Counted from the stretch's first letter, positions 1 to 64,000 are shown. The stretch is DNA of 64,000 nucleotides from Abyssibacter profundi (GCF_003151135.1 NZ_QEQK01000006.1:161805-225804), one strand, 5' to 3'. Translations and numbers: made by a program. Notes: generated by a model from the sequence alone, not told the origin.

Positions 1-9
1 CCCCGATGC

Positions 10-2604
<2,595 letters not shown>

Positions 2605-2634
2605 GGTGTGACCTCAATCTGGTGACGGGGGGCT

Positions 2635-2673
2635 GCACGACACGCCGGAGCCGGTGGCGCCGGCGTGCCGTGC
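2635..2673 (-). other. GC-rich hairpin between hsp20 and clpB
   Basis: Two 14-base arms (2635-2648 and 2660-2673) pair with one mismatch around an 11-base loop. No T-run follows in the clpB direction, so this is not a standard intrinsic terminator. It may attenuate or stabilise the hsp20-clpB message. Confidence 0.55.
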
Positions 2674-2685
2674 ATGGGGGGCAGG

Positions 2686-3111
2686 CTAGCTGACGCGGAC
2701 GGCGATCTGTCGCGGCTGGCTGGCCTGCTTCTTGGCGATGCGTACGGTGAGCACGCCCTGGGCATAGTCGGCTTCGATGGCCTCGTCATCGGCCACCTCG
2801 GGCAGGCGAAACTGCCGGGCGAACTTGCCCTGGAGGCGCTCGACACGCGTGAACCGGCCGGATTCGTCGGCGGGTGCGCTGCGCTCACCCTGGATGGTCA
2901 ACACGCTTTTCTCGACGCTAACGTCTATGGCTGACGGGTCGACCCCCGGGACATCCAGGCGTACGAAGTAGTTCGCATCGGTTTCCTCGACATCGGCGGC
3001 CGGGCTCCAGGCGCGTGCCGCAGCCTGGGCGCTGGTGGCGTCCATCCAACGATCCAGTTCCTGGCTCAATACGTTGAAAACGCCAGCGGGTTCATAGTGC
3101 TTGATGTTCAT
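2686..3111 (-). CDS. Small heat-shock protein, Hsp20/alpha-crystallin family
   Basis: 141 aa ATP-independent holdase. The alpha-crystallin domain covers about residues 38-132: a VDVEET/YFVRLDVPGV-like start, the GVLTVRI motif typical of the domain end, and a C-terminal I-x-V (IAV) anchor for oligomerisation. The ATG at 3109-3111 was chosen because a strong GGAGG site sits just upstream. A longer open frame to 3336 exists, but its extra residues are low-complexity and unrelated to Hsp20. First gene of the hsp20-clpB unit: sHSPs keep aggregates soluble for ClpB/DnaK, so the pairing makes functional sense. Confidence 0.95.
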   Translation of the reverse strand: MNIKHYEPAGVFNVLSQELDRWMDATSAQAAARAWSPAADVEETDANYFVRLDVPGVDPSAIDVSVEKSVLTIQGERSAPADESGRFTRVERLQGKFARQFRLPEVADDEAIEADYAQGVLTVRIAKKQASQPRQIAVRVS

Positions 3112-3173
3112 GATGGTCCTCCAACAAAGACTCTGGGGTTGGGTTCCGCCGGTGGGTGCCGGGGATGACAGCG

Positions 3174-3201
3174 ATTTGGGGGTTGACAAAATGGGTTCAA
3201 G
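3174..3201 (-). promoter_or_regulatory. Probable sigma-32 (RpoH) promoter of hsp20-clpB
   Basis: On the minus strand CTTGAAC (3195-3201) is followed after 13 bases by CCCCAAAT (3174-3181). The known sigma-32 consensus is CTTGAAA, 11-16 bases, CCCCATNT. It lies about 62 bases upstream of the hsp20 start codon, a suitable distance. The elements are seen directly; their use is inferred. Confidence 0.75.
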
Positions 3202-3343
3202 GTCTTGAGAGCCAGCCCGTTTGTCCCCATGGCAAGCCGAATGGGGGTTAGAATCAGGGGCTTGCGGGTGGACAGCCGGATTTCCCGATAGGATGGTGTC
3301 TCTGGCCACCGGGTGGTCGTACTGCTGGACGAACAACGCAGGG

Positions 3344-4759
3344 ATGATGGATCAGGGCATGCAACGCGGCTTAGTGCCGACGCTCGCGCGTAAGCTGGGA
3401 ATACTTGTGCTGACCGCGGCCACCTGCGCTGCGGCACCACCGGTCGTCGCGCAGGGCGTCGAAATATATAGCGACGAAGATTGGTCGAGTCTGCCGGGGC
3501 AGGCGGTTGCAACCCCGCGCACGCCCACGGGCGACCGACGGGCGACGCGACCACCAACCACCATCGTCATCCCAGATGGCTCGTTGCCGGTGCGGTCAGC
3601 CACTGTCCAAGCCCCACCGCAACCACCACGCAACCGACAGGATGGCGTGCCACCACCGGATGTGGACCCGACCGGGCGTTGGGGCGCAAGTCCGGCAGCC
3701 GGACCTGTGACGTCGGCCGGTCGGGCGCATATCGCGCCGGCTCCGCTGGCGTTGCCTGAGTCCAGGGTGATCGGCGGTCCGCGCGCGCGGCGCAGCGGCC
3801 TGGGTATCGAGGAGCGGACCAATCGGCCGCCGTCATACGAGACGCGGGCACCCGAGCGGGCAACGCTCCCCCTGACCGCGCCGATCACTCCGCCCCACGC
3901 GCAACGGTCGTCAGCGCCGCAGCCTGCCCAGGTGCAGCGTCCCGCTGTTGCCAGCCGGGTCATGCCGGACCCCGCCCCCCCCAGCGTGCCGGATCGCCAG
4001 CCGCTGTCCACCTTGCCGGGTGCGGCCCTGGGCGGAGGTAACCAGGGACTGGGTCCAGGAGATGCCGTGCGGGTGACCGTGTTCGGTCAGCCCGATCTGG
4101 AGACGCAAACGGTGGTCGGTGACGACGGCAGCATCACCCTACCGCTGGTGGACCGGGTGGTGGTGGGCGGCCTGTCACCTCAGGCGGCGGGTAACCGGAT
4201 TGCCGATGCCTACGCAGAGGGCGAGTACCTCAAGAATCCGCAGGTCAACCTCACAGTCGAGGCGATTCGCAGTCGACAGATTTCGGTGCTGGGGGCTGTG
4301 GCCTCGCCGGGTCGGTTCCCGCTGGAATCAGAAACTTCGGTACTCGATGCGCTGGCGATGGCCGGTGGGATCACCGAGCAGGGCGCGCGAACGGTCACGT
4401 TGGTCCGGCGTCAGGCCGGCGGTGCGCAGCAGCGCTACAACCTGCGGCTGGATGAATTGTTATCGGGCACTGGCGCGATTGGTTTCAACGTGGCTGGAGG
4501 CGATACCATCTACGTGCCCGAGGCGCAGAAGTTTTACATCTATGGTGAGGTGCGGCGACCCGATGCGTATCCGCTGCATGAGCCCATCACCGTCATGCAA
4601 GCCATCTCGGTCGGCGGAGGTCTGACCGAGCGTGGGAGCGAGACGCGCGTGCAACTGCGCCGGTCCGATGAACAGGGCAGGACCCGGACTCGCTCGGTGG
4701 ATCTGACCGATTTCGTGCAGCCGGATGACGTGATTTTTGTGAAGGAGCGCTTGTTCTGA
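3344..4759 (+). CDS. Polysaccharide export outer-membrane protein (Wza/GumB-like)
   Basis: 471 aa OPX-family protein expected to form the outer-membrane exit for EPS. It has an N-terminal signal peptide (hydrophobic LGILVLTAATCAAA, likely cleavage after PPVVAQ), a long Pro/Arg/Ala-rich linker to about residue 235, a Poly_export domain (LGPGDAVRVTVFGQ, then DGSITLPLVDRV) and two SLBB-type modules (ISVLGAVASPGRF; FYIYGEVRRPDAYPL). The proline-rich linker is longer than in E. coli Wza. No convincing lipobox is seen. Start: ATG 3344; ATGs at 3347 and 3359 are also possible. First gene of the plus-strand EPS genes and divergent from hsp20. Confidence 0.9.
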   Translation: MMDQGMQRGLVPTLARKLGILVLTAATCAAAPPVVAQGVEIYSDEDWSSLPGQAVATPRTPTGDRRATRPPTTIVIPDGSLPVRSATVQAPPQPPRNRQDGVPPPDVDPTGRWGASPAAGPVTSAGRAHIAPAPLALPESRVIGGPRARRSGLGIEERTNRPPSYETRAPERATLPLTAPITPPHAQRSSAPQPAQVQRPAVASRVMPDPAPPSVPDRQPLSTLPGAALGGGNQGLGPGDAVRVTVFGQPDLETQTVVGDDGSITLPLVDRVVVGGLSPQAAGNRIADAYAEGEYLKNPQVNLTVEAIRSRQISVLGAVASPGRFPLESETSVLDALAMAGGITEQGARTVTLVRRQAGGAQQRYNLRLDELLSGTGAIGFNVAGGDTIYVPEAQKFYIYGEVRRPDAYPLHEPITVMQAISVGGGLTERGSETRVQLRRSDEQGRTRTRSVDLTDFVQPDDVIFVKERLF

Positions 4760-4808
4760 TTCTTGTCTCGATGTGCCGTGAGCACGGTGCAGGTTGGGTG
4801 GCCGCGGT

Positions 4809-5825
4809 ATGAGCAAAGACGAATCGAAGGGGATTCGCCGAGGCGTGTTGGCTGCTCGCTATGGCGCAGCCCGTGTGATTGATGCCGAGGCGAGCGAGCA
4901 GGATTCCCAACGCCTGAAAGCCCGACTGCACCGACAGGCCAAGTCGTCCGGACCCGCGGCAGCCCGTGCCTCAAACACCGCGCCTCCCGAGGCGACCCCG
5001 CGCAAGCCATCGCGAGCCAGGCCGGCATCACCGACGCGTTCGTCGCCCGCGCCCGAGGCGCCCAGGTCTGGCGCGTCGGATGGGCGGGCGCAGGCTTCCG
5101 TCGCTCCCCGACGCGCGCCGCCCAGCGCCGATGGGCACCGGCCACCGGCCACGGTCGATCAGGTCGCGATCATCCGTCAGGCAGAGATGCATCCTGCGGA
5201 TGCGTTGACGGTCGTCACCGCGCCGGATTCCGAGGAGGCGCGACGCTACCGAAGCCTGCTGGCGCGGCTCACGCCCCGGCTTGATCGCATGGGTGACCAC
5301 GCCACATTGGCCGTGGTCAGCGTTGGACGCTCGACGCGGCGCAGCGCCGTGCCAGCCAATCTGGCGGTGCTGCTCGCGCGCGCCGGTCGCGCGACTTGTC
5401 TGGTCGATGTCGGCTTGCAGGGTGGCCTGGCTGCCGGTTTGTACGGCCTGAGCAATGCAGTCGGATTGGCAGAATGGTTGGCCGGCGATCAGCGACTTAC
5501 GGCCTACCGGTTTGACGATCTAGACCAGTTCACGCTGATTCCTGGCGGGCGCACGGGCGCAGCGAATAATGAGCGGCTCATGCATCCGCGTTTTCGTGAC
5601 TGGCTGACCAGCGGTCTCAAGCAACCTGGGCTGATCCTGCTGGACGCAACCCAGGTGGATGGGAGTGCGGATGCCCAGGCCATCGCGTCCGTGGTCGGCC
5701 ATGCCGTGATCGTGCTCTGCAAGGATGACGATCGCCTGGCCGATGCGCACACCCTGGTTGACGAATTGCGAGCGCAGAATGTCGACATTGTCGGATCCGT
5801 TTACCTGGAAGACACCATTGCCTGA
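4809..5825 (+). CDS. Degenerate CpsD/CapB-type BY-kinase-like ATPase of EPS locus
   Basis: 338 aa. The N-terminal about 130 residues are basic and Pro/Ala-rich; the C-terminal part has the MinD/CpsD-like P-loop fold of bacterial tyrosine autokinases. The expected Walker A is replaced by SVGRSTRRSAVPANLA, with no GKS/T lysine. Walker A' is TCLVDVGLQGG rather than the usual IDADLR form, and Walker B is LILLDATQVDG. The usual C-terminal tyrosine cluster is missing (one Tyr near the end, in VYLEDTIA). In EPS loci this protein normally works with Wzz, which is a separate gene here on the opposite strand. It is probably a non-catalytic regulator of chain length or assembly. ATG 4809 chosen over an upstream TTG at 4794. 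Overlaps the next gene by 8 bases. Confidence 0.75.
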   Translation: MSKDESKGIRRGVLAARYGAARVIDAEASEQDSQRLKARLHRQAKSSGPAAARASNTAPPEATPRKPSRARPASPTRSSPAPEAPRSGASDGRAQASVAPRRAPPSADGHRPPATVDQVAIIRQAEMHPADALTVVTAPDSEEARRYRSLLARLTPRLDRMGDHATLAVVSVGRSTRRSAVPANLAVLLARAGRATCLVDVGLQGGLAAGLYGLSNAVGLAEWLAGDQRLTAYRFDDLDQFTLIPGGRTGAANNERLMHPRFRDWLTSGLKQPGLILLDATQVDGSADAQAIASVVGHAVIVLCKDDDRLADAHTLVDELRAQNVDIVGSVYLEDTIA

Positions 5826-6744
5826 TCAACACGCCACTGCGGCCATCGCCATCGTCTCGCCGGTGCGGGACGAATCCAAATACATCCGGCGGACGCTCGA
5901 TGCCATGGCCGCGCAAACCGTCTGGCCTGAAGAATGGCTGATTGTCGACGACGGATCCCGGGACGATACGCCGGAGATCGTGGAGCACTATCAGGCCCGG
6001 TACCCTTTCATCCGACTGGTCAGGCGGACAGACCGCGGTCAGCGAGTCCTGGGTTCAGGGGTGATCGAAGCCTTTAACTTCGGCCGGGACCAGCTGCAGT
6101 CGGACTATCGCTACATCTGCAAGCTGGATGGCGATATGTCCTTTGACCCGACCTATATCGAGACAATGCTGGCAGCGCTGGAGGCGGATGATCGCCTGGC
6201 CGCGGTGTCTGGCAAGGTGTACCGGCCCGAGGGCGACAGCCTGGTCGAGGAGTACATCATCGATGAGATGGTTGCCGGCCAGTTCAAGTTTTACAAACGC
6301 GAGGCGTTTGAAGCCATCGGCGGGTTCAGCCAGACGATCCTCTGGGATGGCATCGATATTCATAAATGCCGGCTCAATGGCTGGACCACCCGTTCCATCC
6401 GGGACCCGGGTGCGAGGCTGTTCCACCACAGGCTCATGGGCTCTTCCGACAAGAACGTGTACAAGGGCCGCATCCGTCTGGGGCGCGGCATCTGGTTCAT
6501 GGGGTATCACCCGGCCTATGCCACGGCATCGGGCCTGTTCCGCATGGCAGAGAAGCCTTATGTCATCGGCGGGCTTCTGATTGTTGGCGCCTACTTCTAT
6601 GCGGCGCTGCGGAGCGAACCGCGGTTTGAAGAACCGGGTTTCCGTGAGGGATTACAGGCCTGGCAGCGGCAGCGTCTGCGCGCCGTCGGTGGCCGCCTGC
6701 TGCGTCGCCTGACGGGGCGGGGCAAGCAGCGGATAGCGGGTTAG
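5818..6744 (+). CDS. Glycosyltransferase family 2
   Basis: 308 aa GT-A transferase. It opens directly with the nucleotide-sugar binding strand AIVSPVRDESKYI, followed by WLIVDDGSRDDT and the metal-binding KLDGDMSFDP. Toward the C terminus there is one likely membrane-associated segment (VIGGLLIVGAYFYAAL), then a basic tail. Start TTG 5818 is chosen because it places the catalytic fold at the N terminus, has a GGAAG element about 6 bases upstream and overlaps the preceding stop. In-frame ATGs at 5725 and 5782 lie inside the previous gene. It probably adds a sugar to the lipid-linked EPS repeat unit; the sugar is unknown. Confidence 0.88.
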   Translation: MPDQHATAAIAIVSPVRDESKYIRRTLDAMAAQTVWPEEWLIVDDGSRDDTPEIVEHYQARYPFIRLVRRTDRGQRVLGSGVIEAFNFGRDQLQSDYRYICKLDGDMSFDPTYIETMLAALEADDRLAAVSGKVYRPEGDSLVEEYIIDEMVAGQFKFYKREAFEAIGGFSQTILWDGIDIHKCRLNGWTTRSIRDPGARLFHHRLMGSSDKNVYKGRIRLGRGIWFMGYHPAYATASGLFRMAEKPYVIGGLLIVGAYFYAALRSEPRFEEPGFREGLQAWQRQRLRAVGGRLLRRLTGRGKQRIAG

Positions 6745-6745
6745 C

Positions 6746-7561
6746 GTGTCTGCTCAATCCTGCTCGACCGGCGCGCTGTCAGCGCTGAATGAATCGACAC
6801 TGAGGCTGATGGGCTTGGATGTCCTGCGCTGCAGCCGACGGGCATTGCTTGACGCGGTGTCGGCCGATCTGGCGCAGGGGCAGGGTGCCTGGCTGGTCAC
6901 TGCCAACATGGACTTCCTCAGCCGCGCACGGCGCGATGCGCAGATTGCGACGCTTTATCGCCAGTCGGATGTGATGATTGCGGACGGCATGCCACTGGTC
7001 TGGGCATCGCGATTGGCCGGCAGGCCGATTCCCGAGCGGATCGCGGGGTCCAGCCTGATGTTCGATCTGGCGGCGCTCTGCGCCGAGCAAGGGCGCTCGA
7101 TGTATCTCCTCGGTGGAGTCAATGGCAACGAGGTCCGTGCCTCAGAAGCGCTCAGCCGGATGTATCCGGGGCTGGTCATCGCGGGCCATTACTCACCGTG
7201 GATCGGCACTCCGCCCAGCGCCGACGAGATGGCAGATATCGACACCGCGCTGGCCCGGGCGGGTTCGGCGGATGTCATCCTCGTGGCGATGGGTTCGCCC
7301 AAGCAGGAATACGTCGCACACATGCTGCGTCGCCGTCACCCCCGAGCATTGATCGTCGGGGTCGGTGCCAGTTTCGCCTTTGCCACCGGTGATTTGGCAC
7401 GCGCGCCCGAGCTGGTCCAGCGCCTGGGGCTGGAATGGGCGCATCGCATGCTGCAGGACCCCCGTCGCCTGGTTCGTCGCTATCTGTTGGACAACCTGCC
7501 TGTTGTGATCCGGCTGCTTGTCAGCTCGGCCTGGCAGCGAGTCCGTGGTGGGCGACGCTAG
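6746..7561 (+). CDS. WecG/TagA/CpsF family glycosyltransferase (GT26)
   Basis: 271 aa. GT26 enzymes transfer a sugar (ManNAcA, ManNAc or other hexoses) to an undecaprenyl-linked acceptor on the cytoplasmic membrane face. Family marks are VTANMDFLSRA, SDVMIADGMPLVWASRL, SMYLLGGVNG and the signature GSPKQE. The C-terminal helix is basic and probably membrane-associating. GTG start one base after the preceding stop indicates tight coupling with the GT2 gene. It converges on the flippase gene with a 1-base gap. Confidence 0.92.
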   Translation: MSAQSCSTGALSALNESTLRLMGLDVLRCSRRALLDAVSADLAQGQGAWLVTANMDFLSRARRDAQIATLYRQSDVMIADGMPLVWASRLAGRPIPERIAGSSLMFDLAALCAEQGRSMYLLGGVNGNEVRASEALSRMYPGLVIAGHYSPWIGTPPSADEMADIDTALARAGSADVILVAMGSPKQEYVAHMLRRRHPRALIVGVGASFAFATGDLARAPELVQRLGLEWAHRMLQDPRRLVRRYLLDNLPVVIRLLVSSAWQRVRGGRR

Positions 7562-7562
7562 T

Positions 7563-8834
7563 CTAGCGGGCTGATGCCTGCATGCGCTGGCGCCCCACCG
7601 TAGCGATCAGCAGCAACAGGCTTAGTTCGCCCAGGGTCAGTCCGATCACCGCCCCGCCGGTTCCCAGCGCCCAGGTGCCTGCAATCGAGGCGAGCAAAGA
7701 GACGACGGTCCCTGCAATGCCAAACAGGAATAAATCCCTGAACCGCTCGGCTCCGACCAGCACGCTGGTGCCGATGCCCCGCGCAGCATTCACGCAGAAA
7801 AACAGCGCCCAGAGGGGAATGAGACCGGACGCAGTGCTGTAGCGGTCCCCCAGCAGGAGGCCTTCCAGCAACGGAAACGCGATGAGCAGCACGGCGGTGT
7901 AGCCCACGATCAGTGTGATCAGCCCGACACCAGAGTACTGCGCCAGCTGGCGGATCTTGTCGCGTTCACCCTGGCCCCACCACTTGGACATCCGGGGGGC
8001 GAACACCTTGGTCCAGGCCGTCAGGCATAGCCCCGCTGGCATGAGTAAGAGGCGGGCGGCGCTGATGTCCGCTGCTGCGGCAAGTCCGATAATCGCCGCC
8101 ACAACGAATGCGAAGGTGTTATTCGAAACCCAGGACAGGAACACGCTCGGCAGCGTCCAGCGGCTGACGTCCCAGGCACGACCCAAGGCCGGCCGGGCGC
8201 GGCCATGCGATCGGGTGAATGGTTTTGGCCCGAGCAGCACAAGGCCCGCGAGGCCGCTGATGAGTCCGGCAACGCCCAGCGTCAGAAGCACCGTTTCTGT
8301 GCCGAACACGCCGCCTAGCGCAGCCGCCAGCAGCCCGGTGGCGACGCAGACTGAATAGATCATGTCCGTGATCAGTGCCAGCCCCGGGCGGAACAGGCAG
8401 AAATGGTAATTTCGGACGTACTCGCGCAACCACTGGCCCAGCAGCGCCACCCCGAAGCCATAGCCCACCGTGGCGGTTAGCTCCGGGATGCTCAGCATGC
8501 CGGACAGCAGGCTGACGGCAACGACGGCGATCACCGCCGCCAACGCGGAGATCAGGCTTTGAAGTTTAAGCAGATGGGCGGATAGGCTGCGCCGCCGCCG
8601 CTGACGCAGCTTGGGACCGAGCGAGATCAGCGGTGCATTGGAGACCGCATTCTGCAATGCCTGGGACAGCATCAGAATGCCGAAGAACTGGGCGTACAGG
8701 CCGTAGTCGCTCTTGGATGCAAGACGGATGAATAACAGCCCGATGGCGAAATTGGTCGCCGACAGCATTGCCTGGTCGACCAGGCTGATGATGGCCCCCG
8801 ACAGCAGCGCGCGACCGCCGCCTTGATGACGCAT
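7563..8834 (-). CDS. Polysaccharide flippase (MOP superfamily, Wzx-like)
   Basis: 423 aa, about 12 predicted membrane helices. Flippases of this superfamily move the undecaprenyl-linked repeat unit to the periplasmic side. The N terminus (MRHQGGGRALLSGAII then LVDQAMLSATNFAIGLL) matches the usual Wzx beginning. ATG 8834 was chosen with an AGGGA element upstream; the frame is open to 9053, but that would overlap the divergent glycosyltransferase and adds non-membrane sequence. It is alone on this strand between two plus-strand glycosyltransferases. Confidence 0.87.
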   Translation of the reverse strand: MRHQGGGRALLSGAIISLVDQAMLSATNFAIGLLFIRLASKSDYGLYAQFFGILMLSQALQNAVSNAPLISLGPKLRQRRRRSLSAHLLKLQSLISALAAVIAVVAVSLLSGMLSIPELTATVGYGFGVALLGQWLREYVRNYHFCLFRPGLALITDMIYSVCVATGLLAAALGGVFGTETVLLTLGVAGLISGLAGLVLLGPKPFTRSHGRARPALGRAWDVSRWTLPSVFLSWVSNNTFAFVVAAIIGLAAAADISAARLLLMPAGLCLTAWTKVFAPRMSKWWGQGERDKIRQLAQYSGVGLITLIVGYTAVLLIAFPLLEGLLLGDRYSTASGLIPLWALFFCVNAARGIGTSVLVGAERFRDLFLFGIAGTVVSLLASIAGTWALGTGGAVIGLTLGELSLLLLIATVGRQRMQASAR

Positions 8835-8994
8835 GACCCGTTTTCCCTGACTCAAATGACGATCCCGGTCGCAATCGCGCCCTACCGTGGGGCATGGCTG
8901 GGGTGGGGCGCAGGCAGATGAACTGGCTCGCGTTTGCGGGACGCGCTGCCAGCAGATGGCATAGAGTAACAGCGCAGCTTCCCAGGCAATTCCA

Positions 8995-10044
8995 GTGAGC
9001 CATTTCGATTCGGCAGATCCGCCGACGCATTCGTCCATCCCCGGCCGGGCCATCCACGTGTATCCACCGCAGCCGGATGCCGTGAATGTCTACCAACGCT
9101 CAATGGCCGCGGCCTATGCTCAGCTCGGCCTGCAGGTTGTCCCCATGACCATGGAGTCGATGCTCCAGACGCCGCTGAAGCACTACGACCGCGTGGTGAT
9201 CAACTGGCCGGAGATACGGGTGCTCAATGCCCGTGGGGGGGTGTCGCTACCACGCTGGGTGTATGTGAACCTTTGGCTGCGCTGGGTGCGAAGCCGTTGC
9301 CGACAACTGGTGTTCGTGCTGCATAACCACTACGCCCATGACACGACCGGCGCGGCTCAGCGGGCCACACGAGCGCTGGTCGAGCGGACGCGTGGCCTTG
9401 CGGACCGGGTGGTTGTGCATGCGCCCCGACTCGAAGGGTGGGATGCGCGACATCGGTATGTGCCGCATCCGCTGTACCCCACGGCAGCGCCCGAGAACGG
9501 GACGGCATTTACGGCATCGCTTGGTGCGCTGGAGCATTGCTACTTGGTCTTCGGCGTCATTGCCGAGTACAAGCGGCTACATGAGTTGCTGGACTGCTGG
9601 CCCGCCGAGCAACCGCTGCTGCTGGTCGGCAAGGCGCAGGATGCCGGCTACGTCGACCGTCTCAATGCCATCATTGCCCGCCGCCGGCTGAGTCCAGCGG
9701 TTCGCGTCATGCCCGGCTTTGTTTCCGAGTCAGAGGCGGCGCTTCTACTCCAGCGCTGCAAGGCGACCCTGCTGCTGCACGACAGCGCAGAGATGATTGC
9801 CTCCGGCTCTTTCTTCCATGCCATTTCCTATGGGGCCACCGTTCTGGTTCGTGACCGGCCCTGGTATCAGCATATCCGCTCCGAATTCAATCAGTTCCAC
9901 AGTTTCGAAGATTTGCCGGCGCTCGTGCGCCGGGTCGCGGCGGACGAGGTTGCGCGTCTCGACGTAGAGGCCGTACGGGCCGAGGCCACGGCTGCCTTTG
10001 GACAGAGGCGCCTGGAGCAGGCCTTGCGCGCGGCGCTGGACTAG
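8995..10044 (+). CDS. Glycosyltransferase, GT-B fold (GT4-like)
   Basis: 349 aa. It opens with IHVYPPQPDAVNVYQRSMAAAYAQLG, the N-terminal Rossmann half; a central domain break is followed by CYLVFGVIAEYKRLHELLD and QPLLLVGKAQDAG, the donor half; a late segment HDSAEMIASGSFFHAIS followed by YGATVLV resembles the donor-binding region of GT4 enzymes. No signal peptide or membrane helices. GTG start; 160 bp divergent spacer from the flippase. Its stop overlaps the convergent polymerase gene by 4 bases. It probably extends the EPS repeat unit; acceptor and donor unknown. Confidence 0.82.
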   Translation: MSHFDSADPPTHSSIPGRAIHVYPPQPDAVNVYQRSMAAAYAQLGLQVVPMTMESMLQTPLKHYDRVVINWPEIRVLNARGGVSLPRWVYVNLWLRWVRSRCRQLVFVLHNHYAHDTTGAAQRATRALVERTRGLADRVVVHAPRLEGWDARHRYVPHPLYPTAAPENGTAFTASLGALEHCYLVFGVIAEYKRLHELLDCWPAEQPLLLVGKAQDAGYVDRLNAIIARRRLSPAVRVMPGFVSESEAALLLQRCKATLLLHDSAEMIASGSFFHAISYGATVLVRDRPWYQHIRSEFNQFHSFEDLPALVRRVAADEVARLDVEAVRAEATAAFGQRRLEQALRAALD

Positions 10045-11384
10045 GATGCGACAGCTTGCGGAGCGCTGACTGGCCGCGCGCGGTCGAAGTGCTGCTGCAA
10101 CTGCGTTCGGGAGAGCGTCAGCGAAGAGAACAGAATCAGCGTGCAGGGCAGTGTGAGCGGCCGGAACAGCGTGGATTCGGTGATGTTTGATACCAGGGTA
10201 TAGATGAGCAGCGCCAGGTGTACCGCAGCCGTTGGACGGTCGATCCACCAGAGCTGGCCGATCTGCTTGAGATGCCACAACACGAATCCCACCACCAGGC
10301 CCAGGCCGACAAAGCCAAGTTCGTTGAAAATGTCGATGTAGCCGTTGTGGGCCTGATACGGAATCCAGTAAAGCTCTTGGTGAATCCAGTCGGAGGGTCC
10401 GCCGGGGCCTAGCCAGAATGCACCGTAACCCCCGCCGATAACCGGGTGCTCCCGCGCTTCGATCAGCACGCGCGACCAGATATCGTCCCGTCCTGTCAGC
10501 GAGATATCCTTGCCGAGCGCCTCGGTGACCGGTCCCAGAATGTCGACCACCGTCGGCGGCCCGGACAGCAGCGTTGCCGCCAGATAGGGCAGGCCGATCA
10601 GCAGAACCGCGAAAAGGACCAGCGCCAGGGCGTTGCCTGCGGGGTCCACGGGCGGGCGGATGGAGAGCCAGACAATGGTTGCCGCCATGACGCCGGTAAT
10701 CGTGGCCGTTGTCGAACTGGCGCCGACCGAGATGACCGCGACCAGTGCCAGCAAACCGCCGAAGTAGCGCTGGCTGATCAAGCCCGTCAGCCAGGCGAAG
10801 GTGCCGAACATCAGGCCCAGCGAGAAGACGATGCCCAGTTCATTCTTGCTGGACATGACGCCCGCCCACAGCCCGCGCAAGGTGGGGTCGTTGTGGACGG
10901 CGTAGCGGGGAAGGGCGAAGACCATGATCAGCGAGACGACCAGCAGGCCGGTCAATGCGGTCAGGGTCAGTCTCTCCAGCCGGTATCGGCCCCAGCTGGC
11001 GACGCAGAATGCTACGCAGATCATGATGGAGCCAACGAGCTGCGCGAGGCGGTTGACCGTTCCACTGGGGACCTCGGCCCAGCTCAGCGAGGCGGCCGCC
11101 CAGAGACAGAATCCGACCAGAAACGGGTTGACCTTAATCAGCAGAGGAACAAGCAACGCGCGCCGACGCAGCATCATCCAACCGGCTAGCGCCCAGACCG
11201 GCAGCCATTGCACGCGACGGAGCAACTGGTTGGTGGATTCGCCATCGGATAGTCCCACGGGCTGCCAGTTGAAACCCGCAGGGATGGCAGCGAATACGAC
11301 CGTAACCAGCACGAGGCCGCCGGAGAGTTGCCAGAAGCTGGTATCCGGCCGCCAGCCCGTGGCCCCGTTATCGGCGTTGCTCAT
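10041..11384 (-). CDS. O-antigen ligase/polymerase family membrane protein (Wzy-like)
   Basis: 447 aa with about 11-12 membrane helices and a large periplasmic loop (about residues 265-345) carrying HPVIGGGYGAFW and HNGYIDIFNELG, the H-x-GYID-type motif of the Wzy_C/O-antigen ligase family. In this context it is the likely EPS polymerase rather than the LPS ligase. ATG 11384 has only a weak ribosome site. It lies 27 bp downstream of the wzz-like gene on the same strand, so the two form a transcription unit. Confidence 0.87.
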   Translation of the reverse strand: MSNADNGATGWRPDTSFWQLSGGLVLVTVVFAAIPAGFNWQPVGLSDGESTNQLLRRVQWLPVWALAGWMMLRRRALLVPLLIKVNPFLVGFCLWAAASLSWAEVPSGTVNRLAQLVGSIMICVAFCVASWGRYRLERLTLTALTGLLVVSLIMVFALPRYAVHNDPTLRGLWAGVMSSKNELGIVFSLGLMFGTFAWLTGLISQRYFGGLLALVAVISVGASSTTATITGVMAATIVWLSIRPPVDPAGNALALVLFAVLLIGLPYLAATLLSGPPTVVDILGPVTEALGKDISLTGRDDIWSRVLIEAREHPVIGGGYGAFWLGPGGPSDWIHQELYWIPYQAHNGYIDIFNELGFVGLGLVVGFVLWHLKQIGQLWWIDRPTAAVHLALLIYTLVSNITESTLFRPLTLPCTLILFSSLTLSRTQLQQHFDRARPVSAPQAVAS

Positions 11385-11411
11385 CAGCGAACGTTGATGC
11401 GAACGGGCGGG

Positions 11412-12833
11412 CTAGCCCGGGAGGCGAACATGCCGCCGACGCGGCAATGTCAGGTCGCCGATAATGCTCAGCCCCAGGTCACGCTCAAGATCGGTGCGGC
11501 AACGAATCCGCCGGTTTAGTAGCTCGAGCAGTAGCGCCAGGGCCACGCCCAACATGCCACCGAGCATACCGCCGATGATCGTGTTCAGTTTGGCCTTGGG
11601 GCTGTCGGGCTCCAGGGGGGGCTGTGCCGGGCTGGAGACACTGGCGTTGGAATACTCGGTGCCGGCACCCAGCAGGGTTTTGTCATATTCCCGCAGGGCT
11701 TGCTGGTAGAGCTGCTTGGCCGTGGCCAGCTCACGAAGGTACTGCGCCGCGTCGTCTTTGGTGGACTGCTCGGAGCGCATGGCCGCCTTGACGGCGGCAT
11801 GCTCGGCCGCCAAGCCGTTTTCCTGGCGGCGGGCGGCGGCCAGCTCGGCGCGCGCGCTGTCGACGTAGTGATCGATTTCCGTATCCAGGCGCGCACGGGC
11901 CGACAGCAGCTCACGACTCACCGCGATGTACTCGGGATGCCGCGGCCCCAGGGTGGTCGATAGGTCCGCCAGGCGGGTTTCCAGCGCGGCAACCTCCCGC
12001 TTCATGCTCTGGATCAGGTTCGAACCGAGCACGGTGGCGTCGGCATTGCGTGCAGAATTGAGACGCTGTTGCGCTTCGCGGCGGCGTGCACGGGCTTCGG
12101 ACAGGCGTCGCTCGAGTTCCAGCAGCCGCGACTGCTCGTCGCGCAGGTCGCCATCCAATGCAATCAGTCCCGATTGCTCCCGGAACCGGGCAACCTGGGC
12201 CTCGGCTGCGCTGACGCGCTCACGCAAGCTGGCCAGCTTGGATTCGGCCTGGTCGACACGCTGACGGGCGGGGCCTTGCTGGCGTGCCTGCTGTTCTTGC
12301 ACGAAGGTTCTGGCGACGATGTTCGCGCCATCCGCGGCCTCGCCCGGGCTTTCAGCGGTGAAGCTGACGTAGATGAACCGACTGTCGTCGCCCTGACGGA
12401 TGGTCAATTGCTGGGCCAGTTGATTGCGCAGCCAGTTCATCCGTAGGTTCGGATTGTCAGCATCGGGGATGCCGTCGAGTCGCTCGGGGTCGGATGCCCA
12501 GCCAAGCCGTTCGAGCGCCGGGATAAGCACTTCGGGGCTGCGCATGAACTCGATCTGCGTGGCCATGTAACTGGCGGCCAGATGTGCCGGGAAATCGCGA
12601 CCGGACAAGGGGTCGTTCACCTCGAAGTCGACCAGAACAGTGGCCGTGGCGACGTAGGTTTTGGGGAGTACCAGTTTACTCAGCACTGCGGCGAGCAGCG
12701 CGCACCCGAATCCGAATGCGACGATCAGTTTCCAGCGTGCGAGCAGCATGGCCTGGATCTGCATCAGGCTGATGCCCGGGAGCTGGACGCCCTGGGGAAC
12801 GGAGGCGGGAATCGGATTCAAAGGCGCATTCAT
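11412..12833 (-). CDS. Wzz/GNVR polysaccharide co-polymerase
   Basis: 473 aa chain-length regulator (PCP-2 type). It has an N-terminal Wzz domain with first membrane helix (about 30-55), a long periplasmic coiled-coil region with many Q/R/E/A heptads (about 165-385), a GNVR-type end and a second membrane helix (TIIGGMLGGMLGVALALLL, about 424-444) followed by a short basic cytoplasmic tail. No kinase domain is fused, so its cytoplasmic partner would be the CpsD-like protein at 4809-5825. No good ribosome site before ATG 12833. First gene of wzz-wzy. Confidence 0.9.
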   Translation of the reverse strand: MNAPLNPIPASVPQGVQLPGISLMQIQAMLLARWKLIVAFGFGCALLAAVLSKLVLPKTYVATATVLVDFEVNDPLSGRDFPAHLAASYMATQIEFMRSPEVLIPALERLGWASDPERLDGIPDADNPNLRMNWLRNQLAQQLTIRQGDDSRFIYVSFTAESPGEAADGANIVARTFVQEQQARQQGPARQRVDQAESKLASLRERVSAAEAQVARFREQSGLIALDGDLRDEQSRLLELERRLSEARARRREAQQRLNSARNADATVLGSNLIQSMKREVAALETRLADLSTTLGPRHPEYIAVSRELLSARARLDTEIDHYVDSARAELAAARRQENGLAAEHAAVKAAMRSEQSTKDDAAQYLRELATAKQLYQQALREYDKTLLGAGTEYSNASVSSPAQPPLEPDSPKAKLNTIIGGMLGGMLGVALALLLELLNRRIRCRTDLERDLGLSIIGDLTLPRRRHVRLPG

Positions 12834-13028
12834 AGTCTGGACTGCGAGGATGATGGCTTAATAGTGACGCAATCCGCCGGAGTCTGCGATGATTGCGAGG
12901 TTGTCACTGCAGGGGCCAGCGACGGCAGACGCAGCGTTGTCGAACCGCGGCCCACCCCGGCTTCGGCGGGGCTTTGGGGCTGGAACCACTAGCACTTGGC
13001 CGGCACAAAAAAACAAATGGGAGTTTGA

Positions 13029-14405
13029 ATGGCACAGCGCAGTACTCGCGCCGGTGTGCTCAACGGGCTGTCTTACGCGCTGATTATTTACGGCGTGATG
13101 ATGCTGGCCTGCAACGCGTTTCAGATCCGTTTTGGCGGACTTTATCAGGCGGCTGCTCTGTTCTCGGGGATGACCTCCACGTTCCTGATGCGGGGCATCT
13201 CGCTGACCATTCCTTGGCAGCTGGGGCGACCGGGATCGGTAGGAACGCGGCTGCTATGGCTCTGGTTGGCCGTCGTCATGGCGTTGATTCTGGTCGGTTT
13301 CTTCGCCGAGCTGGGTTCTGACCTGTCGCGCCGGGTCTTGGCTGCCTGGATTATAGGTGTGCCGATTGCGTTCATTGCCGTGCACGTGGTGATCCGCTAC
13401 GGCCTGTTGCGTCTGTTCCCGGGAATTGCACGGAACCGGTCTGCGGTCATTCTGTTCGTCAACGATGCCGCCAGGAATCTCCTGTCAAAAGCGCCGGCCG
13501 CCGGCTATAACCTAATTGGCTATTTCGAGGATCGTGAACCCTCGCGAACGGGCGGGCCGTTGGCAGACCTCCAGCACCTGGGTTCGGTGAGCAGTGCGGC
13601 AAACTATGTCCGCGAGCAAGGCGTCGAGGTCGTGTTCATCTGCCTGCCGGAAGGTGCGTTCGAACGAGGGATTGCGCTGATCAACGAGCTCGGTGACACC
13701 ACGGCTTCGGTGTTCTACGTCCCGGACTGGTACATCTTCAACATGATGTCGGCGCAGTTTTATGACATTCAGGGCGTGCCGGTCTTGGAGGTGATTGAAA
13801 CGCCGTTCTACGGCGTCGACGGCATGCTCAAGCGTCTGTTCGACATCGTATTTGCGTCCGTCGTGCTCGTATTGAGCATCCCGCTGATGATCGCAATTGC
13901 CGTCGCGGTCAAGCTCGACTCCCGCGGTCCGATCATTTTCAAGCAGTTCCGCTACGGCCTCAATGGCGAGCGGTTCTATGTGCACAAATTCCGCAGCATG
14001 ACGGTCATGGAAGAGGGCGAGCAGGTGGAGCAGGTGAGTCGTGCCGACCCGCGCGTGACTCGCGTCGGCCGATTTTTGCGTCGCACGTCGCTGGATGAGT
14101 GGCCGCAGTTCTGGACGGTGTTGAAGGGCGACATGTCCATTGTCGGTCCCCGGCCCCACGCGGTGGCGCATAACGAGTTTTACCGTCGTGCCATCCAGGG
14201 CTACATGACCCGGCACAAGGTCAAGCCGGGCGTGACTGGGTGGGCGCAGGTGAATGGGTATCGGGGCGAGACGCAGACGCTGGATCGGATGGAAAAGCGA
14301 ATCGAGTACGACCTGGAGTACATCCGCGAGTGGTCGCCGCTGCTGGATGTACGAATCATCCTGATGACCGCGCTGATGATCTCCAGGGACGAGAACGCGT
14401 TCTGA
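13029..14405 (+). CDS. Undecaprenyl-phosphate sugar phosphotransferase (WcaJ/GumD-type)
   Basis: 458 aa polyprenyl glycosylphosphotransferase that starts EPS assembly by placing a hexose-1-phosphate on undecaprenyl phosphate. Four N-terminal helices (to about residue 130), a CoA-binding-like middle domain (about 140-250), then the catalytic Bac_transf domain with KRLFDIVFASVVLVLS, the KFRSM motif, RRTSLDEWPQ and GPRPHAVAHNE. ATG 13029 follows GGGAG at good spacing. It is divergent from wzz across 195 bp and is followed two bases later by the EpsL-like gene. Confidence 0.94.
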   Translation: MAQRSTRAGVLNGLSYALIIYGVMMLACNAFQIRFGGLYQAAALFSGMTSTFLMRGISLTIPWQLGRPGSVGTRLLWLWLAVVMALILVGFFAELGSDLSRRVLAAWIIGVPIAFIAVHVVIRYGLLRLFPGIARNRSAVILFVNDAARNLLSKAPAAGYNLIGYFEDREPSRTGGPLADLQHLGSVSSAANYVREQGVEVVFICLPEGAFERGIALINELGDTTASVFYVPDWYIFNMMSAQFYDIQGVPVLEVIETPFYGVDGMLKRLFDIVFASVVLVLSIPLMIAIAVAVKLDSRGPIIFKQFRYGLNGERFYVHKFRSMTVMEEGEQVEQVSRADPRVTRVGRFLRRTSLDEWPQFWTVLKGDMSIVGPRPHAVAHNEFYRRAIQGYMTRHKVKPGVTGWAQVNGYRGETQTLDRMEKRIEYDLEYIREWSPLLDVRIILMTALMISRDENAF

Positions 14406-14407
14406 CG

Positions 14408-15592
14408 GTGCGGCGTCGTCTTGCAATCGCGGCTGTGGGTGGCCTGCTGCTCGGGGTCAGCGGGTCGCTTCATGCGCAGTTGGTGGATGTGTCGCCGTTT
14501 GCCGTGGCCTCCATCGCCCATGACTCCAATCTGTTGCGGACACAACGTGGCGTCGACGGCGTGTTTGAGCGGCGTAGCGACACCTTGACCCGGATTTCAT
14601 TGGGCCTGACAGCCGAGTTCAATCCGGGTCTCCAGGCTGCCCGCCTGACGGCGGTCTATGAGCCGGTCCGGTACCGGCATTTCAGTCGGTTCAACCATGA
14701 GGCCTATGATCTCGATGCGCGCTGGACCTGGCGTGCCGGGCGACGGTTTGACGGTCAGCTGGGGCTGACGGCCGAGCGCGCAATCGATGATTTCGCCAAC
14801 CGCAGCACCCCCGAAGCGGGATTCGTGCGTCGCCAGGGCGTGCGCGCACTTGGCGGCTACAACCTCAGCCCGCGGTTGAGAGTGGAGCTAGAGGGGCGAC
14901 ATGATCGCCGCGACGGCTCGGGTGCGGCGAGCCCGGGCTTTGACTTGCGTGAGTCAATCGCTGTTGCCGGCATTTATTACCAGGGCAATCGACTATCCCG
15001 TCTGGGTGGATCCGTGTCGGTGACCGACGGGCGGTTCCCCAATCGTCCTGCCGGTACGGATCTGGCAACCGACTACGAGCAGACGAGTGTGGAAGGGCAA
15101 CTTGTCTGGTCCCCCTCCGCGCTATCCGACCTGGACTGGACGCTTGGGTACACACGGCGCAGGCAGCAACCCACCGCGACTCGCGACTACTCAGGGCTCA
15201 CCGGGCGGTTGGAGTATCGACGCCGGATCTCGGCCAAGACCCGCGTGTCACTGCGCGGGTACCGCAGGATCTACTCGGCGGAACTCCAAGACGCCAACCT
15301 GACGATTGATGATGGGCTGCGTCTCGGTGTGGACTGGGCCTGGTCTTACAAGACCCAGGTCGGCGTGGCGCTGGAACGCCGTGAGGTGGAGTTCGAAGCT
15401 GGGGGGGCGTTCGCCGGCGCCGCCAGTCAGTTGGATGACGACATCCAGTCGGCCTCAGTCACCCTAGACTGGCAGGCATTGGAGCGGCTCGGTCTGCTGC
15501 TGGCTGTCGAGCACGCGTCGCGCACATCCTCCGACTCGAGTCGTGACTACGAGGCGCTAGTCGGCCGTTTTGAAGTTCGACTCGGGTTTTGA
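14408..15592 (+). CDS. EpsL-like outer-membrane beta-barrel protein of EPS locus
   Basis: 394 aa. Signal peptide (RRRLAIAAVGGLLLGVSG, cleavage after LHA), then mature sequence opening with VDVSPFAVASIAHDSNLLR, which resembles the EpsL family of exopolysaccharide operon proteins. The remainder is alternating amphipathic strand sequence with many R/Y/W/D ends, consistent with a beta-barrel, ending FEVRLGF with a terminal aromatic as in outer-membrane proteins. GTG 14408 was chosen because it starts exactly at the signal peptide, two bases after the wcaJ-type stop. Role: probably export or anchoring of the polymer at the outer membrane; family assignment from recall. Confidence 0.8.
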   Translation: MRRRLAIAAVGGLLLGVSGSLHAQLVDVSPFAVASIAHDSNLLRTQRGVDGVFERRSDTLTRISLGLTAEFNPGLQAARLTAVYEPVRYRHFSRFNHEAYDLDARWTWRAGRRFDGQLGLTAERAIDDFANRSTPEAGFVRRQGVRALGGYNLSPRLRVELEGRHDRRDGSGAASPGFDLRESIAVAGIYYQGNRLSRLGGSVSVTDGRFPNRPAGTDLATDYEQTSVEGQLVWSPSALSDLDWTLGYTRRRQQPTATRDYSGLTGRLEYRRRISAKTRVSLRGYRRIYSAELQDANLTIDDGLRLGVDWAWSYKTQVGVALERREVEFEAGGAFAGAASQLDDDIQSASVTLDWQALERLGLLLAVEHASRTSSDSSRDYEALVGRFEVRLGF

Positions 15593-15655
15593 TCGCGTTA
15601 AGCTGGTAGACCTGATGCCGCCATGCTTCACCGATGATTTACCCCAAGGCTGAAA

Positions 15656-15680
15656 TACTCGCGTCAATTTCATGCGAGTA
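15656..15680 (+). promoter_or_regulatory. Inverted repeat directly upstream of the hybrid regulator start
   Basis: TACTCGC (15656-15662) and GCGAGTA (15674-15680) form a perfect 7-bp inverted repeat with an 11-base gap. The right arm ends 8 bases before ATG 15689 and contains the only purine-rich ribosome-site candidate (GCGAG). It could be an operator or an RNA hairpin hiding the ribosome site. Confidence 0.5.
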
Positions 15681-15688
15681 ACAAACTC

Positions 15689-17398
15689 ATGTTGAACGCA
15701 GACGCCCGCGCAGCGCTCACCCAGCTCGTCCAGCGCTACCACGCTTCGCTCACCAAAAAGCGTGCGGACCTGGTGGCTGCGCACCAGGCTGCGGTTGAAG
15801 ACGATTGGAGCGAGGAGGGCACGGCGGCGTTCAAGCTGCTGGTTCACCGCATGGCCGGCTCCGCTGCCTCTTATGGATTCACCGAACTGGGCGACGCCGC
15901 CCGCATGCTCGATCAGGTGTTGCAATTCCGCGAGCACGGCACGGCACCGGATCACGTCGGTGACTACTTTGATCGCCTGCTGCGTGATCTCGATGGCTGC
16001 ATCCGCCGGCCACCGCCGGGCGACCCGCATGCCGAGCAGGGGCGTCACGAAGACGAACACCGCCTGACCGAAATGCCGCGCGTAGTGCTGGTCGATGATG
16101 ATCCGGCAATGGTCGACATCCTCAGCCGGCAACTCATGGCCGTGGGGTTCGACGTGTCCGGATTCACCGATCCCTTTGCGTCAATGGAGGCCGTGACCAA
16201 GATCCGGCCCGCCGTCATTCTCATGGACCTGATGTTTACAGAGGGCGAGGATTACGGTTTCCAGATCGCCGAGGCCATGGTGGCACGGCTGCGCTACAAG
16301 CCAGGGCTTGTGTACCTCTCCCAGCGAACCGATGTCCGGGCTCGGCAATGGGCGGTGGACTCGGGGGCCGACGCCTTCTTCACCAAGCCGGTTAACGTCA
16401 CGGCCCTGGCGCAGCTGCTGGAGCAGTTCTCCGGCCGCGGCGAGCAGGCCTATGTCGAGAACGGCCGCGTGGCCATTGTCGAGGATGATCAGCAAATCGG
16501 TCAGTACTACGCGACCCTGCTAGAGGGGTCGGGATTCCGGACGGCGTTGATCAGCGAGCCGGTGACGGCGTTGGAGCGCCTGCTGGACTTCCGCCCGGAT
16601 CTCGTCCTGATGGACATGCAAATGCCGGATCTCGACGGTATCGAGCTCACGCAGATCCTGCGCCATCACGAAAGCCTGTTCGACATCCCGGTGCTATTCC
16701 TGACCAGCGTGACCGACCCGGGGCTGCTGCGTGGCGCGTTGCGTGCGGGGGCCGATGCCTTGCTTTCGAAAGGCGACGACCCCGAGTTGATCCTGTCCGT
16801 GGTACAGCGGCGCATCCAACGCTTCCGTCGCGTCACGTACACGCTAACGCGCGATCCGTTGACCCGCCTCTACAACCGGCCCGCGCTGATGGAGCGTGTC
16901 AGCTTCGAGCTGCAGCGCGCCCAGCGTGAGGGGCAGGCGTTTTGCATGGCGGTCTTCGATATCGATGGTTTCCGGCAGTTCAACGAGACGCACGGCCGCA
17001 CCGCGGGTGATCAGGTGCTGCGTGAAATCACCGAGGGCGTGCGCTCACGCCTGCGCCAGGTCGATGTGATCGGGCGGTATGGCGGCGATGAAATCATGAT
17101 CATCATGCCATCGACCCGGCTCTGCAGTGGCGATGCGGTCATGCAGGAACTGACCAGTCGTGTTTCCGAAACGCCGATCGAACTCGGCGATAAGCGATTC
17201 GATATCACCATCAGCACGGCCGTGATTGAGTGCCAGCTCACCCGGCATGATTCATCGCATTCGGTGCTGCAACAGGCACTCAGCCAGCTGGAGGCGCTGC
17301 TCAAGACGGCAGGGCCTGGCCAGGTGCGTTCGGGCGAGCTGAGTACCAGTGCCACCAATGAACTGCTTCACGGCGGAGGGCAGCGCCAGCTCGCATGA
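15689..17398 (+). CDS. Hpt-REC-REC-GGDEF hybrid diguanylate cyclase regulator
   Basis: 569 aa cytoplasmic multi-domain regulator. Hpt domain (about 1-110) with phospho-acceptor His53 in LVHRMAGSA; receiver 1 (about 129-245) with VLVDDDP and VILMDLMF; receiver 2 (about 250-370) with VAIVEDDQQIG and VLMDMQMPDLDG; GGDEF domain (about 385-555) with signature RYGGDEIMI. The last F of GGDEF is I, but the catalytic Gly-Gly-Asp-Glu is intact, so c-di-GMP synthesis is plausible. Being just downstream of the EPS genes, it may tune EPS production through c-di-GMP, with phosphate relayed from an unlinked histidine kinase. Overlaps the TRAP small permease by 4 bases (ATGA). Confidence 0.9.
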   Translation: MLNADARAALTQLVQRYHASLTKKRADLVAAHQAAVEDDWSEEGTAAFKLLVHRMAGSAASYGFTELGDAARMLDQVLQFREHGTAPDHVGDYFDRLLRDLDGCIRRPPPGDPHAEQGRHEDEHRLTEMPRVVLVDDDPAMVDILSRQLMAVGFDVSGFTDPFASMEAVTKIRPAVILMDLMFTEGEDYGFQIAEAMVARLRYKPGLVYLSQRTDVRARQWAVDSGADAFFTKPVNVTALAQLLEQFSGRGEQAYVENGRVAIVEDDQQIGQYYATLLEGSGFRTALISEPVTALERLLDFRPDLVLMDMQMPDLDGIELTQILRHHESLFDIPVLFLTSVTDPGLLRGALRAGADALLSKGDDPELILSVVQRRIQRFRRVTYTLTRDPLTRLYNRPALMERVSFELQRAQREGQAFCMAVFDIDGFRQFNETHGRTAGDQVLREITEGVRSRLRQVDVIGRYGGDEIMIIMPSTRLCSGDAVMQELTSRVSETPIELGDKRFDITISTAVIECQLTRHDSSHSVLQQALSQLEALLKTAGPGQVRSGELSTSATNELLHGGGQRQLA

Positions 17399-17928
17399 TC
17401 GATCAATCGCGCGCCAGGGAGTCGGCGCTGGAACGGGCCGCTGGCTACGCGGCTGCTCTACCCACATGGATTGGGCGCACCGCGGCCTGGATGGCGGTGG
17501 TCATGGCGTTGCTGTGCTTCGCCATCGTGGCACTGCGCTACGGCTGGAGCCTGGGCTGGGTGGCGATGCAGGAGGGGCTGACGGCCGCGAATGCCACGCT
17601 ATTCATGCTGGCACTGGCCTGGGTGCTGGGCACCGATGGTCATGTGCGTGTCGATGTGTTCTACAGCCGGTTCTCGCCGCGGCGAAAGTGCTGGATCGAT
17701 TTAATCGGCACGGTGTTGCTGCTGTGGCCGGTCTGCGGCTACGTCATGATCGAAAGCCTGGACTATGTGGCCGCTGCCTGGCGTGTGCGTGAAGGGTCGC
17801 GCGAGCCGGGCGGGCTGCCCGGCGTCTATTTGATCAAGACCCTGATTCCCGTCGCGGCCAGCCTGCTCATGCTCCAGGGGCTGGCGATTGCGTTCCGGGC
17901 CTGGGCAGCGTTGAGGCGGCCATCATGA
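17395..17928 (+). CDS. TRAP transporter small permease (DctQ family)
   Basis: 177 aa with four hydrophobic segments (WMAVVMALLCFAIVALRYGW; ATLFMLALAWVLGTDGHVRVD; LIGTVLLLWPVCGYVMI; LIPVAASLLMLQGLAIAF). The loop HVRVDVFYSRFSPRRKCWIDL is typical of DctQ. It helps dock the binding protein on the large permease in the inner membrane. Starts inside the stop of the GGDEF hybrid gene and ends overlapping the large permease by 4 bases. Confidence 0.93.
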   Translation: MIDQSRARESALERAAGYAAALPTWIGRTAAWMAVVMALLCFAIVALRYGWSLGWVAMQEGLTAANATLFMLALAWVLGTDGHVRVDVFYSRFSPRRKCWIDLIGTVLLLWPVCGYVMIESLDYVAAAWRVREGSREPGGLPGVYLIKTLIPVAASLLMLQGLAIAFRAWAALRRPS

Positions 17929-19283
17929 GCTGGATTGCCGTGCTCATGTTTGTTGTGGTCTGCGCCGTCTTGCTGGCCGGCTACCCCGTGGCGCTGACCC
18001 TGGCCGGTGTGGCCCTGGCATTTGCCGGCATCGGTGCGGTGGCGGGAGTGTTCGATCCGGCCTTTCTGCAGGCGGTTCCCAATCGCATTTTCGGCATCAT
18101 GATGAACGAGACGCTGGTCGCCGTTCCGCTGTTCGTGCTGATGGGTGTGGTGCTCGAGCGTTCCCGGGTTGCCGAACAACTGCTCACCGGCATGGCCAGC
18201 CTGTTTGGCGCGGTGCGGGGCGGACTGGCGGTTAGCGTGGTGCTCGTCGGCGCGCTGCTGGCGGCCTCCACCGGCATCATCGGCGCCACGGTGGTCACCA
18301 TGGGGCTGTTGTCGTTGCCGGTCATGCTGCGCGCCGGGTATGCCCCCACCGTCGCCACTGGGACGATTTGCGCCTCGGGCACGTTGGGTCAGCTGATCCC
18401 GCCTTCCATCGTGCTGGTGCTGCTAGGCGACGTGATGTCCTCCGCCTACCAGCAGGCGCAGATTCGCATGGGCGTATTCTCGCCAGAGACGGTCTCGGTC
18501 GGCGATTTGTTCATGGGCGCCTTGTTGCCGGGGTTGCTGCTTGTGGCCGCTTATATTCTCTGGCTGTTGATACTGGCCTATCGCCGGGCTGACCTGATGC
18601 CGGCGGCCGAGGTTGAACGCGTGGCCCTTTGGCGTGTGCTGGGCAGCATTTTGCCGCCGGTGCTGCTGATCGGTGCCGTGTTGGGCTCGATCATGCTGGG
18701 CATTGCCACGCCCACCGAAGCCGCCTCCGTTGGGGCGGTGGGTGCGATGCTGATTGCGGTACTGCGCCGTCGTCTGGGATGGCGAGACCTGCAGGCCTGC
18801 GCCGAGTCCACCGCTCAGATCACCGCGATGGTCTTCCTGATCCTGATCGGCGCCTCGATCTTCTCGCTCGTGTTCCGTGGCTACGGTGGCGATGAATTGG
18901 TGGCGGAGATGTTGCAGGGCCTGCCAGGCGGGACGGTGACCGCTGTCGTGGCCGTCATGCTGCTGATGTTCCTGCTGGGCTTCATCCTCGACTTCATCGA
19001 AATCACCTTCGTTGTCGTCCCGATTGTCGGTCCCATTCTGCTGGCAATGGGCGTCGATCCGGTCTGGCTCGGAGTGATGATGGCGCTGAACCTGCAGACC
19101 TCGTTTTTGACGCCTCCGTTCGGGTTTGCGCTGTTCTACTTGCGCGGAGTCGCTCCGGCATCGGTGCCGACGCCGGCGATCTACCGAGGTGTGCTGCCCT
19201 TTATCCTGATCCAATTGGTGCTGATGGGCCTGTTGGCCGCATGGCCGGGATTGGCAACCTGGTTGCCGGACCTGTTGAATTAA
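17925..19283 (+). CDS. TRAP transporter large permease (DctM family)
   Basis: 452 aa, about 12 membrane helices with the two scaffold-like repeats of the DctM/IT superfamily. Recognisable family segments are FVLMGVVLERS, AASTGIIGATVVTMGLLSLP, GTLGQLIPPSIVLV, GIATPTEAASVGAVGA and NLQTSFLTPPFGFALFYLRG. It is the Na+-coupled uptake channel for organic acids. Its stop overlaps the stop of the convergent binding-protein gene. Confidence 0.96.
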   Translation: MSWIAVLMFVVVCAVLLAGYPVALTLAGVALAFAGIGAVAGVFDPAFLQAVPNRIFGIMMNETLVAVPLFVLMGVVLERSRVAEQLLTGMASLFGAVRGGLAVSVVLVGALLAASTGIIGATVVTMGLLSLPVMLRAGYAPTVATGTICASGTLGQLIPPSIVLVLLGDVMSSAYQQAQIRMGVFSPETVSVGDLFMGALLPGLLLVAAYILWLLILAYRRADLMPAAEVERVALWRVLGSILPPVLLIGAVLGSIMLGIATPTEAASVGAVGAMLIAVLRRRLGWRDLQACAESTAQITAMVFLILIGASIFSLVFRGYGGDELVAEMLQGLPGGTVTAVVAVMLLMFLLGFILDFIEITFVVVPIVGPILLAMGVDPVWLGVMMALNLQTSFLTPPFGFALFYLRGVAPASVPTPAIYRGVLPFILIQLVLMGLLAAWPGLATWLPDLLN

Positions 19284-20377
19284 GCCGTGTTCGCTCGCGC
19301 CGCCAAATAGGCGCCCTCTGCCATTTGTGTCCAACGTGCCGTCTGCTCACCATAGCGGGTCAGCGATTCGTAGATGGCGGCGGCCGCGGCATTCTCTGCC
19401 GCGAGTTCTCGGGCCACTTCGTCTGCGACCCGTCGGATATGCGATAGCACGGTGGCTGGTAGCGGCCGAATGTCCGCGCCATGTTCGGTGGCCAGTGTCT
19501 GCACGGCACGGCCGTTGCGCGCCGTGAACTCGGCCACCATATTCTGGCTGGTAACGCGGCAGGCGGCTTCAACGATCGCCTGCAGGTCGGCCGGCAGCGC
19601 TTCATAGGCGGCCTTATTGACCATGCACTCCAGGACCGTACCCGGCTCATGCCAGCCGGGGTAGTAGCAGTACTTGGCCGCCTTGTGCAGCCCGAAGGCG
19701 AGGTCGTTGTACGGGCCTACCCATTCCGTGGCATCAATCGTGCCCTGGTTCAGTGCCTGAAACAGCTCACCGCCGGGGATGTTCTGCACGGTGACACCCA
19801 ACCGGCGGAGCACCTCGCCGCCCAGTCCAGGAATGCGCATCTTGAGTCCCTTGAGGTCGTCCACCGTCTTGATCTCGCGATTGAACCACCCGGCGGTCTG
19901 GACTGTGGTGTTGCCGGCGTCAAAGGGAATCAGCCCATAGGGCGCATAGACTTCGCGCCACAGCGCCATGCCGCCGCCGAAATAAAGCCAGCCGGACATC
20001 TCCTGCGCGGTCAGTCCGAAGGGCACAGACGAAAAATACTGGGCTTCCGGAATCTTGCCTTTCCAATAATAGGCAGAACCATGTCCCATCTGGGCTGTTC
20101 CGCTGGAGACCGCGTCAAAGACTTCAAAGGGTGGAACCAGCTCACCGGCGCCGTAGACCTTGACCGTCAGCCGCCCCGCCGAGAGTGTGGTGATCAGCTT
20201 CGCCAGGTCATTGGCGCCGGTGCCCAGGGCTGGAAAGTTCGGCGGCCAGGTCGTGACCATTTTCCACACCAGCGGCTTAAAGCTGGCGGGTTGTTCGGCT
20301 GCGGAATCACGCTGCTGGGTGCAGGCGGCCAGGGCGCTCGCACCCATGGCGCCCAATACGATTTCACGTCGTTTCAC
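19280..20377 (-). CDS. TRAP transporter substrate-binding lipoprotein (DctP, TakP-like)
   Basis: 365 aa. Signal KRREIVLGAMGASALAAC with lipobox LAAC (Cys19); the KRR start is weakly Tat-like. The mature part matches the alpha-keto-acid binding TRAP receptors: FSAGELVP-like VYGAGELVPPFEVF, GWFNREI, LKGLKMRIPGLGGEVLRRLG, GTIDATEWVGPYNDLAFGLH, YYPGWHEPG. The conserved Arg of LKMR normally binds the substrate carboxylate. The likely substrate is a 2-oxo acid; this is inferred from family resemblance. The gene is convergent to the permease genes rather than heading their operon, so it has its own promoter. Confidence 0.92.
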   Translation of the reverse strand: MKRREIVLGAMGASALAACTQQRDSAAEQPASFKPLVWKMVTTWPPNFPALGTGANDLAKLITTLSAGRLTVKVYGAGELVPPFEVFDAVSSGTAQMGHGSAYYWKGKIPEAQYFSSVPFGLTAQEMSGWLYFGGGMALWREVYAPYGLIPFDAGNTTVQTAGWFNREIKTVDDLKGLKMRIPGLGGEVLRRLGVTVQNIPGGELFQALNQGTIDATEWVGPYNDLAFGLHKAAKYCYYPGWHEPGTVLECMVNKAAYEALPADLQAIVEAACRVTSQNMVAEFTARNGRAVQTLATEHGADIRPLPATVLSHIRRVADEVARELAAENAAAAAIYESLTRYGEQTARWTQMAEGAYLAARANTA

Positions 20378-20436
20378 GCACGGGTCTCCTCTTGTTGACG
20401 GGCGGCAGAATACCAGTCGAGGCGGGGACGCAGGAC

Positions 20437-20456
20437 AGGTCAGGTCCGACTGACCT
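20437..20456. promoter_or_regulatory. Operator-like inverted repeat upstream of the TRAP binding protein
   Basis: AGGTCAG (20437-20443) and CTGACCT (20450-20456) are perfect inverted 7-mers separated by 6 bases, about 60-80 bases upstream of the dctP-type start codon at 20377. The size and symmetry suit a dimeric regulator. No regulator gene is adjacent. Confidence 0.45.
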
Positions 20457-20565
20457 AAGCTTGCGATGCATCCGACTAGGGGATGTCAACGATTGAGTCC
20501 AAGACCGCGCCGGGCGGGTATCGATCAGGAAGAAGCCAACGCCCGGCGCACGCGGTGGCCTCGCG

Positions 20566-20587
20566 CCCGGCCATCATGATGGCCGGG
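20566..20587. repeat. Perfect 22-bp palindrome in the 20378-20620 spacer
   Basis: CCCGGCCATCA joined directly to its reverse complement (centre between 20576 and 20577), flanked by further GCG/CGC pairing. It is 33 bases upstream of the phosphatase-family ATG. It could be a terminator-like hairpin for neither strand (no T-run), or a protein-binding site. The rest of this 243-bp spacer shows no gene. Confidence 0.5.
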
Positions 20588-20620
20588 GCGCAAGGACTGA
20601 ACCTATAACGCTGGAAAAGC

Positions 20621-22165
20621 ATGCCAAATACACAACAGTTGCTGATCATAGGCGTCGACGCCGGAAGTCCCGAGCTATTCAGCCAATGGATGGAGTCCGG
20701 CGATCTGCCGAATCTGGCTGCACTGCGAGACCGCAGCTGCTGGGGGGAGGTACAAAGTCCCTATGCGCTGGAGGCGGGGGCCGTCTGGCCGGTGTTCCAC
20801 AGCGGACGCCTGCCCGGGCGACAGCCGCAGTACGATGGCCGCCGGTACTTCGGCCGCCACGATTATCGGGATCATTGGTACGAACTCGATGAGACGCCAC
20901 CTCCGGTGTGGCGCCAGCTGTCGGACCAGGGCGTCGACTGTTTGCTGATCGATCCGCCTTATCTGCGACTGGACCCCGAGATGCGGGGCACCATGGTGGT
21001 TGACTGGGGCGGTCACGTGCCGGCGGACGGGCGTCAGTTCAGGTTGTCCACGGTGCCCGAAGCCGTGGCTGATGACATTCTTGCGGCCATTGGTCCAGAC
21101 CCCACGGGGGGCGTGTCCTGTGACCGGCAGGCGCCCGAGTCGATCGAGGATCTCCGGGCCTTTATCGAGCGGTACCAGACACGGTTGCAGAAGAAAGCCG
21201 AGCTGACCGTGCATCTGATGCGCACACGCCAGTGGGACCTGGCCATGTCGGTGTTTACCGACCTGCACTGTACCGGCCATCACGTTTGGCACATCAACGA
21301 CCGTAGCCATCCCCAGTACGACCCCAGGGTGGAGGCCGCCCTGGGCGAGCCGTTGCGCGACTGCTATCGGCTATTCGATCGGGCGCTGGGGCAGATTCTG
21401 GCCGAGGTGGGTGAACAGACCAATGTCATGCTGTTCGGCAGTCACGGCATGGGCCCTCAGTACTCGGGGACCGGCCTGCTAGATCGCGTGCTGCTCACCC
21501 TCGATCAGGGGCGGCCCGCTGCGCGCAGCCGATCCTGGAAGGCCAGTGCCAGAGCGGTCTGGCAGACCTTGCCGGTTGAGTGGCGTGCTCGCATGAAGCA
21601 TTTGCGCAAGCCTTTCGAAGGCAAATTGCATCCACCTCGGTTCCTCGGCAATCATGCTGAACGGAGATTCTTTGAGGTCTACGCCAATAACGCTAGCGGT
21701 GGCGTCCGGATCAACCTCAAAGGGCGTGAGGCGAAAGGTCGTGTGGAACCAGCCGACTACCCGGCGCTCACCGAGCGGCTGCAGCGACAGCTTCGCGCAC
21801 TGATCAACGTGGATTCCGGCGAGCCGCTGGTCGACGATGTCATCGTGACGCGTGACCACTACGACGGCGAGTATCTCGAAGCGTTGCCGGATCTACTGGT
21901 GGTCTGGAACCGCAATCAGCCGATTCGTGCCGTGCATTCTGAGGCCACCGGCACCATCGTGCAGGAGACGGTCGATGGCCGCACGGGAGATCACACGCCC
22001 AAAGGAATTTACCTACTCAGCGGTCCGGCGGTCTCGGGCCACGGTCAGGGCGATGTGATCAGGGCGCAGGATTTCGCACCGACGCTGGCAGCGTTCTTCG
22101 GTTGTCAGTTGTCCGCGACAGACGGTGCTGCCCAACCCCTGCTGAGGCGTGTCGGTCCATCGTGA
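20621..22165 (+). CDS. Alkaline-phosphatase superfamily (type I phosphodiesterase/nucleotide pyrophosphatase-like) protein
   Basis: 514 aa, no signal peptide. Metal-site elements of the superfamily are visible: LLIIGVDAGSPELF (first Asp), DLHCTGHHVWH (Asp/His pair), LFGSHGMGP and GDHTPKGIYLLSGP. The region where the nucleophile usually lies reads ALEAGAVWPVFHSGRLPG, so the nucleophile identity is unclear. Enzymes of this family hydrolyse phosphate or sulfate esters. Position next to a glycosyltransferase and a sulfotransferase suggests a role in making or editing a sulfated or phosphorylated glycan; substrate unknown. Overlaps the next gene by 4 bases. Confidence 0.8.
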   Translation: MPNTQQLLIIGVDAGSPELFSQWMESGDLPNLAALRDRSCWGEVQSPYALEAGAVWPVFHSGRLPGRQPQYDGRRYFGRHDYRDHWYELDETPPPVWRQLSDQGVDCLLIDPPYLRLDPEMRGTMVVDWGGHVPADGRQFRLSTVPEAVADDILAAIGPDPTGGVSCDRQAPESIEDLRAFIERYQTRLQKKAELTVHLMRTRQWDLAMSVFTDLHCTGHHVWHINDRSHPQYDPRVEAALGEPLRDCYRLFDRALGQILAEVGEQTNVMLFGSHGMGPQYSGTGLLDRVLLTLDQGRPAARSRSWKASARAVWQTLPVEWRARMKHLRKPFEGKLHPPRFLGNHAERRFFEVYANNASGGVRINLKGREAKGRVEPADYPALTERLQRQLRALINVDSGEPLVDDVIVTRDHYDGEYLEALPDLLVVWNRNQPIRAVHSEATGTIVQETVDGRTGDHTPKGIYLLSGPAVSGHGQGDVIRAQDFAPTLAAFFGCQLSATDGAAQPLLRRVGPS

Positions 22166-23214
22166 GCGGGTCCAAGACATATCCGGCGGTGCCGACGGTG
22201 TCGGTCATCATGGCAGCGCGCAACGCCGATCAAACGGTCGCTGAAGCACTGGAGTCGGTGCGCAGCCAGACGCTCGCCGATTGGGAGCTGATTGTCGTCG
22301 ATGACCATTCAACGGATGGAACGGCGAGGGTAGTCCGACACGCTGCCGAGTCCGATCCGAGGATCCAGTTGCTCAACATGGCCGTGCAAAGCGGGCCGGG
22401 GGCGGCGCGCAATGTGGCTCTGGCGGCGGCACAAGGGCGCTGGGTGGCCGTGCTCGATGCGGATGATCGCTATCACCCCGAGCGACTCGAACGCATGGTC
22501 AGTGCCGCCGAAGCGCTGGATGCGGACGCCTATGCAGACAATCTGTATCTCGATGGCGGCCCCCACCAGGAGATGGCGGGCCCGTTGGCATTCGACGCGG
22601 ACATGCTTGAACGGCTCGGCAAGCTGGATCTCGACCGGTTTCTTGAAAGTGATCGCCCCCGCAATGGGGTGTCCAGTTTTGGGTATATCAAACCGATCAT
22701 GCGTCGCGAATTCCTTCATCGACACGGCTTTCGCTACAACCAATCATTGCTGGTCTGTGAGGATTCCAATCTGTATGCCCGTATCCTGATGTCTGGAACG
22801 CCGATTCACTGCGGTGGATGGGCGGGGTATTACTACCGCCGCTCCGAGGGGTCGATTACGCGTGACGCGGACAACCACTTACGCAACGCAGCTTTCGCGT
22901 CTGCGAGCAACTACGATCTGCTCCGTCGCGCCCTGCAGACAGGGCAGCAGGATCTTGCGGCCCGGCTGCGACGCCATGGCCGCGAGATCGATGCGGTATA
23001 CCAGATCGATCTGCTAAAGCGCGCCTTGAGGCGAAACAGCGCACTTGAGGTGTTTCGCTGGATGCCGGACGGGCTGCGTCATGCACCGTGGATCACGAAG
23101 TTCGTGATCGCCCGACTGACCGCAGGACGGCCGGACAATCCGGTCGGTCTTCCGAGCATGCATCGCAAAGGGCCAACGCTGCAGCAGAATCGGCGAGCGT
23201 CTGATCGGGACTGA
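22162..23214 (+). CDS. Glycosyltransferase family 2
   Basis: 350 aa GT-A enzyme. VSVIMAARNADQTVAEALESV then WELIVVDDHSTDGT give the nucleotide-sugar site and VAVLDADDRYHPERL the DXD metal site. The C-terminal half contains EDSNLYARILMSG, common in GT2 EPS enzymes. GTG 22162 overlaps the preceding stop (GTGA); the frame extends to 22102, but those residues precede the fold and lie inside the upstream gene. Probably coupled in function with the upstream phosphatase-family enzyme. Confidence 0.88.
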   Translation: MSGSKTYPAVPTVSVIMAARNADQTVAEALESVRSQTLADWELIVVDDHSTDGTARVVRHAAESDPRIQLLNMAVQSGPGAARNVALAAAQGRWVAVLDADDRYHPERLERMVSAAEALDADAYADNLYLDGGPHQEMAGPLAFDADMLERLGKLDLDRFLESDRPRNGVSSFGYIKPIMRREFLHRHGFRYNQSLLVCEDSNLYARILMSGTPIHCGGWAGYYYRRSEGSITRDADNHLRNAAFASASNYDLLRRALQTGQQDLAARLRRHGREIDAVYQIDLLKRALRRNSALEVFRWMPDGLRHAPWITKFVIARLTAGRPDNPVGLPSMHRKGPTLQQNRRASDRD

Positions 23215-23370
23215 ACGCGTGGGCGGCAGCGTGCTTGCTGGAACGTGATATATTCATTCAACTTCATCGAAGTGCAGTTTCAGAAGCAATCTTCTATATT
23301 TAAAATAGATCAAACAATCTGCACAGGTAGTGTGCGGGAGTGAGGATAATTTGTTTAAGCCGGCTGCGCT
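23215..23370 (+). promoter_or_regulatory. AT-rich spacer upstream of sulfotransferase
   Basis: This 156-bp stretch (23215-23370) is clearly more AT-rich than its surroundings, with TATATTTAAAATAG at 23295-23308 as the obvious -10-like tract. A short inverted repeat GAAG-CAAT-CTTC sits immediately before it. No -35 hexamer is convincing. Confidence 0.4.
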
Positions 23371-24279
23371 ATGACCGATCTTAGTCTGCCTAATTTCCTG
23401 GTCATCGGTGCGCAGAAAGCCGGTACCACATGGCTGTCAGCCATGTTGACCCAGCACCCGGACATCGGCGTCGCGCTGAACAAAGAAGTTCATTTCTTTG
23501 ATCATCCTGAGAACTTCCGCCGTGGAATCGAGTGGTATTCCAAACAATTTCCCAGAGTTGAAAACCGCCTCGTCGGCGAGTTCACGCCGAACTATCTTTG
23601 GACTTTTGGATGCAGTCGGGAAGTTGGGCATGGTGGGCTGCCTATTCCGCATAATATTGTGGAGCATTTGGGTGCCCAGAACCTGAAGCTTATTTGTCTA
23701 TTGCGTAATCCGGTTGATCGTGCGGTGTCGGCGTACTACCACCATATTCGCCAAGGTCGAGTGTCGGTAGGGACCTCGATTCTGGATGTCGCGGATCGGT
23801 GGGGCATCGAGTCGATGGGCCGCTACGACCAACATCTGGAGGCCTGGCTCAGTCAGGTCCATCGCGATCAGATTCTGGTCCTGATCTACGAAGATTCACT
23901 TCGCGATGACCGAAAACGGCAAACACTTGATCAGGTGTGTGACCACCTGGGCGTACGCCGCTATGAAGACTGGAAAGGGCTGTACGCGCGACAGAATGCA
24001 GCGGGCAGCCACTTTCGCCTTCATTTTTCCAAGGGGCCGTTCAAGTTTTTGGGGAAAGAGCGCATTGCGCGGCGCCTGCCGCGCTTGATAACCGAGCATC
24101 CGCATTGGCGGGTACAGGTTCCGGATGCCTCGCGCTATGAGTTGTCCAGGCGCTTCCAGCCCCATGTCGAGCGTCTGGAAACCATGCTCGGCATGGACTT
24201 GTCCGTCTGGAAAAATCACGACGGTCGCTTGTCGATCACGACGCCCGTCCCGAGACCCAGCGTCGAAGAACCTATCTAA
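23371..24279 (+). CDS. PAPS-dependent sulfotransferase
   Basis: 302 aa. The 5'-phosphosulfate loop is FLVIGAQKAGTTWLSAML (residues about 9-26), the catalytic-site segment is NKEVHFFD and the 3'-phosphate motif is LLRNPVDRAVSAYYHHIRQG. This layout is that of the heparan-sulfate-type (NDST/HST) sulfotransferases that act on glycans. No signal peptide or membrane anchor, so sulfation would occur in the cytoplasm on nucleotide- or lipid-linked sugar. Base composition is visibly lower in GC than the neighbours and its upstream spacer is AT-rich, which suggests later acquisition. Convergent with the acyltransferase gene. Confidence 0.92.
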   Translation: MTDLSLPNFLVIGAQKAGTTWLSAMLTQHPDIGVALNKEVHFFDHPENFRRGIEWYSKQFPRVENRLVGEFTPNYLWTFGCSREVGHGGLPIPHNIVEHLGAQNLKLICLLRNPVDRAVSAYYHHIRQGRVSVGTSILDVADRWGIESMGRYDQHLEAWLSQVHRDQILVLIYEDSLRDDRKRQTLDQVCDHLGVRRYEDWKGLYARQNAAGSHFRLHFSKGPFKFLGKERIARRLPRLITEHPHWRVQVPDASRYELSRRFQPHVERLETMLGMDLSVWKNHDGRLSITTPVPRPSVEEPI

Positions 24280-24298
24280 CGAATCAACCAGCGCTTTC

Positions 24299-26287
24299 CT
24301 ACATGCTGGCCTGAGCCGACCCGGTTGTCACCGTGCTGAGTGACTGGGCCGGTGTGAACCTGCTCATGAAGGGCGCAAGCACATGCCGGGCCGCCGGTGG
24401 CGTGAGATGCCCATAATCTGAGGCGGTCAATTCAACCGTACCCTCGAACGGTAATGCGATCAGACAGTTATCGTCTTTGCAGAGGCGTTGGAGCGGATTG
24501 ATCAGCCGGATGCCATGCGCGTCGGCCAGTGCCCCCAGGGCGCGATTGATCTCGGACATCTGCTCCACCGTGGGGTTATGCAGTCTATCCCCCGGCTGCA
24601 AAGACTGATGCAGGTCGGCGCGTATCAATCGCACCGGGAGTTCTCCGGGCCACTGGGGGCTGGCACCGACGAGTGCGATCTGCTCCGGTGGAATGCGCGC
24701 CGTGAGTCTCTCCAGCGTCTGGTCCAGCGCCTGATGCTCGAAAGAGCCCGCCCGCTTCACTGTGGCCGGCCACTGTGCGCTGATAATCACCACATCATCG
24801 CTTCGCAAGGCGGCGAAACGCTCGGGATTCAGCTGACGGCAGCGCTGGGGGGATACCCGAGGCAGTTCCAGCAGGGGCAGGCAGCCGGAGATGTTGAACT
24901 GCGCGACCGTGCCACCGGGCTTGACCAGTGCTTGAAGTCCCGCCAAGTAGTGTGCCGAGAAAGAGTCACCGAGCAACACGAAACGACGCAGGTTCGGCGT
25001 GCCGTAGCACTGGGGCTCGAAGCGCAGTGTCGTCAGACCTTCGTGATCTTCACCGAAAAAGCACTGGCCGAAGCGACCATTCGCAATGTCCTGGTAATTG
25101 TCATAGCGGTCGATGAAGACGCGCGCCTCGGTTGGTAGCCGGTTCGGTAATCCCTCTAACTGGCTGAAGCCCGCCCCCACGAGGCCCAGAACAGACAGCG
25201 TGATGGCGGCGGGTATCAGCGGTGCACGGGTCAGCGGCGAGTTTCGACGTCTGAACGGAGCTTCCACAAATCGCCACGACAGGTAAGCCAGAACCAGGCT
25301 GAGCAGTGACAACACGGTGGCCAGGAGTAAGCCAGGTTCCTCCAGCATCCGGATGCGCGCAAACGCGAACAGTGGCTGGTGCCAGAGATAGGCGCTATAG
25401 GAAATCAGCCCGATGGCGACAAGCGGTCGGGCGGTCAGCAGGCGGGAGACCGGGTGCCCCGGGGTGGTGGTTGCGATGATCAGCGCGGTCCCGCCCACCG
25501 GAGCCAATGCGTAAACGCTGGGGATCGGCGTGGACTCGTCAAACCAGAACAGGCTGTAGACAACGAGGCCAAGACCGGCGACCGGGCCCCACTGCTGCAA
25601 TGTCCGAGCACCGAAGCCAGCCAGCGCGGTGGGGCGTGGGGCGAAGGCAATCAGCGAGCCGACCAGCAATTCCCAGGCACGGGTGGGTAGCAGGTAGAAG
25701 TTTGCCTTGGGTTCATGGCGCCAGCCCCATTCAGCGATCAGGAGCGACAGGATTGCGGCCAGCAGGATCAGACCGAAAAGCCGGCGTTTGCCCAGTGACC
25801 AGAACCAGAGCAGGGCCAGTGGAATGAACAGGTAATACTGCTCTTCTACGGCCAGGCTCCAGGTATGCAGCATGGGCTGCAACTCGGCAGCCGGACCGAA
25901 GTAGGCCTGCGTCGACCAGAAGAACAGATTGGCTGAAAACGTTGCGACCGCCAGCAGGCTCTGGCCGAATTGCTCAAGCTCTGACGGCAACATCCAGGCG
26001 TAGGCGAACGGCAGGCAGGCCAGCACAACAAACAGCAAGGCGGGCAGGATTCGCCGGGCTCTGCGTTCGTAAAACCGCTTGACCGAGAACCGCTGGTGCT
26101 CGAGATCAGACAGGATGATGGACGTGATCAGAAAGCCGGAGATGACAAAGAAAATGTCGACACCGACAAAGCCTCCGGCGAAGATTTCGAACCCACCGTG
26201 AAACAGGATGACGGGCAGCACGGCGATGGCGCGAAGGCCGTCGATCTCCGGTCGATACCCGATGGATGGATTCTTGTGTGGTCCCAT
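24299..26287 (-). CDS. Membrane O-acyltransferase with C-terminal SGNH domain (OafA-like)
   Basis: 662 aa. N-terminal acyltransferase-3 domain with about 10-11 membrane helices: YRPEIDGLRAIAVLPVILFH, VDIFFVISGFLITSII and FYERRARRILPALL are the family signatures. The C-terminal periplasmic SGNH-like domain (about 420-660) has VLLGDSFSAHYLAGL (nucleophile block) and SDYGHLTPPAARHVL (Asp/His block). Such enzymes acetylate surface polysaccharides. Start ATG 26287; a longer frame to 26380 adds a non-membrane, basic stretch before the family N terminus. Probably downstream in one unit with the beta-helix gene (105 bp gap). Confidence 0.9.
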   Translation of the reverse strand: MGPHKNPSIGYRPEIDGLRAIAVLPVILFHGGFEIFAGGFVGVDIFFVISGFLITSIILSDLEHQRFSVKRFYERRARRILPALLFVVLACLPFAYAWMLPSELEQFGQSLLAVATFSANLFFWSTQAYFGPAAELQPMLHTWSLAVEEQYYLFIPLALLWFWSLGKRRLFGLILLAAILSLLIAEWGWRHEPKANFYLLPTRAWELLVGSLIAFAPRPTALAGFGARTLQQWGPVAGLGLVVYSLFWFDESTPIPSVYALAPVGGTALIIATTTPGHPVSRLLTARPLVAIGLISYSAYLWHQPLFAFARIRMLEEPGLLLATVLSLLSLVLAYLSWRFVEAPFRRRNSPLTRAPLIPAAITLSVLGLVGAGFSQLEGLPNRLPTEARVFIDRYDNYQDIANGRFGQCFFGEDHEGLTTLRFEPQCYGTPNLRRFVLLGDSFSAHYLAGLQALVKPGGTVAQFNISGCLPLLELPRVSPQRCRQLNPERFAALRSDDVVIISAQWPATVKRAGSFEHQALDQTLERLTARIPPEQIALVGASPQWPGELPVRLIRADLHQSLQPGDRLHNPTVEQMSEINRALGALADAHGIRLINPLQRLCKDDNCLIALPFEGTVELTASDYGHLTPPAARHVLAPFMSRFTPAQSLSTVTTGSAQASM

Positions 26288-26392
26288 AATCGTGTTGCTC
26301 GTGCGGCCGCTGGGGTGAATGAACGGCCAGCGCGACGGTAGAAAGTGTAGGCGGCCTGCGCTGATCCGGGTACCGACCAACGATAGAGGCGA

Positions 26393-28651
26393 TTACTCGA
26401 GTTCGATGCGTCGAATCTCGACGATTGCGCCAGTCTTCTGTCCGGAGGCCTTAAGCACGAGGGTGTCGAAGACTGCACCATGGTCCAGCGAGGGCAGCGG
26501 CACGCTCACGGAAGTCCACTGCTTGGCAGCGACGTCGAATGTTGCGGTCTTGCCGACCATGCGGGTTTCGTGCGGCAGCGAGGGTTCGGCCAGTTGCAGC
26601 CGGAACCGAGCTGGCCGGCTGGTTCGAAGCAGCAACCGTACGGAGTCGACCCGGCCGGATGCATGGCGTGGGTGACGCAGCGTCACCAGTGGCGTCCATG
26701 CATCGGCACGGTCTTCGATGCGAATCCACGCAGCCCGCGGCGTGTTGGGCTGATCGGTCGGTTGTTCCTGCACCCCCGCATGGGCGTTGTTGAGGCGAAC
26801 CACGGCGCTGCCCGAACCGTTGTCATACAGGCGCGTCCGAGGCGGCGGTTCGGTGCGTTCGACCGCGGGGCTGGGCGCCGCACCCTGGCCACAATCATCC
26901 CGGTAACGCGCCGCCTGCCGCCCCGTTCGAGTCTGAAGCTGAGCGGTATAAAGCGACTGTGGTTGCAGTCCGGGCCGGCCGATTCCCTCGTAGTACACGT
27001 TGCCGCTCGCCTGCCCAGGATTCCGGCCGGGCAGGGCAGGCAAGCGTAGCGGGTCCTTGGTCTCGGGCACGCGGCGCATCGGGGGGCGCCCGAGTGGCCG
27101 GCCATCCTGAAATACGCGGCGCTGCGGCGCCACCCCCACCACCAGCGCCCATCCCACGTCCAGGGGGTCGACAACCACGCCGTGGCCGTACCACCGGCCG
27201 GGCGAGTCATCTCCGCGTGCATTCCAGACGACACCGCTGGCCAGCGTTTCGTGGGCGCCATTGCTCTTGTCGCCCCGATACGCCATGCGCAATCCTGCCC
27301 CGCGTACGCCCTCATGCCGGTCGAACAACACTTGCTGAACCGGGCTGTGATGCGAATCGTCCCCGTCCATCGTGCTGCCGATGGAGCGATGCCCCGACAC
27401 CACGACATTCGAGGTGGGCAGGCGCGACAACGTCACGCCGTGGCGCAGCCATTCGGTCACCGTTTCGTGCAACAGGATGTCCTGCGCGGCGAAGACATCG
27501 AAACCGTAGCCCCAGCCGCCACCGCCGCCATCCTGCATGCCCCGGATCAGTGTGTTCCGGACGGTGACACGGGCGCTGTGGGTGATGCGCACCCCGGTGC
27601 GTCGAATGTTGTGGATCGAAACGTCATGCAGCCAACCGTTGCGGACGCCCTCGAATACAACGGCGCTGCCCCGTGGACGCTCGGGCCCGTCAGCCGCTTC
27701 GAAGCTGACACTGAGTCCGGACAATCCGACGTCTTCAAGCATGCGCGCCTGGCCCTGATCCGGCGCGACCAACCGAATCGGATTGTTCGCCGGGTCCATG
27801 GGCCAGGGCAGTGGCGCATCGAGTTGAATGCGGTCGCCGTCAACATCGGTCACCATCCGCAAGTAGACCAATGTGAACAGGCGGTCGTGTCCGGTCGGGC
27901 GCTGATCGGGGTCGAAGGCGGGCCAGTCCCCACCTGACCAGCGTCGAGAGGCGGCAGGCCAGAGAGCCTGGGTCAGGGCGACCCACTGGCCCGGTCGCAG
28001 GCTTCGTCCGGACGTCACCCGGATGATCTCGTCACCGGCCTCCACGGCTTCCGCAAGCCTCGTGACTTCAGGGGCCTGGCTCCACCAGCCCTGACGCCAT
28101 CCGTCGGGGGCATTGCGTCCGAAGGAGAACACCCCCTCGTCCCAGGGGTCCCGAGGTTGATACCGCGCCGCAACGGTGAGGTGTGTGCGCTGGCTGCCGG
28201 CCCCCTCAATGGCGATGTTCGACGCGTCGATCCCGATGGACCGAGATAGGCGAAACTGCCCGGCCGGCAGGCGCAGGATACCCCCGCCGTTTCTTGCCAA
28301 CTCGCGAATGCCCGCGGTCAATGCAGCGCTGATGTCCTCGCCGTCTTCGCCGTCCAATCGCATCACGCGGCAGGCCACGGCGTTGCCCAGTGCCACGGTT
28401 CCCTGTCGGTAGCCGGCGTATGAGAAGTCCGGCAGCGACCAGCTGCGGCCGCCCAGGTCAACGGCGTGTGGCGTCCAGCCATGCCGGTCGCTGCCTGTGA
28501 GCAGCTGGCTTTGCCAGCCTTCGGCGGCGGTGCATGCGGCAGTCGCGGCGAGCATCAGGGCGTGCAGCAGAGACCTGAGACGTGCCTGTCTGCGGTGTCC
28601 GTCCTGCGCATCGACGGGTATGTCATGGCGGTCGGCGGCTTGCGTCCACAC
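26393..28651 (-). CDS. Secreted right-handed beta-helix (pectate-lyase-like) protein
   Basis: About 752 aa from GTG 28651. N-terminal export signal (RLRSLLHALMLAATAACTAAEG; the Cys could be a weak lipobox). It then shows the Pectate_lyase_3-type entry DGEDGEDISAALTAGI, GGGILRLPAGQFRLSRSIGI and SNIAIEGAGSQRTHL, and later helix turns such as GLSVSFEA, GWLHDVSIHNIRRTGVRI and VTVRNTLIRGMQD. The last about 130 residues look like a beta-sandwich, possibly carbohydrate-binding. A role as polysaccharide lyase, epimerase or polymer-binding protein in the periplasm is inferred from fold and context. The start is uncertain: an ATG at 28705 would overlap divergent yjbQ by 6 bases. Confidence 0.72.
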   Translation of the reverse strand: MWTQAADRHDIPVDAQDGHRRQARLRSLLHALMLAATAACTAAEGWQSQLLTGSDRHGWTPHAVDLGGRSWSLPDFSYAGYRQGTVALGNAVACRVMRLDGEDGEDISAALTAGIRELARNGGGILRLPAGQFRLSRSIGIDASNIAIEGAGSQRTHLTVAARYQPRDPWDEGVFSFGRNAPDGWRQGWWSQAPEVTRLAEAVEAGDEIIRVTSGRSLRPGQWVALTQALWPAASRRWSGGDWPAFDPDQRPTGHDRLFTLVYLRMVTDVDGDRIQLDAPLPWPMDPANNPIRLVAPDQGQARMLEDVGLSGLSVSFEAADGPERPRGSAVVFEGVRNGWLHDVSIHNIRRTGVRITHSARVTVRNTLIRGMQDGGGGGWGYGFDVFAAQDILLHETVTEWLRHGVTLSRLPTSNVVVSGHRSIGSTMDGDDSHHSPVQQVLFDRHEGVRGAGLRMAYRGDKSNGAHETLASGVVWNARGDDSPGRWYGHGVVVDPLDVGWALVVGVAPQRRVFQDGRPLGRPPMRRVPETKDPLRLPALPGRNPGQASGNVYYEGIGRPGLQPQSLYTAQLQTRTGRQAARYRDDCGQGAAPSPAVERTEPPPRTRLYDNGSGSAVVRLNNAHAGVQEQPTDQPNTPRAAWIRIEDRADAWTPLVTLRHPRHASGRVDSVRLLLRTSRPARFRLQLAEPSLPHETRMVGKTATFDVAAKQWTSVSVPLPSLDHGAVFDTLVLKASGQKTGAIVEIRRIELE

Positions 28652-28699
28652 CGACAGACGCCTGACAGTCGGAGCCTGATCTGATTGTCCGAGTCGACC

Positions 28700-29119
28700 A
28701 TGCATAGCGCGAGTACCGTTTTGTCCTTGCAAACCCGCGGCGGCCAACTGGTGGAATTCACGACCGAACTGGAGCGCTGGGTTGCACAGCAGCCTATCAC
28801 CGAGGGGCTTTGCTCGGTCTGGCTGCGTCACACCAGTGCGGGGCTGATCGTTTGCGAAAATGCCGACCCGGACGTGCAGAGGGATTTGCGCCGCTATCTG
28901 TGGGACTTGGTCCCAGACGGTGATACACGCTTTGTTCACACCGCGGAGGGGCCGGACGACATGCCGGCGCACGTCCGCAGCGTGCTGACGGGGTGTCAGC
29001 TAAGCATCCCCATTATCGCAGGCCAGTTGCAACTGGGGACCTGGCAGGGGGTTTTCGTCTGGGAGTTTCGGGCGCAGTCACATCGCCGAACACTCGCGGT
29101 CTCGCTACTGGGCGTCTAA
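28700..29119 (+). CDS. yjbQ: YjbQ/UPF0047 family protein
   Basis: 139 aa. The family is recognised by WLRHTSAGLIVCENADPDV, EGPDDMPAHVRSVL and GTWQGVFVWEFR, which align well with E. coli YjbQ (HTSASLTLNENCDP, DDMPSH, GTWQGIWL). A weak thiamin phosphate synthase activity has been reported for the family, but the physiological role is unknown. ATG 28700 matches family length; a TTG at 28685 would add five residues. Divergent from the beta-helix gene with only 48 bases between the start codons. Confidence 0.92.
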   Translation: MHSASTVLSLQTRGGQLVEFTTELERWVAQQPITEGLCSVWLRHTSAGLIVCENADPDVQRDLRRYLWDLVPDGDTRFVHTAEGPDDMPAHVRSVLTGCQLSIPIIAGQLQLGTWQGVFVWEFRAQSHRRTLAVSLLGV

Positions 29120-29232
29120 CCACCGAGGAGGAGCGGGCAACCGTTCGTCGACTGTGCCGCCGGCTTTCACACTGCGTTGATCAGGTGTTGAGTATCAACT
29201 GAATCATCTCAACTCGACCTGTGTGGCCCATC

Positions 29233-32200
29233 ATGAGTGCTCCCATTCCGTTCAACGAAGCCGAGCGGCGACGTGTCATTGCCGAACTCGATATTCTGCA
29301 GCGGGGCAACGACGCCGAGCTTGATGCGTTGGTGCGCACCGCCGCACTGATTACCGGCCGCGCCATCGCCTTGATCTCGATTGTTGAAGGGCGACGGCAG
29401 CGTTTCATCGCCAATGTCGGTCTGCAAAACACGTCGCAGACCCGGCGCGAAGTTTCATTCTGTGCGCATGCTGTTTTCCACGAGCAGCCGCTGGACGTTC
29501 CAGATGCGCTCGACGACCCACGCTTCGAGCACAACGACCTCGTGCTGGGTGAGCCCGGAATCCGTGCCTACACCGGCGTGCCGCTGATTCTTGAGAGCGG
29601 GGTTGCGCTGGGGACGCTTTGTGTCATCGACCGCGAGCCTGGCTCGCTAAGCGATGCGCAGATGGAAACGCTGACGCTTCTGGCCCAGGCGGCAACGCGC
29701 CGGATCGAAACGGCCGATACACCGCTTTCAGCCGAGCCGCAGACCCCGGAGGGCATCAGCCAGCGCCGGCTGCTGCGTGCTGTCGACGACACCGGCATCG
29801 GCACCTGGGAGTGGGATGTCCATGCCGAGCGCATGCGGGTCAACTCGCATTGGGAGTCCATGCTTGGATTGCCGCACAACGGCGCGCTTTACGTGCACAG
29901 CTGGCTGGATCTGCATCACCCGTCCGAGCTTGGCCAGACGGCAGATTTGCTGAGCCGTGTGGCGGGCGGAGACAGCGCGGAGTACGAGCGTCTGACCCGA
30001 GTCCGTCACGCTTCGGGCGACTGGGTTTGGGTGCTGGATCGCGCCCATGTGAGCGAGTGGTACGACAGCGGTCGGCCCAGGGTTCTGACGGGCGTGCGCA
30101 TCGACATGTCCGGTTTCATCCATCAGGAAGCACGGAGCCGGGACAGCGAACAACGCCTGAATCGCGTCGGAGATATTGCCTCGATCGGTTGCTGGGAGCT
30201 GGAACTGGAGAGCGGTGACCTGCACTGGTCGGATGAGGTGTTCCGTATCCATGGTCTGGAAGTCGGCATGCTACCGAGCGTGGACACGGCGCTGAATTTC
30301 TATCCGGGGCCGGCGCGCAGGACCTTGGAACAGGCCATCGAACACTGCCAGGCGCAGGGCGAGCCCTACGATCTGGAACTCCCATTCGTCCGAGCCAATG
30401 GTCAGCCTGCATGGATTCGGGCCATCGGCCAGCGGGAACCGTCAGCCAAGGGTGGACAGCGGTTGGTCGGTATCTTTCAGGACATCACCGAATCGCACCG
30501 CTTGCATGCGCGCCTGGACGAAGACCAGGCGCGGCTGCGCGCCACCCTGGCGGCGCTGGATGACGGTGTCATCACCTGTGACGCCCGGGGTCAGGTCACC
30601 AGCCTCAATCCCGTGGCAGAACGCATGACGGGGTGGACAACCGAAAATGCGCGGGGTGTGGACGTGGGGAGCGTTTTCCGCATTTTTGATGGCGACAGCG
30701 CCGCCCCGGCGACTAACCCCGTGACGCTGTGCCTGCAAAGCGGCACGACCGTTCACGCCCAGAACAAGACCGTGCTCGTGGCCCGCAGCGGCGCCGAGAG
30801 CGGCATTCAAGAAACCACGACTCCGATTCTGGATCGCGACCGTGAGATCAAAGGTGCCGTGATCGTGTTCCGCGATGTCACGGAGCAGCGCGCGCTGGCG
30901 CGCGAGGTGGATCGCAAGTCGGCGTTCGATGAACTGTCCGGTCTACATAACCGCAGCGAGTTCGAGCAGCGACTGAATCAGCTGGTACCGATGGCCCGCG
31001 ATGATCGGGCCTCGCATGGCCTGCTGTACATCGATCTCGACGACTTCAAGATCATCAACGACAGCTGCGGTCACAGCGCCGGTGACCGGCTGATCAAGCA
31101 GGTGGCCCGTCTCTTCAAGCGTTGTCTGGACGCAGGCGATTTCATCGCCCGCACGGGCGGCGATGAGTTTGTCGTCATCCTGGAACAGTGCTCGTCCAAA
31201 CGGTTGATGGAAGTCGCCTCCGAGATGGTCTCCGAACTGCGTAAGTTCCGCTTCGTCGAGTCAGAACAGCGCTTTCGCGTTGGCGCCAGCATCGGTGCGG
31301 TCATGATCGATGTGGCCTGGGAGTCTGCAGAGCAGGTCTTACAGGCCGCTGATGCTGCCTGCTATTCGGCAAAAGAGGCAGGACGTGGCCGCGTGCATCT
31401 CTGGGAGCAGGAAGATGCCCTGCTGCAGGCACGCCGGGCGGACATCCGCTGGGCCACCCGCCTCGAACAGGCCATGGAGTACGACCACTTTGAGTTGTGG
31501 GCGCAGCGCATCGATGCCTTGTCGCCATCAGACGAGCAGGGAGCCTACGCGGAGGTGCTCATCCGACTGCGTGAACCGGATGGCCGGATGGTCTCCCCAG
31601 CCTTGTTCATGGGCGCCGCAGAGCGGTTTCACCTGGCGACGCGAATCGATCAGCAGGTGCTCTACCGCACGGTCGGCTGGCTGGCGGCCCACAGCCAGGA
31701 GTGGGCTGTCGCCACCCTGGCGGTCAACCTGTCCGGTAATTCTGTCAGCGATCCCACGTTCCGTGTATTTGCGCTATCGCTGTTTGCTTCGATTGATCCG
31801 AGCGTGCGTGAGCGTCTGTGCCTGGAGATCACCGAAACAGTGGCGGTGAGCAATCTCGATGAGGCGGCGGAGTTCGTGCGCGAGGTCAGGGCCATGGGTG
31901 TCCGCGTGGCCCTGGACGACTTCGGCGCAGGCGCCGCCACCTTCGGCTACCTGAAAGCCATTCCGGTCGATGTCATCAAGATCGACGGTCAGTTCATTCG
32001 TGACCTGCTAGACGATCCGCTGGATGCCGCGACCGTTCGCTGCTTTGCCGACATCGCCAAGGTGGTCGGGGTCAAGACCGTCGCCGAGTTTGTTGAAACC
32101 GAGGAGATCGCCGACACGCTGCGTGAGATGGGTATCGATTACATCCAGGGCTTTCTGCGACACAAACCCCAGCCGCTGGAAACGGCCCTGCGCGGTCCGC

Positions 32201-32250
32201 TTTCGGCCACGCAGCTCTTTGGTCGTGTCCAGATGGGCGATGCCAGTTGA
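29233..32250 (+). CDS. GAF-PAS(x3)-GGDEF-EAL c-di-GMP signalling protein
   Basis: 1005 aa, no membrane segments. GAF domain (about 15-160, FCAHAVFHEQPLDVPDA and GVPLILESGVALGTLCVID), three PAS units (about 180-300, 310-430, 440-550), GGDEF (about 560-720) with ARTGGDEFVVIL, and EAL (about 735-990). The GGDEF site is intact; the RxxD inhibitory site is absent (DAGD at that position). The EAL signature reads EVL (YAEVLIRL), but other catalytic elements remain: NLSG, EITET, DDFGAG and KIDGQF. Both activities are therefore possible. GAF and PAS suggest sensing of small ligand, redox or oxygen. ATG 29233; a GTG at 29221 is also in frame. Confidence 0.93.
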   Translation: MSAPIPFNEAERRRVIAELDILQRGNDAELDALVRTAALITGRAIALISIVEGRRQRFIANVGLQNTSQTRREVSFCAHAVFHEQPLDVPDALDDPRFEHNDLVLGEPGIRAYTGVPLILESGVALGTLCVIDREPGSLSDAQMETLTLLAQAATRRIETADTPLSAEPQTPEGISQRRLLRAVDDTGIGTWEWDVHAERMRVNSHWESMLGLPHNGALYVHSWLDLHHPSELGQTADLLSRVAGGDSAEYERLTRVRHASGDWVWVLDRAHVSEWYDSGRPRVLTGVRIDMSGFIHQEARSRDSEQRLNRVGDIASIGCWELELESGDLHWSDEVFRIHGLEVGMLPSVDTALNFYPGPARRTLEQAIEHCQAQGEPYDLELPFVRANGQPAWIRAIGQREPSAKGGQRLVGIFQDITESHRLHARLDEDQARLRATLAALDDGVITCDARGQVTSLNPVAERMTGWTTENARGVDVGSVFRIFDGDSAAPATNPVTLCLQSGTTVHAQNKTVLVARSGAESGIQETTTPILDRDREIKGAVIVFRDVTEQRALAREVDRKSAFDELSGLHNRSEFEQRLNQLVPMARDDRASHGLLYIDLDDFKIINDSCGHSAGDRLIKQVARLFKRCLDAGDFIARTGGDEFVVILEQCSSKRLMEVASEMVSELRKFRFVESEQRFRVGASIGAVMIDVAWESAEQVLQAADAACYSAKEAGRGRVHLWEQEDALLQARRADIRWATRLEQAMEYDHFELWAQRIDALSPSDEQGAYAEVLIRLREPDGRMVSPALFMGAAERFHLATRIDQQVLYRTVGWLAAHSQEWAVATLAVNLSGNSVSDPTFRVFALSLFASIDPSVRERLCLEITETVAVSNLDEAAEFVREVRAMGVRVALDDFGAGAATFGYLKAIPVDVIKIDGQFIRDLLDDPLDAATVRCFADIAKVVGVKTVAEFVETEEIADTLREMGIDYIQGFLRHKPQPLETALRGPLSATQLFGRVQMGDAS

Positions 32251-32292
32251 CGGCTCCCGCGGGGACGACCGTGGGTCGCTAAGACATCTAAA

Positions 32293-32324
32293 CAGAAACG
32301 CCCGCGGCAAGCGGGCGTGTTCTG
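32293..32324 (-). terminator. Intrinsic terminator downstream of tRNA-Ala
   Basis: Perfect 8-bp stem ACGCCCGC/GCGGGCGT (32298-32305 with 32311-32318) with extra outer pairing. On the minus strand it is followed by TTTCTGTTT, a good intrinsic terminator for the tRNA. It may also stop transcription of the plus-strand GGDEF-EAL gene. Confidence 0.8.
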
Positions 32325-32351
32325 AGCGACCGGGAACCCAGCCGAATGAGA

Positions 32352-32427
<76 letters not shown>

Positions 32428-32439
32428 TTGTTGCGGTGA

Positions 32440-32468
32440 ATTGTCCATGATGCGCGGGGCGGTGGCAA
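32440..32468 (-). promoter_or_regulatory. Probable sigma-70 promoter of tRNA-Ala
   Basis: Minus strand TTGCCA (32463-32468), 17-base spacer, GACAAT (32440-32445), ending 12 bases before the tRNA 5' end. The -35 matches 5 of 6 and the -10 matches 4 of 6 consensus bases. Confidence 0.6.
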
Positions 32469-32811
32469 TGCTTACGCTGCTGTGTCTGCGTGGTCAGCGA
32501 TTACAGGGCCGACCGGAATCAGCGTCAGGGGCTCGGGCACCCGGATCGGTGGCCGTGTCGCGTGGGCGACGGCGATCACTGATGGGTGGCATCGAGGTGC
32601 TGGTGTGGATCGTGCCCCGGTGCCCGCGTGCTCCCGCTACAGATCGACCTTGCCGTTAGGGGGGAACACGGTTCGTCTGGCTGTGCTGTCAGCGGTCTGC
32701 AGGAATACCCTTTCGACGGAATCTGCGAGCATGAGCATCCGGCTGGTCACGGGTGGTTGCCGCATCGCAGCATGCTAAGCTGCGGCAACAAGAAACAGGG
32801 GAGCGAACCCG
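32469..32811. other. Gene-free spacer with one hairpin (32756-32789)
   Basis: I find no credible gene here. GTTGCCGC (32756-32763) pairs with GCGGCAAC (32782-32789), extended by inner GCAGC/GCTGC pairing, 22 bases upstream of the response-regulator start. It may be a leader hairpin or a regulator site. The remaining sequence is GC-rich without clear promoter hexamers. Confidence 0.45.
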
Positions 32812-33498
32812 GTGACCAAATCAGACAATCTGAGCTTCGACAGCGACGCGGCGCCCGAGCGGGCACGTATTCTGCTCGCCGACCCACAACCGATTCTGGT
32901 CGATGGTACCCGGGCTCTGCTGGAAGATCAGGCTGGTCTGGAGGTGGTCGATGTGGCGTTGTCAGAGGCTGCACTGCATCGCGCCATGCGCCTGCATCGT
33001 CCGGATCTGCTCATCATCGAACAGCGACTCGGGCAGAGTCGCTGCTTCGACCTGATCCAGTCGCTTCGACGAGATCACCCTGAGTTGAAGACCGTCTTAT
33101 TCACCGCCGAGATCGATGCCAGGACGGCAATTGATGCCGTGCGCAGTCATGTAGACGGGGTGGTATTGAAGACGATGCCATCCGAGCTGTTCCTGGCGTG
33201 CATTAAGAAGGTGATCGCCGGAGGCCGCTGGATCGAGATGCAGTCCTTCGCCGACGCTGTGGAGCAGATCATCGAACAGCAGGATGTTTCGGAGTCGCTC
33301 GCAGAATTGCTGTCCCCCAGAGAGATCGAAATGGTGTCGTGGGTGGCCAAGGGATTGCGCAACAAGGAAATCGCGCGTCAGGCGCATGTCAGCGAAGGAA
33401 CGGTTAAGACGCACCTGCACAACATCTACGAGAAGCTGGGATTGAAGAGTCGAATGGAATTGCTGCGGTTTGCGCAGCGGCAGGGGCTGGACGCGTAG
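32812..33498 (+). CDS. LuxR/NarL-type response regulator with Glu at the phosphorylation site
   Basis: 228 aa. Receiver domain (about 18-135) and LuxR-type HTH (about 162-225: LSPREIEMVSWVAKGLRNKEIA then VSEGTVKTHLHNIYEKLG). The position of the phospho-acceptor Asp is Glu70 (LLIIEQRLG). Asp24, Thr98 and Lys120 of the pocket remain; the usual second N-terminal acid is Ala. Glu at this site often mimics phosphorylation, so this regulator may be active without a kinase. GTG start with GGGGAG upstream. Clearly paralogous to the regulator at 34641-35318: both share GVxLKTMP and a GxRWIEMxSF stretch after the receiver. Confidence 0.9.
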   Translation: MTKSDNLSFDSDAAPERARILLADPQPILVDGTRALLEDQAGLEVVDVALSEAALHRAMRLHRPDLLIIEQRLGQSRCFDLIQSLRRDHPELKTVLFTAEIDARTAIDAVRSHVDGVVLKTMPSELFLACIKKVIAGGRWIEMQSFADAVEQIIEQQDVSESLAELLSPREIEMVSWVAKGLRNKEIARQAHVSEGTVKTHLHNIYEKLGLKSRMELLRFAQRQGLDA

Positions 33499-33505
33499 TT
33501 CAGGT

Positions 33506-33557
33506 CGGGGTGGCGCAGCCCGCTTGAATGCGTGCCGTGGGTATCGTCGCCACCCCG
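33506..33557. repeat. Long-range inverted repeat between convergent genes
   Basis: CGGGGTGGCG (33506-33515) and CGCCACCCCG (33548-33557) are perfect 10-bp inverted arms with a 32-base loop. They fill the gap between the first response regulator and the convergent secreted-protein gene. There is no T-run; it may act as a bidirectional transcript-end structure. Confidence 0.45.
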
Positions 33558-33565
33558 TTGGTTCA

Positions 33566-34036
33566 CTACGTCCGCGTTTTGTTCGGGTAACGAATCAGGA
33601 CTGCCTTCGGAATCCCTCCGGGAGCGTGGTGTCTCGGGCTTTCCACGACGTTCGCTCTCACCGGAGCGACCGACAGGTCGTGACGCACGAATTCGACCTC
33701 AGGCGACCATTTGACCGTGCCGGGATTGTCTTCATACGTGGTGGTCGTCGCGACGTGGATTTCGAGCATGAGCTCGCGTTCACTCACCCACCGGCCCTCG
33801 ATTCGATAGGCCTTGTTGTGCAATTGTCCATCCACTGAGCCGGCTTCGACATTGGTTTCGGTGAGCGCTTGGCCTGGCCGGACATTGAACTGCAAGGCCT
33901 GGGTGCTTCCGTCGGCAACGGGCAGCGCGACATGCAATTCGAGTTCATCGCGCTGTGCGTCCGCCGGCTTGCTGTCTGAAAGAACCATCAGCGCTGTGCC
34001 GGCAAGCAGAACAATGACTGTAATGAGCTTCGTCAT
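33566..34036 (-). CDS. Small secreted protein of unknown function
   Basis: 156 aa. Signal peptide TKLITVIVLLAGTALMVLS with probable cleavage after SKPADA. The mature part is mainly beta-type: ELELHVALPVADGS, LQFNVRPGQAL, YRIEGRWVSERELMLEIHV, and a C-terminal segment with HHAPGGIPKAVLIRY. No cysteines and no known catalytic motif that I recognise. ATG 34036 follows a good AGGGAG site; upstream in-frame residues do not resemble a signal. It is the second gene of a minus-strand pair with the PilZ gene (22 bp apart), which suggests a c-di-GMP or surface-related role, but nothing more can be said. Confidence 0.7.
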   Translation of the reverse strand: MTKLITVIVLLAGTALMVLSDSKPADAQRDELELHVALPVADGSTQALQFNVRPGQALTETNVEAGSVDGQLHNKAYRIEGRWVSERELMLEIHVATTTTYEDNPGTVKWSPEVEFVRHDLSVAPVRANVVESPRHHAPGGIPKAVLIRYPNKTRT

Positions 34037-34058
34037 AGATCGTACTCCCTGTATCTGA

Positions 34059-34385
34059 TCAATTTGGGTTGGATTGGAAGCGACTAAGCACGGCCAAGGC
34101 AGCGGCCGGGTCATCAAGATGAATCGACCGCAAATTCATGGCACAGACCGTCTGTCCGGCGTGCTGCTCTGTTCGCAGCACCTGACCCATGCAATGCAAA
34201 ATCGTCGGATGCAGCGCGTCACGGGTTGCGACATCCAGCTCAACGGAGTCACCCACCGCCAGATCTGGCGCGCTGTCCGGCCGGAACCTCGCGCCGCCGC
34301 GGCTCATGTCGAGCAGCCGAACTGTCCGCCCATTGGCCAGTGCGGTGACGTTCATCATCCGGCGGGTGGTGCGACGACGATCCAT
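34059..34385 (-). CDS. PilZ-domain protein (c-di-GMP receptor)
   Basis: 108 aa single-domain PilZ. Both ligand motifs are present: the Arg-rich RRRTTRR at residues 3-9 (RxxxR) and DMSRGGARF at about 26-34 (D/NxSxxG). The remainder fits the small beta-barrel. It should bind c-di-GMP from enzymes such as the two GGDEF proteins in this window and pass the signal to a partner. Placed between two LuxR-type regulators on the opposite strand. Weak ribosome site. Confidence 0.9.
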   Translation of the reverse strand: MDRRRTTRRMMNVTALANGRTVRLLDMSRGGARFRPDSAPDLAVGDSVELDVATRDALHPTILHCMGQVLRTEQHAGQTVCAMNLRSIHLDDPAAALAVLSRFQSNPN

Positions 34386-34640
34386 GGGGGTTGATGCTGC
34401 ACTCCAATCGGGTGAGTGTCCCTTATTGTCCGCGCATTGACCGGCTTGCCCATGCCTCGGGGGGTGGAATTGTGATCCGCTGGGGGGTGGGCTTGGCTCT
34501 ATCCGAAGTTGGATGAGCCTGGCGGTCGCGCAGCGTGTTCAGCGCTCCGTAAACGCTGATCTGCGCTACGCTTGACCGCCGGAGCGCGCCTTGACGGTGC
34601 GAAACTAACAACCTGGGGTAAGAACCCGGAGGGCGTCACG

Positions 34641-35318
34641 TTGGCGGTGGGCGATTCAGCTGTTTCACGTCAGACCATTCGGGTCATCGCGGCCGATGCC
34701 CAGCCACTGTTCCGGCGAGGTTTGCGTCTCATGCTGGACGCGACTGAGGACATTCAACTGGTCGCCGAGGCAGGGGATCCCGCGACCCTGGCCCAGGCGG
34801 TCGCCGATCAGCCTGCGGATGTCTTGCTCATCGACCAGGACCTTGCTGGGCGTCGAGGCCTCGACGTATTGATGCAGGTCAGAGACCGCCAAGCCTCGCT
34901 GCAATGTGTGCTCATGGGCGACCGCCTGGAGGCGGACACCGTGGTCAGCGCCATGCGTCGCGGTGTTCGCGGTGTGCTGCTCAAGACCATGCCGGCCGAA
35001 GTCATCGAGGCCTGTCTGCGCAAGGTGGCATCAGGTGAGCGCTGGATCGAGATGAAGTCCTTCGGTCAGGCCATCGACAGCGTGCTGGCCGAGCAAAGCA
35101 GCCGTCAGGCAGCCGCCGAGACCCTGTCACCACGCGAACGTGAGATTGTCCGGCTGGTTGGCGAGGGCTTACGCAATCGCGAAATCGCCCAGCGATGCGG
35201 CATCCGCGAGGCGACCGTCAAATCACACCTATCACATATCTTCGAGAAAACGGGCGTCGATAGCCGGCTGGAGCTGGCGCGTCTGGATCTGGGGCAGGGC
35301 GCCCCCGACCACTGCTGA
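34641..35318 (+). CDS. LuxR/NarL-type response regulator
   Basis: 225 aa. Receiver (about 12-130) with Asp19, phospho-acceptor Asp65 (VLLIDQDLAG) and Lys115, and a LuxR-type HTH (LSPREREIVRLVGEGLRNREIA then IREATVKSHLSHIFEKTG). The conserved Thr/Ser after strand 4 is Gly93 (CVLMGD), so signalling after phosphorylation could be altered. TTG 34641 is chosen because GGAGGG ends 7 bases before it and the fold starts just after; ATG/GTG starts further upstream lack such a site. Paralogue of the regulator at 32812-33498. No histidine kinase gene is adjacent. Confidence 0.88.
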   Translation: MAVGDSAVSRQTIRVIAADAQPLFRRGLRLMLDATEDIQLVAEAGDPATLAQAVADQPADVLLIDQDLAGRRGLDVLMQVRDRQASLQCVLMGDRLEADTVVSAMRRGVRGVLLKTMPAEVIEACLRKVASGERWIEMKSFGQAIDSVLAEQSSRQAAAETLSPREREIVRLVGEGLRNREIAQRCGIREATVKSHLSHIFEKTGVDSRLELARLDLGQGAPDHC

Positions 35319-35428
35319 CACCGTTTTGAGGCCGGCGTGTCCGCTTCTCCAGGCCGATTCCGCATAGCTCACTGACCCCCATTGCCGCTGAGGATGCGGC
35401 CTGGCTTCGGGGACACAGGGAGCATGTG

Positions 35429-38400
35429 ATGTATCGATGGATTTTGACCGCTGTTCTGGCTGCCGCCCTGTTGGGCTGCGATTCCAGCACCATTACCGTG
35501 CAGGATGCACAGACCGATTCACCGGTCGCCTTGCCTGACAGGGTGACGGGCACGGTGCAGCTGGAGAGCGGGGCACCGGTGCCGAACGCACCGGTCATGC
35601 TGCGCTCGGTGGCGGATGACACGCTGGTTGCCACTGGCACCACCGACGAGCAGGGCCGTTACAGCTTGAACACCAATGGCCAGCGCAGCTATTACGTCTC
35701 GGTTCAGGCGCGATTTGCCGAGGGCACGGAGGCCACCGGCGGCCGACTCGCGGATCTGACCGGGCCGGGGCGCGGCGCACTGGAGACGATCGTGCTGCCT
35801 GATCTGTCGGCATCGGCGCTGAGCATCGTGGGTGATCAGGCCCGTGGCGATGGATTGGAGATCCAGGGTCTGCCTTCGCAGGTGACCGCCCTGCGCGCCC
35901 GGGCCTACGGAGGCAGCGACGGAGACAGTTTTCCGGGCGAGCCGGTGACCGCCGACGAAAGCTTTGCCCGGCTGGGCCATGTCTGGTTCAGCGCCACCGA
36001 TGTGTCCGAAGATCCGGTCACCCAGTTCACGCCACCGCTGCAGGTGCGCGTCACGGTGTCGACGGCCGATTTGCGACTGCTTGAGGATGCCGAAGCCGAC
36101 ACCGGCATCATCGAGGTGGCGATGGTGTCGTTTGACGAGAGCCGCGGCCTCTGGCGCAGCGAATCCCCCGGCCGGTTAGAGGACGCGAACGGCCAGCCGG
36201 TGCCCGAATCCGCATTGGCTGACATTACGGCCGGCGCGTACGCTGGTCCGCTGACGGTCGCGTTTCAGGCGCCGCACTTCAGCTGCTGGAGCTTCGTCAG
36301 CTTTCACCGCCTGGGTCCACCCGATTACAACGATGCGCCCGCCGCCCCGGAACAGCGCCATCTACGGCCCACGGTGACACCAGCCAGTCCGCTGGCCTAC
36401 GACGATCTCTGGCTGGGCGATTTCGTGTCGGGGGAGCAGGCACCGCGTCGTTCCGATTCTGCAGACGACGGCATCCTGTTTTGTGGATCGCAGACCTGGG
36501 TCAAGGCGAGCTATCGGCGTAACCGCAATCGCAGCTTCGATCGACGCGGTTATCTGCAGGTCGTCCAGGTCTTCGGTAATCTCGCCGATATCGAAGGCGA
36601 TGAGGGGCTGGGCGTGGACTTCGGCACCCAGGGCCAGTGGACAGGGCGGAATATTCCAGTCGATAACTGGGGGCCGGGCGCTGTGGCCAGCGCCTATCTC
36701 CGGCTCGATCTTCCCAGCGGTCAGGCGACCACGAGTGGCGCATCCGGGCACACCAGCGGCTACACGCGACTCATGCTGACGGCGGCGCCAATCGACGAGC
36801 GCCAGGCGCTGGCCAGCTCGACCTTCGAACTGGGTGAGACCGAAGACTATCTCGATAGCTGTCGCTACCGGCTGCGCATCAACGTGGATGGCGACCTCGG
36901 ATCGCAGGTGACGGCCGATGGGCAGACCTGCACGCCGGAGGCCAGCTGCGAGGTGATCGTGGGCGCTCAAGAGACCCTGCAAATGCAGGCCATGATCGAT
37001 GGTCAGCCGGTTGCTGTTCGCTGGTCGGTGCGCGAGCAGCGCGATGGCCCGTCGGCCAACTGCCCCGATGGGACGACCTGCAGCTTCACCCGGACCGAGA
37101 CGGCCCGCATCGACGTGCGGGGCGGGTTGGCCGTGGCGCGGTTTCCTCGGCGTCCCGTGGTGACGCTGTCCGTGGGGGGGCGTGGGCAGGTGACCGACGA
37201 TCAGGGACTGATCGACTGTGATGCCCGAGACCCCGCCATGCCGCCCAGCTTCGAGGCCTGTCAGGGGCAGTACGGAGACGGCGATGTGGTCGCACTGACC
37301 GCGCAGCCGGCGGATGGCTACGAGTTGTCGCGATGGGTCAATCTGGACTGCCTGGAGGGGGCCGTGCCATCGGTGTGCCGGGTGGCCATGGCGTTTGATG
37401 AACGGCCCTACGGTCGCGTGATCTTCGCGCCGCAGCCGACGCTGACGGTTGCAGCCGGCGGCGGCGGTCGCGTGGTCAGCGAGCCGGCAGGCATCAACTG
37501 TGATGGGAATCAGCCGGTGGCGGCTGATTGCAGCCTGCAACAGCCCACCGGCACCCAGGTCACGCTCATCGCACAGCCTGACCAGGGGCAGGGCGTTCAG
37601 TCCTGGAGTGGCGCCTGTCTGGGCACGCAGGGCAGCCGCTGCACCCTGGCACTCACAGAGAACACCGAGGTCGGCGTGAACTTCAGCGCCGCGGCCAACC
37701 TCACGGCATCTGTGGCCGGTGCGGGCCGGCTGGACAGCACGCCAGCCGGTATCGCGTGTACGGATGCCGGCGGCGACTGTGATGAAGCCTACGCCTTGGG
37801 CACCGAGGTTGAACTGGCGGCCACGCCTGCACCGGACTTTGGCCTGGTTGGCTGGACTGGAGCCTGTGCGGGCGAAACCGGCTTCATCTGTCGCGTGACC
37901 ATGGATCAGCCCACCGAGGTTGGCGTGGCGTTCGGTGAGCGCTTCGATTTGTCGGTCGAGGTCGTAGGCAACGGCGGCGCTGTCGATGGCACGGGCAATA
38001 TCTTCAACTGTGAGGCCGACGAAGCCGGCACCGACCCTTGCCAGGAAACCTACACCGACGGAGACCGGGTGACGCTGGAAGCCAGCGCCTTCGAGGGCAA
38101 CGAGTTCGTCGAATGGGGTGGAGACTGTGCATTCGCCGCTGCAAGCCCCACCTGCCAGTTCCAGATATCCGGAGATACCCGGGTCACGGCGACCTTCCGG
38201 CCCACCGTTCAGAATCATCCGCTGACATTGACGGTGTCAGGATTGTCGGGTTCGGCAGGGGACTATGACGAGCGACTGATCTGCAACAACAGCAGCTCGC
38301 CCTGCACGCAGACCTACGCGGCCGGCAGTACCGTCATGCTGTTCGCCTTCCCGGATGACAGCGCCCACGCCGTGCGTTGGGGTGGCGCCTGCCAGGGCAC

Positions 38401-38758
38401 ACCGGAGGGCCAGGATTGCACCGTGAGCAACATCAATCACCCGATTGACGTGACGCTGGAATTCTACGATCCGGCCGTATCCAGCAACGAGGTGGTGCTC
38501 ACGGTGACGTTCGCCGGCCAGGGGCAGGGTCAGGTCTCCGACAACCAGTTGCAGCTCGCTTGCGACTCCGGGGCGGGGTCCTGCCAGGCCCGGTACGCGC
38601 CGGGGACCGAGGTCACGTTATCGGCCACGCCCCTGAGTACCGACGATGTCTTCGACGGCTGGACCGCGCCGGCAAGCTGCGCCGCCGACCCGATGGCCGA
38701 TTGCCGTTTGCGTATGGATGCCGATACCACCGCCACCGCGGCGTTTGGACGCCAATAG
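35429..38758 (+). CDS. Large cysteine-rich repeat lipoprotein (GEVED plus InlB-type repeats)
   Basis: 1109 aa. Lipoprotein signal with LLGC (Cys17). A carboxypeptidase-regulatory-like domain follows (about 35-90: VTGTVQLESGAPVPNAPV, TTDEQGRYSL). A middle region (about 300-480) begins DYNDAPAAPEQRH and ends LGETEDYLDS, the hallmarks of the GEVED domain. From about 490 to the end there are some seven tandem repeats of 75-95 aa, like the divergent InlB B-repeat, each with VxGxGxV..., GTxVxLxAxP and WxGxC blocks. Most repeats carry paired cysteines, suggesting disulfides. Likely a surface or periplasmic adhesin or matrix protein. ATG 35429 follows AGGGAG. Confidence 0.8.
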   Translation: MYRWILTAVLAAALLGCDSSTITVQDAQTDSPVALPDRVTGTVQLESGAPVPNAPVMLRSVADDTLVATGTTDEQGRYSLNTNGQRSYYVSVQARFAEGTEATGGRLADLTGPGRGALETIVLPDLSASALSIVGDQARGDGLEIQGLPSQVTALRARAYGGSDGDSFPGEPVTADESFARLGHVWFSATDVSEDPVTQFTPPLQVRVTVSTADLRLLEDAEADTGIIEVAMVSFDESRGLWRSESPGRLEDANGQPVPESALADITAGAYAGPLTVAFQAPHFSCWSFVSFHRLGPPDYNDAPAAPEQRHLRPTVTPASPLAYDDLWLGDFVSGEQAPRRSDSADDGILFCGSQTWVKASYRRNRNRSFDRRGYLQVVQVFGNLADIEGDEGLGVDFGTQGQWTGRNIPVDNWGPGAVASAYLRLDLPSGQATTSGASGHTSGYTRLMLTAAPIDERQALASSTFELGETEDYLDSCRYRLRINVDGDLGSQVTADGQTCTPEASCEVIVGAQETLQMQAMIDGQPVAVRWSVREQRDGPSANCPDGTTCSFTRTETARIDVRGGLAVARFPRRPVVTLSVGGRGQVTDDQGLIDCDARDPAMPPSFEACQGQYGDGDVVALTAQPADGYELSRWVNLDCLEGAVPSVCRVAMAFDERPYGRVIFAPQPTLTVAAGGGGRVVSEPAGINCDGNQPVAADCSLQQPTGTQVTLIAQPDQGQGVQSWSGACLGTQGSRCTLALTENTEVGVNFSAAANLTASVAGAGRLDSTPAGIACTDAGGDCDEAYALGTEVELAATPAPDFGLVGWTGACAGETGFICRVTMDQPTEVGVAFGERFDLSVEVVGNGGAVDGTGNIFNCEADEAGTDPCQETYTDGDRVTLEASAFEGNEFVEWGGDCAFAAASPTCQFQISGDTRVTATFRPTVQNHPLTLTVSGLSGSAGDYDERLICNNSSSPCTQTYAAGSTVMLFAFPDDSAHAVRWGGACQGTPEGQDCTVSNINHPIDVTLEFYDPAVSSNEVVLTVTFAGQGQGQVSDNQLQLACDSGAGSCQARYAPGTEVTLSATPLSTDDVFDGWTAPASCAADPMADCRLRMDADTTATAAFGRQ

Positions 38759-38832
38759 TGGGGTGATGTGCATGGATGCCTGTTGCGGCCGGCAGGCCGC
38801 CACTGGAATGGCCGAGATCGGCCGCTGCGCCG

Positions 38833-39942
38833 CTAAAGTGCGACCGCAGCGGCCGGGCCGGCCGGCCGGCCTGTCGTTGCCGCCCGTGTCACCAGTGCCT
38901 GGGCGATCTGGTCCAGCGGAAGCACCTGCTGGACACCGCCGCGCTTGATGGCTTCCTTGGGCATGCCGAAGACCACGCAACTGGCCTCGTCCTGCGCCAG
39001 GGTGATTGCCCCGGCATCGAACAGCTCTTTCATGCCGTCGGCGCCGTCGTCGCCCATGCCGGTCAGGATGGCAGCCACCACATTGCTGCCACCGTACATG
39101 GCGGCGGAGCGGAACAGCACGTTGACCGAGGGCCGATGCCGTGACACCAGCGGACCGTCCTTGACCTGCGCGTAGTAGCGGGCCCCGCTGCGTTTGAGCA
39201 GCGTGTGCCGTCCTCCCGGTGCGATCAGCGCGTGGCCGCGCAGAATCGATTGTCCGTCCCGGGCTTCGGCCACGCGGATGCGGCAGCTCTTGTCCATGCG
39301 CTGTGCAAACGCTTCGGTGAAGCGCTCGGGCATGTGCTGGACCACGAGGATGCCGGGGCAATCAATGGGCATGGCCTCCAGCACCTCGCGGACCGCTTCG
39401 GTGCCTCCGGTGGAGGCACCGATGACGATGATTTTTTCGGTGGATTCCACCAGCGCCGCGCCGGCACCGACCTTGCGCTGGATGACGGCATCGGCCGTGA
39501 GTTTTTTCTGGATCACACGTCGCTCGGTCCGTTGGCGCGGCTTGGCCCGTGCCGCTGCGCGGATGGTGTCCGCAATACGCGTGCGGCTTTCGGTCAGATG
39601 TTCACGCGTGCCGACCTTGGGCTTTTCGATCACCTCGATGGCGCCCATTTCCAGCGCGGCAAAAGCCGAATCCGAGCCCTTGGTCGTCAACGAGGAACAG
39701 ATCACCACCGGGATGGGGTGCTGACTCATGAGCTTTTCGAGGAAGGTCAGCCCATCCATCCGAGGCATTTCGATGTCGAGCAGAATCACATCGGGAACGC
39801 GGCGTCGCAGCTTTTGCGCGGCGACAATCGGATCCTGGGCCACATCGCTGACCTCGATATCCGGTTCGGCATCCAGTAATGCCTTAAGGGTTTGTCGGAC
39901 GATAGCCGAATCATCGACGATCATGACCTGAATGGCTGTCAT
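38833..39942 (-). CDS. cheB: Chemotaxis protein-glutamate methylesterase CheB
   Basis: 369 aa. Receiver domain (about 1-120) with [12 protein letters not shown] and [14 protein letters not shown]-terminal methylesterase with catalytic Ser in [12 protein letters not shown], His in [13 protein letters not shown] and Asp in [12 protein letters not shown]. It removes methyl groups (and deamidates glutamines) on the chemoreceptor when phosphorylated by CheA. ATG 39942 overlaps the cheR stop by 4 bases. Last gene of the operon; the frame upstream of the ATG is not CheB-like. Confidence 0.97.
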
Positions 39943-40784
39943 GACGGGTTCTCCAACGGTCGCTGGTAAATGGTGGGTGCGACGTAGCGCAGCGGCGTGC
40001 GGATGCCGCTGAATGACTCCGAGTGACCCACGATGAGATGGGCGCCAGGCGCCATGACATCGTGCATGCGGCTGATCACGGCCTCGCGCGTGGCATTCGA
40101 GAAGTAAATCATGACGTTGCGGCACATGATCAGATCGAATGGCGCCTCGAATGCATAGGGGTCGCTGACCAGATTGAAGCGCTTGAAGGTCACGGCCGCC
40201 CGAAGCTCAGGCCCCATGGCCACGCGTGTGTCCTCGGCGTCACGACCCCGAAGCAGATACTTGCGGCGCAAGTCGTCTGGTACGGGGGCGACATCCACCT
40301 GCGAGTAAATGCCGGCGGCCGCGGTCCGGAGCACCGTGGTGCACAGGTCTGTGGCCAGGATTTCGAAGCGCAGCCCGGGCGTGCGGCTGGCCGCTTCGTT
40401 CAGCACCATGGACAGGGTGTAGGGCTCGTGCCCCGCCGAGCAGCCCGCGCTCCAGATGCGCAGCGGCCGGCTTAGGCCGGGGCGCTCGCAGGCATCGGGC
40501 AGCCAGTCGCTTTCGAGAAAGCGAAAATGATCGGCCTCGCGAAAGAACGCTGTTTTGTTCGTGGTCAGCGCGTCGATCAGCGTGATCAACGCGGAGCCCT
40601 GTACCTTCAGTGTGTGTTCGACGTAGCGGTCATAGCTGCTGAAACCGCCGGCAACGACATGCTTGCGCAGGCGCGACTGCACCAGCGAATGCTTGTCCTG
40701 GTTGAGCTCGATGCCCGCATGGCGACGGAGAAATGTCGCGATAGCTTCAAAGCCGCTGGCCGATAAAGGGGCCGGCTGCTGCAT
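39939..40784 (-). CDS. cheR: Chemotaxis protein methyltransferase CheR
   Basis: 281 aa from ATG 40784. N-terminal helical domain ([20 protein letters not shown]), then SAM-binding methyltransferase with [41 protein letters not shown] and [18 protein letters not shown]. It methylates receptor glutamates. The beta-subdomain that binds receptor C-terminal pentapeptides lies about residues 145-215. Its true start is not certain: GTG at 40814, just after the cheW stop, is an alternative. Overlaps cheB by 4 bases. Confidence 0.95.
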
Positions 40785-40818
40785 GCCGGCCACCGCGACG
40801 CTGATCGCAGCCACGGCG

Positions 40819-41349
40819 TCAGGCCGGCTCTGCAATCCGGTCGGTTTCGACCGGCTCGGCATTGCGGGCGACGTCCTGTAGTTGCTCCTTGGACAGCACG
40901 CTGTCCATGTCGAGCACGATCAGGAAGCTGTCATCGACACGGGCCACATGGGCAATGAAATCGGTGCGAATGCGGTTGCCCATGGGGGGTGCCTCGGCGA
41001 GCGACTCCACAGGCAGGTCCAGCACCTGTTGCACAGAATCCACCAGTACCCCGATCAAGCTGATGCGTTCCTCGCAGCGGACCTCGGTGATGATGATCGA
41101 GGTGGCAATCGTGGGCTCGACGGACGGCATGCCGAATTCCAGCCGCAGGTCAATCACCGGGACCACGCTGCCGCGGATGTTGATCACGCCGCGCATGAAC
41201 TCCGGGGTCTTGGGGATTCGGGTGATGCTGGTGTACTCCAGCACCTCACGGACCGAGTCGATGGAGATGCCGTAGGCCTCGCTACCCAGATTGAAACTGA
41301 GGATTTGCTTGGCCTGGGTCTGTTCGCTGAGATCGTAGGGATGAGTCAT
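40819..41349 (-). CDS. cheW: Chemotaxis adaptor CheW
   Basis: 176 aa single CheW domain: ILSFNLGSEAYGISIDSVREVL, GVINIRGSVVPVIDLRLEFG and SLIGVLVDSVQQVLDLP are the typical blocks. It couples receptor to CheA in the signalling array. A roughly 25-residue acidic tail extends past the usual fold. It lies 47 bp downstream of the receptor gene and 34 bp upstream of the chosen cheR start. Confidence 0.96.
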   Translation of the reverse strand: MTHPYDLSEQTQAKQILSFNLGSEAYGISIDSVREVLEYTSITRIPKTPEFMRGVINIRGSVVPVIDLRLEFGMPSVEPTIATSIIITEVRCEERISLIGVLVDSVQQVLDLPVESLAEAPPMGNRIRTDFIAHVARVDDSFLIVLDMDSVLSKEQLQDVARNAEPVETDRIAEPA

Positions 41350-41396
41350 GTTCCTGCTCCGGGAAAGGGCGGCCTTGCGGCCGCCGGATCGTCGAT

Positions 41397-43334
41397 TTAG
41401 TACCGGACGAATTCCTTGAGATGGTCGTGATCGTCTCCCAGGTCCAGGTCGACTCCATCGCCGTCATTCGCCGGCGAGAAATCGTCGATACGGGCGGCTT
41501 CGGGCAGTTCGAGATCATCGAGATCCGGCTCGAACTCATCCGCTCCCTCGGGCTGGTCCTCAATACCCACCTCGGGCTTGTTCTTGCCCCGGGACAGCTT
41601 GTTCATGTTCTCCTGCATGGAGGACGACTGATCCGCCAGCACGCTGGCCGTGGCAGCCATCTGTTCGGCGGCCGCCGCGCTTTGCTGGACGACCTCATCC
41701 AGCTGCTTCAGCGCCTTGTTGATCTCGTCAGCGCCGGCATCCTGCTCGGTGGAGGCGACGTTGATCTCCTTGACGAGTTCGGCGGTCTTGCGGATATCCG
41801 GCACCAGGCGGGTCAGTACTTCGCCCGCTCGCTGCGAGATCTCCACACTGCCCGACGCGGTTTCGCTGATCTCTTCGGCGGCCTTCTGGCTGCGTTCGGC
41901 GAGCTTGCGGACCTCGGCGGCCACCACGGCGAAGCCTCGGCCGTGTTCGCCGGCACGGGCGGCTTCGATGGCGGCGTTCAGGGCCAGCAAGTTCGTCTGG
42001 CGGGAGATCTCCCCGATCACGGTGATCTTCTCGGCAATTTCCGTCATGGCGATGACCGCCTTCTCGACCGCTTCGCCGCCTTCTCGCGCGCCTTCGGAGG
42101 CTTTCAGCGCGATTTGTTCGGTCTGGCTGGCGTTGTCCGAACTTTGCCGGATGTTCGCGGCCATCTCTTCCATGGATGAGGAAATCTCCTCCAGCGATGC
42201 GGCCTGCTGGGCTGCACCCTGGGCGATTTGCTGGCTGGTCGAGTTGATTTGCTCGCTGCCCGAGGCGACATCATCCACGCTGCCACGAACGGCTTTGGCG
42301 GTGACCATCGTGCCGCGGATGACCACCCAGGCCAGGATCAAGCCCAGCAAGAGGCCGGCGCCGGTGACCACCACCAGCAGGTTGCGGGTGCGTTCGAAGG
42401 TGTCACTCGCCGTGGCCACGCCTTCGTTCATCGTCTTGAAGCCAAGACGGGTGAGCGACTCCATGGTGGCCTGGGCGCGATTGAGCTGATCGCGGCCCTG
42501 GAAGGTGGCCAGTTCAAACGCGACGTTGGTGGCGTTTTCGTCCTTGATATCCAGCACTTCCTGGTGGATTTGCTGCCACTGGTCCAGGGCGGTGGTAAAC
42601 GCCACGTACTGCGTTGAAAGGTCTGCGGGGACCTGGTCGGCCAGTGCGGTGGACAGATCCTCGACACGCATGGTGATGTCTTCCATGGACATTGCAAAGG
42701 TGTCCATGTCCTCCAGCCAGCGCGAGAGCAGGAAGTTCTTCTCGTCGCGCTGCAGCTCGGCCAGTGCACGCATCAGACGTTGGGCGGTAAGCGCGGCGAC
42801 GGCAGCGGTTGGCTCGTCGGTCATCCGCTGCTCTAGTTCGGCGGTCAGTCCGTCGAGCCGTTCTGCCATCACGCCATAGGCATCGCGGCCTTCGTTCTGG
42901 GACAGCAGGCGCGATTTGAGATCCGTGTTCTGACGGGCCAGGCGCACCACATTGTTTTTGGTGACCTCATACTGCTCCCAGTCACGCATGAACTGGTTGA
43001 TCTGCTGCATTTCCTCCTCGCTGGCGAGTTCTTCGAAATGCGCCAGAGCGTCTTTCATGGTGGCGACCTGTTCGTCGATTTCCTTGGCGAAGACAGCCAT
43101 TTCGTCTTCCGTCTCGGCCAGCAGGATGTTCTTCTCGGCCCTTGAAACAGCCATGAGTGCACGATCGATCTGAGCGGACTCGCTGACCTTTTCAGATGGC
43201 CCAGCCACCGTGACCTGCATGGTGGTATTGAGCTGTTCGAGCGCCGTGAGCGAGTAGAAGGCGGTGACGCCGATGACGGTGATCAATATGCCGAACCCGA
43301 CGATCACCTTGGATATCACAGTGGTATGTTTCAT
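41397..43334 (-). CDS. Methyl-accepting chemotaxis protein, HAMP-less, with C-terminal tether
   Basis: 645 aa. First membrane helix about 8-30, a long all-helical periplasmic sensor (about 35-310), second helix about 317-338 ([21 protein letters not shown]), then directly the cytoplasmic methyl-accepting domain, with the hairpin tip [19 protein letters not shown] then [19 protein letters not shown] see no HAMP domain between membrane and coiled coil. A roughly 60-residue acidic, Pro/Gly-containing tail ends in EFVRY, which fits the pattern aromatic-x-x-aromatic at the extreme C terminus known to tether CheR/CheB. Located between cheA and cheW. Confidence 0.93.
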
Positions 43335-43379
43335 GGACGTGTCCTCTTGATGCGCCGGGTGACGCCGATCTGGTCTGGA

Positions 43380-45425
43380 TTAATGAACGGTGGAGGTGTA
43401 CTGCAGCGAATTGCCCTGGGCATTCGCCTGTCGGTGCTGGGCCATCACGATGGCCAACTGGGAGATATCGAGAATGAGTGCCACGGAGCCGTCGCCGAGA
43501 ATCGTGGCGCCGGCTAGGCCTTCGACGTCTTCATAGACGTGGCCGACCGATTTGATGACTGTCTGGTGCTGGCCGATAACGGCGTCGACGACAAAACCCA
43601 CTCGGTCATCGCCGCTGCGGGCGATCACCACCTGGTGTGTTTCGGGGCGGGCGCCGCCAATCTCGAACCAGTGACGCAGCGCGACCCGGGGCAGCAGCTG
43701 TTCGCGTAGCTCGACCAGGCCGAACAGCCCCTGGGCATCGGCATCGCTGATTTCCAGACACTCCTCGACCGCGGACAACGGAATGACAAAGCGGTCGGGG
43801 CCGAGCTCAACGAGCAGGCCTTCGATAATCGCCAATGTCAGCGGCAACTGGATGTGGATGGTGGTCCCGACGCCCAGCTCGCTGCTGATGTTCAAGGTTC
43901 CCCGCAGGGCCTCGATGGATCGCTTGACCACATCCATGCCCACGCCGCGACCCGAAATGTTCGAGATGGTCTGGGCGGTGGAGAATCCCGCCTGGAAGAT
44001 GAGCTCGTAGCATTCCTGTTCGCTGAGCTGGGCATCCGCCTTGATCAGTCCGCGTTCGATGCCCTTGGCACGTAATTTCTCGGCGTCCAGCCCTTTGCCG
44101 TCGTCTCGTACCTCGATCAACACATGTGAACCGCGATGCTGCGCAGTCAGGGTGATCTGCCCGGTACGTGGCTTGCCGACGGCTTCGCGTTCGTCGGGCG
44201 ATTCCACGCCGTGATCCAGGCTATTGCGGATGAGATGGACCAGCGGATCGCCCAGTTTGTCGATGACCGTCTTGTCGAGTTCGGTTTCCGCACCCTCGGT
44301 CACCAGCTTGATGTCCTTGCCGAGTTCGGTGGACAGGTCACGGACCAGGCGTCGGAACCGGGCGAAGGTGGAACCGATGGGCAACATGCGGATGTTGATT
44401 GCCGTGTCGCGCAAGTCGTTGGTCAAGCGTTCCAGTTCCTCGGCAATGCCCAACAATTCCTCATCGCTGCGGCGCGCCGTCAGATCCAGCAGCCGGGCCT
44501 GAGAGATCACCAGTTCGCCGACGACATTGATCAGGTGATCCAGGCGCTCGGCCGGCACCTTGACCGTTTCTTGCGGTGGTGCCGCAGCAGCCGGTTTGTC
44601 AGCCGGTTTCGGGCTGTTGTCAGGCTTGGCCGCGGTCGGCGCCGGCGCTGCCGCTGGTTCTGCGGTTGCCGTCGGTGTGGCTGCGGGCGCTTCGGCAGCC
44701 GGCCCGGGTGTGGACTCGCTGGCCGCCGCCCGGACCTCGATGTTGATATCCCAGTCGAAGCTGACGAATAGGAACACGTCATCAATGGCGTTGCGGGTCT
44801 GCTCGCTGAGCAGTTCGATGTCCCAGTCGACCAGGAGCTGCTCGGGATCCAGTTCGTCCAGGTTCGGTGTCCGCGCCGTGCTGGTTTGCAGGCGCATGTC
44901 ACCCAGCTCGCCCAGTTCGCGTAGCAGGTTCAGCGGGTTGGTGCCGGTCATGAACGTGTCGGCACTGGGACGAATCTTGATCTGGTAGCAGGTCTTTGAC
45001 GGTTCGGCCTGCGGCGCGTCAGCGGGCGGGGGCTCGCTGGGTGCGGCCGATGCCACGGCACCGCCGGTCTGGGTGACGGCACTCAGCCGGTTGAGCAGCC
45101 CGGCGGTGTCCGGGTGCTCGGCATTGGTGTCGATCAGCGTGCGAATATGATCCCGCGAGTCCAGCCCGATGCTGATCAGTTCCTGGCTGATGGAGAGTTC
45201 GCCACGGCGCACCTGGTCGAAGGCGTCTTCCAGGTGATGGGTGAAGGAGGACACCGCGTCAAAACCGAACATGGCGCCGCTGCCCTTGATGGTATGCATG
45301 GCACGAAAGGCCCGATCCACCAGCGACATGTCGTCAGGCGCATCTTCCATCTCCAGCAGCGCGGCCTCCAGGTCTTCCAGCAGGTCTGCGGTTTCCTGGC
45401 GGAATGTTTCCTCGAACGGCGTCAT
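43380..45425 (-). CDS. cheA: Chemotaxis histidine kinase CheA
   Basis: 681 aa. Hpt/P1 domain with His44 (AMHTIKGSGAMFGF), a second folded segment (about 145-245), a Pro/Ala/Thr-rich linker (about 245-290), dimerisation domain (VPAERLDHLINVVGELVISQ), ATPase with HLIRNSLDHGVE (N box), VRDDGKGLDAEKL and GRGVGMDVV, and a CheW-like regulatory domain to the end. It phosphorylates its own His44 and passes phosphate to CheB and a CheY. No cheY lies in the window. ATG overlaps the STAS gene stop by 4 bases. Confidence 0.97.
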   Translation of the reverse strand: MTPFEETFRQETADLLEDLEAALLEMEDAPDDMSLVDRAFRAMHTIKGSGAMFGFDAVSSFTHHLEDAFDQVRRGELSISQELISIGLDSRDHIRTLIDTNAEHPDTAGLLNRLSAVTQTGGAVASAAPSEPPPADAPQAEPSKTCYQIKIRPSADTFMTGTNPLNLLRELGELGDMRLQTSTARTPNLDELDPEQLLVDWDIELLSEQTRNAIDDVFLFVSFDWDINIEVRAAASESTPGPAAEAPAATPTATAEPAAAPAPTAAKPDNSPKPADKPAAAAPPQETVKVPAERLDHLINVVGELVISQARLLDLTARRSDEELLGIAEELERLTNDLRDTAINIRMLPIGSTFARFRRLVRDLSTELGKDIKLVTEGAETELDKTVIDKLGDPLVHLIRNSLDHGVESPDEREAVGKPRTGQITLTAQHRGSHVLIEVRDDGKGLDAEKLRAKGIERGLIKADAQLSEQECYELIFQAGFSTAQTISNISGRGVGMDVVKRSIEALRGTLNISSELGVGTTIHIQLPLTLAIIEGLLVELGPDRFVIPLSAVEECLEISDADAQGLFGLVELREQLLPRVALRHWFEIGGARPETHQVVIARSGDDRVGFVVDAVIGQHQTVIKSVGHVYEDVEGLAGATILGDGSVALILDISQLAIVMAQHRQANAQGNSLQYTSTVH

Positions 45426-45712
45426 GCCTGACCATCCATGCGGAACAAATCGACATCCAGGCCCAGTTGCTGCACCTGCGCGGCCACCGTCTCGGGGACC
45501 TCGCAGAAAAGCGGCTGATCGCTCTTGTCCGACAAGCTCTTGTGCGCGCTGACCAGTAGTTGCACACCCGCCAGATCGATCCGCTCCACGCCGTTTAGCG
45601 AGATCTGGGTGGGGGCGGCGTCGATAATCGCCTGCCGCACGGCGGTGACCCGCTCGATGGTCAGGTCACCTTCCAAGGTCATGGGCGATGCGTTGTTCGC
45701 TGTTGATGCCAC
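45422..45712 (-). CDS. STAS-domain protein of chemotaxis operon
   Basis: 96 aa single STAS domain (anti-anti-sigma/MlaB type): LEGDLTIERVTAVRQAIIDA, ISLNGVERIDLAGVQLLVSAHKSL. The usual phosphorylatable Ser in the D-S-G motif is Ala (DLAG), so regulation by a Ser kinase is unlikely. Such small STAS genes often head chemosensory operons, where their role is not well defined. First gene of the operon, with the FliA-type promoter 59 bases upstream. The start could also be a later ATG (MTLEGDL). Confidence 0.85.
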   Translation of the reverse strand: MASTANNASPMTLEGDLTIERVTAVRQAIIDAAPTQISLNGVERIDLAGVQLLVSAHKSLSDKSDQPLFCEVPETVAAQVQQLGLDVDLFRMDGQA

Positions 45713-45770
45713 GATGGCAGCCTCCGGTTCGCAGCCTGGTTGGGAAGCCGTGGCTTCCTGATTGGGTTTG

Positions 45771-45797
45771 GGATCGGCGACCCTCAGCGAAACTTGA
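45771..45797 (-). promoter_or_regulatory. Probable sigma-28 (FliA) promoter of the chemotaxis operon
   Basis: Minus strand TCAAGTTT (45790-45797), exactly 11 bases, GCCGATCC (45771-45778). The enterobacterial FliA consensus is TAAAGTTT, 11 bases, GCCGATAA: 7 of 8 and 6 of 8 matches with ideal spacing. It sits about 60 bases upstream of the STAS start codon. Its presence places the operon under flagellar late-class control. Confidence 0.85.
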
Positions 45798-45922
45798 GGC
45801 TTGTTGTTTGTTTGAGCCTGAACGGCTTGATCGGCCCGGCGACCGGTACCGGAAATTTCCTACAGGGCCGCGCGTGACCTCTCCATAGAGCGCATGAACA
45901 GGCGCTGGCTAAGCTGCAGCTC

Positions 45923-47314
45923 ATGTCTGGATCGTATGGCTTGGCAGCCACTGGGGCGTTCGTGTCAGGGAAGACAAAAGGGTGGGCTGTTCTCGGCAGG
46001 TGGGTTGCCATCATTGGCGGCCTCGTCGGTGCCACGGCCGCTGCTGCGGATGATCTCGCCCGGGCTTACGCCCTGGCGTTGGATCAGGACCCGACCTGGG
46101 TTGAAGCGCAGGCCCGCTATGCAGAAGTGCTGGCCGATCAGGAGTTGGCGCGGGCCGGCTACCATCCGGTTCTCACGCTCGCAGGCCGGGCCACGGCCAA
46201 CCACCGTGAAGTCGATGGTGAATTTTTCGGTCTCGACAACCTGAACCGTGATGACGATTTCGAGGCCTTGAGCTATGCCATCGCCCTGCGTCAGCCGCTG
46301 CTGCGGCTGGATCGCTGGCGGGCCAGAGATGTAGCGGCACTGCGATCAGGCGCAGCGCTGGCGCGTCTGCATGCAGCAGAAAGTGACTTGATGTTGCGCG
46401 TCGCCGAGGCCTACTTCGCGGCGCTGGATGCCGAGCAGGATCTCGAGGTTTTTCGCGCCGAGTTACAGGCCATCGCGGAGCGCGCCGACCAGATACGTGA
46501 GCAGACCCGTCTGGAACTGGCCACCCGCGCCGGTCAGTCGGAGGCCGATGCCCAGCGGGAACTGGCCCAGGCCAGGCTGCTGCGAGCCCGGCAGGCTTTG
46601 GACACATCTCGGGCCGAGCTGGCGTTGCTCACCGGCCAGCTGGCGACGGGGCTGGCCCGTGTCCCACTGTCACGAGCACTGCCCCCGGTCGAGCCGGCCA
46701 ACCAGCAGGACTGGGTGGAGCAGGCCCGCAGCAGCAATCCGATGCTGGTTGCGGCCCGGCTGGAATCCGAAGTGGCAGGCCGCCAGGTGGATGTGCAGCG
46801 GGCGGCACGATGGCCGACGGTGGATTTGATTGCCCAGCGTGAGTACCTCGACAACTCCGGCGGTGTCACCGGCGCGCGGGAGGATTCCGAAGACCTGATT
46901 GGGCTGGAGCTGCGTCTGTCGCTGTTTGATGGCGGAGAAGCTCGGGCGCGGACCTCGGCCGCGATGGCGCGCTACCAACAGGCCCTGGCCCGTCAGGCAC
47001 GGGCGCTGCGCCAGGCCGAGTTCGATGCCCTGCGAGCCTACTCGGCGCTGGAACTGGGGCAGGCTCAGATCGAGGCCCTGCAGGCGGCCCGGGGCGCAAC
47101 CTACGACGCGGTCGAGGCCACCGAGGGTGGAGTCTTTGCCGGCACCCGAACAGCCGTGGACCTGGTGCAGTCGCTGCGCGAACGCTTTGATGCCGAGCGC
47201 GCGCTGTCACGGGCCATTCATGCCTACCTGCTCAACAGCCTCCGATTACAGGCCGCGGCCGGCACCTTGGGGGTGGACGATTTGATGGCGGTTAACCGGC
47301 TGCTTAGCGACTAG
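45923..47314 (+). CDS. TolC-family outer-membrane channel protein
   Basis: 463 aa. Export signal at the N terminus (about 20-41, LGRWVAIIGGLVGATAAAAD). The mature part has the two-fold OEP repeat: LARAYALALDQDPTWVEAQARY, long alpha-helical hairpins rich in A/R/E/L, YAIALRQPLLR and IGLELRLSLFDGG as the two strand entries, and VEATEGGVFAGTRTAVDLVQ near the end. It forms a trimeric exit duct with a periplasmic adaptor. It starts one base before the adaptor-fusion gene and so belongs to the secretion unit at 45923-52151, rather than to the RND pump at 58-63 kb, which has its own TolC. Confidence 0.92.
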   Translation: MSGSYGLAATGAFVSGKTKGWAVLGRWVAIIGGLVGATAAAADDLARAYALALDQDPTWVEAQARYAEVLADQELARAGYHPVLTLAGRATANHREVDGEFFGLDNLNRDDDFEALSYAIALRQPLLRLDRWRARDVAALRSGAALARLHAAESDLMLRVAEAYFAALDAEQDLEVFRAELQAIAERADQIREQTRLELATRAGQSEADAQRELAQARLLRARQALDTSRAELALLTGQLATGLARVPLSRALPPVEPANQQDWVEQARSSNPMLVAARLESEVAGRQVDVQRAARWPTVDLIAQREYLDNSGGVTGAREDSEDLIGLELRLSLFDGGEARARTSAAMARYQQALARQARALRQAEFDALRAYSALELGQAQIEALQAARGATYDAVEATEGGVFAGTRTAVDLVQSLRERFDAERALSRAIHAYLLNSLRLQAAAGTLGVDDLMAVNRLLSD

Positions 47315-47315
47315 C

Positions 47316-49661
47316 ATGGCGGCGACCCATCCACAGTTGGTGTATCGCAGTCAGTCGCGTATCGCGACGCGCTACGCCGAGATCATCCTGCTGACCAGCT
47401 CCGCCGATGGGCGCGTCTTCCGCTTCGATGAAATGGAGTACCGGCTGGTCAGTCTGTTCGATGGCACCCGGAGCCTGGCGGCTGCGGTCGAGGCCGCTCA
47501 CGAGCAGGGTCTGACGGTCGACCGCCCAAGAGCCCAGCGTCTGCTCGCCGAACTGGACCGGGCCGGCCTGCTGGAGTCAGGTGATGGGCACTGGGGGGCG
47601 GCGGCCAACGACGCCGGACCGGCCGCGCCGGATGAATGGAATGCCGAACGGGCCCACCGCGAGGCCGAGCCTCTGGCGCGTTCGCGGCTGGCGCGACAAC
47701 ACGCACTGCGGGAGGCGCGTACACCGGATATTCACTGGCATCTGTCCACGCGCTCGCTGTTGTGGGCGGGCCGTCTGCTGAATTGGCCCATGCACGCCCG
47801 GTGGCGCATGGGCTTGCTGGCCGGGGTGCTCGGGTTGCTGGCCTTGGGGCTCATGCGCAACCGCATCGATGTCTGGCTGGATCTGCAGCGTCTGGTCGGG
47901 CCGCTGGCGCTGTTGCAGGTCGCGGTGTTGGGGTTTTTCTCCGTGAATTTATTGGGGCAGCTGGCGCGGGCGGCCGAGTACCAGCGGCGGATGGGGCGTC
48001 TGCCGGCGTTTGGCATCACCTTTATGTTCCGGCTGCTGCCGCGCTTCTACGCCGATGTGTCACCGGTGCTGAGCAACCAGGATCAGCGTTATGACCATCC
48101 GGACCGGCTGGCCATTCTCGCGTCATCGCTGGTGGCGATGGCGTCGCTGTTCGTACTGGCCAGCCTGGGCTGGCTAGTCAGCCGGGGTGGGGCATCGGAT
48201 CTGCCGCTGCTCTTCGCCGGTGTGGGCGTGCTGTCGGCCTGGGTTTGCTTGCTACGTCTCAACCCGATGTCGCGGCATGAGGGTTATCAGTTGCTCGCCA
48301 CCCAGCTGGATACGCCGGATCTACGCGACATCGCCATCGCGGCCATCTTCGGCCGTGGTCGGATCTGGCGGCGGCTTAAGCCCAAAGGCGTGTCGACGCT
48401 GGCGATTCGGGTTTACGCCCTGGCGGTGGTGCTGTGGCTGGCCATCGTGGCCTGGGTGTTGTTTCACCTGATCGGGGTCTGGCTGGCGCGGGAGTGGGCC
48501 GGGCTGGGTGTTGTTCTATTCCTCGTTGCCTGCGGGGTTGTCATGTGGAATCCAATGAAACGATCGAAAGCGCGCAATCAGCTTGCACAGGAAATGGAAG
48601 CCCGGAATCCGGAACTGGCGGCCCGTCGAAAGCGAACGCGTCGGGGGACGTGGATGCGCTGGGGGATCGGCGGCGCCGTGCTGCTCGTGCTGGCACTGAT
48701 TCCCTATACATACGAGCCCACCGGAGATTTCACGGTGCTGCCCAATGATCGCTCCGATGTGCGCGCTCTCATCGCCGGCGAAGTGCGCGAAGTGCTGGTG
48801 GCCGAGGGCGACCAGGTGGAGCAGGGGCAGCTGTTGGCCCGGCTGTCCGCCGATGAAGAGCGGGCGAGGGTCGCCACCAGCGAGGCAAGGCTGGCCCGGC
48901 TGAACGCGGAGCGAGCATTGGCGGAGCGGGGCGCCGAACCCGAGGAGATCGCCCTGGCCGAACAGCGGGTGGCGACGGCAGAGCGACGTTTCCAATCCAG
49001 TCAACGCGAGGCCGACCGCCTGGCTGCGGCTTACCAGCGCGGTGCGGCCACCGGTCAGGCCGCCAGCCAGGCCGAAGCCCAGGCCGCCCTGGACCGCGAG
49101 CGCCTGGCTGAGGCCACGAATGCGCTGGCCGTGGTTCGCGCCGGCATCACCTCCGAGGAACTGGCGGCCCTGGAGGCGGCCATCGCGGCCGAGCAGGCAC
49201 AGCTGGATTATGCCCGCCAGCAACTGGCCTACACCGAGCTGCGGGCGCCCCGTGCGGGTCGGGTGGTGTCGGAGGACCTGCGATTCGCACGCGGCACTTA
49301 TCTGGCGCGTGGCGATCGCCTGCTGAGTATCGAGGAGACCGGCCAGGTATTGGCCGAGATCCGCATTCCGGAGAACGACATCGGTGATGTGACGCTAGGT
49401 GCCGAGGCTTCGGCCAAGGCCTGGGCCTATCCGGGGGTGAGCTTCACCGGCACGGTGGCCGGCATCGCACCCAATGCCGAGACCGGCGATTACGGCCGGG
49501 TGGTGCGTGTGCAAATGGCCATCGAAAATGCCGACGGCCGCCTGCGTCCGGAGATGACAGGCCACGCTCGGGTGCAGGGTCAGACCCAGCCCGCGGGTCT
49601 GGCGTTCACCCGGGGGCTCGCCCGTTTCTTCATGGTTGAGGTCTGGAGCTGGATTCCCTAG
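47316..49661 (+). CDS. PqqD-like / degenerate M50 peptidase-like membrane / HlyD-type adaptor fusion
   Basis: 781 aa three-part protein. Residues about 8-90 resemble a PqqD/RRE-like winged-helix domain (VFRFDEMEYRLVSLFDGTRS, AQRLLAELDRAGLLES). Residues about 140-415 form a multi-helix membrane region matching M50 (site-2 protease) fusions: GFFSVNLLGQLARAAEYQRR, LLPRFYADVSPVLS, CLLRLNPMSRHEGYQLL. The zinc motif HExxH is NLLGQ (211-215) and the later NPxxxxDGY is NPMSRHEGY, so proteolysis is unlikely. After a helix at about 450-465, a HlyD adaptor follows: barrel/lipoyl halves around a coiled coil (about 510-645) and IPENDIGDVTLG. It would join an inner-membrane step to the upstream TolC. Confidence 0.8.
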   Translation: MAATHPQLVYRSQSRIATRYAEIILLTSSADGRVFRFDEMEYRLVSLFDGTRSLAAAVEAAHEQGLTVDRPRAQRLLAELDRAGLLESGDGHWGAAANDAGPAAPDEWNAERAHREAEPLARSRLARQHALREARTPDIHWHLSTRSLLWAGRLLNWPMHARWRMGLLAGVLGLLALGLMRNRIDVWLDLQRLVGPLALLQVAVLGFFSVNLLGQLARAAEYQRRMGRLPAFGITFMFRLLPRFYADVSPVLSNQDQRYDHPDRLAILASSLVAMASLFVLASLGWLVSRGGASDLPLLFAGVGVLSAWVCLLRLNPMSRHEGYQLLATQLDTPDLRDIAIAAIFGRGRIWRRLKPKGVSTLAIRVYALAVVLWLAIVAWVLFHLIGVWLAREWAGLGVVLFLVACGVVMWNPMKRSKARNQLAQEMEARNPELAARRKRTRRGTWMRWGIGGAVLLVLALIPYTYEPTGDFTVLPNDRSDVRALIAGEVREVLVAEGDQVEQGQLLARLSADEERARVATSEARLARLNAERALAERGAEPEEIALAEQRVATAERRFQSSQREADRLAAAYQRGAATGQAASQAEAQAALDRERLAEATNALAVVRAGITSEELAALEAAIAAEQAQLDYARQQLAYTELRAPRAGRVVSEDLRFARGTYLARGDRLLSIEETGQVLAEIRIPENDIGDVTLGAEASAKAWAYPGVSFTGTVAGIAPNAETGDYGRVVRVQMAIENADGRLRPEMTGHARVQGQTQPAGLAFTRGLARFFMVEVWSWIP

Positions 49662-49665
49662 GGCC

Positions 49666-51234
49666 ATGGGCGCAAATCAAATGCTGACGCCACCACTGGA
49701 TCCCGACCTCATTCTGCCCACGCCGGTTTGGCCGCCAGGCGCCGAGCCCTTGTCGTTGGACCAGCCTGAGCCCCATGCGCTGGCTGGAGAGCATTTCAAA
49801 CTGGTCAGCGAGAATGGCTTCGGCGACGGCTACAACAACTACCCACACAGCATGGCCTGGTTCAAGGGCAAGCTGTACGTCGGCACCACACGGGCGACGT
49901 TCCAGATGCTGGCGCATAACGACCCGCTGCCACCGCTGGACCCCTGGCCGGTCACGCCGCCGGAGGATATCTACGATCTGGACCGGCGCGCCGAAATCTG
50001 GTGCTACGACCCTGCAGCGGATGACGGCTGGACGCTGGCCTATCGCGCGCCCTGGGTTCGCGCCGATGACGGTCGCGACGTGCCGCGCTTTATCGGGTAT
50101 CGCGGCATGGCGGTATTCCAGGGCGATAGCGACGATGAACCCGTGCTGTATATCGCCACCTGGGCCCCGCGCAAGGCACCGCGTCCAACGGTGATGCGCA
50201 CCGCCGACGGCGTGCATTTCGAAGAGCTGCCTGGCCCGAACTGGGGCGACAATGTGCGCTCGTTTCGCACCATGCAAATCTTCAACGGCAAGCTTTATAC
50301 ATCCCCGACCGGCTCCACCACGGGCGATCGGCAGTCGCAGGAATGCGTGGGTGGCCGACCGGCCATCTTCGAAAGTTCAGACCCGCGCACCGGGCAGTGG
50401 CGTGCGGTCTCCAGCCAGGGCTTTGGTGACCCGGCCAATCTCACGGTGTTCGAGATGGCGGCATTCAACAACCATCTGTATGCCGGCACGGTGAACGCCC
50501 GCAATGGCTTCGAGATCTGGAAAACCCGCGCCGAGGGTGATCCGCCCTACGACTGGCGGCGCGTGCTGTCGCACGGGGCGGGGCGCGGCCCGCTGAACGA
50601 AGTGGCTGTCAGCCTCTGTGAGTTCAAGGGCGCGCTTTATGTCGGCTCGGGCATCGTTAACGGGGGCTATCACCGCAAGCTCAACATCGGGCCGGCCGCA
50701 GCCGAGCTGATCCGGCTGCATCCGGATGACTCCTGGGAGTTGGTGATGGGGGAGTCGCGGATTACTCCCCAGGGTGCCCGCTATCCCATCTCGGGCTACC
50801 GACCCGGATTCAACAAATTCTTCAACGGCTACGTCTGGCGCATGGGCGTGCATGCCGGCCGGTTGTATGTGGGCACATTCAGCTGGGCCCAGTTGCTGCC
50901 GTATTGCCCAATCCATCAATGGAGCGAGGTCGCCCAGAAGAAAATTGCCCGCATGGGTGTGGACTGGTTCGTCCGCAATATGGGGGGCTGCGATGTGTGG
51001 TCGTCCGAGGACGGTGTCCACTGGGACTGCATGACCCGCAACGGCTTTGATAACGAGTGCAACTGGGGTGTACGTCAGATTCTGTCCACGCCTTATGGCG
51101 TGTTCATCGCCACGGCCAATGTCCTGGCGCCGGACCGTGCCATCCAACGCAACGGCCAGTGGGAGTATGTCCACAATCCCCGCGGAGGCTGCGAGGTGTG
51201 GCGTGGTGCCGATCCGGGCGAGGCGGGGCCGTGA
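49666..51234 (+). CDS. Predicted cytoplasmic beta-propeller protein, unknown function
   Basis: 522 aa, no signal peptide or membrane segment. Some seven blade-like repeats share the pattern hydrophobic-x-x-F-x-G-x-L-Y-V/A-G-T: MAWFKGKLYVGTTR, MAVFQGDSDDEPVLYIATW, MQIFNGKLYTSPTGS, MAAFNNHLYAGTVN, LCEFKGALYVGSGI, MGVHAGRLYVGTFS, ILSTPYGVFIATAN. Rich in Trp and Tyr. The blades are interspersed with GxEIW/GxDVW strands (FEIWKT, CDVWSS, CEVWRG). I do not recognise the family's function. ATG 49666 lies four bases after the adaptor stop; the end overlaps the sulfotransferase start by 4 bases, so it is a fixed part of the unit. Confidence 0.75.
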   Translation: MGANQMLTPPLDPDLILPTPVWPPGAEPLSLDQPEPHALAGEHFKLVSENGFGDGYNNYPHSMAWFKGKLYVGTTRATFQMLAHNDPLPPLDPWPVTPPEDIYDLDRRAEIWCYDPAADDGWTLAYRAPWVRADDGRDVPRFIGYRGMAVFQGDSDDEPVLYIATWAPRKAPRPTVMRTADGVHFEELPGPNWGDNVRSFRTMQIFNGKLYTSPTGSTTGDRQSQECVGGRPAIFESSDPRTGQWRAVSSQGFGDPANLTVFEMAAFNNHLYAGTVNARNGFEIWKTRAEGDPPYDWRRVLSHGAGRGPLNEVAVSLCEFKGALYVGSGIVNGGYHRKLNIGPAAAELIRLHPDDSWELVMGESRITPQGARYPISGYRPGFNKFFNGYVWRMGVHAGRLYVGTFSWAQLLPYCPIHQWSEVAQKKIARMGVDWFVRNMGGCDVWSSEDGVHWDCMTRNGFDNECNWGVRQILSTPYGVFIATANVLAPDRAIQRNGQWEYVHNPRGGCEVWRGADPGEAGP

Positions 51235-52151
51235 GCACGGCGTTGGATTTTCCACCCCCGCTGGTGGTGTTGTCGCCGCCCCGGTCGTTTTCGTCGCTGA
51301 CCTCGGCCATGCTCGGTGCCCATCCGCAGTCGGCTGGGCTGCCCGAGCTACAACTGTTCATGACCGACCACATGGACCAGTTGCTCAAGTTCTTCGCCTT
51401 GTCGCCCGGGAATTTGCAGGACGGACTGCTGCGCTCCGTGGCCCAGCTGTACTTTGGCGAGCAAACCGATGCCAGTGTGGATCAAGCCAAGGGCTGGCTG
51501 GCTGAACGTCGCCACCTATCTACAGCCGCCATGTTCCAGTTGCTGGCCCGCAAGGTCGCACCGCAGGTGCTGGTGGAAAAAAGCATTGCCACCGTTTGGC
51601 GGCCAGGCTTCCTGCGCCGCTTGAAGCAGGCAGCTCCCCACGCGCGGTATTTGCATTTGCTACGGCACCCGCGCGGCCAGTGCAGCTCGCTGGTGAACAT
51701 GATCGGTCACCGCGAGGACAGCGTGGCAGCCGATCTCAAGGATCACTCGACCGATCCACCGACCTTCGACCCGCAAATCGCTTGGCTGCAGATTCATCAG
51801 AACATCCTGCGGGCGTTATCCGATGTGCCGGCCGAGCAGATCATGCGTGTGCGCGGCGAGGACGTGCTGGCCGATCCCGAGCGCCATCTGACGGAGATCG
51901 TCCGCTGGGCGGGCATGCGAGACGATGCCGAGGCCCTGGACGCCATGCTCCACCCCGAGCGGTCCATCTTCGCTTGCATCGGCCCGCCGTCAGCCCCCTA
52001 CGGCTCAGACCCCAAGTTTCTGGAAAACCCAGTCTTCCGGCCGCAGCAGTCCAAACCCCAGTCGCTGGAGGGCCCACTGCCGTGGCGGGACGACCTGACG
52101 GGCTTCGTGCCAGAGGTGCTGGAGCAGGCGAGGGCGTTCGGGTATCGGTGA
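51231..52151 (+). CDS. Sulfotransferase-family protein
   Basis: 306 aa. The N-terminal loop PLVVLSPPRSFSSLTSAMLGAHPQ is the 5'-phosphosulfate loop with Phe-Ser-Ser in place of the usual Gly-Thr-Thr/Ser; RYLHLLRHPRGQCSSLVNMI is the 3'-phosphate motif, and EKSIATVWRPGFLRRL matches the segment between them. The C-terminal part has RVRGEDVLADPERHLTEIVRWAG, the common sulfotransferase end. No signal peptide. Substrate unknown; it is co-encoded with an export apparatus, so a peptide, protein or small-molecule cargo is plausible. GTG start overlaps the previous stop. Confidence 0.84.
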   Translation: MSTALDFPPPLVVLSPPRSFSSLTSAMLGAHPQSAGLPELQLFMTDHMDQLLKFFALSPGNLQDGLLRSVAQLYFGEQTDASVDQAKGWLAERRHLSTAAMFQLLARKVAPQVLVEKSIATVWRPGFLRRLKQAAPHARYLHLLRHPRGQCSSLVNMIGHREDSVAADLKDHSTDPPTFDPQIAWLQIHQNILRALSDVPAEQIMRVRGEDVLADPERHLTEIVRWAGMRDDAEALDAMLHPERSIFACIGPPSAPYGSDPKFLENPVFRPQQSKPQSLEGPLPWRDDLTGFVPEVLEQARAFGYR

Positions 52152-52195
52152 CTCAGGCCGCTGGCCTGGTCACGTCAACCCGAACCCCGCCGCGC

Positions 52196-53596
52196 TCATT
52201 CCATGCGGTCGAAATCGTTGAAGTTGATGCTGACGCGGTGACCGCTGGAGGCCCAGTTGGGGAAGTTGATCGTCTGTGAGAACTCGCTGCGCCCACGGGG
52301 AATGAGTCGCATCGTGATCGTGCCGTCGGGCGGCTCGGCCGCCGGCATGTAGACGTCTACGCCCGTCTGGAAGGCTTGATCCGGGAAATACGGCAACGGC
52401 TCGAGCGTGGTTTGTTGCGGGGTCGCGGCGTCATCATGGATGTGAATACCGATGGTGTCGTTGCCAACTTCAGGCGTGATGGCATTGACCACGGGCTGGT
52501 CGCCGACAGATGGGCTGCGCGTGCTGATCTCGACGATGTCATTACCGGCGGTGGCATGGTCTCCAAACCATTCGCGCATGCGCGAAATGACGACCGCTGC
52601 GTGGGCGTCGCCAAGATTGGTGTTGCTGCGGGTGTCGCTGTCATTCGGGCCGGACAGCAAACGCACATGCTCGGTGTCGCGAACAAACCGCGGCATGTAG
52701 AAGTGATGTGGCACCGAATCGCTGGCGGTTAGCAGGAACTCATAGTGCGTGTCGGTGCGCAGCGTCACCGGCCCCCAGAACCCGTCTGCGTCGGGAACCA
52801 TGGTTGCCGTCGGCGTGTCGGCCATACGATGACCGGTGGCCGAATCGATTGGCCAGATGGCCAGCTCGGCGTCGGGGCGGCCTGTGTTCTGCGGGAATGT
52901 CACCGTGCGGCCTGAGACCGAAACCTCGAGCCCCTGCAGTTCGATGTCTACGATGGCTGGCCGCTCGCCGTAAAAGAATGCGTACTGGGCTTCGAAGGAT
53001 TCGGGCGAGGTCGCGACCTCAACATGGGCCTGATTCTCGATATAGGTGTTGTTCTGCCCCATGCCGACGTTGCTTTGGCCATCGAAAATGCCGATACAGG
53101 GCACCAGGCCCGGGCAAACCGGACTGACTGCGCCATCAATGCTGACAAAACCGGCGACCAGATTCGCCGGGGCGGGCACGGGCAGCGGCGTGGTGGCGAA
53201 ACCCGATGAGAGATACTCGGTTGACACGATCGTGCCCAGGGAATGGCCGATCAGGTACACCTGATCGACGTCATGTTGCGCGGTGACATCCTGGATGAAC
53301 TCATAGAGCGGTAGCAACAGCTGCCCGCCCGCTGCCATTGCGATGCCCTCGACACCCGCATCATATTCAAAGGTGTGGATCTTCTCCGGTGGCACACCGT
53401 TGGCGACGTAACGCATGGATTGGGCTTGAATCTGTGCTGCCGAACCGGCCGCCCCATGCACAAAAACAATGGGCAGGCTGTCAGATAGCGCACCCGCCTC
53501 CACCCCCGGTGCCGTGGCATCACTCGAGCCGCCGCCACAGCCGGAAAGGAACAAGCTGGGGGCCAGCAGCAACAAGAGTCGTCGTATGAATCGCAT
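52196..53596 (-). CDS. Secreted lipase/esterase lipoprotein (alpha/beta hydrolase)
   Basis: 466 aa. Lipoprotein signal RRLLLLLAPSLFLSGC (Cys20). Alpha/beta-hydrolase domain with PIVFVHGAAGSAAQ (oxyanion region) and nucleophile elbow YLIGHSLGT (Ser119); a late DAHAAVVISRMREWFGD could carry the catalytic His. The C-terminal about 220 residues are beta-rich (RTVTFPQNTGRPDAELAIW, FYMPRFVRDTEHVRLL) and resemble the accessory domain of large extracellular lipases. Good GAGGAG site before ATG 53596. Convergent with the sulfotransferase gene. Confidence 0.88.
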   Translation of the reverse strand: MRFIRRLLLLLAPSLFLSGCGGGSSDATAPGVEAGALSDSLPIVFVHGAAGSAAQIQAQSMRYVANGVPPEKIHTFEYDAGVEGIAMAAGGQLLLPLYEFIQDVTAQHDVDQVYLIGHSLGTIVSTEYLSSGFATTPLPVPAPANLVAGFVSIDGAVSPVCPGLVPCIGIFDGQSNVGMGQNNTYIENQAHVEVATSPESFEAQYAFFYGERPAIVDIELQGLEVSVSGRTVTFPQNTGRPDAELAIWPIDSATGHRMADTPTATMVPDADGFWGPVTLRTDTHYEFLLTASDSVPHHFYMPRFVRDTEHVRLLSGPNDSDTRSNTNLGDAHAAVVISRMREWFGDHATAGNDIVEISTRSPSVGDQPVVNAITPEVGNDTIGIHIHDDAATPQQTTLEPLPYFPDQAFQTGVDVYMPAAEPPDGTITMRLIPRGRSEFSQTINFPNWASSGHRVSINFNDFDRME

Positions 53597-53903
53597 GTCG
53601 TGTCTCCTCGGGTCTTCGGTTGGGCGGCTGGCTTTGTTTGCGCAGAAAAGCGCGCCAGCTCATTGGCTCTGTCATTTGATACGAATGTATTAGCGGCTCC
53701 ACCACGGAGTCAACAGACGATGTCACGCCTTTCGTCAGGTGGTTGGGGCAGGGGGGCTGAGGCTGCGTTAGAGCACCGGCGATGGGAACACAGGCGGATG
53801 AGTCCCCTCGAAGTCCCGGCGCTCACAGTGCTCCGCGGCCGCCCTGTTGCGTATCACGGCCCCGAAGACCTCGAATACACTATCGGTCCGACCCTTCTAG
53901 TAG
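53597..53903. promoter_or_regulatory. Spacer with sigma-70-like promoter for the lipase gene
   Basis: On the minus strand TTGACT (53708-53713), 18 bases, TACATT (53684-53689), giving a leader of about 80 bases before the lipase ATG. The rest of the 307-bp spacer shows no gene; plus-strand frames here have no ribosome site and no recognisable protein. Confidence 0.5.
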
Positions 53904-54464
53904 ATGCTTCTGATGCTGATCCAACGCATTGCCAGCCGGCGACCGCAACTGGCTTGGATGGCCGCACTGCTCGTGGTGGCCGGGCTGGGGGGCTGTGGTG
54001 GTGGCGACGACCGTGCGGCCGAGGCGCAGGCGGCGTTGCCGGTGATGACGGTGTACAAGTCGCCCACCTGCGGCTGCTGTGTTGCCTGGGTGGATCACTT
54101 GCGGGCCAATGGCCTGACGGTCGAGGTCGTGGATGAGCCACAGATGAACCCGCTCAAGGGGTCGCTGGGCGTGCCGGGTGATCTGCGGTCGTGCCACACG
54201 GCGACGATCGGGGATTACGTGGTTGAGGGCCATGTTCCGGCGCAGGACATCCAGCGCCTGCTGGCCGAGCGGCCTGCCGTGCAGGGTCTGGCCGTTCCTG
54301 GCATGCCGATTGGCTCCCCCGGTATGGAAATGGGCGACCGGGTGGACCCCTATGAGGTGATCGCATTCCAGGGTGAGCAGCGGCAGGTCTTCGCCCAGCA
54401 CAGGGAACGGGTCGGCGCCACTGACGAATCGCATGCCGGCCATTCGGATCACGGCGGCCACTGA
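53904..54464 (+). CDS. DUF411 metal-binding lipoprotein
   Basis: 186 aa. Lipoprotein signal LAWMAALLVVAGLGGC (Cys31). The DUF411 domain is clear: TVYKSPTCGCCVAWVDHL with CGCC at 56-59, LRSCHTATIGDYVVEGHVP, GLAVPGMPIGSPGME, and a His-rich end (HAGHSDHGGH). Members of this family are tied to copper handling in the periplasm. ATG 53904 or 53913; neither has a good ribosome site. Confidence 0.9.
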   Translation: MLLMLIQRIASRRPQLAWMAALLVVAGLGGCGGGDDRAAEAQAALPVMTVYKSPTCGCCVAWVDHLRANGLTVEVVDEPQMNPLKGSLGVPGDLRSCHTATIGDYVVEGHVPAQDIQRLLAERPAVQGLAVPGMPIGSPGMEMGDRVDPYEVIAFQGEQRQVFAQHRERVGATDESHAGHSDHGGH

Positions 54465-54809
54465 AGCGACCAATTGCCATCGGGCCGGTGCTTATTCTCA
54501 GCGTCTCGAGATCGACACTGCCTGTGGATAGCAGTCTGGCACCCGCGGCGATCGGCTGTGCCGTTTGTTCGATTTGCGGGCTTTGATCGCCGGGTGGACC
54601 CGGTATCCAGCGTTGATTTGCAAAGCGAGCCCCGCGCCTTAAACCACGCTTGGGGCGAATTTACGACGCGCTGCCCGCCGCCCTGCGTGTTAATTTTTGG
54701 TTAAACAGTCCTGGCTTCCAAGTGGCCGCCCGCTGTCATCGCGGCCGACCTGGGGGGTAGCGCGATCGGAGTCCGCGGACACAGCGGACCGTTAACCGAG
54801 GAGACCATC
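54465..54809. other. Spacer upstream of the serine hydrolase gene
   Basis: 345 bp without a credible gene. It contains an AT-rich tract near 54690-54705 (TTAATTTTTGGTTAAA) and a palindrome GTCCGCGGAC (54771-54780) followed by CAGCGGACC, close to the strong GAGGAG site of the next gene. No promoter is convincing. Confidence 0.4.
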
Positions 54810-56309
54810 ATGAGCCTGTCCATTGGGCGCCCGCTGCTGGGTGCATTGCTGTCCGTCGTCCTGCTGGCCGCTTGCGGCGGTACCGAAGAAGATACAGCCG
54901 CGGCATCACAAGCTCCGGATGACACCAGTGCCGAGGCGCCAGATGAGGGCGTCATCCTGCTCGAAGAGCTGGTGCACATGGTGGAACGCGCCGGCCTGTA
55001 CTCGCTGCCGAACGACCCCGAACAAGTGCTGACTGCATTGGCCACGCTGCCCGATGGTCTGGGGGATGTGCTGGCCATGCATGTGGGGCGTTACTACCCA
55101 ACGCCCAACGAATTCGCGCCCGCCGTTGGACCGCTGGTGGACCTGTTACAGGCCCGCGCAGACCTGCTGCTCAGCGGTGGTCAGCCGGTGCGGGTGATCG
55201 AGGACAGCATGGATGGGGAGTACGCGATTTTGCTGCTGCCGGTCGATGCCACGACGGTGATCGTGATTCTGCCGACGCAGGTGGTTCGTGCGAACCCGGC
55301 GGCTGCAGCGTTGCCCGAGGCGCAGGTTGATCTGAGCCAGCTGACCTACGAGGTCAATGGCCGCACCCGCACGCTGGAGCAGTACATGGAGAGCGGGCAG
55401 ACCAATGCCATTGCCTTCATGCACAACGGGCAGTTCATCTACGAGGACTACCAGAACGGTTACAACCCCAAGACGCGGGCGCATATGTGGTCGGTGACCA
55501 AGTCCGTGACTACGGCGCTGGTCGGGATTGCTGTGGCCGAAGGGCTGGTCGATTCGATCCACGATCCCATCAAGCGTTACATCCCCGAGGCCGCGGATAC
55601 GGTTTGGGAAGGCGTGAGCATCGAGGATTTGCTGCAGATGGAATCGGGCACGTATTGGGTGGACGTGCCCGTCCATCAGCCCGAGCAGCTGGTGCTGATG
55701 GGGGCTGACTTTCACAGCAATGGCCTGTACGGCATGACACGCGATGAGTACCTGCTGCGCCTGACGCGGGTCTCGGAGCCGGGTGATTTTTATCGCTACA
55801 ACAGCGGCGATGCCCAGATGCTGGCCTGGCTGTTGGAGCGCGTGTATGCGCGCCCCTATGCCGAAATTCTGTCTGAGAAGATCTGGCAGCCAGCCGGCAT
55901 GCGGGATGACGCACTGGTGATGGTCGACCGCCTGGGCAACACCTTTGCATCGATGGGCCTGATGGCCACGCCGCGCGACATGCTGCGATTCGGCGAGCTG
56001 TTCCGCAACGGTGGGCGCAGCCTGGACGGACGGCAAATCGTGCCCGAAGCCTGGGTCGAGGCGTCGCACAACTACGACAAGGCCAATGGCGGCGGCCCGC
56101 GTGGCTACATGTGGCCGCATTGGGGCGGTGTCGATTCGGGCAACTACACCGCCGCTGGCTACGGCCACCAGCGCGTCAGCGTGGGTCCGTCGCTCAACAT
56201 GGTGGGTGTGCGCTTTGGTAACGACCCCGTGGACAGCATCGCGCCCAAGGAGTGGGAAGCCGTGCTGACCGCCGTGGGGCGTTACCTGGAGTTCGGCGAG
56301 GTTCGCTAG
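54810..56309 (+). CDS. Serine hydrolase lipoprotein (class C beta-lactamase family)
   Basis: 499 aa. Lipoprotein signal with LLAAC (Cys22). After a roughly 170-residue N-terminal region of unknown type comes the penicillin-binding/class C fold: SxxK in MWSVTKSVTTALVGIA (Ser228, Lys231), YRYNSGDAQML (YxN), and YGHQRVSVGPSLNMVGVRFG near the third motif. This pattern is that of esterases and 6-aminohexanoate-dimer-hydrolase-like enzymes rather than true lactamases. Good GAGGAG ribosome site. Substrate unknown. Confidence 0.88.
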   Translation: MSLSIGRPLLGALLSVVLLAACGGTEEDTAAASQAPDDTSAEAPDEGVILLEELVHMVERAGLYSLPNDPEQVLTALATLPDGLGDVLAMHVGRYYPTPNEFAPAVGPLVDLLQARADLLLSGGQPVRVIEDSMDGEYAILLLPVDATTVIVILPTQVVRANPAAAALPEAQVDLSQLTYEVNGRTRTLEQYMESGQTNAIAFMHNGQFIYEDYQNGYNPKTRAHMWSVTKSVTTALVGIAVAEGLVDSIHDPIKRYIPEAADTVWEGVSIEDLLQMESGTYWVDVPVHQPEQLVLMGADFHSNGLYGMTRDEYLLRLTRVSEPGDFYRYNSGDAQMLAWLLERVYARPYAEILSEKIWQPAGMRDDALVMVDRLGNTFASMGLMATPRDMLRFGELFRNGGRSLDGRQIVPEAWVEASHNYDKANGGGPRGYMWPHWGGVDSGNYTAAGYGHQRVSVGPSLNMVGVRFGNDPVDSIAPKEWEAVLTAVGRYLEFGEVR

Positions 56310-56404
56310 CCGAGCACGCCTGTGGGCATCCATCCGGCATCTGTCGCGGTCGGGTGGGTGCCCTGTCGCTGCGTTAGGCTGTGCGTTTAATGGGAGAGCG
56401 TGTC

Positions 56405-56836
56405 GTGAAGCAGTGGTTGGCGGCGGTTGCGGTGATCGGGGCCCTTCACGCGCCTGCTGCGCTGGGCGGCGAGCGCGAGGTGCTGGCGGACTTGCTTGAC
56501 CGCATTCTTGCGGCGGCCGACCAACGCGTCATGCACGAAACGTTTTGGGCCGAGGGTCTGGTCTACACCAGCTCCTCGGGCCAGCGCTTTGGCAAGGCGG
56601 AGATTCTGGCCGGCTTTGACCCGCCTGCGGACAATGCCGATTCGCCACCTGCGGCGGTTCGGTATGCCGCCGAGTCGGTGCAAATTCAGCTCCTCGAGGG
56701 CGCCGCTGTTATCACGTTTCGCCTGACGGCTGATCAGGGCGGGGAACGGATCGGCGAGTACTTCAATACCGGCGTGTTCCGCCTCCAGCAGGACGGCTGG
56801 AAGGCCGTGACCTGGCAGGCGACGCGAATTCCTTAG
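56405..56836 (+). CDS. Exported NTF2-like (DUF4440-type) protein
   Basis: 143 aa. Signal peptide KQWLAAVAVIGALHAPAALG, then a small cone-shaped SnoaL/NTF2-like fold: LLDRILAAADQRVMHETFWAEGLVYTSSSG, FGKAEILAGF, VQIQLLEGAAVITFRL, GVFRLQQDGWKAVTWQATRI. GTG 56405 is chosen since GGGAGAG ends six bases before it and the signal starts there; ATG 56390 is possible. Function unknown. The stop overlaps the convergent GNAT gene by 4 bases. Confidence 0.75.
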   Translation: MKQWLAAVAVIGALHAPAALGGEREVLADLLDRILAAADQRVMHETFWAEGLVYTSSSGQRFGKAEILAGFDPPADNADSPPAAVRYAAESVQIQLLEGAAVITFRLTADQGGERIGEYFNTGVFRLQQDGWKAVTWQATRIP

Positions 56837-57321
56837 CCGGTGAGCGGTTTCTCCCAGAACAGCGCATGCCCCGCGCTGGGGTCGAGCGCGTAACCCTTGA
56901 ATCCCCAGCGCGTATAGGCGGCCTGGGCGACGTGGTTGTGGCTTAGCACTTCCAGCGTGAGCTTACAGGCGCCGCGCGCTCGCGCTTCCTGCTCAATCGC
57001 GGCCAGCAGGGCCTGGCTGATGCCGCGGCCTCGATGGTCTGGCCGTACGGCAAGGTCATGGATATTCACGACCGGGCGGGCGGCGAACGTGGAAAAGCCC
57101 TCGAAGCAGTTGCTAAAGCCAACGGCCTCACCATCGACCCAGGCCAGCAGCGTGAACGCGTCTTGTCGTTTGGCCAGCTCCGGAACCACACGGTCCAGCA
57201 CGTCGGCTGCCAACGTCTTGCCGCCACCCATGGGGTCTGCGGCATAGGCCGCCAGCAGATCGCGAATGGCCTGGGCATGGATGGGGTCGCGGTAGTCCGC
57301 TTGATTCACGATTAGGTTCAT
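56833..57321 (-). CDS. GNAT family N-acetyltransferase
   Basis: 162 aa. Acetyl-CoA binding motif AVRPDHRGRGISQALL and the following EARARGACKLTLEVLSHNHVAQAAYTRWGF are typical of GNAT enzymes. Acceptor unknown. ATG overlaps the stop of the efflux TolC gene by 4 bases, so it is the last gene of the RND efflux operon. Confidence 0.92.
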   Translation of the reverse strand: MNLIVNQADYRDPIHAQAIRDLLAAYAADPMGGGKTLAADVLDRVVPELAKRQDAFTLLAWVDGEAVGFSNCFEGFSTFAARPVVNIHDLAVRPDHRGRGISQALLAAIEQEARARGACKLTLEVLSHNHVAQAAYTRWGFKGYALDPSAGHALFWEKPLTG

Positions 57322-58607
57322 AAGCTGAGATCTTCGAACAGCGATGCGCCCGTGGCCAGTCGATAGGCGATGAGGGCAGTGAGCAAACGGTACCCGGCGG
57401 TAGCAGCCTGTGCGCGCTGCCGGGCGTAGGCGGCTTCGGCGTCGAGGACTTCATCGACGGTCGCCCGACCGGCCTCGTAACGGGCGACGCGGACCTGGCG
57501 ACTGGCCTCGCTGGCGGTGACACCCGATTGCGCCAGTTCCGCCAGGCTGATGGCCGTGCGGATCGACGCCTGGGCCTCGGCCACCTCAACCCGGATCGCG
57601 GCCTGCAGTTGTCCGATGTCTGCGTCCAGGGCGCTGCGTTGTGACTCGGCGGCCTGGCGCTGTGCCTGGATCCGGCCGCTGGTAAAGGGCTGCCACTGTA
57701 GGTTGAGGCCGACGCGAACGTCCTCCTCCGGGGTGAACGGGTTGCCCTGGCTGCGAATGACGCTGACCGCCGCGCCCAGCGTCGGCCAGGCACTGGCGCG
57801 CTCGGCATTGGCCAGCAGGTGTTGGCCCTCGCGTTGCAGGCGCAGGGCCTGCAGGTCGCGGCGCTGTGCGAAGACCTTGGCCCAATCAGGCGTCGGGATG
57901 GGCCCTGCGGCGTGGTCGGGCGGGCGGGCATCCTGCGGCTGGATCGGGCGGCCGGCTAGCCGTATCAGGTCCTGCTGCAGCACGGTTTGATTGGCTTCGA
58001 TTTCAACCAGTTGCTGGCGAGCTTCCGTGACGGCGACATCGATATCGAGGACATCGGCCTGCAGCGCTCGGCCTGCGGCGGACTGGTTGCGGACCCGCGC
58101 CGCGCGCAGTTGCAGGCTGTCCTGCAGCGCCAGGATGGCTTGCCGCTGGGCCTCCAGTGCTAGCCAGTCCAGGTAGCGGCGGGCCGCCGCGGCAGCTTGC
58201 ACCCGTTGTTGGCGCAGGACCTGCTGGTGCTGTGCCTGGGCCACACGCTGGGACGCCGGTGCGCCATAGGCCTGATTCGACAGGTCCAGCAGGGGCTGGC
58301 GCAGGCTGAGCGTGGCCTCGTAAACGTCGCGGTCGCCCAGTGTGAACGCGCCCGCCGGCGTGTCGATCGTGGAGAGTTGGTCGCGGTGCGCGGCCTGGGC
58401 CTGTAAGTCCAGGCTGGGGGCCCAGCTGCCTCGCCAGGCGGCCCTGGCCGTGGCGTCTGCGGCCTGGGCACGCCAGCGTGCAGCCTGGACCCTCGTGTTT
58501 TCGGCCGCCGCCTGCATGGTGGCGGTCAGGCTCGTCGGCGCGGCGACGGCGAGGGGGCTGGATGCGCCTGCCAGCAGGCTGGCAAGCAGGAGAGCGGAAC
58601 TACGCAT
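57318..58607 (-). CDS. TolC-family outer-membrane efflux protein
   Basis: 429 aa. Signal peptide SSALLLASLLAGASSPLAVA, then the OEP repeat: VYEATLSLRQPLLDLSN and VRVGLNLQWQPFTSGRIQAQ as barrel entries, long helical segments, and ARYEAGRATVDEVLDAEAAY close to the end. It partners with the RND pump encoded upstream; start overlaps that gene by 8 bases. Confidence 0.93.
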   Translation of the reverse strand: MRSSALLLASLLAGASSPLAVAAPTSLTATMQAAAENTRVQAARWRAQAADATARAAWRGSWAPSLDLQAQAAHRDQLSTIDTPAGAFTLGDRDVYEATLSLRQPLLDLSNQAYGAPASQRVAQAQHQQVLRQQRVQAAAAARRYLDWLALEAQRQAILALQDSLQLRAARVRNQSAAGRALQADVLDIDVAVTEARQQLVEIEANQTVLQQDLIRLAGRPIQPQDARPPDHAAGPIPTPDWAKVFAQRRDLQALRLQREGQHLLANAERASAWPTLGAAVSVIRSQGNPFTPEEDVRVGLNLQWQPFTSGRIQAQRQAAESQRSALDADIGQLQAAIRVEVAEAQASIRTAISLAELAQSGVTASEASRQVRVARYEAGRATVDEVLDAEAAYARQRAQAATAGYRLLTALIAYRLATGASLFEDLSL

Positions 58608-61600
58608 GGGCGGCCTCCGATTTCAGCCAAAGCGAGCAGGTGGCAGGGACGACGAACAGCGTCAGAAACGCCGAGGCGGCCAGGCCCGAGATGATGGCCC
58701 AGGCCATGGGTGGCCACAGCCTGGTGCCGGAGAATGCCAGCGGCAGCAGGCCAGCAATGGTTGTTGCGGTGGTCAGCAGAATCGGACGTGTGCGTCGCTC
58801 GACCGCGGCTCGGACGGCGGCTGCAAGCGGTTCACCACGATCCAGTTGCTGATCGATGACATCGATGAGCACGATGGCGTTGTTCACCACGATGCCGACC
58901 AGGGCGATGATGCCCAGCAGGGGCTGAAACCCGAACGGCGAATCGGTGAGAACCAGCCCCGGGATAACCCCCACGGCGGCCAGCGGCACCGTCATCATGA
59001 CGATGGCCACCCGCTTGAAGCTGTTGAACTGCAACAGCAGGAAGAACAGCAGCAGCATCAGGCCGAATGGTGCAGTTGTTAGCAGCGCGGCATTGGCCTC
59101 CCCACTGGTTTCGCTTTCGCCGCCGTAGGCGATTTCCACGCCGGCGGGCAGGTTCAGCTTAGCCAGCTTGGGGCGGAGTGCATCGAGCACCTCGGTGTAC
59201 ACGAACGCCGGGTCCAGTTCGGACGACACCGTGGCCAGGCGGCGTCCGTCACGATGCCGGATAGCGGCCGGCTGCCACTGCACATGGCTTTGCACCAGCG
59301 CGCTGAGGGGAATCGGGCCGGCGGCCGGAGAGTAGACATTGACTCCGGCCAGCTGCGCCAGGGGGTAGCGCTCGCCGTCGGCGGACCGTAGCCGGATCGG
59401 CACCGGCTCATCACCGGCACGGTACGAGCCGACGGTTAGACCGGTCGACCGGCCCAGCAGCGCCTGGGCAACATCGGCGCGGCTCAGGCCGTAGTCCGAG
59501 GCGACGGCGCTGAGAATCTCGAAGCTGACGCTGGGAACACCGAGCCCCAGGTCGTGGCGGGCGTCGACCACGCCAGGAATGGATTTGATCGCGGCGTAGA
59601 CCTGCTGCGTGGCGACGGCCAGAGGCTTGGGGTCGGGATGGAACACCCGGACCTCGATGGGTGCGTTAATCGGCGGTCCCTGGGCCAGCTGCTTGGCGAT
59701 GAGTTCGACTTCCGGCAGCCTGGCCAGGGCGAATGCCCGGATGCGTTCGATGACGCGCAGATTGCCATCCAGACCCGAGGTCTCGACCACCAGCCGCCCC
59801 CGGCGCGGGTCGCGAGAGGCATTGGGAACGTTGTAATAAAACCGCGGGCCGCTGTCGCCGACGAAGCCGTGCACTGCCTGCACGTCGGGGTCGGCGCGCA
59901 AGGCCTCTTCCAGCACCGTGGCAATGCTGAGCGTGTGGGGCAGTGCGGTGCCCTCGGGCAGGGTGAAATCCACGACGATCTGATTGCGATCGGCATTCGG
60001 AAAGAACTGCGCATCGACCCAGCGCGCCATGAAGAACGACAAACCGACGAGTAGCGCACCGAACAGGAACACCCGGCCTGGTCGGCGGGTGGCCAGGCCA
60101 CCCGCCAGGCGCCCCATGGCTTCGGGCCACTGCCCACGTGTCAAAACGGTGCTGCGAGGCCGGAGAAATCGGGCGGCGATAATGGGCGTGACAGTCATGG
60201 CGGCGAGGTAGCTCATCGCCAGCGCGGTCATGATGGTCACGGGAATGGCGCGGGTGAAATCTCCGGTGCCGCCCTTGGCCAGCAGCATGGGCACAAAAGC
60301 GGCGAGCGTGGTGCCGGTGGCGGCACCCAACGGGCCGATCAACTCGCGCACGGATTGGGCCGCGGCCTCCTGGCGTGTCGCCCCCTGATTCAGCCGCCAC
60401 TGGATGTTCTCCACGATGACAATGGCATTGTCGATCAGGATGCCCAGCGCAATGATCAAGCCGATGACCGCGATTTGGTGCAGCACCTGGCCGTTCATGG
60501 CGTAGATGGCGACGGTGACGGCCGTGACCAGCGGTAGCACCACCGAAACGACCAGACTCAGTCGCAGACCCATGAAGCTGAACAGCACCACGAGAATGAT
60601 GACCATCGCCAGCGCAAGGTCGGTGCTCAGGTCACGAAGCCGCTGATGCACACGATCCGGCTGAAAGAACACCTCGTCGACTCGCAGGTTGGCAAAGGCG
60701 GGGTTGGCGTCCTGTAGCCGCGGCGTGAGTTCGTCCAACAGCGTTCGGAGCTGTTCGCCGAAACGGACCTGATTCGTCGCGTCTGGAACGGTGACGATGT
60801 CAACGCCAACGGCACGCTGGCCGTTGAAGTAAAACTGGCTTTGCGCTGGCTCGGCCGGACCGCGCCAGACGCGCGCAAAACTGCCGAGCGGCAGCAGGTC
60901 GCCACCGGGCAGGCGAATAGGCGTATTGCGGATCTCCTCCAGCGACAGAAATTCGCTTTGCGGCCGGAGCACGACCGTGGTGTCGTCGACCCGCAGCGTA
61001 CCGCCCGGAATGATCTGGTTGCTCGCGCCCATCTGGCTGGCGAGCGAGCCTGGAGACAGACCCATACGCCAGGCCGTCGCCTCGTCAATTGCGATGGTGA
61101 GCTGCTCGCCGGGGTCGCCGATCAGGTCAATGGACTGGATATTGGGCAAGGCCAGCAGCCGGTGGCGGATGAGTTCGGCGGCGTCGGCCAACACCATCGG
61201 ATCATCGTCGCCTGTTACGGCCAGCACCACGGTGGAGGTGGCGATCAGCTCGTCATCCAGCGTGGGGGCGGCGGCCTCCGGCGGAAATTTGAGGGCGGCG
61301 CGATCCATGGCCTGTCGGACTCGCTCCCAGGCGCTTTGCGTGTCGTAGATGGCGTCCCGGAGTTCCACGGTGATTAGCGCCACGTTGGTTCGCGTGGTCG
61401 ATCTCACCGTATTCACCGATTCGACCTGTTGAATCTCTTCCTCGAGGTGTCGGACCACCAGGCGTTCGATGCGCTCGGGGTCGGCACCCGGGAAGGGCAC
61501 GGTGATCAGTCCGGCCCGGTTTGGGAAAAACGGATCTTCCTGGCGGTTCATGGTGCTAAACGCCAGCGCGCCACTGACTGCAAGCAGTACGGCGACGGTA

Positions 61601-61647
61601 AGAATAAGGCGTTGTTGTTCCAGCACCAGGGCAGCAAAACGATGCAT
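58600..61647 (-). CDS. RND efflux transporter permease (AcrB/HAE family)
   Basis: 1015 aa with the two-fold RND plan: helix 1 (LILTVAVLLAVSGALAFSTM), periplasmic porter domain with VPFPGADPERIERLV, helices 2-6 including GLIIALGILIDNAIVIVENI (helix 4 with an Asp for proton relay), a second porter domain, and helices 8-12 with LLGIIALVGIVVNNAIVLID and RRTRPILLTTATTIAGLLPL. Proton-driven export of small molecules; specificity not readable. It lies 13 bases downstream of the adaptor gene. Confidence 0.95.
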   Translation of the reverse strand: MHRFAALVLEQQRLILTVAVLLAVSGALAFSTMNRQEDPFFPNRAGLITVPFPGADPERIERLVVRHLEEEIQQVESVNTVRSTTRTNVALITVELRDAIYDTQSAWERVRQAMDRAALKFPPEAAAPTLDDELIATSTVVLAVTGDDDPMVLADAAELIRHRLLALPNIQSIDLIGDPGEQLTIAIDEATAWRMGLSPGSLASQMGASNQIIPGGTLRVDDTTVVLRPQSEFLSLEEIRNTPIRLPGGDLLPLGSFARVWRGPAEPAQSQFYFNGQRAVGVDIVTVPDATNQVRFGEQLRTLLDELTPRLQDANPAFANLRVDEVFFQPDRVHQRLRDLSTDLALAMVIILVVLFSFMGLRLSLVVSVVLPLVTAVTVAIYAMNGQVLHQIAVIGLIIALGILIDNAIVIVENIQWRLNQGATRQEAAAQSVRELIGPLGAATGTTLAAFVPMLLAKGGTGDFTRAIPVTIMTALAMSYLAAMTVTPIIAARFLRPRSTVLTRGQWPEAMGRLAGGLATRRPGRVFLFGALLVGLSFFMARWVDAQFFPNADRNQIVVDFTLPEGTALPHTLSIATVLEEALRADPDVQAVHGFVGDSGPRFYYNVPNASRDPRRGRLVVETSGLDGNLRVIERIRAFALARLPEVELIAKQLAQGPPINAPIEVRVFHPDPKPLAVATQQVYAAIKSIPGVVDARHDLGLGVPSVSFEILSAVASDYGLSRADVAQALLGRSTGLTVGSYRAGDEPVPIRLRSADGERYPLAQLAGVNVYSPAAGPIPLSALVQSHVQWQPAAIRHRDGRRLATVSSELDPAFVYTEVLDALRPKLAKLNLPAGVEIAYGGESETSGEANAALLTTAPFGLMLLLFFLLLQFNSFKRVAIVMMTVPLAAVGVIPGLVLTDSPFGFQPLLGIIALVGIVVNNAIVLIDVIDQQLDRGEPLAAAVRAAVERRTRPILLTTATTIAGLLPLAFSGTRLWPPMAWAIISGLAASAFLTLFVVPATCSLWLKSEAAHA

Positions 61648-61660
61648 GACGTCGGCCTCT

Positions 61661-62749
61661 CTAGCGCAGGACGTTGACGGTCTGACCGTCGACCAGTCGT
61701 GTCAGCCCGGCGGTGATGACCGAGTCACCGGCCTGCAGGTCGCCGCTGACCACGATGCGTTCTCCAAGCAGGTCGCCCACCCGAACCCGGACGCGCTCGG
61801 CGCGACCGTCGGTGAGTCGGTAGACGTGCGGTTCGTGGCTGCCGGGATCGATCACAGCACGCAGCGGGACCGTGAGTTCGTGGTCCCGGGCCACCGGGAT
61901 GATGACCTCTGCCGTTAATCCGGCGCGTAGCGATGCGCCCGGCACACTGACGACCATCGGAAACAGACGCCCCGCGCCAGCGGCCGCTGTGGCCACCTCC
62001 ACGATGCGCCCATTGACGGTCTGATCCAGCAGAGGGAAGTGGACTGGAATCAATTCACCCAGCTGCCGCGCCATGATCAGCGATTCCGGTAACACGATTT
62101 CAACTTCCAACTGCGGCCCCGTGCCCGCAGCCGCCAGCACGGGTGTGCCGGCAGGGATGAACTCACCGGGGTCTGCATAGCTGCGGGTGACGGTGCCGGC
62201 GAACGGGGCCGTCAGCTGCGCTTCAGCAAGGAGTTGTTCGGCCTCGAGTTGCTGCGCGCGCGCTGCGGCTTCGCCGGCCTTGAGCGCGGCCAGCGCAGAG
62301 CGGACCTGCTCCATCTCCTCAAGGGTGGCGGCATTTTGATCACGCAGTGCCTGGACACGTGTCAGATCGCGTTCCGCCTGCAGGCGTTGCTGGCGAAGCT
62401 GTTCCACGCGCTGTCTGGCGGCATCGACCGTCGGTTGCAGGCGAGGGTTGTCCAGCGTGGCCAGGGTCTCACCGCGGGCAAAGCTTTGTCCGATGTCGAG
62501 TCGGCTGGCGAGCCGGCCCGCGGTCTGAAAGGCCAGATCACCGCCGTCGCTGGCCTGTGTGGTGCCCGGAAACGCAAGCTGGCTGGCGTTGGGAGCAACC
62601 GTGACAGTCGCGATGCGGACCCGTTCCACGGATGCTGCTGGTGAGGAATCAACCGGAGCCGGCGATCCACAGCCGGCCAGGCTCAGCGTGAGAACGGCGA
62701 CCAGGCGGGGAAACAACGGATGGGAGACTGCAAGGGTGGGGCGGGCCAT
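61661..62749 (-). CDS. RND efflux periplasmic adaptor lipoprotein
   Basis: 362 aa membrane-fusion protein. Lipoprotein signal VAVLTLSLAGC (Cys27), lipoyl halves FQTAGRLASRLDIGQSFARGE and LTAPFAGTVTRSYADPGEF around a coiled-coil hairpin (about 110-185), then beta-barrel and membrane-proximal domains. ATG 62749 with GGAAG upstream; the frame further upstream crosses the promoter and the divergent TetR gene. First gene of adaptor-pump-TolC-GNAT. Confidence 0.93.
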   Translation of the reverse strand: MARPTLAVSHPLFPRLVAVLTLSLAGCGSPAPVDSSPAASVERVRIATVTVAPNASQLAFPGTTQASDGGDLAFQTAGRLASRLDIGQSFARGETLATLDNPRLQPTVDAARQRVEQLRQQRLQAERDLTRVQALRDQNAATLEEMEQVRSALAALKAGEAAARAQQLEAEQLLAEAQLTAPFAGTVTRSYADPGEFIPAGTPVLAAAGTGPQLEVEIVLPESLIMARQLGELIPVHFPLLDQTVNGRIVEVATAAAGAGRLFPMVVSVPGASLRAGLTAEVIIPVARDHELTVPLRAVIDPGSHEPHVYRLTDGRAERVRVRVGDLLGERIVVSGDLQAGDSVITAGLTRLVDGQTVNVLR

Positions 62750-62779
62750 CAGGGACTTCCGGCGGCGGAGGGTGTGAGC

Positions 62780-62807
62780 ACTATACGCCTTTAAGTAAGC
62801 ACTGCAA
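62780..62807 (-). promoter_or_regulatory. Probable promoter of the RND efflux operon
   Basis: Minus strand TTGCAG (62802-62807), 16 bases, TATAGT (62780-62785), in the 102-bp divergent spacer between the adaptor and the TetR gene. The TetR product presumably binds in this spacer. Confidence 0.55.
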
Positions 62808-62851
62808 ACATGTGAGGGTGCGGTGTAAACTTCTGTGCTACATTGCGCCGC

Positions 62852-63469
62852 ATGAAAGATGCTCAGGGCACGGATTCCACCCGCCAGCGCTGCCTGGATC
62901 AGGCGTTGAACTTGTTGCTGCAAGGCAGCGTGGAATCGCTCAGCCTGCGTGCGGTCGCCCGCGCTGCGGGATTGTCGGCCACGGCCCCTTATCGCCACTT
63001 CGAGAGCAAGGAGGCGATGCTGGCCGAGCTGGCCACAAGAGGGTTCCGCGAGTTTGAGATGGCGTTGCGTTCAGCATCTCCCGGCGGCGTGCATTTGATG
63101 ACCCTCGACTCGTTCTGCGAGATGGGCATTTGCTACGTGCAATTTGCACAGGCGCAGCCGGCTTATTACCAGCTGATGTTCGGCACCAGTATTGCCGATC
63201 CATCGGCATACCCGGCGCTGGACGAAGCGGCTCAGGCAGCGTTTTCAGTGCTCTTGCAGAGCATTGAAGTATTGCAGCGGGTGGGGGAGATCCGGCCGGC
63301 GCCCGCCCATCCCATCGCCGCGCATGTCTGGTCGGTTTGTCATGGCTTCAGCGCCTTGCTGGCAGCTGGCAAGTTCAGCAAGGTGGATGGGCTGGTCGGT
63401 GAAGACTGGCAGTCTGGATTTCAGGCGCAAATGGACATTTTGCTGGACGGATTACGTCCAGCGCCGTAA
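62852..63469 (+). CDS. TetR-family transcriptional regulator
   Basis: 205 aa. N-terminal HTH (ALNLLLQGSVESLSLRAVA then AGLSATAPYRHFESKEAMLAEL), then a helical ligand-binding domain containing VWSVCHGFSALLAAG, the WHG-type C-terminal domain. Divergent from the RND efflux operon, hence probably its repressor. ATG 62852 preferred over an in-frame TTG at 62843. Confidence 0.92.
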   Translation: MKDAQGTDSTRQRCLDQALNLLLQGSVESLSLRAVARAAGLSATAPYRHFESKEAMLAELATRGFREFEMALRSASPGGVHLMTLDSFCEMGICYVQFAQAQPAYYQLMFGTSIADPSAYPALDEAAQAAFSVLLQSIEVLQRVGEIRPAPAHPIAAHVWSVCHGFSALLAAGKFSKVDGLVGEDWQSGFQAQMDILLDGLRPAP

Positions 63470-63499
63470 ACCGTTTAGGCGGTGGCCAGGGAGGCAGTG

Positions 63500-64000
63500 A
63501 TGGAAGACGGCGTGGTGCAGCGTCAGCGTTTCGAACATCGCGGTTTTCAGCTGTCCTATCTGGACTCAGCGCCTGATCAGCCTGATCGCCCGGTCGTGTT
63601 GCTGTTGCATGGGTTTCCCGATGAGGCTGCGATGTGGCTTCCGGTCATCGAGCGGCTACACAGCGCCGGCTACCGCTGTCTTGCGCCGGACACCCTGGGT
63701 TGCGGCGCCTCGCAGCTGGGGACACGGTCCCGCGACTATCACGCCCGGCTGATCGCAGACGATCATGCGGCGTTGCTCGCGGCACTGAACATTCGGCAGG
63801 CCGATGTCGTCGGCCACGACTGGGGCGCCGCGCTGGCCTGGCTGATCGCGGGCCATCACCCGGACCGGGTGAGACGGCTGGTCCCGATATCGGTGGGTCA
63901 TCCCACAGCCTATGCACGGGCCGAGTTCCGCCAGAAGCAGATCGGCTGGTACACCTTGTTCTTCCAGCTGCCCGGCCTGTCCGAACGGTTGTTGTTGGGG
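63500..64000 (+). CDS. Alpha/beta hydrolase, epoxide-hydrolase-like (5' part, runs off the window)
   Basis: 167 codons read without a stop to the window edge. ATG 63500 follows AGGGAGG at ideal spacing. Motifs: VVLLLHGFPDEAAMW (oxyanion HGFP), LAPDTLGCGASQ, and the nucleophile elbow VVGHDWGAALAWLIA with Asp as nucleophile (GHDWG), as in epoxide hydrolases and haloalkane dehalogenases. The lid domain begins at the edge. It starts 31 bases after the TetR gene, so it may be co-transcribed with it. Confidence 0.88.
   Translation, partial: MEDGVVQRQRFEHRGFQLSYLDSAPDQPDRPVVLLLHGFPDEAAMWLPVIERLHSAGYRCLAPDTLGCGASQLGTRSRDYHARLIADDHAALLAALNIRQADVVGHDWGAALAWLIAGHHPDRVRRLVPISVGHPTAYARAEFRQKQIGWYTLFFQLPGLSERLLLG

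Follow-up and report, generated by a model that had tools for sequence, protein, structure and literature searches.

In the Rax system of Xanthomonas (RaxST, RaxA, RaxB and RaxC), a sulfotransferase stands beside an HlyD-type adaptor and a TolC-type channel. Sulfotransferases are also found in CurM and in the cyanobacterial olefin synthase, the ACP-ST-TE modules of which use sulfation to activate the chain, with a terminal alkene being formed. For the Pfa-like "secondary lipid" FAS/PKS clusters, twenty Types (A–T) have been distinguished, 14 of them with uncharacterised products (Shulse & Allen 2011, PMC3098273). Neither a sulfotransferase nor HlyD nor a beta-propeller turned up when the text of that paper was searched by word, and the same holds for a nitronate/nitropropane domain and HlyD in the sponge swf PKS paper; literature searches (PqqD with HlyD and M50; sulfotransferase with PUFA synthase; Nevskia/Algiphilus PKS) returned no description of the cluster reported here, an absence that is no proof of novelty.

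The window, i.e. the whole stretch of 64,000 nucleotides of Abyssibacter profundi DNA that was analysed, contains four consecutive genes on the + strand. Gene 1 (45923–47314, 463 aa) encodes an outer-membrane channel of the TolC/OEP family (PF02321, 1.3e-36; TIGR01844, 3.2e-66). It is followed by gene 2 (47316–49661, 781 aa), an inner-membrane adaptor fusion composed of a PqqD-like winged helix-turn-helix, an apparently inactive M50-like membrane domain and an HlyD/membrane-fusion domain (HlyD_D23, 7e-20; RND_mfp, 6.8e-29), by gene 3 (49666–51234, 522 aa), a predicted cytoplasmic beta-propeller with relatives at 46–90% identity, and by gene 4 (51231–52151, 306 aa), which starts with GTG and encodes a PAPS sulfotransferase of the Sulfotransfer_3 family (PF13469, 8.3e-24, and motif survey). 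The junctions measure 1 base (genes 1 and 2) and 4 bases (genes 2 and 3), and genes 3 and 4 overlap by the 4 bases GTGA. These reading frames and spacings, given in a preliminary description of the locus, were found again on the + strand, and its TolC, HlyD and sulfotransferase assignments agree with the Pfam/NCBIfam profile matches; with both TolC and HlyD present, the two-membrane export character that it proposed also stands.

That the genes form one unit, as had been suggested, is borne out by relatives within the taxonomic order, where the same arrangement is kept in about 39 of 40 loci. Gene order and counts in these relatives were taken from tblastn, as the script-made gene calls there sometimes took the wrong strand. 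The M50-HlyD gene lies directly 5' of the propeller gene in 39 of the 40 loci and TolC holds its position in 38, while a sulfotransferase homologue lies directly 3' of the propeller gene in 39, the remaining locus ending at a contig end. With about 40 other loci keeping it, the order TolC, fusion, propeller, sulfotransferase is far beyond chance; the propeller relatives named by their records include Abyssibacter, Algiphilus, Hydrocarboniphaga, Oceanococcus and Ideonella azotifigens. The contrary outcome envisaged in the preliminary description, i.e. genes that do not co-occur elsewhere, or a sulfotransferase and propeller that travel with EPS genes, was not encountered: the genes co-occur, and they do so with polyketide genes, whereas an EPS association is not supported. 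Directly after the cassette, on the – strand, lies a lipase gene with Lipase_C and AF_1763-like C-terminal domains (52196–53596), which was rejected as a member of the unit, having no counterpart beside the cassette in two Abyssibacter-like relatives. A second OEP/TolC-family protein (PF02321, 5e-34) is encoded on the – strand at 57318–58607, not adjoining the cassette.

Among 85 genomes of the order, the propeller was found in 51 and an orthologue of a giant polyketide synthase, PKS1, in 52, with both in 51 (Fisher 8e-23) and a single genome, G382, having PKS1 without the propeller. Orthologues were here taken as roughly ≥46% identical over the full query, a limit that leaves out paralogues at 43–45% and was set once the table had been inspected. 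Since each genome counts as an independent observation in these tests, significance is overstated; kinship is considered only in the repeat within one family, where 45 genomes have both, 1 has the PKS only and 12 have neither (p 1.5e-11); joint absences of propeller and PKS are scattered inside several genera. In a class-wide sample of 369 genomes, the propeller occurs in 5 and a full-length PKS in 8, all 5 propeller genomes being shared (p 1e-9), and in a set of 11 propeller genomes the PKS was present in every one. The propeller was found only together with this one PUFA-synthase-like PKS and is a marker of its cluster. Of the 51 propeller–PKS1 pairs, 34 share a contig and 31 lie within 30 kb of each other; in the genus of the window the two are on different contigs, and in the single-contig genome G419 (L141) both are kept 1.58 Mb apart.

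In A. profundi, the synthase pair lies at G000:C19, at least ~37 kb from the cassette as judged by the contig ends. PKS1 (3100 aa) has the architecture NMO-KS-AT-5xACP-KR-DH, with KS motif DAACASS, AT motif GHSYG and five GxDSI acyl carrier domains, and PKS2 (1683 aa) that of KS-AT-DH-PPTase. Pfam domains and motifs thus place the pair among PUFA-synthase-like systems, with KS-AT, tandem ACP and KR accompanied by DH, an NMO-type ER and a PPTase. A few genes away, an ACP-sulfotransferase fusion of 458 aa (motif PPRSGST) is encoded. The neighbourhoods of relatives hold the two giant PKS proteins and varying sets of accessory genes, i.e. ACP, an alkaline-phosphatase-superfamily protein, alpha/beta hydrolase, hexapeptide acyltransferase, SDR, CoA-transferase or sulfatase; for the alkaline-phosphatase-superfamily gene, which recurs in several of them, the A. 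profundi genome has no close homologue. In two distant genomes (G808 and G714), sulfotransferase, PKS1, PKS2, ACP, alkaline-phosphatase-superfamily gene, hydrolase, propeller and M50-HlyD stand in one locus, and clusters holding parts of the cassette together with the PKS occur in G311, Hydrocarboniphaga and G025. At the PKS paralogue loci of two propeller-less genomes (G136 and G013), cassette genes were not found.

Within the adaptor fusion, the PqqD-like segment (47403–47573, +) scores 14.5 bits against the PF05402 cut-off of 23.4 bits (E 0.158), yet it stands in the right position and covers nearly the full length of the profile (8–67 of 67). It is possibly a divergent PqqD homologue, so that the domain named in the preliminary description has its expected place but not the score. 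The M50-like membrane region (approximately 47870–48560, +), reported there as well, is present as a weak match to NF041824, the daptide intramembrane metalloprotease (E 4.6e-5, best stretch residues 27–415), and its NPxxxxGY motif, kept in the window protein, is mostly retained in alignments of 9 and 47 proteins. Its zinc motif, however, is gone: at the aligned site HExxH is absent in all 47 proteins, the window protein having LGQLAR there, and because of this absence the domain is, by motif, not a metalloprotease. The C-terminal part (48738–49658, +) matches the HlyD profile as a barrel-sandwich with a long coiled-coil adaptor, Foldseek relating it to MacA, EmrA and MexA. The predicted model of the fusion is poor (pTM 0.40), and for that reason no fold is claimed for its membrane part.

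Gene 3 matches no Pfam or NCBIfam family. Its AF2 model (pTM 0.80, mean pLDDT 71.5) aligns with 3bws at a VIA-align Z of 26.9 (302 residues, rmsd 2.8) and with virginiamycin B lyase at 26.3, and more generally with propellers at Z ~26 over ~290–300 residues. As modelled, the protein is a beta-propeller by fold, as had been proposed, and probably a seven-bladed one, many of the propellers with which it aligns being seven-bladed. Since the top VIA-align matches are tied, no enzyme class or specific family is assigned to it. The cytoplasmic location suggested earlier agrees with the lack of any hydrophobic or transmembrane-like segment. Second, divergent propellers, 31–34% identical, are encoded beside intact-motif sulfotransferases and adjoin PKS genes at two loci, L024 (G088:C105) and L170 (G714:C39), where the propeller–sulfotransferase pair seems to have been duplicated. 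In G311, the propeller frame runs into a long C-terminal extension (L021:7788-10367, an 859-aa ORF in the script's call), possibly a fusion.

The sulfotransferase of the window retains both PAPS-binding motifs, the 5'-PSB loop with its Arg (PPRSFSS) and the 3'-PB with its Arg and Ser (RHPRGQCSS), as expected of a PAPS-dependent enzyme, and its place in the unit as a sulfotransferase is upheld by these motifs together with the family match. The 5'-PSB Arg and 3'-PB Ser are likewise kept in close relatives, in distant genomes (G311, G326, G088, G403 and G808) and in one of the two sulfotransferases of G714. Elsewhere in the order, the 5'-PSB Arg has been lost from about 40 further homologues, and the 3'-PB Ser, too, is missing from nearly all of them. 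The motifs point to a loss of sulfotransferase activity in these proteins, which are presumably retained for another reason. The proposal that the cargo is sulfated is thus compatible with the intact motifs of this genome but at odds with their loss in most relatives: sulfation is likely in some members only and, judged by motif, cannot be the core function everywhere, because ~40 relatives lost the PAPS motifs yet keep the rest of the cluster.

On these grounds, we propose, with a probability of roughly 70%, that the four genes act as one module in a "secondary lipid" pathway, tailoring the product of the PUFA-synthase-like iterative type I PKS and exporting it across both membranes; in A. 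profundi this product is probably sulfated. PKS1, with its N-terminal ER/NMO domain, and PKS2 would build a long acyl chain, to a hydroxyl of which gene 4 and the ACP-sulfotransferase fusion would transfer sulfate from PAPS. The alpha/beta-hydrolase would free the product, the propeller may bind or tailor the intermediate in the cytoplasm, and, at the inner membrane, the M50-like/HlyD fusion would take over the product for delivery to TolC. It has to be noted that the separate contigs in the window's own genus and the many relatives that keep the cluster with a motif-less sulfotransferase argue against this model, as does the lack, in the clusters read, of an ABC, RND or MFS pump conserved beside the HlyD fusion, although such a pump may be encoded elsewhere. 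A more far-reaching version, which we regard as doubtful, holds that the fusion is a new class of inner-membrane device that loads polyketide lipids without such a pump, in which the former protease fold would be a lipid entry chamber handing the cargo to TolC, and the propeller and (pseudo)sulfotransferase would be cytoplasmic cargo adaptors.

The genetic association with the PKS also bears on what else the cargo might be. If it were a RiPP-like peptide, sulfated and exported in a Rax-like manner by the four proteins, the sub-threshold PqqD-like segment and the placement of the sulfotransferase against the exporter, as in RaxST/RaxA/RaxC, would fit. This is nevertheless highly improbable, as no conserved precursor, ABC protease/ATPase or radical SAM enzyme was seen, the M50 site is degenerate and the association with the PKS is constant. 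The one short ORF that recurs in the neighbourhoods of relatives encodes an acyl carrier protein of ~95 aa, not a leader peptide, with the proviso that ORFs were called from 50–60 aa upwards, so that a very short precursor could escape; among the annotated cluster proteins, there is no RaxB-like ABC transporter/protease. The preliminary description had itself listed the want of an ABC ATPase, radical SAM enzyme and short precursor nearby as its difference from Rax, and none of the three was seen here either; a peptide cargo is not supported.

A sulfated exopolysaccharide or other unrelated compound, with the PKS linkage reflecting a shared niche and not a shared pathway, would accord with the unlinked cassette and PKS of this genus and with a further sulfation-related locus in the window (20621–24279). 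There, a type I phosphodiesterase-family protein of the alkaline-phosphatase superfamily (20621–22165) is followed, two genes on, by a Sulfotransfer_1 protein (23371–24279, 1.3e-22). Since cassette and PKS lie no more than 30 kb apart in 31 of the 51 genomes, are linked in distant lineages as well and are jointly absent within genera, such a cargo is improbable. Still unlikely, though to be taken more seriously, is a pathway of the olefin type, in which the chain, while still bound to its carrier, would be sulfated at a beta-hydroxyl and so activated for decarboxylative elimination by a thioesterase-like hydrolase to give a terminal alkene, the sulfate being a leaving group that is not in the product. 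The ACP-sulfotransferase fusion of the genome, near an alpha/beta-hydrolase and the PKS, is reminiscent of ACP-ST-TE; however, sulfotransferase and hydrolase are unfused, an alkene needs no two-membrane exporter, and most relatives keep the PKS, usually with hydrolase and ACP, but a sulfotransferase homologue without PAPS motifs.

Under the preferred reading of an exported polyketide lipid, an orphan export cassette becomes linked with a class of PUFA-synthase-like pathways that is widespread and, it appears, has not been described before. An exported lipid, sulfated in places, is predicted for bacteria like Algiphilus and Hydrocarboniphaga. These are known for growth on hydrocarbons, for which a secreted amphiphile would matter. 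Offering a natural series of sulfotransferases, some intact and some decayed, together with a decayed protease fold that is still kept, the system is suited to the study of how secondary lipids pass across two membranes.

Compared with known systems, the cassette shares the HlyD barrel, the coiled-coil adaptor and the OEP channel with MacA, EmrA and MexA and their TolC partners, from which it differs in having no conserved adjoining pump gene and in that the adaptor is preceded, within the same protein, by a PqqD-like segment and an apparently inactive M50-like membrane domain. As in Rax, a sulfotransferase is encoded beside an HlyD-type adaptor and a TolC-type channel; unlike Rax, the cassette shows neither an ABC transporter/protease nor a precursor peptide and has a PKS context, a propeller and the M50-like fusion. 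With CurM and the olefin synthase, it has in common a sulfotransferase that would act with an acyl carrier and a hydrolase in a PKS pathway, the genome having its own ACP-sulfotransferase fusion, whereas the cassette sulfotransferase is discrete, is accompanied by an exporter and, to judge from its motifs, is probably without activity in most relatives. The Pfa/PUFA synthases of Types A–T show the same iterative KS-AT, tandem ACP and KR with NMO-type ER, DH and PPTase, and the same scattered distribution (PMC3098273), while the synthase associated with this cassette is divided between two giant proteins and has its ER fused N-terminally and its PPTase C-terminally.
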